A DNA stretch of 40,369 nt from Desulfamplus sp. GTDB taxonomy: Bacteria; Desulfobacterota; Desulfobacteria; Desulfobacterales; Desulfobacteraceae. Below are positions 1-40,369 of the stretch, in pieces; position 1 is the stretch's first letter, and every line of letters starts with the position of its first letter. The position numbers and the translations under genes are program-made. The stretch is taken from positions 1-40,369 of the forward strand of contig JADGBC010000013.1 of NCBI GenBank assembly GCA_015231705.1. The letters run 5' to 3'. The notes under the pieces were generated by a model. The model was not told where the DNA came from, did no database searches, and worked only from the letters and a program-made list of their open reading frames with translations.

Positions 1-195
1 GATAAGCTGGAAATCAATGAAATGACATTGGAAAACCTTCAAAAGGATATTGTAGAGGTTATCTCGAAGTATTTTGAAATAGACACAAAATCCTTGCAGC
101 TTGAAGTCCAAAGAGAGCACGAACTGTCGGCCCTTGTGTTCAATACACCAATATTGTGCGTTAAAAAAAATAAAGGGTATAACTCAAAAGCCTGA
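1..195 (+). CDS. minE: Cell division topological specificity factor MinE, C-terminal part (5' end outside window)
   Basis: The first 64 codons of frame 1 are open and end at TGA 193-195. The peptide contains LQKDIVEVISKYFEID followed by LQLEVQREHELSALVFNTPI, which matches the layout of the MinE topological-specificity domain (a helix ending in ISKY.ELD, then a beta strand with a conserved Arg and a closing beta strand). MinE drives pole-to-pole oscillation of MinC/MinD at the membrane and so places the division septum; minC and minD would be expected just upstream, outside the window. The N-terminal MinD-binding helix is missing only because the window starts inside the gene. No following gene lies on the same strand for several kb, so this is probably the end of the min operon. 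Confidence 0.8.
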   Translation, partial: DKLEINEMTLENLQKDIVEVISKYFEIDTKSLQLEVQREHELSALVFNTPILCVKKNKGYNSKA

Positions 196-386
196 TCTTT
201 AGATGTTTGCCTGCTTCATGGAGAGCAGTTGTCTTTTCAACAGAGAGTTGGAGTCAAACAAAGTCACCTGTTGGAAGTCAGATTTAATGATTTTATTTCC
301 ACATTGAGCACCCTATACATAACTATTTGAAATAATTGAATTATAATTTTTGGTTAAAATTAGCCACTTATAATAAAATCAATAGG

Positions 387-1256
387 TTATATCGTTTGCT
401 GCTCAATATAGGTTATTATCTTAAAAAGACGATTTCCAGCTTCAATGCCAATGTCAATGAAGTCAGGACCGTACATCTTACCCGTGTCTGTTCTGAATGT
501 ACCCTTGATCTGTTCCAGTATGGCCATGCCGTCAGGATACCTTTTTATGAAGTCATTCAACGGTGCATTTGAAAAAATCACCATATCCCATAGGGTATGG
601 GTGAAATTATCAGGACCCCATCTAAATTTATCAGCATCATAAAGAGCGTTTGAAATGAGTGAAGGGGTAGTTTGCAGATCATGATTACTATTTTTTTTTA
701 TATTATCCCCTGACTCTTTTTGATCGGTTTTGACTTTTTGGAATGCTTCGTGCTCTTTTATCGCACTGCATATTATGTCAATTTCATTGGTTGTAAGAGG
801 ATAACCTCCGGTTGAAAGAAATGCTCGTGCAAAGTTTGCACCTTTTATTGAATGTTTTTTTTCCTTCCTTTTAATATCATGCAGCAACCCGGCCACTTGG
901 ACCAGAAGTATATTATCGCTGATATCTCTGGATAAAATAACGGTGGTTTCGGGTTGTTTCTGCATTTCAACAGAGCTTTTACCCTCTATTTCTGACGGGA
1001 CCTTACCCTGCATTTCAATCTGAATGAGTGCCCCAGCATCTACGCATACCAGATCAGAATGTTGCATACCATGTCCAAAGTCATCTTCAATAAGCGGGTT
1101 AATCTCTTTTTTGATTTTAATCAGCAGGGGATGGGAGTGTAGCATCTGACGGGAATAGGTTATCTCCCTGTCAAACTGCTGGTAAAATTTGGGTAAAGGA
1201 AGGGTTGCAATAATATTCCGTGCCTCTTCCCTTAATTGAAGATAGATTTTGCTCAT
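387..1256 (-). CDS. HD-domain phosphohydrolase-like protein
   Basis: A 289-residue soluble protein with the residue pattern of the HD superfamily of metal-dependent phosphohydrolases: His62 and His66 in GHGMQH, the His126-Asp127 doublet in LLHDIKR, a further His in KEHEAF (about 169), and Asp207 in the closing DADKFRWG motif. Between residues 81 and 112 there is a poorly conserved polar stretch (KVPSEIEGKSSVEMQKQPE), and another around 174-198, which look like loop insertions. The substrate cannot be told; HD proteins act on nucleotides or phosphate esters. It is the last gene of the leftward hisS-aspS group, but a 195-bp gap holding an inverted-repeat element separates it from aspS, so cotranscription is uncertain. 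The start is ATG with only a weak purine-rich Shine-Dalgarno sequence. Confidence 0.72.
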   Translation of the reverse strand: MSKIYLQLREEARNIIATLPLPKFYQQFDREITYSRQMLHSHPLLIKIKKEINPLIEDDFGHGMQHSDLVCVDAGALIQIEMQGKVPSEIEGKSSVEMQKQPETTVILSRDISDNILLVQVAGLLHDIKRKEKKHSIKGANFARAFLSTGGYPLTTNEIDIICSAIKEHEAFQKVKTDQKESGDNIKKNSNHDLQTTPSLISNALYDADKFRWGPDNFTHTLWDMVIFSNAPLNDFIKRYPDGMAILEQIKGTFRTDTGKMYGPDFIDIGIEAGNRLFKIITYIEQQTI

Positions 1257-1277
1257 ATATCTCTGTCAACTAAATAT

Positions 1278-1380
1278 TGATGGCCTCGTAAAAAGTCCTG
1301 AATCAACAGTTTTTCAGGTTATAACCTGTTCATTTTATTTGCGGTGAGTTTTTTAAAATTGACTTTTTACGACTTCATCA
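1278..1380. repeat. Inverted-repeat (MITE-like) element, copy 1
   Basis: TCGTAAAAAGTC at 1286-1297 is matched by the perfect reverse complement GACTTTTTACGA at 1361-1372. Extending outward, the 20-bp arms (1278-1297 and 1361-1380) agree at 17 of 20 positions and both begin TGATG when read inward. The 63 bp between the arms are AT-rich and non-coding. A second element with the same ends lies at 37736-37824, between two unrelated genes. Ends of this kind with no transposase suggest a non-autonomous element, though the hairpin could also act as a terminator after aspS. Confidence 0.7.
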
Positions 1381-1451
1381 AATATTCATTTACCTTGAAA
1401 AGTCATCCCAATTGTTATGATTCGGGAATACAAAAGTACGGTCATGTCTAT

Positions 1452-3242
1452 TTAACCCTCGTCCACTCTTGATACTTTTATAGATAATTCCTGCAGTTGA
1501 GTAGTTGTGGGAATAGATGGTGCGTCAGTAAGAAGACATGTTGCCTTCTGTGTTTTGGGAAATGCAATTACATCACGGATTGAATCTTCCTGACACAAAA
1601 GCATCACAAGCCTGTCAAAACCAAAGGCAAGGCCACCATGCGGTGGAGCCCCTGAGGCAAGAGCATTCAAAAGAAAACCAAATTTTTCCTGAGCCTCTTC
1701 TTTATCAATACCCAACAAATTCAATATCTTCTCCTGAAGCTCTGTTGAATGAATACGGATACTCCCCCCTCCGATCTCCGTACCATTAAGAACCATGTCA
1801 TAAGCTCTTGAGCGGATATTTAGAGGGTCAGATTCAAGTTTATCCATATCCTCTTCAAGCGGAGCGGTAAATGGATGGTGCAGAGCCTGATATCGTTTTT
1901 CAGTATCATCATATTCAAGCAGAGGAAAGTGGGTAACCCAAACAAAGCGGTAAGTATTGCTGTCAATCAGGTTAAGCCTCCTTGCAAGTTCATTTCTTAA
2001 CTGACCCAAAGCTTCATTAGTCACCTTAGAGTTATCTGCAACAAAGAAGACAAGATCTCCGGTTTCCATATTCAGACGATCTTTTAACGCTGCCTTCTCT
2101 TGGTCAGTAAAAAATTTTGCGATTGGCGACTGCCACTCATTTTCTTTTACTTTGATCCAGGCAAGCCCTTTGGCCTTATAAATAGCAGCAAATTCAGTAA
2201 GGTCATCAATATCCTTGCGGCTCATCCCTGCACAACCCTTGGCATTGATCGCCTTTACAAGCCCTCCGTTTTTAACAGCCGAGGCAAACACCTTGAATCC
2301 CGCATTTTTCACAATATCTGATATATCACATAATTCCAGACCAAATCGCATATCCGGCCGGTCAATACCAAATCTTGACATAGACTCTTCATAGGTGATC
2401 CGGTCAAAGGGCGTGTCAATGTCAAGGTTACGAACCTTTTTAAAGACCTCTTTTATAAGACCTTCAGTGATCTCCATGATATCATCTTCACCCACAAATG
2501 AGAGTTCCATGTCAATCTGGGTAAACTCAGGCTGACGATCTGCCCTTAAATCTTCATCTCTGAAGCACCGGACAATCTGATAATATCTTTCAAACCCACT
2601 TATCATAAGAAGCTGCTTGAACAACTGGGGGGACTGAGGAAGTGCATAAAAACAGCCGTGATTGACGCGGCTTGGTACCAGATAATCTCTTGCCCCTTCC
2701 GGTGTGCTCTTTGTTAAAAACGGGGTCTCAATATCAAGAAATCCTCTGTCATTCAGATAATCTCTGACAGCCCTTGAGGCAGTATGCCTTGCAATCATGT
2801 TTTTTTGAAGCTGGGGACGACGAAGATCTAGATGTCTGTACTGAAGACGGATACTTTCAGATGCCTCTACTCTATCTTCAATCTGAAACACCGGTGTCTG
2901 TGCATGGCTTAAAATCTTAAGTTCGTTGGCAAATACCTCAATCGCTCCAGTAACCATTTTTTCATTAACCATCTCATCTGGACGAGCGACCACTTTTCCT
3001 CTGATGCCAAGGACAAATTCGCTTCTTATCACCTGAGCCTTTTCATGAACCGAAAATGATATTTCAGGATTAAATACAACCTGGGTAAGCCCCTCTCGAT
3101 CCCTGAAGTCAACAAATATGACTCCGCCATGATCACGACGCCGCTGCACCCATCCCATGAGTACAACCTCTTTTCCCACATCGCTTTTTCTTAACTCACC
3201 ACATGTGTGAGATTTTCGCATATTTCCAAGTAAATCTGTCAA
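1452..3242 (-). CDS. aspS: Aspartyl-tRNA synthetase (bacterial type)
   Basis: A 596-residue class II synthetase charging tRNA with aspartate. The N-terminal OB-fold anticodon-binding domain (about 1-110) contains [20 protein letters not shown]. The catalytic core shows motif 2 ([20 protein letters not shown], near residue 225) and motif 3 ([13 protein letters not shown], near 545), and the bacterial GAD insertion lies between them (about 300-420). Length is as expected for bacterial AspRS. The start taken is TTG at 3242, preceded by GAGG eight bases upstream; an ATG seven codons later (3221) is the alternative and has a weaker ribosome binding site. The gene follows hisS by 99 bp on the same strand, a common pairing. 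Whether the enzyme is discriminating or also charges tRNA-Asn cannot be settled by reading. Confidence 0.96.
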
Positions 3243-3341
3243 CTGTTTTTCCTCGTTTAATTTGTCTGTTTCATTAAGAAATTTTAATCCAGCAACAATT
3301 AAAGCGGTGCTGCCTATATATCTTCTTTACTATTCAGGAAT

Positions 3342-4667
3342 CTATACTCTGCTCAAAAGAGTTTGAATCTGCTCAACTGGATTGTCTGTTGTGATAAAAT
3401 ATTGTTCTTTTGTCTTCATGTCTCTCAACACAAGTGCATTATCTTCAATCTCCTGATCTCCGGCTATTAGAACATAGGCACAATTAAGTTTGTCTGCTCT
3501 TTTCATAAGGCTTTTAAGGCTTCGTCCGCTGTAATCTGTTTCGGTTCTTATACCTGCAATATTTAAAGCAGAAGACCAGAGATATGCAAGCCTGAAAGCT
3601 TTTTCCCCTATTGGAATAATAAAAAGATCCGGAAACCTTGCAGAAAGAAGTTTCATAAAATCAGATTGAAGATCATCTTTAGGACTACTATCTTGAGTTT
3701 GAGTCAGTTTCTCGTTTACCATCTGTGCAACGATTTCTGCAAGCCTGTCAAGGCCGATAGCAAAGCCAATTCCATATGTATCAGGCCCGTCCAGCTCTTT
3801 AATCAAAGCGTCATACCTGCCACCTCCTGCCACAGCACTTTGAGCACCCAAAGCTGTGGTCAGTATTTCAAAGGTGGTTTTTGAATAATAGTCCAACCCC
3901 CTTACAAGAGTTTTATCTACAGTAAAATCAACATTCTGATCCTTAAGAACACTCTTAACGGTTTCAAAGTGGTCACGGCATCCATTACAAAGATGCCCAA
4001 GGGTTGAAGGAGCATCTTTCAGGGCTTCCCTGCATGTTGGAACCTTACAGTCTAAAGTTCTTAACGGGTTCTTCTCCATTCGTCTTATGCAGTTTTCGCA
4101 CAAGTGCTCTTTTTTATCATTAAGAACGCTTAGCAGCTCCTTTTGAAAAGTAGGTCGACACTCCTTACATCCAAGGGAATTGATATGTGCTTTGAGTTCT
4201 GAAAGTCCAAGGCGTTTAAAGAGCTCATTTAATATCAGGATGAGCTGTGCATCAATATATGGAGAGGCTATACCAAACACCTCTGCATTAATCTGATAAA
4301 ATTGCCGATACCTGCCTTTTTGTGGCCTTTCTCTTCTAAACATAGGTCCTATTGTGTAGAGTTTCTGTACAGGATCTGATGAGCCCATGTTGTGCTGAAT
4401 ATAGGATCTGACAACTGATGCTGTGGCTTCCGGTCTCAGGGTCAACTTATCCCCTTTTCTGTCAGCAAATGTATACATCTCCTTCTCTACAATGTCGGTA
4501 GTCTCTCCAATGCTGCGTGCAAAGAGCTCTGTTTTTTCCATTATCGGAATGCGGATTTCCTGAAATCCAAAATTCTCAAACAGCTCTGATGCAGTTTTTT
4601 CAATAGCCTGCCACAGGAAAGTATCTGCTGGTAATATATCTCTGAAACCTCGTATGGTCTGTATCAT
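3342..4667 (-). CDS. hisS: Histidyl-tRNA synthetase
   Basis: A 441-residue class II synthetase. The N-terminus IQTIRGFRDILP is typical of HisRS. Motif 2 is RRERPQKGRYRQFYQINAE, the histidine-binding HisA motif is LVRGLDYYSKTTFEI, and motif 3 is GIGFAIGLDRLAEI. The C-terminal 100 residues form the anticodon-binding domain (SGRSLKSLMKRADK, YVLIAGDQEI). The insertion domain carries four Cys pairs or near-pairs (GCKEC, LCENC, the DCKVPTC stretch and LCNGC), as in HisRS forms that bind zinc there. The start is ATG with GAGG just upstream. It is the promoter-proximal gene of the leftward hisS-aspS pair; upstream is a 562-bp gap shared with divergent panB. Confidence 0.96.
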   Translation of the reverse strand: MIQTIRGFRDILPADTFLWQAIEKTASELFENFGFQEIRIPIMEKTELFARSIGETTDIVEKEMYTFADRKGDKLTLRPEATASVVRSYIQHNMGSSDPVQKLYTIGPMFRRERPQKGRYRQFYQINAEVFGIASPYIDAQLILILNELFKRLGLSELKAHINSLGCKECRPTFQKELLSVLNDKKEHLCENCIRRMEKNPLRTLDCKVPTCREALKDAPSTLGHLCNGCRDHFETVKSVLKDQNVDFTVDKTLVRGLDYYSKTTFEILTTALGAQSAVAGGGRYDALIKELDGPDTYGIGFAIGLDRLAEIVAQMVNEKLTQTQDSSPKDDLQSDFMKLLSARFPDLFIIPIGEKAFRLAYLWSSALNIAGIRTETDYSGRSLKSLMKRADKLNCAYVLIAGDQEIEDNALVLRDMKTKEQYFITTDNPVEQIQTLLSRV

Positions 4668-5229
4668 TTTTCCTCACCATTTTACGTAAAATTTGCCTTC
4701 CATGCCGTTATTATTTATGCTGTCTGGATTATAGGCAATGAAAATAAATCTCTTCTATACCTGTTTATATGCTTTATAGTCAATCACTAAATCCTTCTCC
4801 AAAGCATGAAACCTCTTCCTTTGGACATAAGTACCTTGCAGCACAATTACTACTTCATTTAAATTTATGTGAAAGTCTCTTTCAATAGCCGTGATTATAT
4901 GACTTTCATTCTTCGTTGTGGCCGAGAGCCAATACCCCGCTCCGGCCGTGCCGGTTATTGAGCAAAAAGAGAGCTCGGGTTATTAAAATATTGGCTGGAT
5001 TGAATTTTATGAACGACAAGGCAAGGTATTTTTGGCATAGATTTAGATTATTAATAATTGAGTTGAACATGGATTTAATAAATGGTAAAAATTAATAAAT
5101 CAGATTAAGCAAATAGTTATTTGAGTAACTTAATGTATTAGGATGATTAGATGTGAACTACCTCTACCCTGAAGAGATAGGGGTTTTACGCCACTCTTAT
5201 AAATTTTACAATAAAATGAGGAAAAGGCC
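4668..5229. other. Divergent intergenic region hisS/panB, repeat-containing
   Basis: This 562-bp gap must hold the promoters of leftward hisS and rightward panB. It contains family A repeat copy 1 (4867-4958). The reverse strand stays open without a start codon from about 4985 to a TAG at 4755-4757, running straight through the repeat. Just before panB, at 5153-5192, lies a segment with a short CCCT/AGGG hairpin followed by GGGTTTTACGCC, of the kind seen at insertion-sequence ends. No complete gene is visible. Confidence 0.6.
4867..4958 (+). repeat. Dispersed intergenic repeat family A, copy 1
   Basis: This 92-bp segment runs from ATGTGAAAGTCTC to GTGCCGGTTAT and is 87/92 identical to 16185-16276. 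Its 3' end carries a perfect 5-bp stem with a 3-base loop (CCGGC CGT GCCGG, 4942-4954). A rearranged third copy lies at 33518-33684. All three sites are intergenic and next to unrelated genes, so this is a dispersed element rather than a shared promoter of one regulon. Confidence 0.8.
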
Positions 5230-6021
5230 ATGCAAAACAGAATAACGACAACATCACTTTATAAAATGAAGAAAGATGGAAAGAAGATCACTGCATTAAC
5301 CGCATATGATTATCCCTTTGCAAGCATGGTAGATGCAGCAGGTATTGACATTATTCTTGTTGGAGATTCTCTTGGAATGGTTGTTCAGGGTAAAGAGAAC
5401 ACACTTCCGGTTACCATGGAAGAGATACTGTATCACACATCAATGGTATCAAGAGCCTGTTCATATTCAATGGTAGTGGGTGATATGCCATTTATGTCCT
5501 ATCATCTCTCTCTTGAAAAAGCGATAGAGAACGCTGGTAGATTCTTAAAAGAGGCCGGAGCTTCCGCTGTAAAACTTGAGGGTGGTGCAGATGTGTGTGA
5601 TGTAATCAGTGCCATCTCAAAGGCATCTATTCCTGTTCAGGCCCACATTGGGTTAACCCCCCAGTCTGTCCATCAGATGGGCGGATTCAAGGTACAAAGG
5701 GATGAGCAGAGACTCATGGAAGATGCTATCAAAGTTCAGGATGCAGGAGCTTTTTCTGTGGTACTGGAAGGCATTCCATCTTCTATTGCTGCCAAAATCA
5801 CCAAAGCTCTTGAGATTCCAACTATAGGGATTGGTGCAGGTCCTGATTGCGATGGACAGATTCTGGTGCTCCATGACATGCTTGGCATCAACACCAGAAC
5901 TTTGCCCAAATTTGTCAAAAAATATGCTGATCTCAATATTGTGGCACAGCAGGGGCTTAAGCAGTATGCTGATGAGGTGAGAGAGGGAATTTTTCCTTCA
6001 AAGGATTATGAGTACAAATAA
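5230..6021 (+). CDS. panB: 3-methyl-2-oxobutanoate hydroxymethyltransferase (ketopantoate synthesis)
   Basis: A 263-residue enzyme that transfers a hydroxymethyl group from methylenetetrahydrofolate to alpha-ketoisovalerate, the first committed step of pantothenate (vitamin B5, coenzyme A) synthesis. The TIM-barrel signature is complete: [19 protein letters not shown], metal ligands Asp46 (VGDSLGM) and Asp85 (VVGDMPF) and Glu118 (KLEGG), the catalytic Glu180 (VVLEGIP), and [20 protein letters not shown]. Length equals the family norm. The start is ATG with GAGGAAAAGG upstream. Its stop codon TAA overlaps the ATG of the next gene by one base, a strong sign of translational coupling. panC lies 13 kb away at 19879, not beside it. 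Confidence 0.96.
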
Positions 6022-6926
6022 TGAAACCTCAAAAGATCTCCATTGTAGGATGCGGGCGTGTAGGTACAGCTCTGGCGGTATTTCTCTCCAAGGCTGGGTA
6101 TGAGATTGCAGGTGTTGCAAGCAGAACACTCTTTTCTGCTGAAAAAACCGTTAAAGCTGTTTTGGCTCAGGGTAGTAGCGAAGAGATAAAGATTTATAGC
6201 TCTCCGGCTGAATCTGCAATGGCAGGAGATATTGTTTTTATAACGACACCGGATCACCTTGTTAGTAGCGTCTGTTCGGATATTAGTGCCGACAATTCTG
6301 TAAAAATTGCTGACAAGACCATTTTCCATTGCAGCGGGGCCCTCTCCTCGTGCATACTTTCACCTGCTGCTGACAAAGGAGCAAATACCGGCTCTATCCA
6401 TCCCCTTCAAAGTTTTGCACCATACACACCAGGCCAGAAATCCCCGTTCGTAGGAATCAATGTATCTGTAGAAGGTAACGAAAAGGCTCTGACAATTGGC
6501 AAGAGTTTGATTCATGATCTGGGCTCTAACTACTTCACGATTCCTACAGAAGCAAAGACTCTTTACCATGCAGCAGCAGTTGTTGCCTCCAATTACCTTG
6601 TAACGCTTGAAAATTTTGCCCTTAAGCTTTTGAAAGAGGCTGATATTCCTGAGAATAAAGGCTATGAAATCCTTGAGCCTCTGATTCAGGGAACGCTTAC
6701 CAATATCAAAAACAGAGGATCTGTAGCAGCATTGACAGGACCTGTTGCTCGTGGCGATGCACAGATTGTTGAGAAGCATATAAGAGATATTGATGAAAAA
6801 TTGCCCGAATTCTCAAAATTGTATCGGATAATGGGGCAATATACCCTGAGACTTGCGGAAAAGAGGGAAGAGCTTGATCAGGTATCTGTTGAAGCATTGA
6901 CAGAAGTTTTTCATGGATCAGGATAG
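6021..6926 (+). CDS. Rossmann-fold DUF2520 dehydrogenase-like protein; candidate ketopantoate reductase
   Basis: A 301-residue protein whose N-terminus, ISIVGCGRVGTALAVFLSKAGY (about 6-27), is an NAD(P)-binding GxGxxG Rossmann motif. Then come ITTPDHLVSSVCSDI and FHCSGALSSCIL, and a helical C-terminal half (YHAAAVVASNYLVTLENFALKLL; LTGPVARGD) as in the Rossmann-like/DUF2520 family, which is built like 6-phosphogluconate dehydrogenase and ketopantoate reductase. The ATG overlaps the panB stop, so the two are coupled. No panE is visible here, and the coupling suggests the product may reduce ketopantoate to pantoate between PanB and PanC. A non-PanE ketopantoate reductase (PanG) is known from Francisella; whether this protein is its homologue is my inference and not shown. 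Confidence 0.8.
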   Translation: MKPQKISIVGCGRVGTALAVFLSKAGYEIAGVASRTLFSAEKTVKAVLAQGSSEEIKIYSSPAESAMAGDIVFITTPDHLVSSVCSDISADNSVKIADKTIFHCSGALSSCILSPAADKGANTGSIHPLQSFAPYTPGQKSPFVGINVSVEGNEKALTIGKSLIHDLGSNYFTIPTEAKTLYHAAAVVASNYLVTLENFALKLLKEADIPENKGYEILEPLIQGTLTNIKNRGSVAALTGPVARGDAQIVEKHIRDIDEKLPEFSKLYRIMGQYTLRLAEKREELDQVSVEALTEVFHGSG

Positions 6927-6932
6927 CAGAGA

Positions 6933-7043
6933 ATGCTTGCACACAAAATTTCATCTGACAAATTCAGTTATGCTGACTATCTTTCATGGCCTGACCATGA
7001 GCATTGGGAAATCATAGATGGAGTTGTGTCAGCCATGCTGTAG
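6933..7043 (+). pseudogene. Truncated Uma2-family (DUF820) endonuclease remnant
   Basis: A 36-codon frame begins at ATG 6933 with AGGA nine bases upstream and ends at TAG 7041-7043. Its peptide includes KFSYADYLSWPDHEHWEIID and then GVVSAM. This is the conserved beginning of the Uma2/DUF820 family of PD-(D/E)XK nuclease-like proteins (T.eeYl..pe...yElidGev..m). Family members are about 190 residues, so roughly four fifths of the gene is missing; the bases after the stop do not continue the family in any frame I can read. It sits immediately after the DUF2520 gene. I read it as a deletion relic rather than a functional small protein. Confidence 0.7.
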
Positions 7044-7141
7044 AAGGCTTGACTTTTGATTTGCTTGAATTATGGGCATAAAATCGACTATTCAATTTGA
7101 CACAAAGTTTTTTTAAAACATTCGGGATAAACAAACACTTA

Positions 7142-7978
7142 ATGATAAAAGTCCATAATCTCAATAAAATCTACAAATCAGTTCACGCACTCAAAGATGT
7201 CAATCTCCATGTAAAATCAGGTGAGCTTTTTGCGTATCTTGGCCCTAACGGAGCAGGCAAAAGCACCACAATCAGAATCTTGACCGGCCTTACACAGCCT
7301 AATTCAGGAAGCGTAAGTCTCAATGGTTTTGATCTTAAGAACAGCAGTATCAAAAGCCGGCAGCAGTGCGGTCTTGTACCTCAGTCAATCAATCTTGACC
7401 AGGAGCTTTCTGTTTATGAAAATTTGACCATTCACGGGCTTCTTTTCCGTATGGGAAAGGCCGAACGTAATGAGAAAATAGAGGAGCTCCTCAACTATGT
7501 GGATTTAAGCCATAGACAGCAAAGCCTTGTAAAAGAGCTTTCCGGCGGCATGAAACGAAGGCTTATGATTGCAAGAGCACTCATGCACTCACCTTCAGTA
7601 CTCTTTCTTGATGAGCCGACCGTAGGTCTTGATGCCGGAATGAGACGTAAAATATGGGCTTTAATCAAGAAAATCCAGCAGCAAGGCACAACCATCTTTC
7701 TTACTACACATTATATTGAAGAGGCAGAGTTTCTGGCTGATCGAGTTGCTTTTTTGGATACAGGTACTCTTCTAGTGGTAGATACGCCTTCAAATCTTAT
7801 GACAACACTTGGAACATGGGCTCTGGATCGTTTGATAGACGATAAGATGGAGCCAATATATTTTAACAGCAGGGACGATGCAAACCATTACATTGCAACC
7901 CATAAGGAGAGCTTTACATTGCGTCGTGTAAATCTTGAAGATGCTTTTCTCTCAATGACAGGAAAAAAAGTCAAATGA
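7142..7978 (+). CDS. ABC-2 type exporter, ATP-binding subunit
   Basis: A 278-residue ATPase. Walker A GPNGAGKST (34-42), Q-loop region GLVPQSINLDQELSVYENL, signature LSGGMKRRLMIARALMHSP, Walker B VLFLDEPTVGLD and switch His in FLTTHYIEEAE are all intact. The VPQS.NLD.ELSVYENL layout and the C-terminal extension (LEDAFLSMTGKKVK) are typical of the NodI/DrrA/CcmA-like group of drug, polysaccharide or lipid exporters. The ATG at 7142 begins the usual IKVHNLNKIYK strand; an upstream in-frame TTG at 7097 would add 15 residues but has no ribosome binding site. The stop overlaps the permease start (ATGA, 7975-7978). The exported substrate is unknown. Confidence 0.92.
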   Translation: MIKVHNLNKIYKSVHALKDVNLHVKSGELFAYLGPNGAGKSTTIRILTGLTQPNSGSVSLNGFDLKNSSIKSRQQCGLVPQSINLDQELSVYENLTIHGLLFRMGKAERNEKIEELLNYVDLSHRQQSLVKELSGGMKRRLMIARALMHSPSVLFLDEPTVGLDAGMRRKIWALIKKIQQQGTTIFLTTHYIEEAEFLADRVAFLDTGTLLVVDTPSNLMTTLGTWALDRLIDDKMEPIYFNSRDDANHYIATHKESFTLRRVNLEDAFLSMTGKKVK

Positions 7979-8712
7979 TCCATTCACTCTTTGCCGTCTA
8001 TTACAGAGAGATGCTGATCATGCGACGCAGGCTTACCCGTCTTGTACCGTCATGGTCTGTATCCCCTCTTCTTTATCTGATAGCCTTTGGATATGCCATG
8101 GGCAAACATGTTGAGATTGACGGCCACTCTTATATGGAGTTTCTCATTCCAGGGCTTATAGCCATGAACAGCATGACCCAGTCATTTGCCATTGCCAGTG
8201 AAATCAATATTGCCAGATTTTACTGGCATATATTTGAGGAGATTCAGGCAGCTCCGGTAAGTGATTTTTCCTATGTGGCAGGAGAGGTTCTGGCCGGTAT
8301 TACCAGAGCATTTCTATCCACCTGTGTAATCCTGATTCTCGGTCTCATGTTTGGCGTGACTCTTTCTTGCAATCTTCTTTTCTGGCTTGCCATTCTTCTT
8401 AACAGCTTTGTTTTTGCATCCCTTGCAGTTGGGCTTGCCATGCTTGTAAAATCGCACGGAGACCAAGTGTTGCTCACAAGTTTTGTAATTACTCCAATGG
8501 CGTTTCTTGGCGGTACATTTTTTCCGCTTGAAAATTTTCCAGAATGGGGACAAAGATTGGTTTATATACTTCCTATAACCCATGCAGCCCAAGCCATCAG
8601 AAGTGCTTCATTCGGCAATATTCCACCAATATCTTCATATCTTGTGCTATTTTTTACAGGCTGCATCTTTTTTTTCATATCTGTCTTATGCGTAAAAAAG
8701 GCAAAGGACTGA
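7975..8712 (+). CDS. ABC-2 type exporter, permease subunit
   Basis: A 245-residue integral membrane protein with about six hydrophobic segments. The start (IHSLFAVYYREMLIMRRRLT), FLIPGLIAMNSMTQSF, the conserved FEEIQAAPVSDFSYVAGEVLAGI stretch and the GGTFFPLENFPEWGQRLVYILPITHAAQAIR motif identify an ABC-2 membrane protein of the NodJ/DrrB type. It overlaps the ATPase gene by four bases and the two must form one transporter (two permease and two ATPase subunits). Nothing beside them names the substrate. The pair ends convergently against yedF, 60 bp away. Confidence 0.9.
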   Translation: MIHSLFAVYYREMLIMRRRLTRLVPSWSVSPLLYLIAFGYAMGKHVEIDGHSYMEFLIPGLIAMNSMTQSFAIASEINIARFYWHIFEEIQAAPVSDFSYVAGEVLAGITRAFLSTCVILILGLMFGVTLSCNLLFWLAILLNSFVFASLAVGLAMLVKSHGDQVLLTSFVITPMAFLGGTFFPLENFPEWGQRLVYILPITHAAQAIRSASFGNIPPISSYLVLFFTGCIFFFISVLCVKKAKD

Positions 8713-8772
8713 ATAATTGACTGTTTGAATGAAGTGGACATTATAGAATTTGCAGGCTGATGCATCTCAAAG

Positions 8773-9459
8773 CTAAATTTTGATCACTTTATCCGCAAAC
8801 TGCATGGAACTTACAATATCAAGCATATTTGTGGTCTCTCCGACTTTCTTTGCATCAAGAAGATTAAAGTGGGTCAGACAGGTGCCGCACACCATGATTT
8901 TTATCCCGTCAGCTTCATATTGCAGCAGATCTTCAAGCACCAGAGAGCCTTCAATGGTTAGTTTTACTCCATTGTTCACAAAGACAAGCATCCAAAGATC
9001 ATCTCCCATCTCTTTTATGGTTTTAATAAAGCTTACCATAAGTTTTTTACCAAGCTCGTCATCACCAAAGCCAACTCTGTCTGTTGCTGCAAAAACCATG
9101 ATCTTTTGTTGAGTCTCTTTAGCTGACAAATCATTGTTAGACAAGGAGGATGGTTGCGAACCTGACGATGTTGATGAAGGAGCCGAGGCTGAATATTTTG
9201 TTGTCTTTCCAGACTCTCCTGCTGACTCTGTAGTTCCAGCTAAAATATTGGCCTTTCCGGTTATCTCAAATTCTCCCTTTTTAGGAACAACTTCCACCTC
9301 AAATGACCTGGATGCTAAAAAACGTGAGACATTTTCCATAGAGGCTTCATTATCAACAACTATACTTATTTCCTGATGGCTTGAATCATCAAGAGCCTTT
9401 TTGACCATTAGAACAGGTGCAGGACAAGACAAACCGCGTGCATCAAATAGTTTCGACAT
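8773..9459 (-). CDS. yedF: Selenium metabolism protein YedF (TusA-like plus DsrE-like domains)
   Basis: A 228-residue two-domain protein. Residues 1-75 are a TusA/SirA-like sulfur-carrier domain with the Cys-Pro-X-Pro motif (FDARGLSCPAPVLMVKKAL, Cys12). A Ser-rich linker (about 76-112, SASAPSSTSSGSQPSSLSN) joins it to a DsrE-like fold (about 113-228) with FGDDELGKKLMVSFIKTI and the conserved VCGTCLTHFNLLDAKKVGETTNM. This two-domain form is found beside selD in many selenium-using anaerobes, and its function is not settled; delivery or channelling of selenium or sulfur is the usual guess. Here it is downstream of selD on the same strand with a 203-bp gap. The start is ATG with AAGGAAT upstream. 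Confidence 0.93.
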   Translation of the reverse strand: MSKLFDARGLSCPAPVLMVKKALDDSSHQEISIVVDNEASMENVSRFLASRSFEVEVVPKKGEFEITGKANILAGTTESAGESGKTTKYSASAPSSTSSGSQPSSLSNNDLSAKETQQKIMVFAATDRVGFGDDELGKKLMVSFIKTIKEMGDDLWMLVFVNNGVKLTIEGSLVLEDLLQYEADGIKIMVCGTCLTHFNLLDAKKVGETTNMLDIVSSMQFADKVIKI

Positions 9460-9662
9460 TATATCTATTCCTTTTTACTCGAAAAAAATATTCTGATTTT
9501 AGGCACCCTTCATATCATCTCAAAAGTAGTTTACACTTTTTTTTAGAAAACCCTCTAAAAATTGGAATGCAGTTTGTAAACCGGTAAATGAAGCATGCCA
9601 AAAAATTATTCTGATTTTAAAAGTCCATTTTGAATTTGTAATTCAAAAAAGGGTCAGTTGAG

Positions 9663-10766
9663 TTATTCCACTACAATCATCCCTTTGATATCTTTATTGT
9701 AATTACGCTCACAAACTCTGCCAATAATGGCGGCATCTTCGACTCCTTCGTCAATTAACATTTTTATTAGATGTTGTGATTGATTTTCAGGGCATCCCAT
9801 CAAAAGGCCTCCAGAAGTTTGTGGATCGAACAAAATATCTCTCATTATCGGTGTTACACTGGATTTTAATTCTACCAGGCATTGCCTGAACTTTCTGTTG
9901 CCATGAGCACCTGACGGCACAAATCCCATTGAAGCAAATTCCACAGTTTCCGGTAATATCGGTACAAGAGATGAATCAAGCACTGCACCGATATCACTGC
10001 CTGAAATCATCTCTGCCAGATGTCCAAGCAGACCAAAGCCTGTCACATCAGTACATGCAGATATATCAAAATTGTCCATAATTTTGGCGGCATACTTGTT
10101 TAGAGTGGACATAACACGCACTGCCAAATCAATGGTGGATTGAGATGCAAGGCCTCCTTTTACAGCAGTATTTATAATACCTGTCCCAAGAGGTTTTGTG
10201 AGAATCAGGCAATCCCCAGATTTCAACCCCTTATTTGCAAGTATTCTCTTTGGATGGACAAAGCCTGTTATGGAAAGTCCATATTTAAACTCGTCATCTT
10301 CAATGCTATGTCCTCCTAAAAGTACGGTGCCAGACTCTTTAAGTTTATCAATACCGCCTGAAAGCACTTCCCTTAAAACCTCACCCCCCAATTTTTGCAA
10401 GGGAAATGCCACAAGATTCATGGCAGTTTTTGGAACGCCTCCCATTGCATAGACGTCAGACAGAGCGTTTGCCGCAGCAATCTGACCAAAGGCAAACGGA
10501 TCATCAACAATTGGTGTAAAGAAATCAACCGTCTGAATCAGGGCAAGCTCTTCAGATATCTTATATACACCCGCATCATCAGAGGTTCCAATGCCAATCA
10601 GTACATTTTCATCTATAGGAAAAGATAGACCGCACAGTGCTCTCTCCAGATCCCCTGGAGAAAGTTTAGAAGCTCATCCTGCACCTTTCACGTTCTGGGT
10701 TAGCTTAACTTTTAAGCTTCTGTTTTTGCTGCGATTATGATCTTGTTGCTTATGAGTTTTTGTCAT
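9663..10766 (-). CDS. selD: Selenide, water dikinase (selenophosphate synthetase), a selenoprotein with in-frame TGA
   Basis: This enzyme makes selenophosphate from selenide and ATP for selenocysteine and selenouridine synthesis. A conventional open frame starts only at 10445 (MGGVPKTAMN), which would remove the catalytic N-terminus. Extending upstream in frame to ATG 10766 (ribosome binding site AGGGAA) gives a 367-residue protein interrupted by one TGA at 10676-10674, codon 31, in the context GAG-U-ASKLSPGDL. In known SelD this is the catalytic loop, with Cys or Sec exactly here (E. coli GAGCGCK). The frame continues through ATP-binding regions (TSDDAGVYK, TVDFFTPIVDDPFAFGQIAA, NALSDVYAMGG) into GGHSIEDDEFKYGLSITG, CTDVTGFGLLGHLAEM and FDPQTSGGLL. 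A hairpin nine bases past the TGA fits a bacterial SECIS. The residue after U is Ala. Automatic annotation would probably truncate this gene. Confidence 0.93.
10640..10664 (-). promoter_or_regulatory. SECIS-like hairpin for selenocysteine insertion in selD
   Basis: On the coding strand, nine bases after the TGA, CTTTCTCCAG (10664-10655) pairs with CTGGAGAGAG (10649-10640) through ten base pairs including one G-T pair. The loop is GGGAT (10654-10650), about 19 bases from the TGA. Bacterial SECIS elements lie directly downstream of the UGA inside the coding region, with an apical G-containing loop at about this distance, where SelB binds. The hairpin is seen directly; its function is inferred from position. 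Confidence 0.75.
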
Positions 10767-10954
10767 TTTTTATTCCCTAAAAAATATAAAGATCACAGAG
10801 ATGTGAATTAAATCTGAAATGTATTCTGGAAATGTAAATGTTCAAGAATAGACATAAAGGTAAGAAGAGGCAAATTGATAATTTGATTAATTAAGAATGA
10901 AAACGATAGCTTTTACAAATGGGATCTAAATATCGTTAATAAGGAGGGGTTGTA

Positions 10955-11122
10955 ATGAGGATACTGAGATGGACAAGACAAATGTTCACATCCCCACTAA
11001 AATTCAGGGGTAAAAAAAGACAGGTTCCTGATTTCATTCCTCCCACTAAAAATTTGAATGAGAGGAATGCAAATGGTTACCGGACAATTTCTTACCATGA
11101 AAATGCATTCTTACGTTCATGA
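10955..11122 (+). CDS. Possible small protein, 55 residues, unrecognised
   Basis: An ATG at 10955 is preceded by AAGGAGGGG at near-ideal spacing, one of the strongest ribosome binding sites in the window, and opens a 55-codon frame ending at TGA 11120-11122. The peptide is basic at the start (MRILRWTRQMFTSPLKFRGK) and shows no known motif. Its last 10 codons fall inside family B repeat copy 1, so the original 3' end may have been replaced. It could be a real small gene, a gene stump, or chance. It is the only forward-strand candidate between 8713 and 19878. Confidence 0.25.
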   Translation: MRILRWTRQMFTSPLKFRGKKRQVPDFIPPTKNLNERNANGYRTISYHENAFLRS

Positions 11123-11160
11123 TTCAGGGTAGCCGAAACACGGGCATGCCCGTTTAATGC
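11092..11160 (+). repeat. Dispersed intergenic repeat family B, copy 1
   Basis: Begins TTACCATGAAAATGCATT and continues through GGGTAGCCGAA to GGGCATGCCCGTTTAA. The same ordered blocks (TTACCATGAAAA, TTCATG, GGG.AGCCGAA, CATG..CG.T.AA) recur at 19303-19371 in the same orientation and, inverted, at 13912-13984 and 20797-20900. Confidence 0.65.
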
Positions 11161-11167
11161 AAGAAAT

Positions 11168-11560
11168 CTATTTGATTGAGGTTACAGCACAATGTGCTTT
11201 TAAGATTACAAATCTGGCTGTTGAACCGAGAATCATCTTCTGAGTTCTTGATTTCTTTTTGATTCCCACAAAAATATGATCAATGTCATTCTCTTTGGCA
11301 TACAAAACAATATCCTCTCCCGGAGAGAGACCTCTTACGCTCTGGTGTGCCAAAAATTTTACACCAGCATCTTCCATAAACTTTCTTGCAAACTCAAGAT
11401 CTTTTTCCGCCTGAACAATATCAGATGGTTTTTCACTATCTCCCCCCTCCATGGAGGTTATAACATGGACAAATGCGTTAGTGAGCAGAGCATAATCCCT
11501 TGCAAGTTTTAAAGCCCTTTCACCCACCTCGCCGCCATTGTATCCAACCATGATATTCAT
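11168..11560 (-). CDS. Universal stress protein (UspA family)
   Basis: A 130-residue single-domain protein. It starts MNIMVGYNGGEVGERALKLA, the usual first strand and helix of the UspA fold, and ends with VGIKKKSRTQKMILGSTARF, close to the G-2x-G-9x-G(S/T) ATP-binding motif of the nucleotide-binding subgroup. Such proteins are small cytoplasmic dimers whose roles are mostly stress- or energy-linked. ATG 11560 is chosen because GGAGAG lies just upstream; the frame also opens at TTG 11572, but that lies inside the ribosome binding site. It is the last gene of the leftward liv cluster, 119 bp after livF, so it may be co-regulated with uptake. Confidence 0.85.
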   Translation of the reverse strand: MNIMVGYNGGEVGERALKLARDYALLTNAFVHVITSMEGGDSEKPSDIVQAEKDLEFARKFMEDAGVKFLAHQSVRGLSPGEDIVLYAKENDIDHIFVGIKKKSRTQKMILGSTARFVILKAHCAVTSIK

Positions 11561-11679
11561 AGAACTCTCCAAACCGAGCCCAAACCCTTCAAGTCTGAGG
11601 AAAAAATATTAACACTTCTGGCCGTTGAATAAATTCATCACAATTCTGGCTGTGGAAATAGCCAGTTTTGATCTGTAAT

Positions 11680-12519
11680 TTACATCCAGCGTTTACGCCG
11701 TTTATAGGATTTTATGTTTTTAAAAGATTTTCTTCCGCCACCTTGAGTTACACCAAGATAAAATTCCTTTACATCGGGGTTATCCTTAAGTTCATCCGCA
11801 GCTCCCTCAAGGACAATTCTACCTGATTCCATAATATAAGCATAATCAGCAATTTCAAGGGCAATTCTGGCATTCTGTTCAACCACAAGGATGGTGGTTC
11901 CGGTAACTTTGTTTATCTCAAGGATATTGTCAAAAATCTCCTTGACAAGCAGAGGAGCAAGTCCAAGAGATGGTTCATCCAGCATAAGCATCTCAGGAGC
12001 TGCCATCAATGCTCTTGCAATTGCTATCATCTGTTGCTCTCCCCCAGAGCTATAACCAGCCATTCGATTAATAATGTTGGAAAGACGTGGAAAATGTCTG
12101 TACATTAACTCATAATCTTTATTGATCCTGGCATGACCGTCCCGACGAGTTATGGATCCGACCCTTATATTCTCGCTCACTGTAAGGTGCTTGAATACCC
12201 GTCTGCCCTCCGGCACCATAACTGCCCCATTACGCACAACTTCTGTACCAAGTTTGTTGGTGATATCCTGTCCCCTGAACCTGACATACCCCTCTTTTAT
12301 AATACCGTTTTCCGGTTTCAGCAGACCACTTATGGCACGCAAAGCCGTGGTTTTACCTGCCCCGTTGGTGCCAAGCAGAGCAACAATACTTCCCTTTTTC
12401 ACACTGAGACTGACACCTCTTAAAACCTGAACAATGTCGTTATATACAACTTCGATATTGTTGACTTCAAGAATATTTTCCTGTTCTGATTTATTTTTTT
12501 GTAGTGCTGCTTTTGCCAT
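11680..12519 (-). CDS. livF: Branched-chain amino acid-type ABC transporter ATP-binding protein LivF
   Basis: A 279-residue ATPase with Walker A LGTNGAGKTTALRAI, signature YSSGGEQQMIAIARALM, Walker B MLMLDEPSLGLAPLLV and the LivF-typical VVEQNARIALEIADYAYIMESGRI. It energises the LivH/LivM permease together with LivG. The ATG at 12519 (MAKAALQKNK) has GGAG six bases upstream and is preferred over an in-frame start at 12567 that would run into the hairpin region. The C-terminus is extended by a basic tail (GGGRKSFKNIKSYKRRKRWM) that is longer than in most LivF proteins. It is separated from the binding-protein gene by a strong hairpin at 12580-12612. Confidence 0.94.
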   Translation of the reverse strand: MAKAALQKNKSEQENILEVNNIEVVYNDIVQVLRGVSLSVKKGSIVALLGTNGAGKTTALRAISGLLKPENGIIKEGYVRFRGQDITNKLGTEVVRNGAVMVPEGRRVFKHLTVSENIRVGSITRRDGHARINKDYELMYRHFPRLSNIINRMAGYSSGGEQQMIAIARALMAAPEMLMLDEPSLGLAPLLVKEIFDNILEINKVTGTTILVVEQNARIALEIADYAYIMESGRIVLEGAADELKDNPDVKEFYLGVTQGGGRKSFKNIKSYKRRKRWM

Positions 12520-12579
12520 AATGAACTCCGGAAGAGCCCTTTTTATCAACGTGAAAGGGCAATACATATCATTGTTTAA

Positions 12580-12612
12580 AAGCTCCCCACCATTACTTCA
12601 GATGAGGAGCTT
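12580..12612 (-). terminator. Hairpin between binding-protein gene and livF, possible terminator or attenuator
   Basis: Read on the coding strand, AAGCTCCTCATC (12612-12601) pairs with GGTGGGGAGCTT (12591-12580) over 12 base pairs, including a few G-T pairs, around a nine-base loop, then TTTAAAC. The T-run is short, so termination would be partial. It sits 12 bp after the stop of the binding-protein gene and before livF, as in operons where the abundant binding protein is made in excess of the ATPases, or where the hairpin stabilises upstream mRNA. Confidence 0.55.
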
Positions 12613-12623
12613 TGGATATCAAT

Positions 12624-13853
12624 CTATTTTATTTTTTTCATGTACTCTGATGTGATAGGTTCGCCTATCTTACGAAATTTGCCCTGTTGAACGCTGTAAA
12701 TCTGGAGAGAATCAACTCCGGCACGATCGGTTAACGAATAGGTTACTGGCCCGACTGTAGTTGGGGGTTGGTAGGAATTATCACCATTCATGGCATTTAG
12801 TTCATCATATAGAGTCTTTCTGCTGATCTCAAGCCCCTTCTCTTTGGCTCTACGGATAACTTCCGTTGTAACCTGAGCTACCATGATCCCATTTGCATAG
12901 TTATGTGAATTAGCGGCCTTCTCGTCACGGCCATATTTTTTTGCAAGCTCAAGCTGTGCATCTGTTCCTGGTCCAGGCTCTGAGGTAATTGTATAAGATG
13001 TTGTCCATAAAAAATTTTCAGCAGCATTTCCTGCAAGATCAATCAGATCATTGCCACCGGTATAATGTGCCCCGAGGAATGTTATTTTGCCGTTTTCCCC
13101 AAAAGTTTTTGCAATTATACTAAGACGGGAAGCATCTTTGAGCATTGTTGCAACAGGAGATTGAATAGTTTGGCATATAACATACTGAACCCCTTTACTC
13201 ATAAGACGCTGGAGCATGGCTGTGTTATCAAGGTCATTACCATGTTCAACAACCTCAACTATCTCCATGGCAAGTCCTGCAGCAACAGCTTTTTCGACAT
13301 CACTTACCGGTCCGCGTCCAAATGCTGATGGATGGATAAACATGGCGGCTTTTGGTTTATCTCCTTTATGATTTTTTACAACATACTCTGCAAGCGATAC
13401 TGCCTGTTCAGAATATGAGGCAATGGGAAGAAATATATATTTGGAGTCTTCCACGTTTCCTGCATGAAAAGAGGCCGGAAGTACAGGAATCTGAACCTCG
13501 TCAAAATCTTTTTTTAGAGCAAGTGTGCTTCCTGTTGAATAGTTAAGATAAAATACAATGCCCTGATCTAAAAAATCTTCAAAATTTCTTTTTGTCACGT
13601 CTGTCTGATACTGGTCATCTTTTATTGTGCAGTCAATAGTATCCTCTCCAAGCAGCTTGGTATCGTTTACAAAGCGAAAATAGTCCTCAACTCCTTTTGC
13701 ATAGGGATTTCCAGCATCAGATGTAGGACCTGTGATGGCAAGCGAGAGTCCGACCTTGTAAACCTTCCCTCCAGCATTTGCATAAGATGACATTCCAATA
13801 ATCAGTGTAATAGTAAGTAATAGACGAATCCATCCTGTGTTTCTGCCTTTCAT
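12624..13853 (-). CDS. Periplasmic substrate-binding protein of a branched-chain amino acid-type ABC transporter
   Basis: A 409-residue exported protein. Residues 1-27 form a signal peptide (basic GRNTGWIR, hydrophobic LLLTITLIIGM, cleavage after ANA). The mature part is a type 1 periplasmic binding fold: YKVGLSLAITGPTSDAGNPYAKGVEDYF at the start, a central AEYVVKNHKGDKPKAAMFIHPSAFGRG, and a C-terminal hinge region with VGPVTYSLTDRAGVDSLQIY. Proteins of this family also bind aromatic or short-chain carboxylates and amides, so the substrate need not be an amino acid. The ATG has AAGGAGGT four bases upstream, the best ribosome binding site in the cluster. A gap of 290 bp with repeats separates it from livM upstream. 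Confidence 0.92.
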   Translation of the reverse strand: MKGRNTGWIRLLLTITLIIGMSSYANAGGKVYKVGLSLAITGPTSDAGNPYAKGVEDYFRFVNDTKLLGEDTIDCTIKDDQYQTDVTKRNFEDFLDQGIVFYLNYSTGSTLALKKDFDEVQIPVLPASFHAGNVEDSKYIFLPIASYSEQAVSLAEYVVKNHKGDKPKAAMFIHPSAFGRGPVSDVEKAVAAGLAMEIVEVVEHGNDLDNTAMLQRLMSKGVQYVICQTIQSPVATMLKDASRLSIIAKTFGENGKITFLGAHYTGGNDLIDLAGNAAENFLWTTSYTITSEPGPGTDAQLELAKKYGRDEKAANSHNYANGIMVAQVTTEVIRRAKEKGLEISRKTLYDELNAMNGDNSYQPPTTVGPVTYSLTDRAGVDSLQIYSVQQGKFRKIGEPITSEYMKKIK

Positions 13854-13911
13854 GTGACCTCCTTAAATCTTTTAAATTGTTCTTTTATTATTTAGACAAG
13901 CTAACAATCTT

Positions 13912-13984
13912 TTTTACCGTTAAACGCTCATGGCCGGATTCGGCTACCCCCGACCATGAAAAGCAAATCTGTTTTCACGGTAAA
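13912..13984 (-). repeat. Dispersed intergenic repeat family B, copy 3 (inverted)
   Basis: Read on the reverse strand: TTACCGTGAAAAC, then CTTTTCATGGTC, GGGGGTAGCCGAATCCGG, CATGAGCGTTTAACGG. These blocks match copy 1 (11092-11160) in order and spacing. It lies in the livM/binding-protein gap, just upstream of the binding-protein gene. Confidence 0.65.
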
Positions 13985-14035
13985 ATACATTCTGATTTTC
14001 ATGTTTAACAAACTCTTTACAGCTTTTGAAATGAA

Positions 14036-14104
14036 GCACTCCCCACCGCAAGCAGCGGGGTATCAGCTCAAACACTACGCCCCACCACAATTGGGCGGGG
14101 TATT
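14036..14104. repeat. Tandem GC-rich palindromic repeat (two units, REP-like)
   Basis: Two units of about 35 bp follow each other. Unit 1 (14036-14070) has CACTCCCCACCGCAAGCAG then CGGGGTAT; unit 2 (14071-14104) has CACTACGCCCCACCACAATT then GGGCGGGGTAT. Each can fold into a GC-rich hairpin, in an otherwise AT-rich gap between livM and the binding-protein gene. The motif ATACCCCGC on the reverse strand also occurs inside family A repeats. Confidence 0.65.
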
Positions 14105-14143
14105 AAACCCGAGCTACGCAATAAATGGACATTCGATAATCAT

Positions 14144-15238
14144 CTAATAACGGAAAGGCCATGTTTTTGTATAGGATTTTACAATTCTCCACCAATTGGC
14201 AATGCCTCTTGGTTCAAACATCAAAAACAGAACAATCACAAGACCAAAGGTAAAAGGACGAAGGGCAGTGGCTAAATTCATGGCAGATGGCAGGTAGTTG
14301 GCTGCATATTCAGAAAATTTCTCCACCTGAAGGTTGAGGATCTCTATGGCTGCAGGCCCCCAAAAAGATCCGTTAATAGTGCCAAGTCCCCCGACAATTG
14401 CCATTGCAAGATATGTTATTGAGTGGTGAAGTGTAAAAGATTCAATTCCCGCACCTTTATAAAGAAATGCATGGACAGCACCTGCAACACCTGCAAAAAA
14501 GCCTGACAAGGCAAATGCATAAACCTTTGTAAATCCAGGATGCATTCCCATTGCATCGGCTGCACGATCGTTGTCTCTGACTGCTACAAGTGCTCTGCCG
14601 TAGCGGGTTTTAAAAAGATTGCGTATGCCAAACCCTAACAAGACAATCAGCACAAGAGCAACATAATACCAGAAAGTATAGTGGTCGTTTCGCCCGATAT
14701 CTCCTGTAAACCACGTAACTCTGCCGACAGATATTGTCTGGCCCTGGTTGAAAAAGGTCATGAATTTGATAACCCATTCAAAAATCATCTGGAACGACAG
14801 CGTGGCAATTGCAAGATAAAGATGCTTAAGTCGAAGAGAGGGCAGCCCGACAATTGCACCGGTTATGGCACCAGCAGTGCCGCCGGCAAGAATAAGGAGC
14901 GGCCACATATGTGTTATCAAAAAATGGCTGTCACCAAGTACGCGGGAGAATGAGGCCACAGTATAGGCACCCACACCGACAAACGCAGCGTGACCGATGG
15001 AGATTAAACCTGCAAATCCAGTTACCAGATTTAGTCCAAGAACAGCAATAACAGCAATCAATATATTATTAATCACAAGCATATATGGCCTGCTCAAAGA
15101 AAAAAAGATAGGCCAGATAAAAAGAGCAGACAAAAAAATTGAAAAAATCAATCTATCAAGGCTTGTTAAAAAGGTACGCTGTTCTTCTTTGTAAGTTATA
15201 AAAAAATTTCCTGTTGCCAACCATCTGTTTGCTGCCAT
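14144..15238 (-). CDS. livM: Branched-chain amino acid-type ABC transporter permease LivM
   Basis: A 364-residue integral membrane protein with eight to ten hydrophobic segments. The LivM hallmarks are NILIAVIAVLGLNLVTGFAG, LISIGHAAFVGVGAYTVA, VRDNDRAADAMGMHPGFTK (the EAA-like cytoplasmic loop that contacts the ATPase), FALSGFFAGVAGAVHAF and GGLGTINGSFWGPA. It starts three bases after the livH stop, with AAAGGG inside the livH end as ribosome binding site, so LivH and LivM are made together as the membrane heterodimer. The N-terminus is about 30 residues longer than the shortest family members and polar (NRWLATGNFFITYKEEQRTF), as is common for LivM. Confidence 0.94.
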   Translation of the reverse strand: MAANRWLATGNFFITYKEEQRTFLTSLDRLIFSIFLSALFIWPIFFSLSRPYMLVINNILIAVIAVLGLNLVTGFAGLISIGHAAFVGVGAYTVASFSRVLGDSHFLITHMWPLLILAGGTAGAITGAIVGLPSLRLKHLYLAIATLSFQMIFEWVIKFMTFFNQGQTISVGRVTWFTGDIGRNDHYTFWYYVALVLIVLLGFGIRNLFKTRYGRALVAVRDNDRAADAMGMHPGFTKVYAFALSGFFAGVAGAVHAFLYKGAGIESFTLHHSITYLAMAIVGGLGTINGSFWGPAAIEILNLQVEKFSEYAANYLPSAMNLATALRPFTFGLVIVLFLMFEPRGIANWWRIVKSYTKTWPFRY

Positions 15239-15241
15239 GAT

Positions 15242-16135
15242 TTATACCCTTTCAATTTCGTGTATTCCAAAAAGTCCATGAGGTTTTATCAGAAGAATAA
15301 TCAGAAGAATAATGTAGGGTAAAACTTCTCCAGTTCCGTTCAGTCCAAAGTTACCATCAAGATAACCTCCGGCAAACTGCTGGATCAGCCCCATTATGAT
15401 ACCTGCTACAACAGCACCGAGAATAGAATCAAGCCCCCCAAGTATAACCACGGGAAACACCACAACACCAAAAGCGTGAAGCGTGTCAAAATTTAGTCCG
15501 GTAATGTTGCCGATAATGCCTCCGGCTGCTGCTGCTGACAGACCCGCTGTTGCCCATGCAAGACCAAACACGCTTGGCACAGAGATTCCTACAGACATCG
15601 AGGCGAACTGGTCATCTGATACAGCACGCATTGAAATTCCCACAGTAGATTTTTTGAAAAACCAGGAAAATCCTCCGATAAGCACAACCGTAATTATGAC
15701 TCCCACAAGCTGTGTCCAGGATATGGATACCCCGTAAATGGAGATAGGTTCTGCTGGAAGAAAGAGAGGGAATGAAAAATTTTTTGTTCCAAACGGAGTA
15801 AGATAGATCAACCCGTCCAAAATGGAGGCAAGTCCTATTGTTACCATGATAACCGAAATTATAGGCTCTCCAATCAGCCTGCGAAGAAAAATTCGTTCAA
15901 CACTCCAGGCCAATAAAAAAGTAATCAACATGCTTATAAAAAATGAGATATAGATGGGAATTGATGCCCACACGGTCAAGGCATATGTTATAAACGCACC
16001 AGAGGCTATAATCTGTCCATGTGCGAAATTGGCAACCCTGCTTGATTTATAGACAAGAACTAATCCAAGAGCTGCCAGAGCATATATGGAGCCTACCACC
16101 ACACCACTTACAACAATCTGAAAAAAATAGCTCAC
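15242..16135 (-). CDS. livH: Branched-chain amino acid-type ABC transporter permease LivH
   Basis: A 297-residue membrane protein. The beginning (FFQIVVSGVVVGSIYALAAL, GLVLVYKSSRVANFAHGQI) is diagnostic of LivH, followed by a cytoplasmic loop MRAVSDDQFASMSVGISVPSVFGLAWATAGLSAAAAGG and GGLDSILGAVVAGIIMGLI. The start codon is GTG at 16135 with AAGGTG five bases upstream. It lies upstream of and almost touching livM. A copy of repeat A (16185-16276) fills most of the 158-bp gap to the synthetase gene before it. Confidence 0.94.
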   Translation of the reverse strand: MSYFFQIVVSGVVVGSIYALAALGLVLVYKSSRVANFAHGQIIASGAFITYALTVWASIPIYISFFISMLITFLLAWSVERIFLRRLIGEPIISVIMVTIGLASILDGLIYLTPFGTKNFSFPLFLPAEPISIYGVSISWTQLVGVIITVVLIGGFSWFFKKSTVGISMRAVSDDQFASMSVGISVPSVFGLAWATAGLSAAAAGGIIGNITGLNFDTLHAFGVVVFPVVILGGLDSILGAVVAGIIMGLIQQFAGGYLDGNFGLNGTGEVLPYIILLIILLIKPHGLFGIHEIERV

Positions 16136-16184
16136 TTTTCACCTTCTATTCTATTGAAAAATTATCCAAAGTATCCAGGAGTTT

Positions 16185-16276
16185 ATGTTAAAGTCTCTTT
16201 AAATAGCCGTGATTATATGATTTTCACTTTTCGTTGTGGCCGAGAGCCAATACCCCGCTCCGGCCGTGCCGGTTAT
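16185..16276 (+). repeat. Dispersed intergenic repeat family A, copy 2
   Basis: Identical to copy 1 (4867-4958) at 87 of 92 positions, with the terminal CCGGC CGT GCCGG hairpin preserved. It lies 17 bp past the stop codon of the acyl-CoA synthetase gene and before livH, antisense to the operon's direction of transcription. Being inside a transcribed gap, it would be read into RNA as its reverse complement. Confidence 0.8.
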
Positions 16277-16293
16277 TTACATCAGTACGGAGT

Positions 16294-18216
16294 CTATCTG
16301 AACGCATCATAAAACGTGATACGGGTTTTAACACTTGTGGACTGCCCATCCTGGTACTGAAACTTAGCTTCTACATCCTTAGTTTCAACAGCTTCATCAT
16401 AAAGACCATCATACAGGTTACGATATCGCTCCATGACAACCTTGCGCCGTATTTTTCCTGTTTTTGTAAGTTCTCCGTCATCCACATCAAGAAGTTTGTA
16501 AAGCAGCACAAATCTTCTGATCTTAAAGTGCTCCTTTTCAACTCGCTCATTAACCCCTTTTACCTGTTCAAGAATCAGTTGTGCCACCTCTTTTTTTCCG
16601 GCAAGGTCCATATAAGTTGTATAAGAGACACCTCTATCTTCTGCCCATTTGCCAACAACTTCAGGATCAATATTGATCAAGGCGGTTACATATTCACGTT
16701 TATCTCCAAAGATCACCGCCTCTTTGATGTATGGGCTGAACTTTAGCTTGTTTTCCAGAAACATAGGGCTGAACATCTCGTTGTTATGATTATGCATAAC
16801 ATCGGAAAGACGATCAATCACCACAAGATGTCCGAAATCATCAATATACCCTGCATCACCTGAATGGAGCCACCCGCCTTCTAAAAGCTCTGCGGTTTTT
16901 TCCGGCTGTTCAAAATATCCAGGAGAGACAGACGCAGACTTTGATAGAATCTCTCCCTCTTCACTGATACGGCACTCAGTGCCTGGAAGGGGCATTCCCA
17001 CAGTATCTGGCCTTACATCCCCGTCCCGATGCATGTAGGCTATTCCTGTTATCTCTGTCTGTCCATAAATCTGCTTTAAATTAACACCTATTGCCTGATA
17101 AAAGGTGAAAAGCTCTGGTCCAAGAGCTGCTCCGCCGGTGTAGGCACGCCTCAGGCGAAGAAGTCCCATCTGGTTGATCAAGGGGCGAAAAATAATCTGT
17201 TTGCCAAGCCATGCGGTAAGTTTGAGCATGGGAGGAAGTTTTTTTCCTCCCATTCGATATTTTGCAGCCTCCTGGCCTATTTCAATAAAATAGTTGTAAA
17301 GCAGTTTGTTGAATCCGTAGGACTGGTCAATCTTAAGCCATATGGCAGAACGAATTGATTCGTAAATTCTGGGTGCACCAAACATGAAATGGGGCCCGAT
17401 CTCCTTTAAATCAGACATAGCGGTTTCAACTGATTCAGGAAAATTGATGGTGATGCCTGTAGCCATGGCGATTCCAAAAGAGTTCATCTGCTCTCCAATC
17501 CAGGCAAAGGGAAGAAACGAGACATATTCATCACTGGGTTCAAGAGGATCAACCTTTGTGATCTGTACCCCCATGTTTATATAGTTTCTGTGGGTCATCA
17601 TGGTGCCTTTGGGCATGCCGGTTGTACCTGATGTAAGACACAGATGGCAAACATCATCCGGATGGCCCAAATCAACCAAGGAGTCAAAAAGACCTGGCTC
17701 TTTTGAATGAAGTTCATCCCCCAGTTTATAAATATCTGTTATGGAGATAAACCACTTGTCTGACCTGTAATTTCGCATGCCTCGCGGGTCTTCATAAATT
17801 ACTTTTTTAACTGCTGGTATTCTTTCTCTTATCTCAACTAATTTGTCCACCTGCTCCTGGTTATCACAAAATACTGCTGTAATTTTCAGAGAATTTACAA
17901 TATCCGCGATCTCATCAGGCATTGTGGTTTGGTATATTCCAGCAGAAACAGCACCAAGAACATGAGATCCGATCGCAGCAAAAAGCAGTTCGGGAATATT
18001 ATCACTTATGATCGCCACCGTATCGCCTTTTTTAATTCCGATCTGCCTCATACCCAAAGCGGTTTTCCTGACATGGGAATAATAGGATTTCCATGTATAG
18101 GTATTCCATATGCCGAAATCCTTTTCCCGCAAAGCAACTTTATTTCCGCTGTAATTGACCCTGAGACGGAGTAGTTGAGGAATAGAATATTCCGTCAATT
18201 TTTCGCTATTTTCCAC
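16294..18216 (-). CDS. AMP-forming acyl-CoA synthetase (long-chain fatty acid-CoA ligase-like)
   Basis: A 640-residue member of the ANL adenylating superfamily, activating a carboxylic acid through an acyl-AMP to its CoA thioester. The phosphate-binding loop is LTSGTTGMPKGTMMTHRNY, the adenine motif is QIYGQTEITG, and GWLHSGDAGYIDDFGHLVVIDR carries the conserved Asp and hinge region. The C-terminal ELTKTGKIRRK contains the catalytic Lys. The size and the motif FLPFAWIGEQMNSFG resemble FadD15/Faa-like ligases. The start is GTG at 18216 with AGGAGG 11 bases upstream. It is embedded between livG and livH, so it probably activates the acid that the transporter imports, or a product of it. The substrate is unknown. 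Confidence 0.9.
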   Translation of the reverse strand: MENSEKLTEYSIPQLLRLRVNYSGNKVALREKDFGIWNTYTWKSYYSHVRKTALGMRQIGIKKGDTVAIISDNIPELLFAAIGSHVLGAVSAGIYQTTMPDEIADIVNSLKITAVFCDNQEQVDKLVEIRERIPAVKKVIYEDPRGMRNYRSDKWFISITDIYKLGDELHSKEPGLFDSLVDLGHPDDVCHLCLTSGTTGMPKGTMMTHRNYINMGVQITKVDPLEPSDEYVSFLPFAWIGEQMNSFGIAMATGITINFPESVETAMSDLKEIGPHFMFGAPRIYESIRSAIWLKIDQSYGFNKLLYNYFIEIGQEAAKYRMGGKKLPPMLKLTAWLGKQIIFRPLINQMGLLRLRRAYTGGAALGPELFTFYQAIGVNLKQIYGQTEITGIAYMHRDGDVRPDTVGMPLPGTECRISEEGEILSKSASVSPGYFEQPEKTAELLEGGWLHSGDAGYIDDFGHLVVIDRLSDVMHNHNNEMFSPMFLENKLKFSPYIKEAVIFGDKREYVTALINIDPEVVGKWAEDRGVSYTTYMDLAGKKEVAQLILEQVKGVNERVEKEHFKIRRFVLLYKLLDVDDGELTKTGKIRRKVVMERYRNLYDGLYDEAVETKDVEAKFQYQDGQSTSVKTRITFYDAFR

Positions 18217-18232
18217 TGGTTACCATACCTCC

Positions 18233-18386
18233 TGAGATTTCGCTGTTTTTCCTGTGGCCTATGTATGCCTTGATGTGGCTATGTATGTCTTGTTTGATTT
18301 TGCTCTATTTTTCTGGCCGGCGTGTCGATTCTTCATGATCGGTGTGTGACATTCTTAAGATTTCGCTGCTTTATCCTGACGCCTAT
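18233..18386. repeat. Imperfect direct repeat pair in livG-synthetase gap
   Basis: GAGATTTCGCTGTTTTTCCTG followed by a GCCTAT block (about 18234-18262) recurs as AAGATTTCGCTGCTTTATCCTG followed by GCCTAT (about 18356-18385), in the same orientation and 122 bp apart. Between them GGCCTATGTATGCCTTG and GGCTATGTATGTCTTG form a second, closer pair. No frame across the region looks coding. It may be a decayed local duplication or a leader of the synthetase gene. Confidence 0.45.
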
Positions 18387-18494
18387 TGTGCTTTCAGGGT
18401 TGGGTATCGAGGGGAAAAATACTTTAAACATTTAATAGCCTAAAATCTAATAATAGCCTAAAAATCCACCAGACACTCTAATCTTTAAGAGATA

Positions 18495-19256
18495 CTACTC
18501 ATTTCCGATATAGGCTTCAATCACCTTGGGGTTGGATGCAACCTCTTCCGGAGTACCTGAACCTATAAGCTGACCAAAATCAAGAACATGTATCCTGTCT
18601 GAAATGTCCATTACAACGCCAAGATCATGCTCCACTAGAACTACGGTAACCCCCCGCTCTTTTTGAATATCCATGATGAAGCGGACGATATCCTCTTTTT
18701 CCTCAAGGTTCATGCCAGCCATAGGTTCATCAAGAAGCAGCAGATCAGGATCAAGAGTAAGTGCTCTTGCCACCTCTACTTTTTTCTGAACTCCGTAACT
18801 TAAATTCCCCACGAGGCTTTTTCTGTATGGTTCAAGCTCCATGAAGTCTATGACCTCTTCCACAAATTTTCGGTTTTCAGCCTCAACTCTAGAGGCTTTA
18901 CCCCAGAAAATCAGAGCTTCAAAAAAGTTGTATTTAAGCTTTATATGGCGGGCAAGAAGAAGATTGTCTAAAACGGAAAGACCCCTGAACAGTTCAAGGT
19001 TTTGAAAAGCACGGGCGATCCCCATGCTTGAGACCTCGTGGGGTGAGGAGTGTGTAAGATTTTTACCACAGTAGTTAATCTGACCCTCTGTGGGATGATA
19101 AAAACCTGATATGCAGTTTAACATACTGGTTTTTCCAGCACCGTTGGGTCCGATAATTGAGGTGATCAATCCCTTTTCAATCGCCATGTTTACATGTGAC
19201 AAAGCATTGAGTCCACCAAAAGAAAGGGTAACTTCAGAAATATTTAGATATGTCAT
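18495..19256 (-). CDS. livG: Branched-chain amino acid-type ABC transporter ATP-binding protein LivG
   Basis: A 253-residue ATPase beginning LNISEVTLSFGGLNALSHVN. Walker A is IIGPNGAGKTSMLNCISGFY, followed by the LivG-type region GIARAFQNLELFRGLSVLDNLLLARH, signature LSYGVQKKVEVARALTL, Walker B LLLLDEPMAGMNLEEKEDIV and switch VVLVEHDLGVVMDISDRIHVLDFG. It pairs with LivF to power LivHM. It is the first gene of the leftward liv cluster, with a 278-bp gap to the synthetase gene, so the cluster's main promoter should lie in 19257-19400; family B repeat copy 2 is right there. Confidence 0.95.
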   Translation of the reverse strand: MTYLNISEVTLSFGGLNALSHVNMAIEKGLITSIIGPNGAGKTSMLNCISGFYHPTEGQINYCGKNLTHSSPHEVSSMGIARAFQNLELFRGLSVLDNLLLARHIKLKYNFFEALIFWGKASRVEAENRKFVEEVIDFMELEPYRKSLVGNLSYGVQKKVEVARALTLDPDLLLLDEPMAGMNLEEKEDIVRFIMDIQKERGVTVVLVEHDLGVVMDISDRIHVLDFGQLIGSGTPEEVASNPKVIEAYIGNE

Positions 19257-19878
19257 AAATTCAATTCACCGGTCATTTTAGACGTTATAGGTCGTTTAAG
19301 GCTTTACCATGAAAATGCATTTTGATTTTCATAATTCTGGAAGGTCAGAATGCGACCATGCTCGCTCAACGATCTTTCAACGCTGGTTGCGAGATCTATT
19401 ATTCATTTTTTGAATTTACGTTCATTGAGTAACACAAGCATCTTCAACAAACCATTCATTTGATGATTTTATCAAATTCTTTTATAAATTGGCAAAAAGT
19501 ATATAGAGGGAGATATTTTGTGAATGGCATTCATATACACATGGGATATTATTTTAGTCAAGTAAAAATTTACATTTTCTTTGTATTGCAGTAAAAATCT
19601 ATTCTAATTTTCATATTTAAATTCTTACGGTGCAAAGAGCAACCTTACTTTACCTAAATTGTGTTGACTCCAAATACTTTCATGAGATAAATATAATCCT
19701 AACCTGGATGAACCAAAATCAAAAATTATTTCCCGATTCTCTTGCAAAAATAACACTAAAATATAGGGATAAGAATCTAATCCTGATTTCGAGCGTTTTG
19801 TATTTATGATCTTTTCATGAAAATTTAACCCGCCACAAGATAAAAATCAAAACAGTCACATTTGAAAGAGAGAAAAAA
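19257..19878. other. Divergent intergenic region livG/panC, no gene seen
   Basis: A 622-bp, strongly AT-rich gap between leftward livG and rightward panC. It contains family B repeat copy 2 (19303-19371) and a fainter related stretch near 19586-19625 (TAAAAATCTATTCTAATTTTC). I see no frame with a ribosome binding site. Promoters for both operons must lie here, but none stands out. Confidence 0.6.
19303..19371 (+). repeat. Dispersed intergenic repeat family B, copy 2
   Basis: Begins TTTACCATGAAAATGCATTT and continues TGATTTTCATAATTCTGG, GGTCAGAATGCGACCATG, CTCGCTCAACG. The first 18 bases are the same as in copy 1, and later blocks match with substitutions. It lies in the presumed promoter region of the liv cluster. 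Confidence 0.65.
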
Positions 19879-20718
19879 ATGAAAATATTCAAAACATCAT
19901 CAGATATGAGGGCATGGTCTGATTCCATGCACAAGGCTGGAGAAACTATAAGTTTTGTTCCAACAATGGGTTATCTTCATGAGGGGCACCTTTCGCTTAT
20001 GGAACAAGGTACAAATATCAGCTCTGCCCTGGTAGTAAGCATTTTTGTGAATCCAACACAGTTTGGTGAAAATGAAGACCTTGATGCTTACCCTACAAAC
20101 ATTGAAAGAGATCTCAATCTTATAAAGTCAAAGGGTGCAAAGGCTGCCTTCCTTCCTGACAGAAAAGAGATTTACCCCGAGAACTATCAAACATATGTGA
20201 CACTAGAACAGCTCCCAAACCACCTTTGCGGCCTATCCAGACCTGTACACTTCAGAGGAGTGGCGACTATTGTCAGCAAACTCTTTAATATTGTAAGACC
20301 AGACGCAGCGATATTTGGCACCAAGGATTTTCAACAATTACAGGTGATCAGACAATTAAACAGGGATCTCAATTTTGGCATTAACATCATTGGAGCACCT
20401 ATTGTCAGGGAGAGTGACGGACTTGCCATGAGTTCAAGAAATGCATACCTTAAGCCAGATCAGAGAGATTCTGCCTTAAGTCTGTCAAAAGCATGCTCTA
20501 AAGTAAAGGAGATGGTTAAAGCAGGGGAAAAAAATGCAAGCAGGATAAAGTCACACGTGAAAGAGTTTATAGAATCTTTTCCTGATACTCAGATTGACTA
20601 TCTAAGTATCTGCAATCCTGATACTCTCAATGAAGTTGAGGAAATTGACAGGGAAGTACTGTTTGCACTTGCGGTACAAGTTGGAAGAGCGAGACTTATA
20701 GATAATATCTTGGTATAA
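19879..20718 (+). CDS. panC: Pantothenate synthetase (pantoate-beta-alanine ligase)
   Basis: A 279-residue enzyme joining pantoate and beta-alanine with ATP, the last step of pantothenate synthesis. The nucleotide-binding HIGH-like motif is PTMGYLHEGHLSLM, followed by SIFVNPTQFGENEDLDAYP, the pantoate-binding stretch HFRGVATIVSKLFNIVRPD, FGTKDFQQLQVIRQL, and the KMSKS-like loop IVRESDGLAMSSRNAYL. Length is the family norm. The ATG has AAAGAGAGAAAAA upstream. It stands alone here, 13 kb from panB and the DUF2520 gene; panD is not in the window. Confidence 0.96.
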   Translation: MKIFKTSSDMRAWSDSMHKAGETISFVPTMGYLHEGHLSLMEQGTNISSALVVSIFVNPTQFGENEDLDAYPTNIERDLNLIKSKGAKAAFLPDRKEIYPENYQTYVTLEQLPNHLCGLSRPVHFRGVATIVSKLFNIVRPDAAIFGTKDFQQLQVIRQLNRDLNFGINIIGAPIVRESDGLAMSSRNAYLKPDQRDSALSLSKACSKVKEMVKAGEKNASRIKSHVKEFIESFPDTQIDYLSICNPDTLNEVEEIDREVLFALAVQVGRARLIDNILV

Positions 20719-20796
20719 TCAATCGATCTTAAAGGCTTATTATGCATAAACTGGCATGACTCCATTCTGGGCATACCGAATAATAAAGATCACGAC

Positions 20797-20900
20797 TCAT
20801 TTTCATGGTAAAATTTAAGAACAATAAGTTCCTAAATGAGGAGTGCCCGTAGTTTGGCCACCCCTTACCATGAAAATCAAAATACATTTTCATGGTAAAA
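20797..20900 (-). repeat. Dispersed intergenic repeat family B, copy 4 (inverted) with palindromic ends
   Basis: On the reverse strand: TTTTACCATGAAAATGTATT, TTGATTTTCATGGTAAGG, GGTGGCCAAACTACGGGCA, then after about 30 unique bases a second TTTTACCATGAAAATG. The stretch 20867-20900 is a near-perfect palindrome (TACCATGAAAAT ... ATTTTCATGGTA). It sits between panC and the LPP20-like gene, which converge, so it could act as a two-way terminator. Confidence 0.65.
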
Positions 20901-20972
20901 AACCTGAAATAGAGAATGCTATAGACATACCAAAAGCCTTATGAAAAGACGACAAAATTAAACAATAGCCTT

Positions 20973-21986
20973 TCATTCAGATATAACAATCACTACTCTG
21001 CACCCCTTCATGAGAAGATGACGTTCAGGCATTCTCTGAAGTTTATCTGCATCAGACATACTTACGACAATAGTATTGTTTTTGTCTCCATCCCTTCTCA
21101 ACCCCTTGATCATAATAGGGTTGTTCCCAATTTTACGCGATGTTGCTTCAGGTTCAAGAGAGCAAATATAACTGCAAACTCCCCTTTCAACAGCGTATTT
21201 ACGACTTATGAACGTTGGACTGTAGATCTCTTCACCCTGTTCATTTACAACGATGGGACAGATCACTGGCTTGAATTTGATGCCCCTGGCGTCGATAATA
21301 ATTCCCGTGTATCTATCTTTATCTTTGCCACTTTGGATCATCATGCCAGTATCCTTAATCCATTGGTTATCATGGAATGTTCTTCCAATCAGTCCACTTT
21401 CCTGATATTGGTTATCAGGCTCGAAGAGTTCAATCTCTGGAAGTTCCCGTATTTCAGATGGCAGTACAGATTGAAGAAAATCACCGTACATATTCGCCAT
21501 AAGTGTCACCTCTAATACACCTCTTGAACTTCTATGACTTTCAACGATCTTTGCATTCATGGCTCTTTTCTTAATTTGAGCAATAATAGTATGAATTGAG
21601 GAATTAATTTCAGTTGATGAAGAGACAGGTTCAGTTAATGAAAAATCTAATTTTGATATTATATATTTACTTGGCAATCCAATAGATTTAAAAATATCAA
21701 CCAGATGATCTTTTGCACTGTTTCTGGCAGATTCAAAATCAGATGGATCTGCTCTTTTTTCAGTATCCCTATTTTCAGAGGCTCTGCCTTTGGCCTGAAT
21801 CACGCCAGTTGTCCAGTTAATGGTTCCGTAAGTCAACTCAACAACACAATCGGCAGCACCTTTTACATACATGGTATGTCCTATATCTGCTGCTTCAATA
21901 ATTGACGGCATCATTAAACCTGTAGAGATTTGTACTAAAAAAATAGATAAAATAAACAGGTGATGTATATCTTTGAACTTGTGCAC
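20973..21986 (-). CDS. Secreted LPP20-family-like protein of unknown function
   Basis: A 337-residue protein starting at GTG 21986. Residues 12-33 are hydrophobic (FILSIFLVQISTGLMM) with an Ala-Ala site after IIE, a likely signal peptide without a lipobox Cys. The middle part (FESARNSAKDHLVDIFKSIGL, then repeated short beta-rich blocks and VTLMANMYGDFLQSVLP) resembles the LPP20-like secreted proteins common in delta-type sulfate reducers, which start with an Ala-rich helix of the R.aA...A...L type. The C-terminal 130 residues (DRYTGIIIDARGIKFKPVICP) form a second domain often seen in these proteins. It is the last gene of a leftward trio with mobB and an HD gene. Family assignment is moderate; function unknown. 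Confidence 0.6.
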   Translation of the reverse strand: MHKFKDIHHLFILSIFLVQISTGLMMPSIIEAADIGHTMYVKGAADCVVELTYGTINWTTGVIQAKGRASENRDTEKRADPSDFESARNSAKDHLVDIFKSIGLPSKYIISKLDFSLTEPVSSSTEINSSIHTIIAQIKKRAMNAKIVESHRSSRGVLEVTLMANMYGDFLQSVLPSEIRELPEIELFEPDNQYQESGLIGRTFHDNQWIKDTGMMIQSGKDKDRYTGIIIDARGIKFKPVICPIVVNEQGEEIYSPTFISRKYAVERGVCSYICSLEPEATSRKIGNNPIMIKGLRRDGDKNNTIVVSMSDADKLQRMPERHLLMKGCRVVIVISE

Positions 21987-22015
21987 TCAGTTTTCCCAAA
22001 AAACCTTAAATAGTT

Positions 22016-22942
22016 CTAATTTCGGTTAGAGATCAAGTCAGTGCCTCCTACTCTCTTCATATAGTCATACACACACTGAAGAGCATCAGGCAAGGTTTTG
22101 AAATCTCTTGAAACAGAAAGAGTAGAGATAATTTGATCAATATAGCCACGTTTTTCAACCCGTTTGACAGACTGGGGGAAATTCAGATCAAATACCCAGC
22201 TGATCTGCATTAATTTCAGATCGTTAAGTTCCTTGATTGAATTGGTTTTCACATATGTATTATTTGAGATAGCATTTAACGCCTGATCTGAGCAACTGTA
22301 ATGATCTTCCAGGCCAAGATTGACTATATCCTGATTTAGGGGATCAGGGGATATATAATTATTTATGACCACCCGCCAGATATCTAATTTGTCCGCATCT
22401 CTAAGAAGTTTCATAAAAAAGACCATCTCTCTGTCTTCAAGTTGAGGAACCTGTGCCGCATTATGAACTGCAACAGCTCCTTTAATCAACTCCTTTTCTC
22501 TTTCTGTACAGACATTGAGAAATCCATATTTTTCCATCTCAATAATGGAGAGTCCTGCATGGTTTGCAGATGCGAGATCCAGAAACGTTCCGTATCTTTT
22601 AAACTGCACAAACCTGCCCAAATCATGAAACAGAGCCATGGCACGGGCAATCAGAAGCGACTCGGAATCAAGAAAAAACGACTCATTTTTTAGAGAGAGA
22701 GCACGTCCACTCAGGAGAGGAGCAGACTCGTCACCCAATGGTAGAGAAAGGTCTCTATCAATGATGGGTAAAGCCGGGCTGCATTGAAAAAAAGAGCTGA
22801 CAAGCCCTTCAATCTCCTGACATACCCTCATGGTATGCTCTTTTTTCAGTATAAGTGGTGCCGGATTCGAACTTCTTCTGATATATTGATCAGCATAATC
22901 TGAAAATCTTTTTTCCAGTAATTTCAATTTTTCAGGGGTCAT
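22016..22942 (-). CDS. HD-domain metal-dependent phosphohydrolase
   Basis: A 308-residue soluble protein with a complete HD signature: His36 in KKEHTMRV, the doublet in ALFHDLGRFVQF (about 109-110), a further His in SANHAG, and the Asp of LLRDADKLDIW (near 190). FLDLASANHAGLSIIE is characteristic of the HD family found widely in delta-proteobacteria and clostridia. The substrate is unknown. The ATG has AGGATGAT upstream. The gene follows mobB by 35 bp and precedes the LPP20-like gene by 29 bp, so the three are probably cotranscribed. Confidence 0.8.
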   Translation of the reverse strand: MTPEKLKLLEKRFSDYADQYIRRSSNPAPLILKKEHTMRVCQEIEGLVSSFFQCSPALPIIDRDLSLPLGDESAPLLSGRALSLKNESFFLDSESLLIARAMALFHDLGRFVQFKRYGTFLDLASANHAGLSIIEMEKYGFLNVCTEREKELIKGAVAVHNAAQVPQLEDREMVFFMKLLRDADKLDIWRVVINNYISPDPLNQDIVNLGLEDHYSCSDQALNAISNNTYVKTNSIKELNDLKLMQISWVFDLNFPQSVKRVEKRGYIDQIISTLSVSRDFKTLPDALQCVYDYMKRVGGTDLISNRN

Positions 22943-22977
22943 ATCATCCTAAAGCTATATCAGCTGAGAAGCCATAA

Positions 22978-23553
22978 TTATAGAATATACTTTTTTTCAA
23001 TAAAATCAGAGACAGCTTCAGCGTCATCAAGAGAAAAACAGGGTACATTGGGGCGGTAGTCTGAATCTGTAATAAAAGCTTCAAGATTTTTATCTCCTAT
23101 AAAAAGAGGTGCATCATGACCTGCACCAGTTCTGAAAATTTCTAATTTTGGAAGGGAAGCAAACTTAAATCCTTCTACAATTATAAGATCCATATCTGCA
23201 AGGTAATGTTTTACCCTTGCAATTGTAGCAGACTCACTTTCAGCATTGCCAGACTCTCTGATATTACCAGAATCTTTTTTAATGGAATGGTCGTCATTCT
23301 GAGAAAAATCAGGCTCCTTGTAATCTTTGATCATTGAGATGGTGCCAGGTGAAACGACAAGTGTTGCAGCAGCACCAGCATTCTTATGTCTCCAGCTATC
23401 TTTTCCTTTTTTATCCATATCAACCCCGCAATGGGCGTGTTTTATAATTCCTATATGGAATCCTTTTTGTTTAAGTTTTGGAATGAGTTTTTCTAAAAAA
23501 GTGGTTTTTCCGGAGCCAGATCTTCCTGCAATGGATATAATATTGGGCTTCAT
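22978..23553 (-). CDS. mobB: Molybdopterin-guanine dinucleotide biosynthesis adaptor MobB
   Basis: A 191-residue P-loop GTPase-like protein. Walker A is IAGRSGSGKTTFLEKLI (about 8-24), followed by GIIKHAHCGVDMDKKGKDSWRHKNAGA, the MobB signature with the conserved HH-like and D-S-W..R.AGA elements, and a late Walker-B-like DLIIVEGFKFASLPKLEIFR. MobB assists MobA in attaching GMP to molybdopterin, forming the bis-MGD cofactor used by enzymes such as formate dehydrogenase. Residues 85-110 (DYKEPDFSQNDDHSIKKDSGNIRE) are an extra polar loop compared with E. coli MobB. The ATG has AGGA upstream. It is divergent from the regulator at 23915. Confidence 0.9.
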   Translation of the reverse strand: MKPNIISIAGRSGSGKTTFLEKLIPKLKQKGFHIGIIKHAHCGVDMDKKGKDSWRHKNAGAAATLVVSPGTISMIKDYKEPDFSQNDDHSIKKDSGNIRESGNAESESATIARVKHYLADMDLIIVEGFKFASLPKLEIFRTGAGHDAPLFIGDKNLEAFITDSDYRPNVPCFSLDDAEAVSDFIEKKYIL

Positions 23554-23914
23554 GTATCCTGCTTTAATTTATCTTTAACTTTTTGCCGAGAAGTTCTCCA
23601 TCCTGAGCTAAGCCAAGGAGGAGGGATATTTTTTTATAGTTTATGAAGTTTGCATCAAGACAAAGCCATAAAACAAAGAGATTCAAGTTGACAGGAAATA
23701 GAGATAATGTCAAGAATGATCTAAATATGGTGGTGATAAGTAAACTGGCATGGCCGTTTTCTTGGATAGTCCAGTCGGGCGTAAATCTTATTGTGATTAT
23801 TAGAGCCGATTCTTCAATATTCATATGGATATTCGGCACAAAAAATCAACAGATAACTTATACCGAGCTATACTATCCAGAAGGAATTAAAATCAAAAAG
23901 AGAGGAAGCAAATA
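23554..23914. other. Divergent gap mobB/regulator with two unconvincing overlapping frames
   Basis: This 361-bp gap carries a 91-codon frame on the reverse strand (23564-23839, ending 10 bp before mobB) and a 90-codon frame on the forward strand (23643-23915, whose TAA overlaps the regulator's ATG). They overlap each other antisense, and neither shows a recognisable family or a good ribosome binding site. I do not call either. The promoters for mobB and the regulator presumably lie here, possibly with an operator for the regulator. Confidence 0.4.
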
Positions 23915-24850
23915 ATGGGTGAACTTCTTTCAACCAGGGAGGTTGCAAAATTTCTGAATATAAATGAAAAGATGGTTTATGCACTTATTTCAGAAAAAGG
24001 ACTTCCCGCGACTAAGGTTACGGGAAAATGGCTATTTCCCCTTGATCTTGTCAGGCAGTGGATTGAATCAGGTACCGTTAATTACCCCGAACCTGCTGTA
24101 AAACTTCCGCCCTATCATGGCATTATATTGATTGCCGGCAGCAATGATCTGCTTCTTGATTCACTCATATCTCATTTCAACAGTCGGCATAAAACACATA
24201 TGGTGCTGTTTGGCATGACAGGAAGCATGGGTGGAATCAGGGCATTAAGGCAGAATATGTGCCACATTGCATCAAGCCATCTTGTTGCCGAAGAATCTTA
24301 TGAAGAGAGCGAGTACAATTTTCCCTACCTGAAGCAGGAGCTGAACAGAATGCCGGCAGTGATCAATTTCTGCCGACGGCAGCAGGGGATTGCTCTTCAG
24401 AAGGGCAATCCGCACGGTATCAAAAGCGTCAAGGATTTAGGTAGAACGGGTATAACTATAGCCAATCGAGATCTTGGTACCGGAACACGTCATTTATTTG
24501 ATAATGAACTCAAAAAAGCTGGGATCAACGGAAGCACAATTAAGGGTTATAATAACATTAAAGCAAAACATATGGATATAGGCCTTGCAGTACTTGGGGG
24601 TAAAGCCGATGCTGGCCCCTGCATAAAGCCTGTGGCAGAAAAGCTCAATCTTGATTTTATTGCTCTGTGCTGGGAGCGATTCGACCTTCTTATATCAAAA
24701 GACCGTTTTTTTGATCAGGGCATTCAACTGTTCCTTGGAATGCTGAAAGAGCCTTTTTTAAAGGATACCGCAGAAGAGCTTGGAGGGTATGATCTGTCTA
24801 TATCGGGAAACATGGTGTATCCTGCTGAAGAGTTGACATCATCTGATTGA
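23915..24850 (+). CDS. Helix-turn-helix regulator with periplasmic-binding-protein-like sensor domain
   Basis: A 311-residue protein. Residues 3-55 form an excisionase/MerR-type helix-turn-helix (LLSTREVAKFLNINEKMVYALISEKGLPATKV ending in KWLFPLDLVRQWIES). Residues 65-300 are a cytoplasmic PBP-like domain of the type found in molybdate/tungstate-related regulators: LIAGSNDLLLDSL, TGSMGGIRALRQNMCHIASSHL, NRMPAVINFCRRQQGIAL, IANRDLGTGTRHLFDNELK and LAVLGGKADAGPCIK. There is no signal peptide, so ligand sensing is intracellular. Its divergent position next to mobB suggests control of molybdenum or tungsten cofactor genes, as an inference. The ATG has AGAGGAAG upstream; the gene's end overlaps convergent nrdG by 12 bp. 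Confidence 0.85.
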   Translation: MGELLSTREVAKFLNINEKMVYALISEKGLPATKVTGKWLFPLDLVRQWIESGTVNYPEPAVKLPPYHGIILIAGSNDLLLDSLISHFNSRHKTHMVLFGMTGSMGGIRALRQNMCHIASSHLVAEESYEESEYNFPYLKQELNRMPAVINFCRRQQGIALQKGNPHGIKSVKDLGRTGITIANRDLGTGTRHLFDNELKKAGINGSTIKGYNNIKAKHMDIGLAVLGGKADAGPCIKPVAEKLNLDFIALCWERFDLLISKDRFFDQGIQLFLGMLKEPFLKDTAEELGGYDLSISGNMVYPAEELTSSD

Positions 24851-25894
24851 ACAGCGGCTTACATATGATTTAACAAGATTTTTCAGCTCTTCCAGCTCAT
24901 CATCAGTGAAAAATGGGGGTTGGCGTGAAGATTGATTGAGTTTTTTAAAAAAGGCGGGATTGAGCATACTGATGTTCTGTGAGCAGTGCTGAAGCACATA
25001 GTGGGAAGCTCCTTTGATCATCTTGCCTATTTTAGGCATTATTTCTGGCGTAACAAATGGTCTTACACAGGTGGTTCTGAATTCATGGGCAGGAGATTGT
25101 TCAATTATCAGCTTTATACTCTTTATAATACGAGAAAAATCAAATGGCTGATCAGCTCCCTTTATTGCAACTCCGGAATTGCTTGCAATATGTGGGCAAT
25201 TCAAGTCTCTGGCAAGGTATTGGTAGCCAGTCTGGTCGCTTTTGATATCCATTGCTACAAAATCCACAAGCTCTCTTCTAAAAAGATTTTCAAGTACCTC
25301 CGGCCTGCTGCCGTTAGTATCGACTTTAACCTTTAACCCCATGTTTTTCAGCCGGAAACAAAACGCTTCAAGAGCCGGCTGCAAGGTAGGCTCACCCCCT
25401 GTTATTGCAACGCCGTCAATCAGCCCTTCTCTTTTTTTGAGAAAGTTAAAAACTTCAGACTCATCAATCAGCGAATAGCTTATGTCTAAAGATGTCAGGG
25501 GAGAAGGTTGATATTTCATATCGAAAGGAGTCAAGACAGAAGACTGATATTTCAGAGAAGAGCGTTGAGATCTTTCAGTAGATTGGCTGTTGGTAATGGC
25601 AGATGGGCTGTTGACAGCAGATTCAAAATCGATGACGGTTTTAATATCTGAGGTAAATTCAGAATTAAAAATATTTTTTTTGATACTTGCAACAGATTGT
25701 GAATTGCCAATCGATTGCGAATCTGGAAATGTTTTTGCAAGAGACGAAGATTCAGACGGAACAAACTTTATAAGACCTGGGTTGTGACAATAAGGGCACC
25801 TGAAGTTACACCCCTGTGTAAATACAAGAGAAGCCACAACCCCGGGAAAGTCTATCAATGTATTTTTCTGGAATCCTCCAAGTCTAAGACGCAT
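24839..25894 (-). CDS. nrdG: Anaerobic ribonucleoside-triphosphate reductase activating protein with low-complexity insertion
   Basis: A radical SAM enzyme that installs the glycyl radical on NrdD. RLRLGGFQKNTLIDFPG and the cluster motif CNFRCPYCHNP (Cys29, 33, 36) open the protein; AITGGEPTLQP (about 163-173) is the SAM-binding GGEP region; KVDTNGSRPEVL and FVAMDIKSD follow. Family members are about 230 residues; this one has 351. The excess is mainly a Ser/Gln/Asn-rich insert at residues 44-142 (about 25469-25765) between the cluster loop and ESEVFNFLKKREGLIDG, including the near-duplicate KYQSSVLTPFD / KYQPSPLTSLD. ATG 25894 is preferred; a TTG at 25909 is also in frame and overlaps the nrdD stop. 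The gene starts four bases after nrdD. Confidence 0.93.
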   Translation of the reverse strand: MRLRLGGFQKNTLIDFPGVVASLVFTQGCNFRCPYCHNPGLIKFVPSESSSLAKTFPDSQSIGNSQSVASIKKNIFNSEFTSDIKTVIDFESAVNSPSAITNSQSTERSQRSSLKYQSSVLTPFDMKYQPSPLTSLDISYSLIDESEVFNFLKKREGLIDGVAITGGEPTLQPALEAFCFRLKNMGLKVKVDTNGSRPEVLENLFRRELVDFVAMDIKSDQTGYQYLARDLNCPHIASNSGVAIKGADQPFDFSRIIKSIKLIIEQSPAHEFRTTCVRPFVTPEIMPKIGKMIKGASHYVLQHCSQNISMLNPAFFKKLNQSSRQPPFFTDDELEELKNLVKSYVSRCSIR

Positions 25895-25898
25895 CAAT

Positions 25899-27992
25899 TC
25901 ACGAGGCAACCTTGAAGGTTTTACGCATGCAGAACTCTATCTGTTTACCATTATTCCACTGCTTGACAGGCCGCAGATAGCCAACAACCCTTGAGTAAAC
26001 TTCTGTTTCCGCACCACATTGATCGCATACATCCATTTCACCAGAAATATAACCGTGTGAAGGACAAACACTGAATGTTGGGGTTATTGTAAAATAGGGC
26101 AACCGATAGTTCATGGCAACTTTTCTCACCATGTTCTTCACAATCTGGGAGTCACACACCTGTTCTCCAAGAAAAAGATGCATAACTGTCCCTCCGGTAT
26201 ATCGAGTCTGAAGCTGATCCTGAAGCTCCAACGCCTCAAAAAGATCATCCGTATAATTTACAGGAAGGTGAGTTGAATTTGTGTAAAAAGGATCTCTGCC
26301 CTCTTTGTACTCTGCCTCATTTGCACATATGATATCAGGGTATCTCTGTTTGTCCATCATTGCAAAGCGGTAGGTTGTTCCCTCTCCTGGCGTGGCTTCA
26401 AGATTGAAGATCTCTCCAGTCTGCTCCTGAATTTTTTCCATATGCCTGCGTATGTGATCCATAACTCTTAATGAAAATTCAAGCCCTTTGGCTGATGCAA
26501 TGCCTTCACCCATAAAATTGATGCATGCCTCATGCATACCAAGGATACCAATAGTGGAGAAGTGATTTCTCCAGTAACAGTCGGAGTGCTCTTTGATTTT
26601 TCTTAAATAGAATTTTGAGTAGGGGTAAAGATTACCTGTTGTAAATTTTTCCAGAACCTTTCTTTTTATGACAAGAGAGTCAGCCGCAATCCTTATCAGA
26701 TCATCTAAACGCTTCATGAAGTCTTTCTCACTGTCAGCAAGATAACCCAATCGGGGCATATTTATGGTTACCACCCCAATGGATCCGGTAAGTGGATTTG
26801 CACCAAACAATCCTCCACCTCTTTTTTGCAGCTCTCTGTTATCAAGTCTGAGTCGGCAGCACATGGAGCGTGCATCATCAGGAGACATGCCTGAATTGAT
26901 AAAGTTGGAAAAATAGGGAATGCCATATTTTCCTGTCATCTTCCAGATACTCTCAAGATTGGGGTTATCCCAGTTAAAATCCTCTGTGATGTTATAGGTA
27001 GGTATGGGGAATGTAAATACACGTCCTTTTGCATCGCCTTCCATCATAACTTCTGCAAATGCTCTGTTTATTGTATCCATCTCTGCCTGAAAGGAGCCGT
27101 AGGTCTCTTCACGGTACTCACCGCCGATAATAACAGGTGAGTCTTTTAGAATAGAGGGGACATTAAGATCCATGGTGATATTGGTAAACGGGGTTTGAAA
27201 ACCCACCCTGGTAGGGATATTTATATTAAATACAAACTCCTGGAGTGCCTGCTTCACCTCTTTGTAGCCAAGTTTATCTTCCCTGACAAATGGTGCAAGA
27301 AGAGTATCAAAATTTGACATTGCCTGGGCTCCGGCTGCCTCACCTTGAAGCGTATAAAAGAAATTCACCATCTGACCCAGTGCTGTTCTGAAATGGCGAG
27401 GAGGAGAACTTTCAACCTTTCCTGCCACACCTTTGAATCCCTCCATTAGAAGATCCTGAAGATCCCAGCCCACACAATATACAGACAGAAGACTTAAATC
27501 ATGAATATGCAGATCCCCTCTGTTATGGGCACCTCTAACCTCAGGAGGATAGATGCAGTTTAGCCAGTATTCGGCGGTTATATCCGATGAGATGTAATTA
27601 TTAAGGCCCTGAAGAGAGTAACTCATATTGCTGTTCTCTTTAACTTTCCAGTCCATCTTCCTGATATAACTGTCCATCAGCTCCACATGTTCGCGGATGG
27701 TAATCTTTCGGATCTGATTATGCTGCTCACGATAAATGATGTATGCTTTGGCGGTTTTGTAAAAGGGAGAATCCAAAAGAACACGCTCCACAATATCTTG
27801 TATCTCTTCCACGTCAGGACAAATTCCAAGCCGCAAATCTCTAGCAAGAGTCATCACCTTCAGAGTTAGTTTTTTTGCCTCCCGCTCATCAAATTCTCCG
27901 CTTGCATTACCTGCTTTGGCTATTGCATCAGTGATTTTGGATGAATCAAATTCAGCAACCCGTCCATCCCGTTTTTTTATCTTTTCAAACAT
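25899..27992 (-). CDS. nrdD: Anaerobic (class III) ribonucleoside-triphosphate reductase
   Basis: A 697-residue glycyl-radical enzyme reducing ribonucleoside triphosphates to deoxy forms without oxygen. Residues 1-95 are an ATP-cone (KKRDGRVAEFDSSKITDAI, VQDIVE-like helices, YKTAKAYIIYREQ). The core has YCVGWDLQDLLMEGF, NINIPTRVGFQTPFTN and the active-site Cys motif SMCCRLRLDN. The C-terminus has a zinc-site set (CPSHGYI and CDQCGAE) followed by the glycyl-radical loop SRVVGYLRPVKQWN with Gly671 as the likely radical residue. It is the first gene of a two-gene operon with nrdG. The ATG has AAGGGG eight bases upstream. Two NrdR-box-like palindromes lie 144-189 bp upstream, so NrdR repression is likely. 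Confidence 0.96.
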   Translation of the reverse strand: MFEKIKKRDGRVAEFDSSKITDAIAKAGNASGEFDEREAKKLTLKVMTLARDLRLGICPDVEEIQDIVERVLLDSPFYKTAKAYIIYREQHNQIRKITIREHVELMDSYIRKMDWKVKENSNMSYSLQGLNNYISSDITAEYWLNCIYPPEVRGAHNRGDLHIHDLSLLSVYCVGWDLQDLLMEGFKGVAGKVESSPPRHFRTALGQMVNFFYTLQGEAAGAQAMSNFDTLLAPFVREDKLGYKEVKQALQEFVFNINIPTRVGFQTPFTNITMDLNVPSILKDSPVIIGGEYREETYGSFQAEMDTINRAFAEVMMEGDAKGRVFTFPIPTYNITEDFNWDNPNLESIWKMTGKYGIPYFSNFINSGMSPDDARSMCCRLRLDNRELQKRGGGLFGANPLTGSIGVVTINMPRLGYLADSEKDFMKRLDDLIRIAADSLVIKRKVLEKFTTGNLYPYSKFYLRKIKEHSDCYWRNHFSTIGILGMHEACINFMGEGIASAKGLEFSLRVMDHIRRHMEKIQEQTGEIFNLEATPGEGTTYRFAMMDKQRYPDIICANEAEYKEGRDPFYTNSTHLPVNYTDDLFEALELQDQLQTRYTGGTVMHLFLGEQVCDSQIVKNMVRKVAMNYRLPYFTITPTFSVCPSHGYISGEMDVCDQCGAETEVYSRVVGYLRPVKQWNNGKQIEFCMRKTFKVAS

Positions 27993-28135
27993 TCATCTAC
28001 CCCTTGAAATAGATCCAGTATTAGATTATTTATATCCATCTATTTTTATTTTTTTCTAAATTTAATTTTTGATTGTCAACCGTCTTTCAGGCGAATAAAC
28101 TGGCTGGCTCAACAATGAAAGGTTGAAACGAGAAT

Positions 28136-28181
28136 AATCAATATATAGTTTTATGTCAAGCTATAATTCGATATATTGTGT
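28136..28181. promoter_or_regulatory. Tandem NrdR-box-like operator upstream of nrdDG
   Basis: Two 16-bp sites match the published NrdR consensus (acaCwAtATaTwGtgt, as I remember it). Box 1 is AATCAATATATAGTTT (28136-28151), whose ten-base core CAATATATAG fits fully; overall 13 of 16. Box 2, on the reverse strand, is ACACAATATATCGAAT (28181-28166), also 13 of 16. Their centres are 30 bp apart, about three helical turns, as in known NrdR-regulated promoters where boxes come in pairs. They lie between divergent nrdD and the small membrane-protein gene at 28250, so either or both could be controlled. Confidence 0.7.
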
Positions 28182-28249
28182 TAAAACAACAAAATCATCG
28201 TGAAACAGAACATCTAAAAAACGTGAAAACAAAGGAAATTACAGAGAAT

Positions 28250-28498
28250 ATGGAACTTGACAAGAGCCTATTTTTCAGAAGAATTATAACTCCATGGTAC
28301 GATTCTGACCCTATATGCTGGATGCTAATTTTATGGGCACTTTCTGTGTTTATTTTTGCTTTAACAGGCTTGGGAATTGCTATATCAACCCCCCTCTTCA
28401 ATAGTTACATATGGTTTCCTTTCATGCTTGCTAGCTTCGCTCTCGTGCTTATAATAAGTGCTGCATTCCGCATGATTCAACGCCATTTAAAAGGGTGA
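28250..28498 (+). CDS. Small membrane protein with two predicted transmembrane helices
   Basis: An 82-residue protein: a basic-aromatic lead (ELDKSLFFRRIITPWYDSDP), a hydrophobic helix (CWMLILWALSVFIFALTGLGIAI), a short loop with NSYIWFP, a second helix (FMLASFALVLIISAAFRMI), and a basic end (QRHLKG). I do not recognise a named family; the layout is that of small conserved membrane proteins. ATG 28250 is chosen because it begins the compact domain; the frame also opens at GTG 28178, which overlaps NrdR box 2, and would add 24 polar residues. It is divergent from nrdD and convergent with the Nudix gene. Function unknown. Confidence 0.6.
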   Translation: MELDKSLFFRRIITPWYDSDPICWMLILWALSVFIFALTGLGIAISTPLFNSYIWFPFMLASFALVLIISAAFRMIQRHLKG

Positions 28499-28562
28499 CC
28501 ATGTGCGAGTAAAAAGCAATATAGTTACAACAAGATCATCAAATCAAAAGCAATACAATTAT

Positions 28563-29174
28563 CTATATGAAACATTGTGGGGTTACTCTGGCAAGCAAAG
28601 TCTCCATAAGGTGATGAATAATTTTAGCAGTCACTCCCCAGACAACCACATCTTCATACGGGTAGGTAAGTTCATGAATACCTGGCAATCTGCGGGTAAA
28701 ATTTTTCTCATTATGTACCTTTATGAAATGTTTGACAGGTATTCTGAAAACCTTTGAAATCTCTGACCTATCAAACGCAATATCTCCAGTTTTCTTCCAT
28801 ATTCCAACAAATGCTTCGATATCCTTATTATTGATAGTTTGAAAATGACCAATAGAACCAATCACTTCCACATCTTTTGATGGGATATCCACCTCTTCTT
28901 CAAGCTCCCTTAGAGCAGTATATTCACGGGTTAAATCATCAGGCTCACAATTTCCTCCCGGGAATGCCATCTGGTTTCTCCATGGATAACCCTTGATATC
29001 AGCCTTCTGGATTAAAATAATACTTGTCTCCTCTTCAGGGGTGAATAGAGCCATCACGCTTGTGGGTTGAAACAGATCTGTCTCTGGTGGCGTCGGATGT
29101 TGTGCCTCTCTGACAGCTTTTGTCAGCAGATCGTGGCAATGGGTGTTTGTTAAAAGCATATCTTTGTTCTCCAT
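28563..29174 (-). CDS. Nudix hydrolase, NudL-like (putative CoA pyrophosphatase)
   Basis: A 203-residue protein. The Nudix box is AFPGGNCEPDDLTREYTALRELEEEVDIP: the Gly-Gly and the RE..EE metal-binding part are intact, while the first half follows the CoA-type PGG..D..D pattern rather than the classic G5E. The upstream LFTPEEETSIILIQKADIKGYPWRNQMAFPGG, with the R-x-Q preceding the box, matches the LLTKRS..L..H.GQ.aFPGG region of NudL/CoAse proteins, which cut CoA and its derivatives into phosphopantetheines and 3',5'-ADP. ATG 29174 opens the frame; ATG 29159 has a better-placed GGAG. It stands alone. Confidence 0.83.
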   Translation of the reverse strand: MENKDMLLTNTHCHDLLTKAVREAQHPTPPETDLFQPTSVMALFTPEEETSIILIQKADIKGYPWRNQMAFPGGNCEPDDLTREYTALRELEEEVDIPSKDVEVIGSIGHFQTINNKDIEAFVGIWKKTGDIAFDRSEISKVFRIPVKHFIKVHNEKNFTRRLPGIHELTYPYEDVVVWGVTAKIIHHLMETLLARVTPQCFI

Positions 29175-29501
29175 ATTTAAAATATATTGTCTGCTATATT
29201 ATAACCTGATTGGAAAGCAAATTTCCATCCTGTCGTTCAAGGAATTTAAACCAGACAACAATTGCACAATAAACTTCTTGACTAAAAAAAATCCATGCAA
29301 GTATAGTGGCTGACAAATTGATTTTTAGTGCCTTGAATTTAGTCATTTATATCAATATACATAGTACATTTTATATATATGTATCGGTCTCATGAAACCT
29401 AAAATACCTATAATTATCTTAAGTTATTGTACTTGAGTCAGGATCGTCCATAGTAAAAGCCTAATTTGTTTTAATATTCACAAAATGGGGAATAAGTTTC
29501 C
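29175..29501. other. Divergent gap Nudix/hybrid kinase, promoter region
   Basis: A 327-bp AT-rich gap with no plausible gene. It should hold the promoter of the rightward signalling operon and of the leftward Nudix gene. One good-looking sigma-70-type promoter (29278-29307) faces the kinase; nothing else stands out. Confidence 0.5.
29278..29307 (+). promoter_or_regulatory. Candidate sigma-70-type promoter for the signalling cluster
   Basis: TTGACT (29278-29283) and TATAGT (29302-29307) are separated by 18 bp and lie about 195 bp upstream of the hybrid kinase ATG. Both hexamers differ from consensus at one position. The assignment rests only on this match in an AT-rich gap, so chance is not excluded. 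Confidence 0.4.
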
Positions 29502-32500
29502 ATGTTTTACTATATAAAAAAAAAAATAGCCGCAAAGCTTGCTTTTGTGATTTTTTTTGTAGTGACTGTTATAAGTATAATATCCACTCTTTATTTCAAC
29601 CATATCAATAAAAAAAATTTAACAGAGTACCTCAATATATCTTTATCCAATGCTATCTATTTTGCACAGCAGGTCTATGGACAACCACTCTGGGACTACA
29701 ACGAAAATGAGATTAATCGCCTGAGCCAGGTCATATTAAAAAACAAACTTATTACAGCTATAAATGTTTTTGAAACTGGTGGTTTTTTAATAGGCAATCT
29801 CAAAAGAGCACCGAGAAGATCCGAAGTTGTACAGCCCAGGGCTTCACTCCCAGCAGCTACACTTACCCAAAATATATTGTTAGACACATCAACAGAATAT
29901 GAAGTTGAGACACTGAAAACTCCATATCTGATAACAACAGATTCCCAATATATAAAAAAAATTACCGGGGATATCATACTTAGAGAAAAAACTGTTGGCA
30001 AGTTCGAGCTTTTTTATACCGAAGAGTTTATGAAAAATGCAATTGATATGTCAAAAAACCGGATGATACTCTCATTTGTTGTTATTGCACTAATTATTAT
30101 CACTGTTGTAATGTTTGGTGTAACTAAAATCAACAAGCCGATACTTGAACTTGCCAAACTCTCCAGCAAGATTGCACAGGACAATGATTTTTCCATAAAG
30201 ATCGAAAAGACAAACCGCATTGATGAGGTAGGAATCCTCTTTAACGGCTTTGTCAAGATGGTTGAACAGATACGCCTTAAAGAGATTGAACGAAATACTA
30301 TTTATAATACACTTCAAAATAGCCTTGAGCGTTTCCGCTCTCTCTTTTCCAATCTACAGAAGGCAATAGATAATGACGATTACTCGCTTCGCATGAAACC
30401 TGAGTCTGAAAAGGACGAGCTTGCCATTGCCCTGAACAAGATAATGAACACACTTGAACAGGCAGACAAAACCAAGCAAACTCAGAACTGGTTGAAGAAC
30501 GGCCAGGCTGAACTGAGTGGAATAATAGGAAGGCAACAGGATATATTAAAAATTTCGAGTGCGGCAATTAATTTTATCGCCGCTTATATTAACGCAAAAG
30601 TAGGGACATTTTTTGTAAAAGATGAAGTTCAAAAAGACTTCAGAATGGTTTCATCATACGCCTTCAGAACAAGAAAGAGTGTTACTAGCCGATTTAGCCT
30701 AGGAGAAGGTCTGACCGGACAGGCAGCACTAGAAAAAAAGACTCTTATTTTTACAGAAGTTCCTGATAACTATCTCAAGATTGAATCATCACTTGGCAAC
30801 GTAGCTCCACGCAATATTATTGTCCTCCCTTTAATTTATGAAAATGATGTCAAAGGTGTGATAGAGCTTGGATCTACTCAGATCTTTTCCGATCTTCAGA
30901 TTGAATTTCTTGATAACGCATCAGAAACGCTTGCTGTTTCAATCCACGGAGCCATGTTTAATGAAAAACTCTCCATGCTTCTTACTCAGACCCGAGAACA
31001 GGCAGAAGAGCTAAAGACCCAGCAGGAGGAGCTCAAGTCTACTAACGAGGAGCTGGAAGGGCAGACAAGGATATTAAAAGCATCAGAGGAGAAGCTGAAT
31101 GCCCAACAGGAGGAGTTGAGAGCTCAACAAGAGGAGTTACGGGCAAGCAATGACGAACTGGAAGATAAAAACCAGATTCTACAATTACAAAAGCAAGATA
31201 TTGAAAAAAACAATGCCATTTTAAAGACAAAACAGATTGAGATTGAGGAAAAAGCTGAACAACTTCGTATTGAAACCAAATATAAATCAGAATTTCTTGC
31301 AAATATGTCTCATGAATTAAGGACACCTCTCAACAGCCTGCTGATACTTGCCAATATGCTTGCGGAAAATGAGGAGGCAAACCTGACTCCTGACCAGGTT
31401 GAATCTGCAGCCTCCATATACCGAAGTGGCCAGAATCTTCTGCATCTTATAAACAACATCCTTGACCTTTCCAAAATTGAGGCTAAAAAGATCGAACTGA
31501 ATATTTCCAAATGTTCTATCCACGAGATCGGTTCACATTTTAAATCTGAATTTCTCCATATGGCAAAAGCAAAGGATATAGAGTTCAAAGTAAGCATAGA
31601 TGAAAGCATGCCAGATACCATAATGACTGATATTCATAGAGTCGAGCAGATCATTCGCAACCTTATCGGAAATGCGATCAAATTTACAGAAACAGGCACT
31701 ATTACATTGAATTTTAAGAAACCTGCCTCTGACACGCTCATTAAAGTCAGATTACCTCATGCCCCTTCTGGAAAAGAGCGTCTTGGAACACCTGATACTG
31801 ACAGTCAGATTATACAACTTACTCGAGAAAATGCTATTGCCATATCGGTAAACGACACCGGCTCAGGAATCCCGGCAGATAAAATAGATGCTGTCTTTGA
31901 AGCATTCAAGCAGGTTGATGGATCTACCAGCAGAAAACATGACGGAACTGGCCTTGGTTTATCTATATCCAAAGAACTTGCAACTCTTCTGGGGGGGCAG
32001 ATCACATTGGAAAGTGAGCTTGGCAAAGGATCTACCTTTACTCTTTATATTCCAGAAAAAATTGATGTTGATCAGAAAAATCTATCTTTATCCTCAAAAC
32101 CAGGAGGTACAGATAAGCAGTCCGTGGTATCGGAACCATCCGAAGTAAAAAACCCATTTACAGAGGCAACATCCACGCAAATGCAGGGTGACAAAATAGA
32201 GGATAAAACGCTGGTATTACGAGATCCCAAACATGAAGTTAAAACCAAAGCCCCTTTGCAGACATTATCAACAACGCCCCCTCGCTCTCCTTATGAGAGC
32301 GAGGTTTATCAGAGTGCCGTACCTTCAGATGAGGCATCAAAAACAATGCTGATAATTGAAGATGACCCTGAATTCGGAAGAATTCTATCTAACTTTTTCA
32401 GCAAACACGGATACCAAAGCGTACTTGCAAAGACCGGAGAAGAAGGAATAAAGTACATCATTGAAAATAAGCCAACTGCTATTATCCTTGATATTGCACT

Positions 32501-33509
32501 TCCAGGTATTGACGGGTGGACAGTGATGAATGAGCTGAAAACCAACCCTGACACACGACACATTCCTGTTCATATAATGTCCGGATATGATCAGAGCCGT
32601 AAAGGGCTTGAAAAAGGGGCAGTGGGCTATCTGACCAAGCCTGTTTCGACCAGCGACCTTAACAAGGCATTGTCTAAAATTGAGAATGTACTTACAAGCG
32701 ATGTAAAGAACCTGCTGGTAGTCGAGGACAACAAAGAACTGCAGATGAGCATCCTTAAACTGATGAGCACAGATGACATCAAGGTCACTGCTGTCGGAAC
32801 TGGAGAGGAGGCGATCTCCTTGCTTAAAGAGAGAGATTTTGACTGCATGATTCTTGATATTGGCCTGCCTGATATATCTGGATTTGAACTAATGGACAGA
32901 ATCAGCAAAGATTCCCAGATAGAGATGCTGCCTGTGATTATATTTACAGGAAGAGATCTGACGCCTGAAGAGACCCACAAACTTGAGCAGTATTCTGCCA
33001 GCATTGTTTTAAAAAATGCTGTCTCAATGGAACGGCTTATTGATGAAACAGCTCTATTCTTACATAGAGTGGAGAGAGAAATGCCTGAAAACCAGAAGAA
33101 GATGATCAAAAAGGTGCGAGATCAGCAGACATACCTCAAAGACAAGAAGGTGCTTGTTGTTGATGATGACATGCGTAATGCTTTTGCTCTAAATAAATTT
33201 CTGAAATCAAAAGGCATGGATGTAAGCATAGCAAATAATGGTGAAAAAGCATTGAAATTTCTTCAGGACGGAGTGATACCTGATGTTATTTTGATGGATA
33301 TTATGATGCCTGTTATGGATGGCTATGAGACTATGCGGCAGATACGAAGTAAACCTGAATTTCAGAAACTTCCCATTATTGCCCTTACAGCAAAGGCCAT
33401 GTCCTCAGACAGAGATGAATGTATCCGATGCGGTGCAAATGATTATCTGTCAAAGCCATTAGATACGGCAAAGCTTCTGACACTGTTGAGAGTGTGGCTC
33501 TACAAATAG
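29502..33509 (+). CDS. Hybrid sensor histidine kinase: membrane sensor, HAMP, GAF, coiled coil, kinase, three receivers
   Basis: A 1335-residue membrane kinase. Transmembrane helices at about 10-31 and 188-208 bracket an extracytoplasmic sensor (starting SLSNAIYFAQQVYGQPLWDYNENEI). Then come HAMP (about 206-260) and a second HAMP-like stretch (KAIDNDDYSLRMKPESEKDE), GAF (about 344-480), and a long coiled coil (about 500-595) with EEL-rich heptads such as QQEELRAQQEELRASNDELE. HisKA follows with His604 in ANMSHELRTPL, then HATPase (about 700-853; NLIGNAIKFTETG, DGTGLGLSISKEL). Three receivers carry phosphoacceptors Asp997, Asp1119 and Asp1266; the second has KN instead of the usual KP after its conserved Lys. 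An ~90-residue polar linker separates kinase and receiver 1. CheR, CheB and a second kinase follow. Confidence 0.93.
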   Translation: MFYYIKKKIAAKLAFVIFFVVTVISIISTLYFNHINKKNLTEYLNISLSNAIYFAQQVYGQPLWDYNENEINRLSQVILKNKLITAINVFETGGFLIGNLKRAPRRSEVVQPRASLPAATLTQNILLDTSTEYEVETLKTPYLITTDSQYIKKITGDIILREKTVGKFELFYTEEFMKNAIDMSKNRMILSFVVIALIIITVVMFGVTKINKPILELAKLSSKIAQDNDFSIKIEKTNRIDEVGILFNGFVKMVEQIRLKEIERNTIYNTLQNSLERFRSLFSNLQKAIDNDDYSLRMKPESEKDELAIALNKIMNTLEQADKTKQTQNWLKNGQAELSGIIGRQQDILKISSAAINFIAAYINAKVGTFFVKDEVQKDFRMVSSYAFRTRKSVTSRFSLGEGLTGQAALEKKTLIFTEVPDNYLKIESSLGNVAPRNIIVLPLIYENDVKGVIELGSTQIFSDLQIEFLDNASETLAVSIHGAMFNEKLSMLLTQTREQAEELKTQQEELKSTNEELEGQTRILKASEEKLNAQQEELRAQQEELRASNDELEDKNQILQLQKQDIEKNNAILKTKQIEIEEKAEQLRIETKYKSEFLANMSHELRTPLNSLLILANMLAENEEANLTPDQVESAASIYRSGQNLLHLINNILDLSKIEAKKIELNISKCSIHEIGSHFKSEFLHMAKAKDIEFKVSIDESMPDTIMTDIHRVEQIIRNLIGNAIKFTETGTITLNFKKPASDTLIKVRLPHAPSGKERLGTPDTDSQIIQLTRENAIAISVNDTGSGIPADKIDAVFEAFKQVDGSTSRKHDGTGLGLSISKELATLLGGQITLESELGKGSTFTLYIPEKIDVDQKNLSLSSKPGGTDKQSVVSEPSEVKNPFTEATSTQMQGDKIEDKTLVLRDPKHEVKTKAPLQTLSTTPPRSPYESEVYQSAVPSDEASKTMLIIEDDPEFGRILSNFFSKHGYQSVLAKTGEEGIKYIIENKPTAIILDIALPGIDGWTVMNELKTNPDTRHIPVHIMSGYDQSRKGLEKGAVGYLTKPVSTSDLNKALSKIENVLTSDVKNLLVVEDNKELQMSILKLMSTDDIKVTAVGTGEEAISLLKERDFDCMILDIGLPDISGFELMDRISKDSQIEMLPVIIFTGRDLTPEETHKLEQYSASIVLKNAVSMERLIDETALFLHRVEREMPENQKKMIKKVRDQQTYLKDKKVLVVDDDMRNAFALNKFLKSKGMDVSIANNGEKALKFLQDGVIPDVILMDIMMPVMDGYETMRQIRSKPEFQKLPIIALTAKAMSSDRDECIRCGANDYLSKPLDTAKLLTLLRVWLYK

Positions 33510-33517
33510 CTTTTTAT

Positions 33518-33684
33518 ATAACGGCCATGTCCTGATGGGCACAACGAAAAATGAAAGTCCTATAATTACGGCCAATTCACGAGACTTTCACATAAAAAGT
33601 CTCCGTAAGGATTTGTTTTTATCAAGACTTTAATGCTAAAGTTTTGGCTGAGAGCCAAAACTAAGCTCCGGCCGTGCCGGTTAT
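33518..33684. repeat. Dispersed repeat family A, copy 3 (rearranged: inverted part plus direct half)
   Basis: 33518-33593 reads, on the reverse strand, ATGTGAAAGTCTCGTGAATTG, then GCCGTAATTATAGGACTTTC and ATTTTTCGTTGTG, matching the first half of copies 1 and 2. 33646-33684 is a direct-orientation match to their second half (GGCTGAGAGCCAAAACTAAG, then CTCCGGCCGTGCCGGTTAT). So two halves lie head to head with about 50 unique bases between. 33640-33662 is also a perfect hairpin (AGTTTTGGCT GAG AGCCAAAACT). The unit sits between the hybrid kinase and CheR genes. Confidence 0.65.
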
Positions 33685-33704
33685 AGAACATCAAAAAGAG
33701 AACT

Positions 33705-34658
33705 ATGGGTATAGAAAACTCCAAAGATAAAATCAATCTGACCGAAGGCTTTGAAAATGGTCTAAAAATAACAGAAGATTCCAGAAAAGCCGATATTGCT
33801 AATGAAGATATTGAAATCAGATTGATTTTAGAAGCGGTCAGGTTAGTCCATGGTTATGATTTCACAGATTATGCTGAAGCATCCATGAAAAGGCGACTTC
33901 GAAAAAATCTGGATGAAAGCGGTCTTGAAAAATTTTCTGAGATGATCCCTCTAATTGTCCATGACAACAATTTCTTCAGAAGATTTTTACGGAACATTTC
34001 AGTCAATTTCACTGAAATGTTCCGAGATCCAGAATTCTTTTTAGCCCTACGACAGATGGTTATCCCATACCTAAAAACCTATCCATTTGTCAAAATATGG
34101 GCAGCAGGCATCTCAACAGGAGAAGAGGTTTACTCTCTTGCAATATTGCTTCAGGAAGAGGGTATTTATAATAACTGTATCATATATGCAACAGATTTTA
34201 ACGATAATGTTCTGGAAACTGCCAGAAAGGGGATATACTCTGCATCTGACATGAAGCTTAATACAGCAAATTACCAAAAATCCGGAGGCAAAGAGTCTTT
34301 TGCTCTTTATTACCATGCAGACTATGATTCTGTAATTTTTGACAGTTCACTAAAAAAAAATATTGTCTTTGCAAATCACAATCTAGTAACAGATGGTGTC
34401 TTTGGGGAAATGAATATGGTTATCTGCCGCAATGTATTGATATATTTCAATAAAAAACTACAAAACCATGTACTGGAGCTTTTCAACCAGAGTCTTAGAC
34501 AAAATGGTTTTTTATGCCTTGGTACCAAAGAGAGCCTTGAGTTCTCAACAAGTGCACCATTATATTCTGCTGTTGATAAAGCTGTCAGAATCTTCAAGAA
34601 AAAGCGGAACGTTCTTGCATCAGACAACGAAAATGAGAATCAACATGAGTGTCTGTAA
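33705..34658 (+). CDS. CheR-type protein-glutamate methyltransferase
   Basis: A 317-residue SAM-dependent methyltransferase. The N-terminal helical domain (about 36-110) includes LVHGYDFTDYAEASMKRRLRK and LRNISVNFTEMFRDPEFF, equivalent to the CheR stretch around T-x-FFR. The catalytic domain has the SAM motif VKIWAAGISTGEEVYSLAILL, ATDFNDNVLETARKGIY, and MNMVICRNVLIYFNKKLQ. The usual Cys of the AACSTGEE motif is Ile here. No chemoreceptor gene is in the window; the likely methyl acceptor would be one of the adjoining kinases, perhaps through their Glu/Gln-rich coiled coils, as an inference. The 195-bp gap before it holds repeat A copy 3; 42 bp separate it from the CheB gene. Confidence 0.92.
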   Translation: MGIENSKDKINLTEGFENGLKITEDSRKADIANEDIEIRLILEAVRLVHGYDFTDYAEASMKRRLRKNLDESGLEKFSEMIPLIVHDNNFFRRFLRNISVNFTEMFRDPEFFLALRQMVIPYLKTYPFVKIWAAGISTGEEVYSLAILLQEEGIYNNCIIYATDFNDNVLETARKGIYSASDMKLNTANYQKSGGKESFALYYHADYDSVIFDSSLKKNIVFANHNLVTDGVFGEMNMVICRNVLIYFNKKLQNHVLELFNQSLRQNGFLCLGTKESLEFSTSAPLYSAVDKAVRIFKKKRNVLASDNENENQHECL

Positions 34659-34700
34659 AAAATCAATCCTAAGATTGTTGCTTGTTCAGGAGATATCCGT

Positions 34701-35285
34701 ATGAGAACTGCACTCAAAGCCATTGTAATAGGAGCATCTGCTGGAGGGTTTAACGCTCTTCACAAGATACTACCAATGTTCAGAGCTGATTTCATGCTGC
34801 CAATTATAGTTGTTCTACACAGAAGAGCTGATCTGGAATCATTTTTTGTAAAGTCTTTAGATGACAAATGCCTGCTACCTGTCAAGGAACCGCTGGACAA
34901 AACAAAAATAGAGCCTGGGAATATCTATATTGCCCCTGGAGGTTACCATCTGCTTGTAGAAAAAGATTATCATTTTTCTCTCTCGGTTGATCCGCCTGTC
35001 TGCTACTGTCGTCCATCAATTGATGTGCTGTTTGAATCTGCGGCTGAAGCTTTTGGCACAGCTCTTGTTGGCATTATTTTAACAGGAGCCAATTTTGATG
35101 GTTCAAGAGGTATCAAGACGATAAAATCATCAGGCGGGATTACAATTGCACAGAACCCTGACACTGCAGAAGTAAATTACATGCCTTACAGTGCAATAAA
35201 AACCAATTCGGTTGACCACATACTAAACCTTGATGAAATACCTGGTCTTATAGAAAAATTACTGGATAATAAAACTTATGGATAA
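34701..35285 (+). CDS. CheB-type methylesterase domain protein (no receiver domain)
   Basis: A 194-residue stand-alone CheB catalytic domain that would remove methyl groups added by CheR. The catalytic Ser lies in IGASAGGFNALHKIL, the His in VVLHRRADLESFF and the Asp in LTGANFDGSRGIKTIKSSGG. The canonical LTGMGxDGAxG is slightly changed (ANFDGSRG). Full-length CheB carries an N-terminal receiver; this one has none, so its activity may be controlled by partner receivers instead. The gene overlaps the following kinase gene by eight bases, so the two are probably translated together. Confidence 0.92.
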   Translation: MRTALKAIVIGASAGGFNALHKILPMFRADFMLPIIVVLHRRADLESFFVKSLDDKCLLPVKEPLDKTKIEPGNIYIAPGGYHLLVEKDYHFSLSVDPPVCYCRPSIDVLFESAAEAFGTALVGIILTGANFDGSRGIKTIKSSGGITIAQNPDTAEVNYMPYSAIKTNSVDHILNLDEIPGLIEKLLDNKTYG

Positions 35286-36942
35286 TGACATATTGAAGCC
35301 CAAAATTCTCATTGTAGATGATATTCCTGAGAATCTATTTGCTCTGGAAAAGATACTCTCCAAATTAGATACTCAAGTAATCAGGGCATCATCAGGCAAT
35401 GAGGCACTGGCACAGATTCTTGATCATGTTTTTGCCCTTATCATACTTGATGTACAGATGCCTCAAATGGATGGGTATGAGGTGGCGGAGATACTAAAAT
35501 CAAATGAGGAGACAGCAACTATCCCGATTATCTTTGTTACTGCCATTGACAGGGACGATGCCAAGGAGATCAAAGGTTACGGTACAGGAGCGGTTGATTT
35601 TATTTTCAAGCCTCTTAATAAATTTATTCTCCTTAGCAAGGTCAATGTTTTTCTGGAACTTCATAATATCAAAAACAATCTTGAAGAGATTGTTTTACAA
35701 AGAACGACTGAATTGCGTCAAACCAACGAAGCATTAAAGGTACAAATAAAAAAGAATCTTGAAGCGACAAGAGAGATCGAACGTGCACGGGCATACCTGT
35801 TAAAAGTTATTAATGCTATTTCATCCTGCCTTATCAGTGTAGACAGTGCAGGAATTATAACAGATATGAATACTCATGCCAGAGCATTGGCCAAAATCGG
35901 GGCTGAAGAGGATGGAGTAGGCAGATCCATTTCTGAAGTTTTTCCCTTTTATAACCTTATTACCCATAGTATTGAACGGGCAGTTAGTTCAGGAGAACTG
36001 ATTGAGAAAAATCGTGTTCAAATTTATATAAGAGGAAAGCTTGCCATTAACAATTTTGCTATATACCCTTTTAGTTTCAATGATAACAGCGGAGCTGTTA
36101 TCAGAGTTGATGACATCACTGAACAGGTTAGAATGGATGAGGTTATTATTCAGTCAGAAAAACTTCTCTCTCTTGGAGGGATAGCAGCTGGAATGGCCCA
36201 TGAAATCAACAATCCTCTTGCTGCTATTATTCAGAATCTTCAGGTGATCAGAAACAGACTTTTTGGTGATATTCCTGCCAACCACAAGGCTGCAACAGAG
36301 AGTGGCATAACTCTTGAGTCCATAAGCCAATATATGGCGAAACGTGAGATTGTACGTATTATGGATTCCGTCCAACAATCTGGCAACAAAGCAGCTCAGA
36401 TTGTAGATGACCTGCTAAGTTTCAGCCGCAAGAATGAAGGTACTCTCAATCATGAAAACCTGGAAGATCTTGTAGAAAAAGCCATTAAAATGGTATTGGC
36501 AGATTATAAAACAAAGATAAATATGGATATCAGTACTCTGGAGATTGTTAAAAATTATCAGAAAGATATGCCGACAATCTCATGTCAGCCAGGAAAAATT
36601 CAACAGGTTCTTATCAATATTCTTAAAAATGCTATGCAAGCAATGGAGAAAAAAACAGCTGGTGAAAAAAGGCTGCTTACAGTTGCAGTTTACTCCTCTG
36701 AAGATAACATGGCTTCAATTGCTATATCTGATAATGGTGAAGGTATGGTTGAAGAGATTCGTAAAAAGGTTTTTGAACCCTTCTTTACAACAAAAAAAGC
36801 GGGAAGAGGGCTTGGGCTATCCATATCTTATTTCATTATTACCGAAGATCACAAAGGTATACTGGATGTAAATTCCACACACGGTAAGGGGACAACGTTT
36901 ACAATAAAACTTCCGCTTCATAAATCCATGTGTGCAGCTTAA
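35278..36942 (+). CDS. Receiver-PAS-histidine kinase
   Basis: A 554-residue soluble kinase. Residues 9-125 are a receiver domain (KILIVDDIPENLFALEKIL, phosphoacceptor Asp58 in LDVQMPQMDGYEVAEIL, VTAIDRDD, GAVDFIFKPLN). A coiled coil (about 130-175) leads to a PAS domain (about 175-285; INAISSCLISVDSAGIITDMN). The kinase core has His308 in GGIAAGMAHEINNPLAAI, then ATP-binding VLINILKNAMQAMEKK, ISDNGEGMVEEIRKKVFEPF and FTTKKAGRGLGLSIS. It lacks membrane segments. With a receiver at the N-terminus and an output kinase at the C-terminus it is suited to relay phosphate between the large hybrid kinase and a further regulator, which is not in the window. Confidence 0.93.
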   Translation: MDNDILKPKILIVDDIPENLFALEKILSKLDTQVIRASSGNEALAQILDHVFALIILDVQMPQMDGYEVAEILKSNEETATIPIIFVTAIDRDDAKEIKGYGTGAVDFIFKPLNKFILLSKVNVFLELHNIKNNLEEIVLQRTTELRQTNEALKVQIKKNLEATREIERARAYLLKVINAISSCLISVDSAGIITDMNTHARALAKIGAEEDGVGRSISEVFPFYNLITHSIERAVSSGELIEKNRVQIYIRGKLAINNFAIYPFSFNDNSGAVIRVDDITEQVRMDEVIIQSEKLLSLGGIAAGMAHEINNPLAAIIQNLQVIRNRLFGDIPANHKAATESGITLESISQYMAKREIVRIMDSVQQSGNKAAQIVDDLLSFSRKNEGTLNHENLEDLVEKAIKMVLADYKTKINMDISTLEIVKNYQKDMPTISCQPGKIQQVLINILKNAMQAMEKKTAGEKRLLTVAVYSSEDNMASIAISDNGEGMVEEIRKKVFEPFFTTKKAGRGLGLSISYFIITEDHKGILDVNSTHGKGTTFTIKLPLHKSMCAA

Positions 36943-37134
36943 TATCTTTAAATAACTAAAAATACAAGACCTTACCAACCATTAACAAGATAACAAGTAA
37001 AATAAATTCAATCGAAATAATTCATCAGTCATGATTGCTCAGGGCCACTATAGTAGTGTGTGACCAAATGAGAATTTAAAACAACACATATTGCATTAAA
37101 ATGATAACTTACGACTTACGAGAAAAGGAGAAGC

Positions 37135-37689
37135 ATGGCTATATACCGTTTTAATAATCAGACACCTTCGATTCATCCCACAGTTTATATTTCACCCAAT
37201 GCCACTATTATTGGCAATATTTCTATTGGAGAGAACTCATCAGTGTGGTTCAACTGCGTTCTGAGAGGGGACTGCGATGCTATTGTCATTGGCAAGAATA
37301 CAAATATTCAGGATATGACCATGTGCCACGAAGATTACGGCAAACCTCTTACAATTGGTGATGGAGTAACTATTGGCCACAAATGTGTAATACACGGCTG
37401 CACGATCGAAGATAACTGTCTCATCGGCATGGGCTCTATTATTATGAACGGTGCCAGGATTGGCAAAGGAAGCATTATTGCAGCAGGATCGGTTGTGCTT
37501 GAAAATTCAGATATTCCACCATTTTCCTTAGTTGCTGGAATTCCCGGGAAAATAAAACGGCAACTTGACGAAAGTGTCCTGGAGCTTATCAAGCTGCCGG
37601 CTGATAATTATTCCGAGAGGGCTTTAGATTATTCTTCTAATAAATTGGAAATATGCGATAGATCAGGCAATTTTCAGAACGCTGTCTAA
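37135..37689 (+). CDS. Gamma-carbonic anhydrase-like hexapeptide-repeat protein (YrdA/CaiE group)
   Basis: A 184-residue left-handed beta-helix protein. Imperfect hexapeptide repeats run from about 12 to 145 (VYISPNATIIGNISIGENSSVWFNCVLRGD, then TIGDGVTIGHKCVIHGCTI, CLIGMGSIIMNGARIGKGSIIAAGSVV). The metal-binding His set of gamma-type enzymes is present at matching spacing (MCHEDY, IGHKCVIHGC). Members of this group bind zinc or iron; carbonic anhydrase activity has been shown for only some. The ATG has AAAAGGAGAA upstream. It stands alone with the same orientation as the signalling genes but 192 bp away; downstream is an inverted-repeat element. Confidence 0.88.
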   Translation: MAIYRFNNQTPSIHPTVYISPNATIIGNISIGENSSVWFNCVLRGDCDAIVIGKNTNIQDMTMCHEDYGKPLTIGDGVTIGHKCVIHGCTIEDNCLIGMGSIIMNGARIGKGSIIAAGSVVLENSDIPPFSLVAGIPGKIKRQLDESVLELIKLPADNYSERALDYSSNKLEICDRSGNFQNAV

Positions 37690-37735
37690 TCTCCTAAAAA
37701 ATAATTACTTGATATTATTGCCATATTTTGATGAT

Positions 37736-37824
37736 CTCGTAAAAAGTCAATTTACCTAAATCTGGGTCAAATAAAATCAAAGGTTTATTACACAAAAAAA
37801 CTCCGATTTAGGACTTTTTACGAG
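37736..37824. repeat. Inverted-repeat (MITE-like) element, copy 2
   Basis: CTCGTAAAAAGTC (37736-37748) and its perfect reverse complement GACTTTTTACGAG (37812-37824) bound 63 bp of AT-rich non-coding DNA, the same internal length as in copy 1 at 1286-1372. The inner flanks also pair weakly (CCTAAATCTGG against CCGATTTAGG). It lies between the convergent ends of the carbonic-anhydrase-like and 4Fe-4S genes, and its hairpin could serve as a two-way terminator. Confidence 0.7.
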
Positions 37825-37834
37825 GGAAGCATAT

Positions 37835-39100
37835 TTAAAGATGTCGCTTTTTAAGCAGATCTATCTTACCCGTCTTAACTATGCCACGAGCAAGTTTTCC
37901 AACCACTTTAAGTTTGTTCAGCCTACCGCCATTAACAAATCCAAACTGTGCGGCCTTTTTATCAGCCATTATTATCTCATGCAGATCCTCACGATTTTTT
38001 GGCGGTGTTATCGCCTGCTCCTTTTTCACAAGTCTCATTGCTTTTTGGGGACATGTCGGTACACACAGACCACATCCAAGACATGCATTGAGATCAACAA
38101 ATGCTGTTATATGAGTCAATTTATTTTCAACAATTTTAACTGCCTCTACCTGACACCTCTTCTCGCAAACACCACAGCCATTACAGCCATATTTATCAAC
38201 AACAGCATAAAAATTTGAAGACCAAAACTCAATGGGTATGGGCAGTTTTTGATAAATATTTAACATTCCGCAGCAACAGCCACAACAGGAGCAGATAAAT
38301 TCAAGTTCTTCCGTATTTGATGGTTGAAGCACAAGCCCCTGTTTCTGATTTTTTTCAACTATGGAGACAGACTCCTCTCTGCTGATCTCTCTGCCAACTC
38401 CCATTAGAAGGCAGGTAGTGGCAACATCTCCAACTGCAATACAAGTCTCTTGCCGATCAGTCACCTTACAGGGATTTCCTGCCATTTGATTTTTCTTACG
38501 GCAGATACAATCCAGCACCACAAAAGGTGGATCAGCCTTTTCAAAAAGAGTTAACACCTCATCAAAGTGGCTGACATTGTTTATAGCCATAATACTTTTT
38601 TGAATTGGAATAGTACGCATCTGAGGTTTTTTAAGACTTAAGAACTCTAAACCAAAATTGATATCTCTACTATATTCACTGAAATCTTCCAGAAAGTCTG
38701 TGGTAAGTCTATTAACCTGCATCTCATATATCCCGACTACAAGAGGCAAATTACAATAATACCTTTTTCCATCCTTTATTCTGGATTCAATACCACCCTT
38801 TCTCTGAATCTGATCAAGTATTTTTGTAAGAGTCTCAATGGATGTATATACAGATCCTTCAATATTGGAATCTATTTTGACTGCAGAGCCTCTTCGGTAT
38901 TCACAGTGAGATTCAATTCTTTCTAATATAGTATTGATAGTTTCGGGCTTGTGAGTTAAAAAACAGGCTATACGTGCCTCTTCAGGAGTAAAGATGTGTC
39001 TGAGCAACTTCATGTCAGCCCCAGATTTTGAGGAGGGAAACCCCACAGGCATGGTATCAAGATGTTTTTGAAGCTCCCTGTAAATTTTTTCGTTTTTCAT
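37835..39100 (-). CDS. Winged-helix plus 4Fe-4S cysteine-rich protein
   Basis: A 421-residue soluble protein. Residues about 27-125 look like a winged-helix region (FTPEEARIACFLTHKPETINTIL, then LTKILDQIQRKGGIESRIKDGKRYY). The middle has Cys motifs CICRKKNQMAGNPCKV, ATTCLLMGVGREIS and the unusual run FICSCCGCCCGM. Two ferredoxin-type clusters follow: CNGCGVCEKRC and CLGCGLCVPTCP, each CxxCxxCxxxC. Such proteins occur in sulfate reducers and related anaerobes and are not functionally defined; electron transfer or redox sensing is a fair guess. The DNA-binding-like front half with iron-sulfur back half suggests a redox-responsive regulator, but the winged helix could also be a protein-binding domain. 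The next gene upstream lies 37 bp away on the same strand. Confidence 0.8.
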   Translation of the reverse strand: MKNEKIYRELQKHLDTMPVGFPSSKSGADMKLLRHIFTPEEARIACFLTHKPETINTILERIESHCEYRRGSAVKIDSNIEGSVYTSIETLTKILDQIQRKGGIESRIKDGKRYYCNLPLVVGIYEMQVNRLTTDFLEDFSEYSRDINFGLEFLSLKKPQMRTIPIQKSIMAINNVSHFDEVLTLFEKADPPFVVLDCICRKKNQMAGNPCKVTDRQETCIAVGDVATTCLLMGVGREISREESVSIVEKNQKQGLVLQPSNTEELEFICSCCGCCCGMLNIYQKLPIPIEFWSSNFYAVVDKYGCNGCGVCEKRCQVEAVKIVENKLTHITAFVDLNACLGCGLCVPTCPQKAMRLVKKEQAITPPKNREDLHEIIMADKKAAQFGFVNGGRLNKLKVVGKLARGIVKTGKIDLLKKRHL

Positions 39101-39137
39101 TTTGTCTCTCGTGTTTCACACTCATTTCTCTTTTTTA

Positions 39138-39638
39138 CTAAAGTGCAATATAAAGATTATCCGAAGTTTTATCTATTTTGCCACTCTTTTTTAACCTGTA
39201 GACAGCATCAGCAACCTTTCTAGCTTCAAATCCGGTCATTTTTTTTAAATCCTCCACATTAATGCCGCCGTCGCTTTTTTCAATGGTATTAAACACTATT
39301 GCCAATGCTGTCTTTTTGGATTTAAGACCAGTGATTTTTTGAGCTGCCTTGCTTTTTTGTTTTTTTTGTACCTTTATCTTTTTTGTTTTTTCTGGTTCAA
39401 TAGATTTATCAAGAACATCTTCAGAAAATGATTTTGTTTCATTTTGAGCAATGTCTTTAGCTTGTTTTTCCCCTTGATTTTGAGCAGATTTTGACTCCTG
39501 CTTGGTATCTTCAGTTTGAACTGTAAGCTTTTCAAAAAGAGTTGCAAAACCAATGATTTTTTCTGCAACTTTGTCAAATTTGCTCTGAATTGCTTCGGTC
39601 AACTCTTTATCAATCTCAATTTTAATTTGAATGTTCAT
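39138..39638 (-). CDS. Small Lys/Gln-rich protein with C-terminal winged-helix-like domain, unknown function
   Basis: A 166-residue protein I do not recognise. Residues 1-45 form a charged helix (MNIQIKIEIDKELTEAIQSK, then VAEKIIGFATLFEKLTVQ). Residues 46-107 are low-complexity and rich in Lys, Gln, Ser and Glu. Residues 108-166 (TALAIVFNTIEKSDGGINV, LKKMTGFEARKVADAVYRLKKSGKI, LYIAL) fit a winged-helix or similar small DNA-binding fold. The basic linker agrees with nucleic-acid binding. It lies 37 bp upstream of the 4Fe-4S winged-helix gene on the same strand, so the two may form an operon. The ATG has AGAGAGGAAA about nine bases upstream. Confidence 0.6.
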   Translation of the reverse strand: MNIQIKIEIDKELTEAIQSKFDKVAEKIIGFATLFEKLTVQTEDTKQESKSAQNQGEKQAKDIAQNETKSFSEDVLDKSIEPEKTKKIKVQKKQKSKAAQKITGLKSKKTALAIVFNTIEKSDGGINVEDLKKMTGFEARKVADAVYRLKKSGKIDKTSDNLYIAL

Positions 39639-39809
39639 TGTGGCAGTTTCCTCTCTGTTTCATGTTGATACGGTTAATATCTATTTGATATTCTTGATGT
39701 ATATATTTACATAATTCTAAAGTCAACCACTTTGAATTGAGAAGCTGTTTTGTCTTTTTTTGTTCATCATAAGTTAAATGCTTAAAGGCTGCTTATGCTG
39801 TCTACAGGA

Positions 39810-40369
39810 TCATGACTGACGCACCTTATTGATCTCTCTGTCATGCATGCCTATCAGATAAAGAAGTCCATCAAGCCCCACATTGGAAATGTTGCTTGCA
39901 GCCCGCTCTCTGACAAGAGGTTTTGCATGGTAGGCAACACCAAGTCCGGCAATGGTTATCATGGGCAGATCATTTGCTCCGTCTCCAACTGCGATGGTCT
40001 GCTCAATTGAGATATTTTCCTTTCTGGCAATTTCTCTTAGCAACTGGGCTTTTTTTTCTCCATCAATAATTTCACCTGTAACCTCACCTGTAACCTCACC
40101 ATTTGAGATTTCAAGTTCATTTGCATAGATGTAATCAAAATTGAGCTTCTGTTTTAAATAATTACCGACAAATGTAAAGCCACCTGAGAGAATTCCAAGT
40201 TTATATCCAAGATCCTTAAGTGTCTTGCTCACAAGTTCCACACCCTCTGACAGAGGCAAAGTCTGTGCAAGATTCTCAAGTTCATACGCTTTTAGTCCTT
40301 TTAGCAGAGCCACCCTTTTTCTGAAGCTCTCCTTGAAATCCATCTCCCCTCTCATAGCAGATTCAGTGA
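39810..40369 (-). CDS. serB: Phosphoserine phosphatase SerB, C-terminal part (5' end outside window)
   Basis: The frame is open to the window edge (TESAMRGEMDFKESFRKRVALLKGL at the start), which is the SerB cap-region sequence just after the catalytic DxDxT, so the gene continues beyond 40369. Further motifs are ILSGGFTFVGNYLKQKL, the Lys in GEKKAQLLREIA, and AVGDGANDLPMITIAGLGVAYHAKP, the HAD motif with the metal-binding Asp pair. SerB removes phosphate from phosphoserine in serine synthesis. Codons around 40073-40096 hold a perfect tandem 12-bp repeat, giving GEVTGEVTGE where the family normally has one GxVxG turn. The initiator ATG at 40355 within the window is internal, not the true start. 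Confidence 0.92.
   Translation of the reverse strand, partial: TESAMRGEMDFKESFRKRVALLKGLKAYELENLAQTLPLSEGVELVSKTLKDLGYKLGILSGGFTFVGNYLKQKLNFDYIYANELEISNGEVTGEVTGEIIDGEKKAQLLREIARKENISIEQTIAVGDGANDLPMITIAGLGVAYHAKPLVRERAASNISNVGLDGLLYLIGMHDREINKVRQS

Follow-up and report, generated by a model that had tools for sequence, protein, structure and literature searches.

FdhA and SelD are the most widespread bacterial selenoproteins according to a 2006 survey, which counted 38 selenocysteine (Sec)-type SelD proteins and listed this form for Deltaproteobacteria, Desulfotalea and Desulfovibrio among them (PMC1794560). A 2015 study found that 19% of the SelD genes in its prokaryote reference set encode Sec, and describes selenoprotein genes as usually misannotated (PMC4561486), and in a 2021 paper SelD, itself containing Sec, is named among the selenoproteins of marine Deltaproteobacteria (PMC8318568). 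A review lists the SelD family with the motif UxxK and models the bacterial SECIS element as a hairpin whose apical loop is small, has G as its first or second base (with G or U frequently coming next), and in most cases lies 16 to 37 nt from the UGA (PMC13188914). We analyzed a selD gene of Desulfamplus situated within a window of 40,369 nucleotides, this being the whole stretch of DNA under study. The gene resembles the Sec-type SelD, or SPS2 (TIGR00476, UxxK), in its family score, its motif, the positions of its TGA and of its SECIS-type hairpin, and the Sec machinery of its genome. It differs from that type in nothing of substance; the first residues, ahead of the conserved block, differ even among members of the genus. 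A literature search combining Desulfamplus with selenocysteine returned the genus name in a reference list only.

The selD reading frame and its TGA codon

The selD gene occupies positions 9663-10766 of the minus strand. By direct reading, its frame has the ATG at 10766-10764, a sole in-frame TGA at 10676-10674, and the stop at 9663; a candidate Shine-Dalgarno-like sequence, AGGGA (10774-10778, minus strand), is located 7 nt 5' of the ATG. The readthrough product is 367 residues long with selenocysteine as residue 31, contains the motif GAG-U-ASK-LSP, and has a mass near 39 kDa (computed with Cys at residue 31). When compared with NCBIfam model TIGR00476 it scored 374.3 bits (cut-off of 125), and the match covered positions 1-310 of the 311 in the profile and ran across the TGA. 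Residues 19-347 were aligned by phmmer (E=6.5e-73) to a Cys-type selenide, water dikinase, PDB 3u0o, which we take to be the E. coli SelD. Codon 31 falls on the Cys of GAGCGCK in that protein (GAG-U-ASK versus GAG-C-GCK), so the two differ there by Sec in place of Cys; the in-frame TGA is exactly at the catalytic Cys position and the UxxK motif is matched. The frame is confirmed as it was first read. The first-pass annotation had extended it through the TGA to obtain a complete SelD N-terminus with U at the catalytic Cys/Sec position, and its coordinates proved correct to the base.

The same annotation had anticipated that a standard gene caller would begin at 10445 and drop the active site, and the table 11 open reading frame is indeed 9663-10445, encoding 260 amino acids. 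Because ordinary calling starts there, 107 of the 367 residues are lost. This short reading and the draft status of the assembly are the points in favor of regarding the TGA as a sequencing error or a nonsense mutation, with the gene either broken or expressed from the internal start at 10445. The part of the protein that precedes this start, however, holds the catalytic loop, and the relatives speak against all versions of the idea, as follows.

We searched 145 genomes, the window's own included, and obtained a selD match in 130; the 15 without a match include three of the genus Desulfamplus that are 52-89% complete. At the order level the site was read in 90 loci from 87 genomes (30 + 60), two of these loci being at contig ends without the site, and codon 31 is TGA in all 88 loci that cover it (85 genomes). 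The six other members of the genus with a full-length SelD match all carry TGA at this codon. One TGA was counted in nearly all of the other matches among those listed, and the entries without TGA start after the site. For 43 wider named loci, TGA was found in 31 and a Cys codon (TGT or TGC) in 12; five of the 43 (L049-L053), with identities of 72-78% to the query selD in the best segment, are apparently the same Desulfamplus records as those of the genus members, including D. magnetovallimortis. Overall, the 133 loci (L019-L151) comprised 119 with TGA and 12 with TGT or TGC, or 131 in total, plus 2 cut by contig ends. Fourteen loci had been missed by the first motif search, of which twelve were read by position and two were the contig-end cases; a relaxed search recovered none of the fourteen, hitting only a wrong place in L149, and one false second match in L109 was removed. 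TAA or TAG codons that appeared besides TGA in four SelD matches are 5' of those genes' starts and not within the genes.

On the conservation of TGA in relatives we reject a sequencing error or a pseudogene, including the isolated error that the first-pass annotation had named as a possible refutation, and a broken gene or internal start at this locus is extremely improbable. In the relatives of this bacterium, Sec-type SelD is the form that the gene usually takes. Several related genomes (e.g., G086 on contig C63, G037, G060, and G017) possess a second SelD of approximately 45-48% identity, with one TGA each. In G086 the two SelD genes are separated by about 3 kb; the draft genome to which the window belongs has one SelD over the cut-off and two further, weak matches.

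The hairpin 3' of the TGA codon

A SECIS-type hairpin of 10 pairs (one of them G-U) with a 5-nt loop, GGGAT, was found at 10664-10640 on the minus strand, its first pair following 9 nt after the TGA, which agrees in stem, loop, and spacing with the 10-bp hairpin first annotated. The loop starts 19 nt past the TGA and opens with GG. The element thus shares a small apical loop, a GG opening, and the spacing with the bacterial consensus, as described in PMC13188914, and differs in that its core varies very little in sequence across the order of Desulfamplus, the loop reading GGGAC in 50 of 111 distinct sequences. This constancy arises partly because the encoded protein motif, PGDL, is itself constant. 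Loci having other residues at the core, such as L132, still fold a hairpin from different letters. A scan of the window against Rfam yielded no family at its gathering score; around selD there were five weak matches with E values up to 5, all far below the gathering scores.

The stability of the 50-nt hairpin stretch was not unusual in comparison to dinucleotide shuffles (z of -0.72), with 38 of 200 folding at least as well. In a synonymous-codon control, for which the protein was fixed and codon usage was taken from codons farther along the same gene, supplemented by a pool (the 341-base loci contributing few codons of their own), the window's hairpin stretch ranked 6 of 200. After identical 48-nt sequences were collapsed, which reduced the Sec-type set from 119 to 111, the same control gave a mean z of -1.56, with 109 of the 111 below 0 and 42 ranking at or above tenth of 200, the latter amounting to modest support from single sequences. 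The corresponding mean z for the 12 Cys-type sequences was +0.42, with four below 0 and none at 10 of 200. Similarly, 110 of the 111 distinct Sec-type sequences have G as the first or second loop base, versus 5 of the 12 Cys-type sequences.

The upper 5 bp of the stem, which with the loop (10654-10650) make up the conserved core at 10645-10659 (minus strand), are 93% paired in the 111 Sec-type sequences versus 9-57% when partners were slid by 1-3 positions, and their pairing reaches only 43% in the 12 Cys-type selD genes. Pairing of the upper 6 bp is 88%, with 51 cells in which both sides have changed versus at most 41 in 500 shuffles and 6-24 for slid partners; the slid-partner control allows for relatedness and these shuffles do not. 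For the upper 5 bp alone the count of such cells is 15, barely above the 5-14 of the slid partners. Over its full 10 bp the stem is 75% paired, and its lower half is not conserved. We therefore regard the upper part as the conserved element. These comparisons support conservation of the stem beyond the demand of the protein sequence, for the upper 5-6 bp only. A chance hairpin is disfavored by the synonymous-codon control, the slid partners, and the Cys-type comparison; the dinucleotide shuffles alone would be insufficient to reject it.

Selenocysteine machinery and neighboring genes

The first-pass annotation had set beforehand, as a possible refutation, that selA, selB, and selC might be lacking from the genome, a Desulfamplus draft totaling 3.6 Mb over 282 contigs and 74.9% complete. 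All three are present. The tRNA-Sec (selC) scored 73.8 bits, over its cut-off, and was called by ARAGORN as tRNA-SeC with anticodon tca; SelB scored 359.3 bits and SelA 581 bits, both over their cut-offs, with the former showing GTPase, SelB beta-barrel, SelB-wing_2, and wing_3 domains. Two formate dehydrogenase loci (L158 and L159, contigs C31 and C83) carry TGA in the motifs RLUH and RIUH, one of them over the family cut-off and the other a partial match below it. Of the six FlpD matches, one (L153, contig C177) has a TGA, within CCNYU, and a TAA inside one FlpD match is that gene's own end. A possible shared loop sequence among the SECIS elements of SelD, FlpD, and formate dehydrogenase in this organism was considered over three TGA sites, a fourth match being a chance one on the opposite strand. 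At the sequence level, the machinery genes and the additional TGA sites make UGA as Sec a working trait of the organism.

These findings also bear on whether UGA 31 could be decoded as something other than Sec, for example as Cys or Trp by near-cognate readthrough, with the hairpin merely slowing the ribosome. The enzyme also exists normally with Cys at this site, as the 12 of 43 named loci illustrate, and this lends the proposal some sense; yet the genome has selA, selB, and selC, the hairpin core is retained where the codon is TGA and not where it encodes Cys, and a Cys codon, which would serve if Cys were needed, occurs in none of the 88 order-level loci. We consider such decoding very improbable. 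The homology, the TGA in 88 of 88 order-level loci, the SECIS controls, and the presence of selA, selB, and selC in the genome support SelD as a probable selenoprotein whose TGA is read as Sec with the aid of a SECIS-type hairpin.

More specifically, the gene is predicted with a probability of roughly 0.96 to encode an active selenophosphate synthetase having Sec as catalytic residue 31, inserted by SECIS/SelB decoding. The frame, the position of the codon, the conservation of the TGA and of the hairpin core, and the machinery genes form the basis of this reading in the sequence. By analogy to the known pathway, SelB carrying Sec-tRNA(Sec) would bind the apical loop of the short hairpin just 3' of the UGA as the ribosome arrives at codon 31, Sec would be delivered there before termination, and this residue, in the mobile N-terminal loop, would then join in selenophosphate synthesis. 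The selenophosphate would supply SelA and hence Sec-tRNA for SelD and for the other selenoproteins of the cell, such that the enzyme would depend on its own product.

The next gene downstream of selD is yedF (8773-9459, minus strand; TIGR03527, 204 bits), encoding a sulfurtransferase-like selenium metabolism protein; its 228-aa reading runs without an internal stop and has no Sec codon. A tblastn search detected a YedF-like reading in 25 of 72 loci from relatives, following selD in 23 of them and preceding it in 2, a count that includes four loci repeating the same records and that is a lower bound because the flanks are short. The two D. magnetovallimortis loci (L025 and L052), also with short flanks, gave no YedF-like reading in this search. 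Upstream of selD is a reading of the Universal stress protein family (11168-11572, minus strand; PF00582), followed by genes like those of branched-chain amino acid ABC transporters. Promoter and terminator scans returned 10 and 3 sites, respectively, versus shuffle means of 7.9 and 1.9, and were given no weight.

Autoregulation and selenium dependence

The dependence of SelD on its own product, as raised in the first-pass annotation, is a genuine circle on the sequence evidence. UGA 31 might then act, besides decoding Sec, as a gauge of selenium: scarce Sec-tRNA would lead to a stop at codon 31, so that SelD output would track the selenium supply, perhaps along with yedF by polarity. In addition to the circular dependence, this idea is favored by the position of yedF next on the same strand and by the finding of no Cys-type SelD covering the site among the matches listed from the 145 genomes. 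Against it, six genus-level sequences (one largely masked) showed no conserved leader ahead of selD, and no Rfam element was found; furthermore, low Sec-tRNA would be expected to lower SelD when more is needed, a positive feedback without evident benefit. We view a gauging role as unlikely. A more far-reaching version is doubtful in a still greater degree. It holds that, with SelD in the Sec form only and no Cys-type back-up, selenium activation in this lineage would be obligately autocatalytic, that restart after loss of SelD would occur only via rare UGA readthrough or inherited enzyme, and that the UGA and SECIS would impose a selenium-gated, possibly bistable control on selD and yedF.

The notion of autoregulation for a Sec-type SelD is not new and would follow from the circular dependence; Guimaraes and others raised the question in the title of their 1996 PNAS paper. 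Our literature search on SelD autoregulation combined with selenocysteine or selenophosphate synthetase found nothing, and the passages of PMC8211752 that we consulted have nothing on the subject.

We conclude that the Sec-type SelD of Desulfamplus is real and well supported but ordinary, being of a kind long known; it is the usual form among the relatives, and the family was already reported for Deltaproteobacteria in 2006. For annotation, the consequence is that an enzyme central to selenium metabolism loses its active site under ordinary gene calling, as is also expected in relatives. That a Sec-type SelD depends on itself has long been discussed as a question common to many bacteria, and with no Cys-type copy covering the site among the matches listed from the 145 genomes, this lineage is a fair place to test it.
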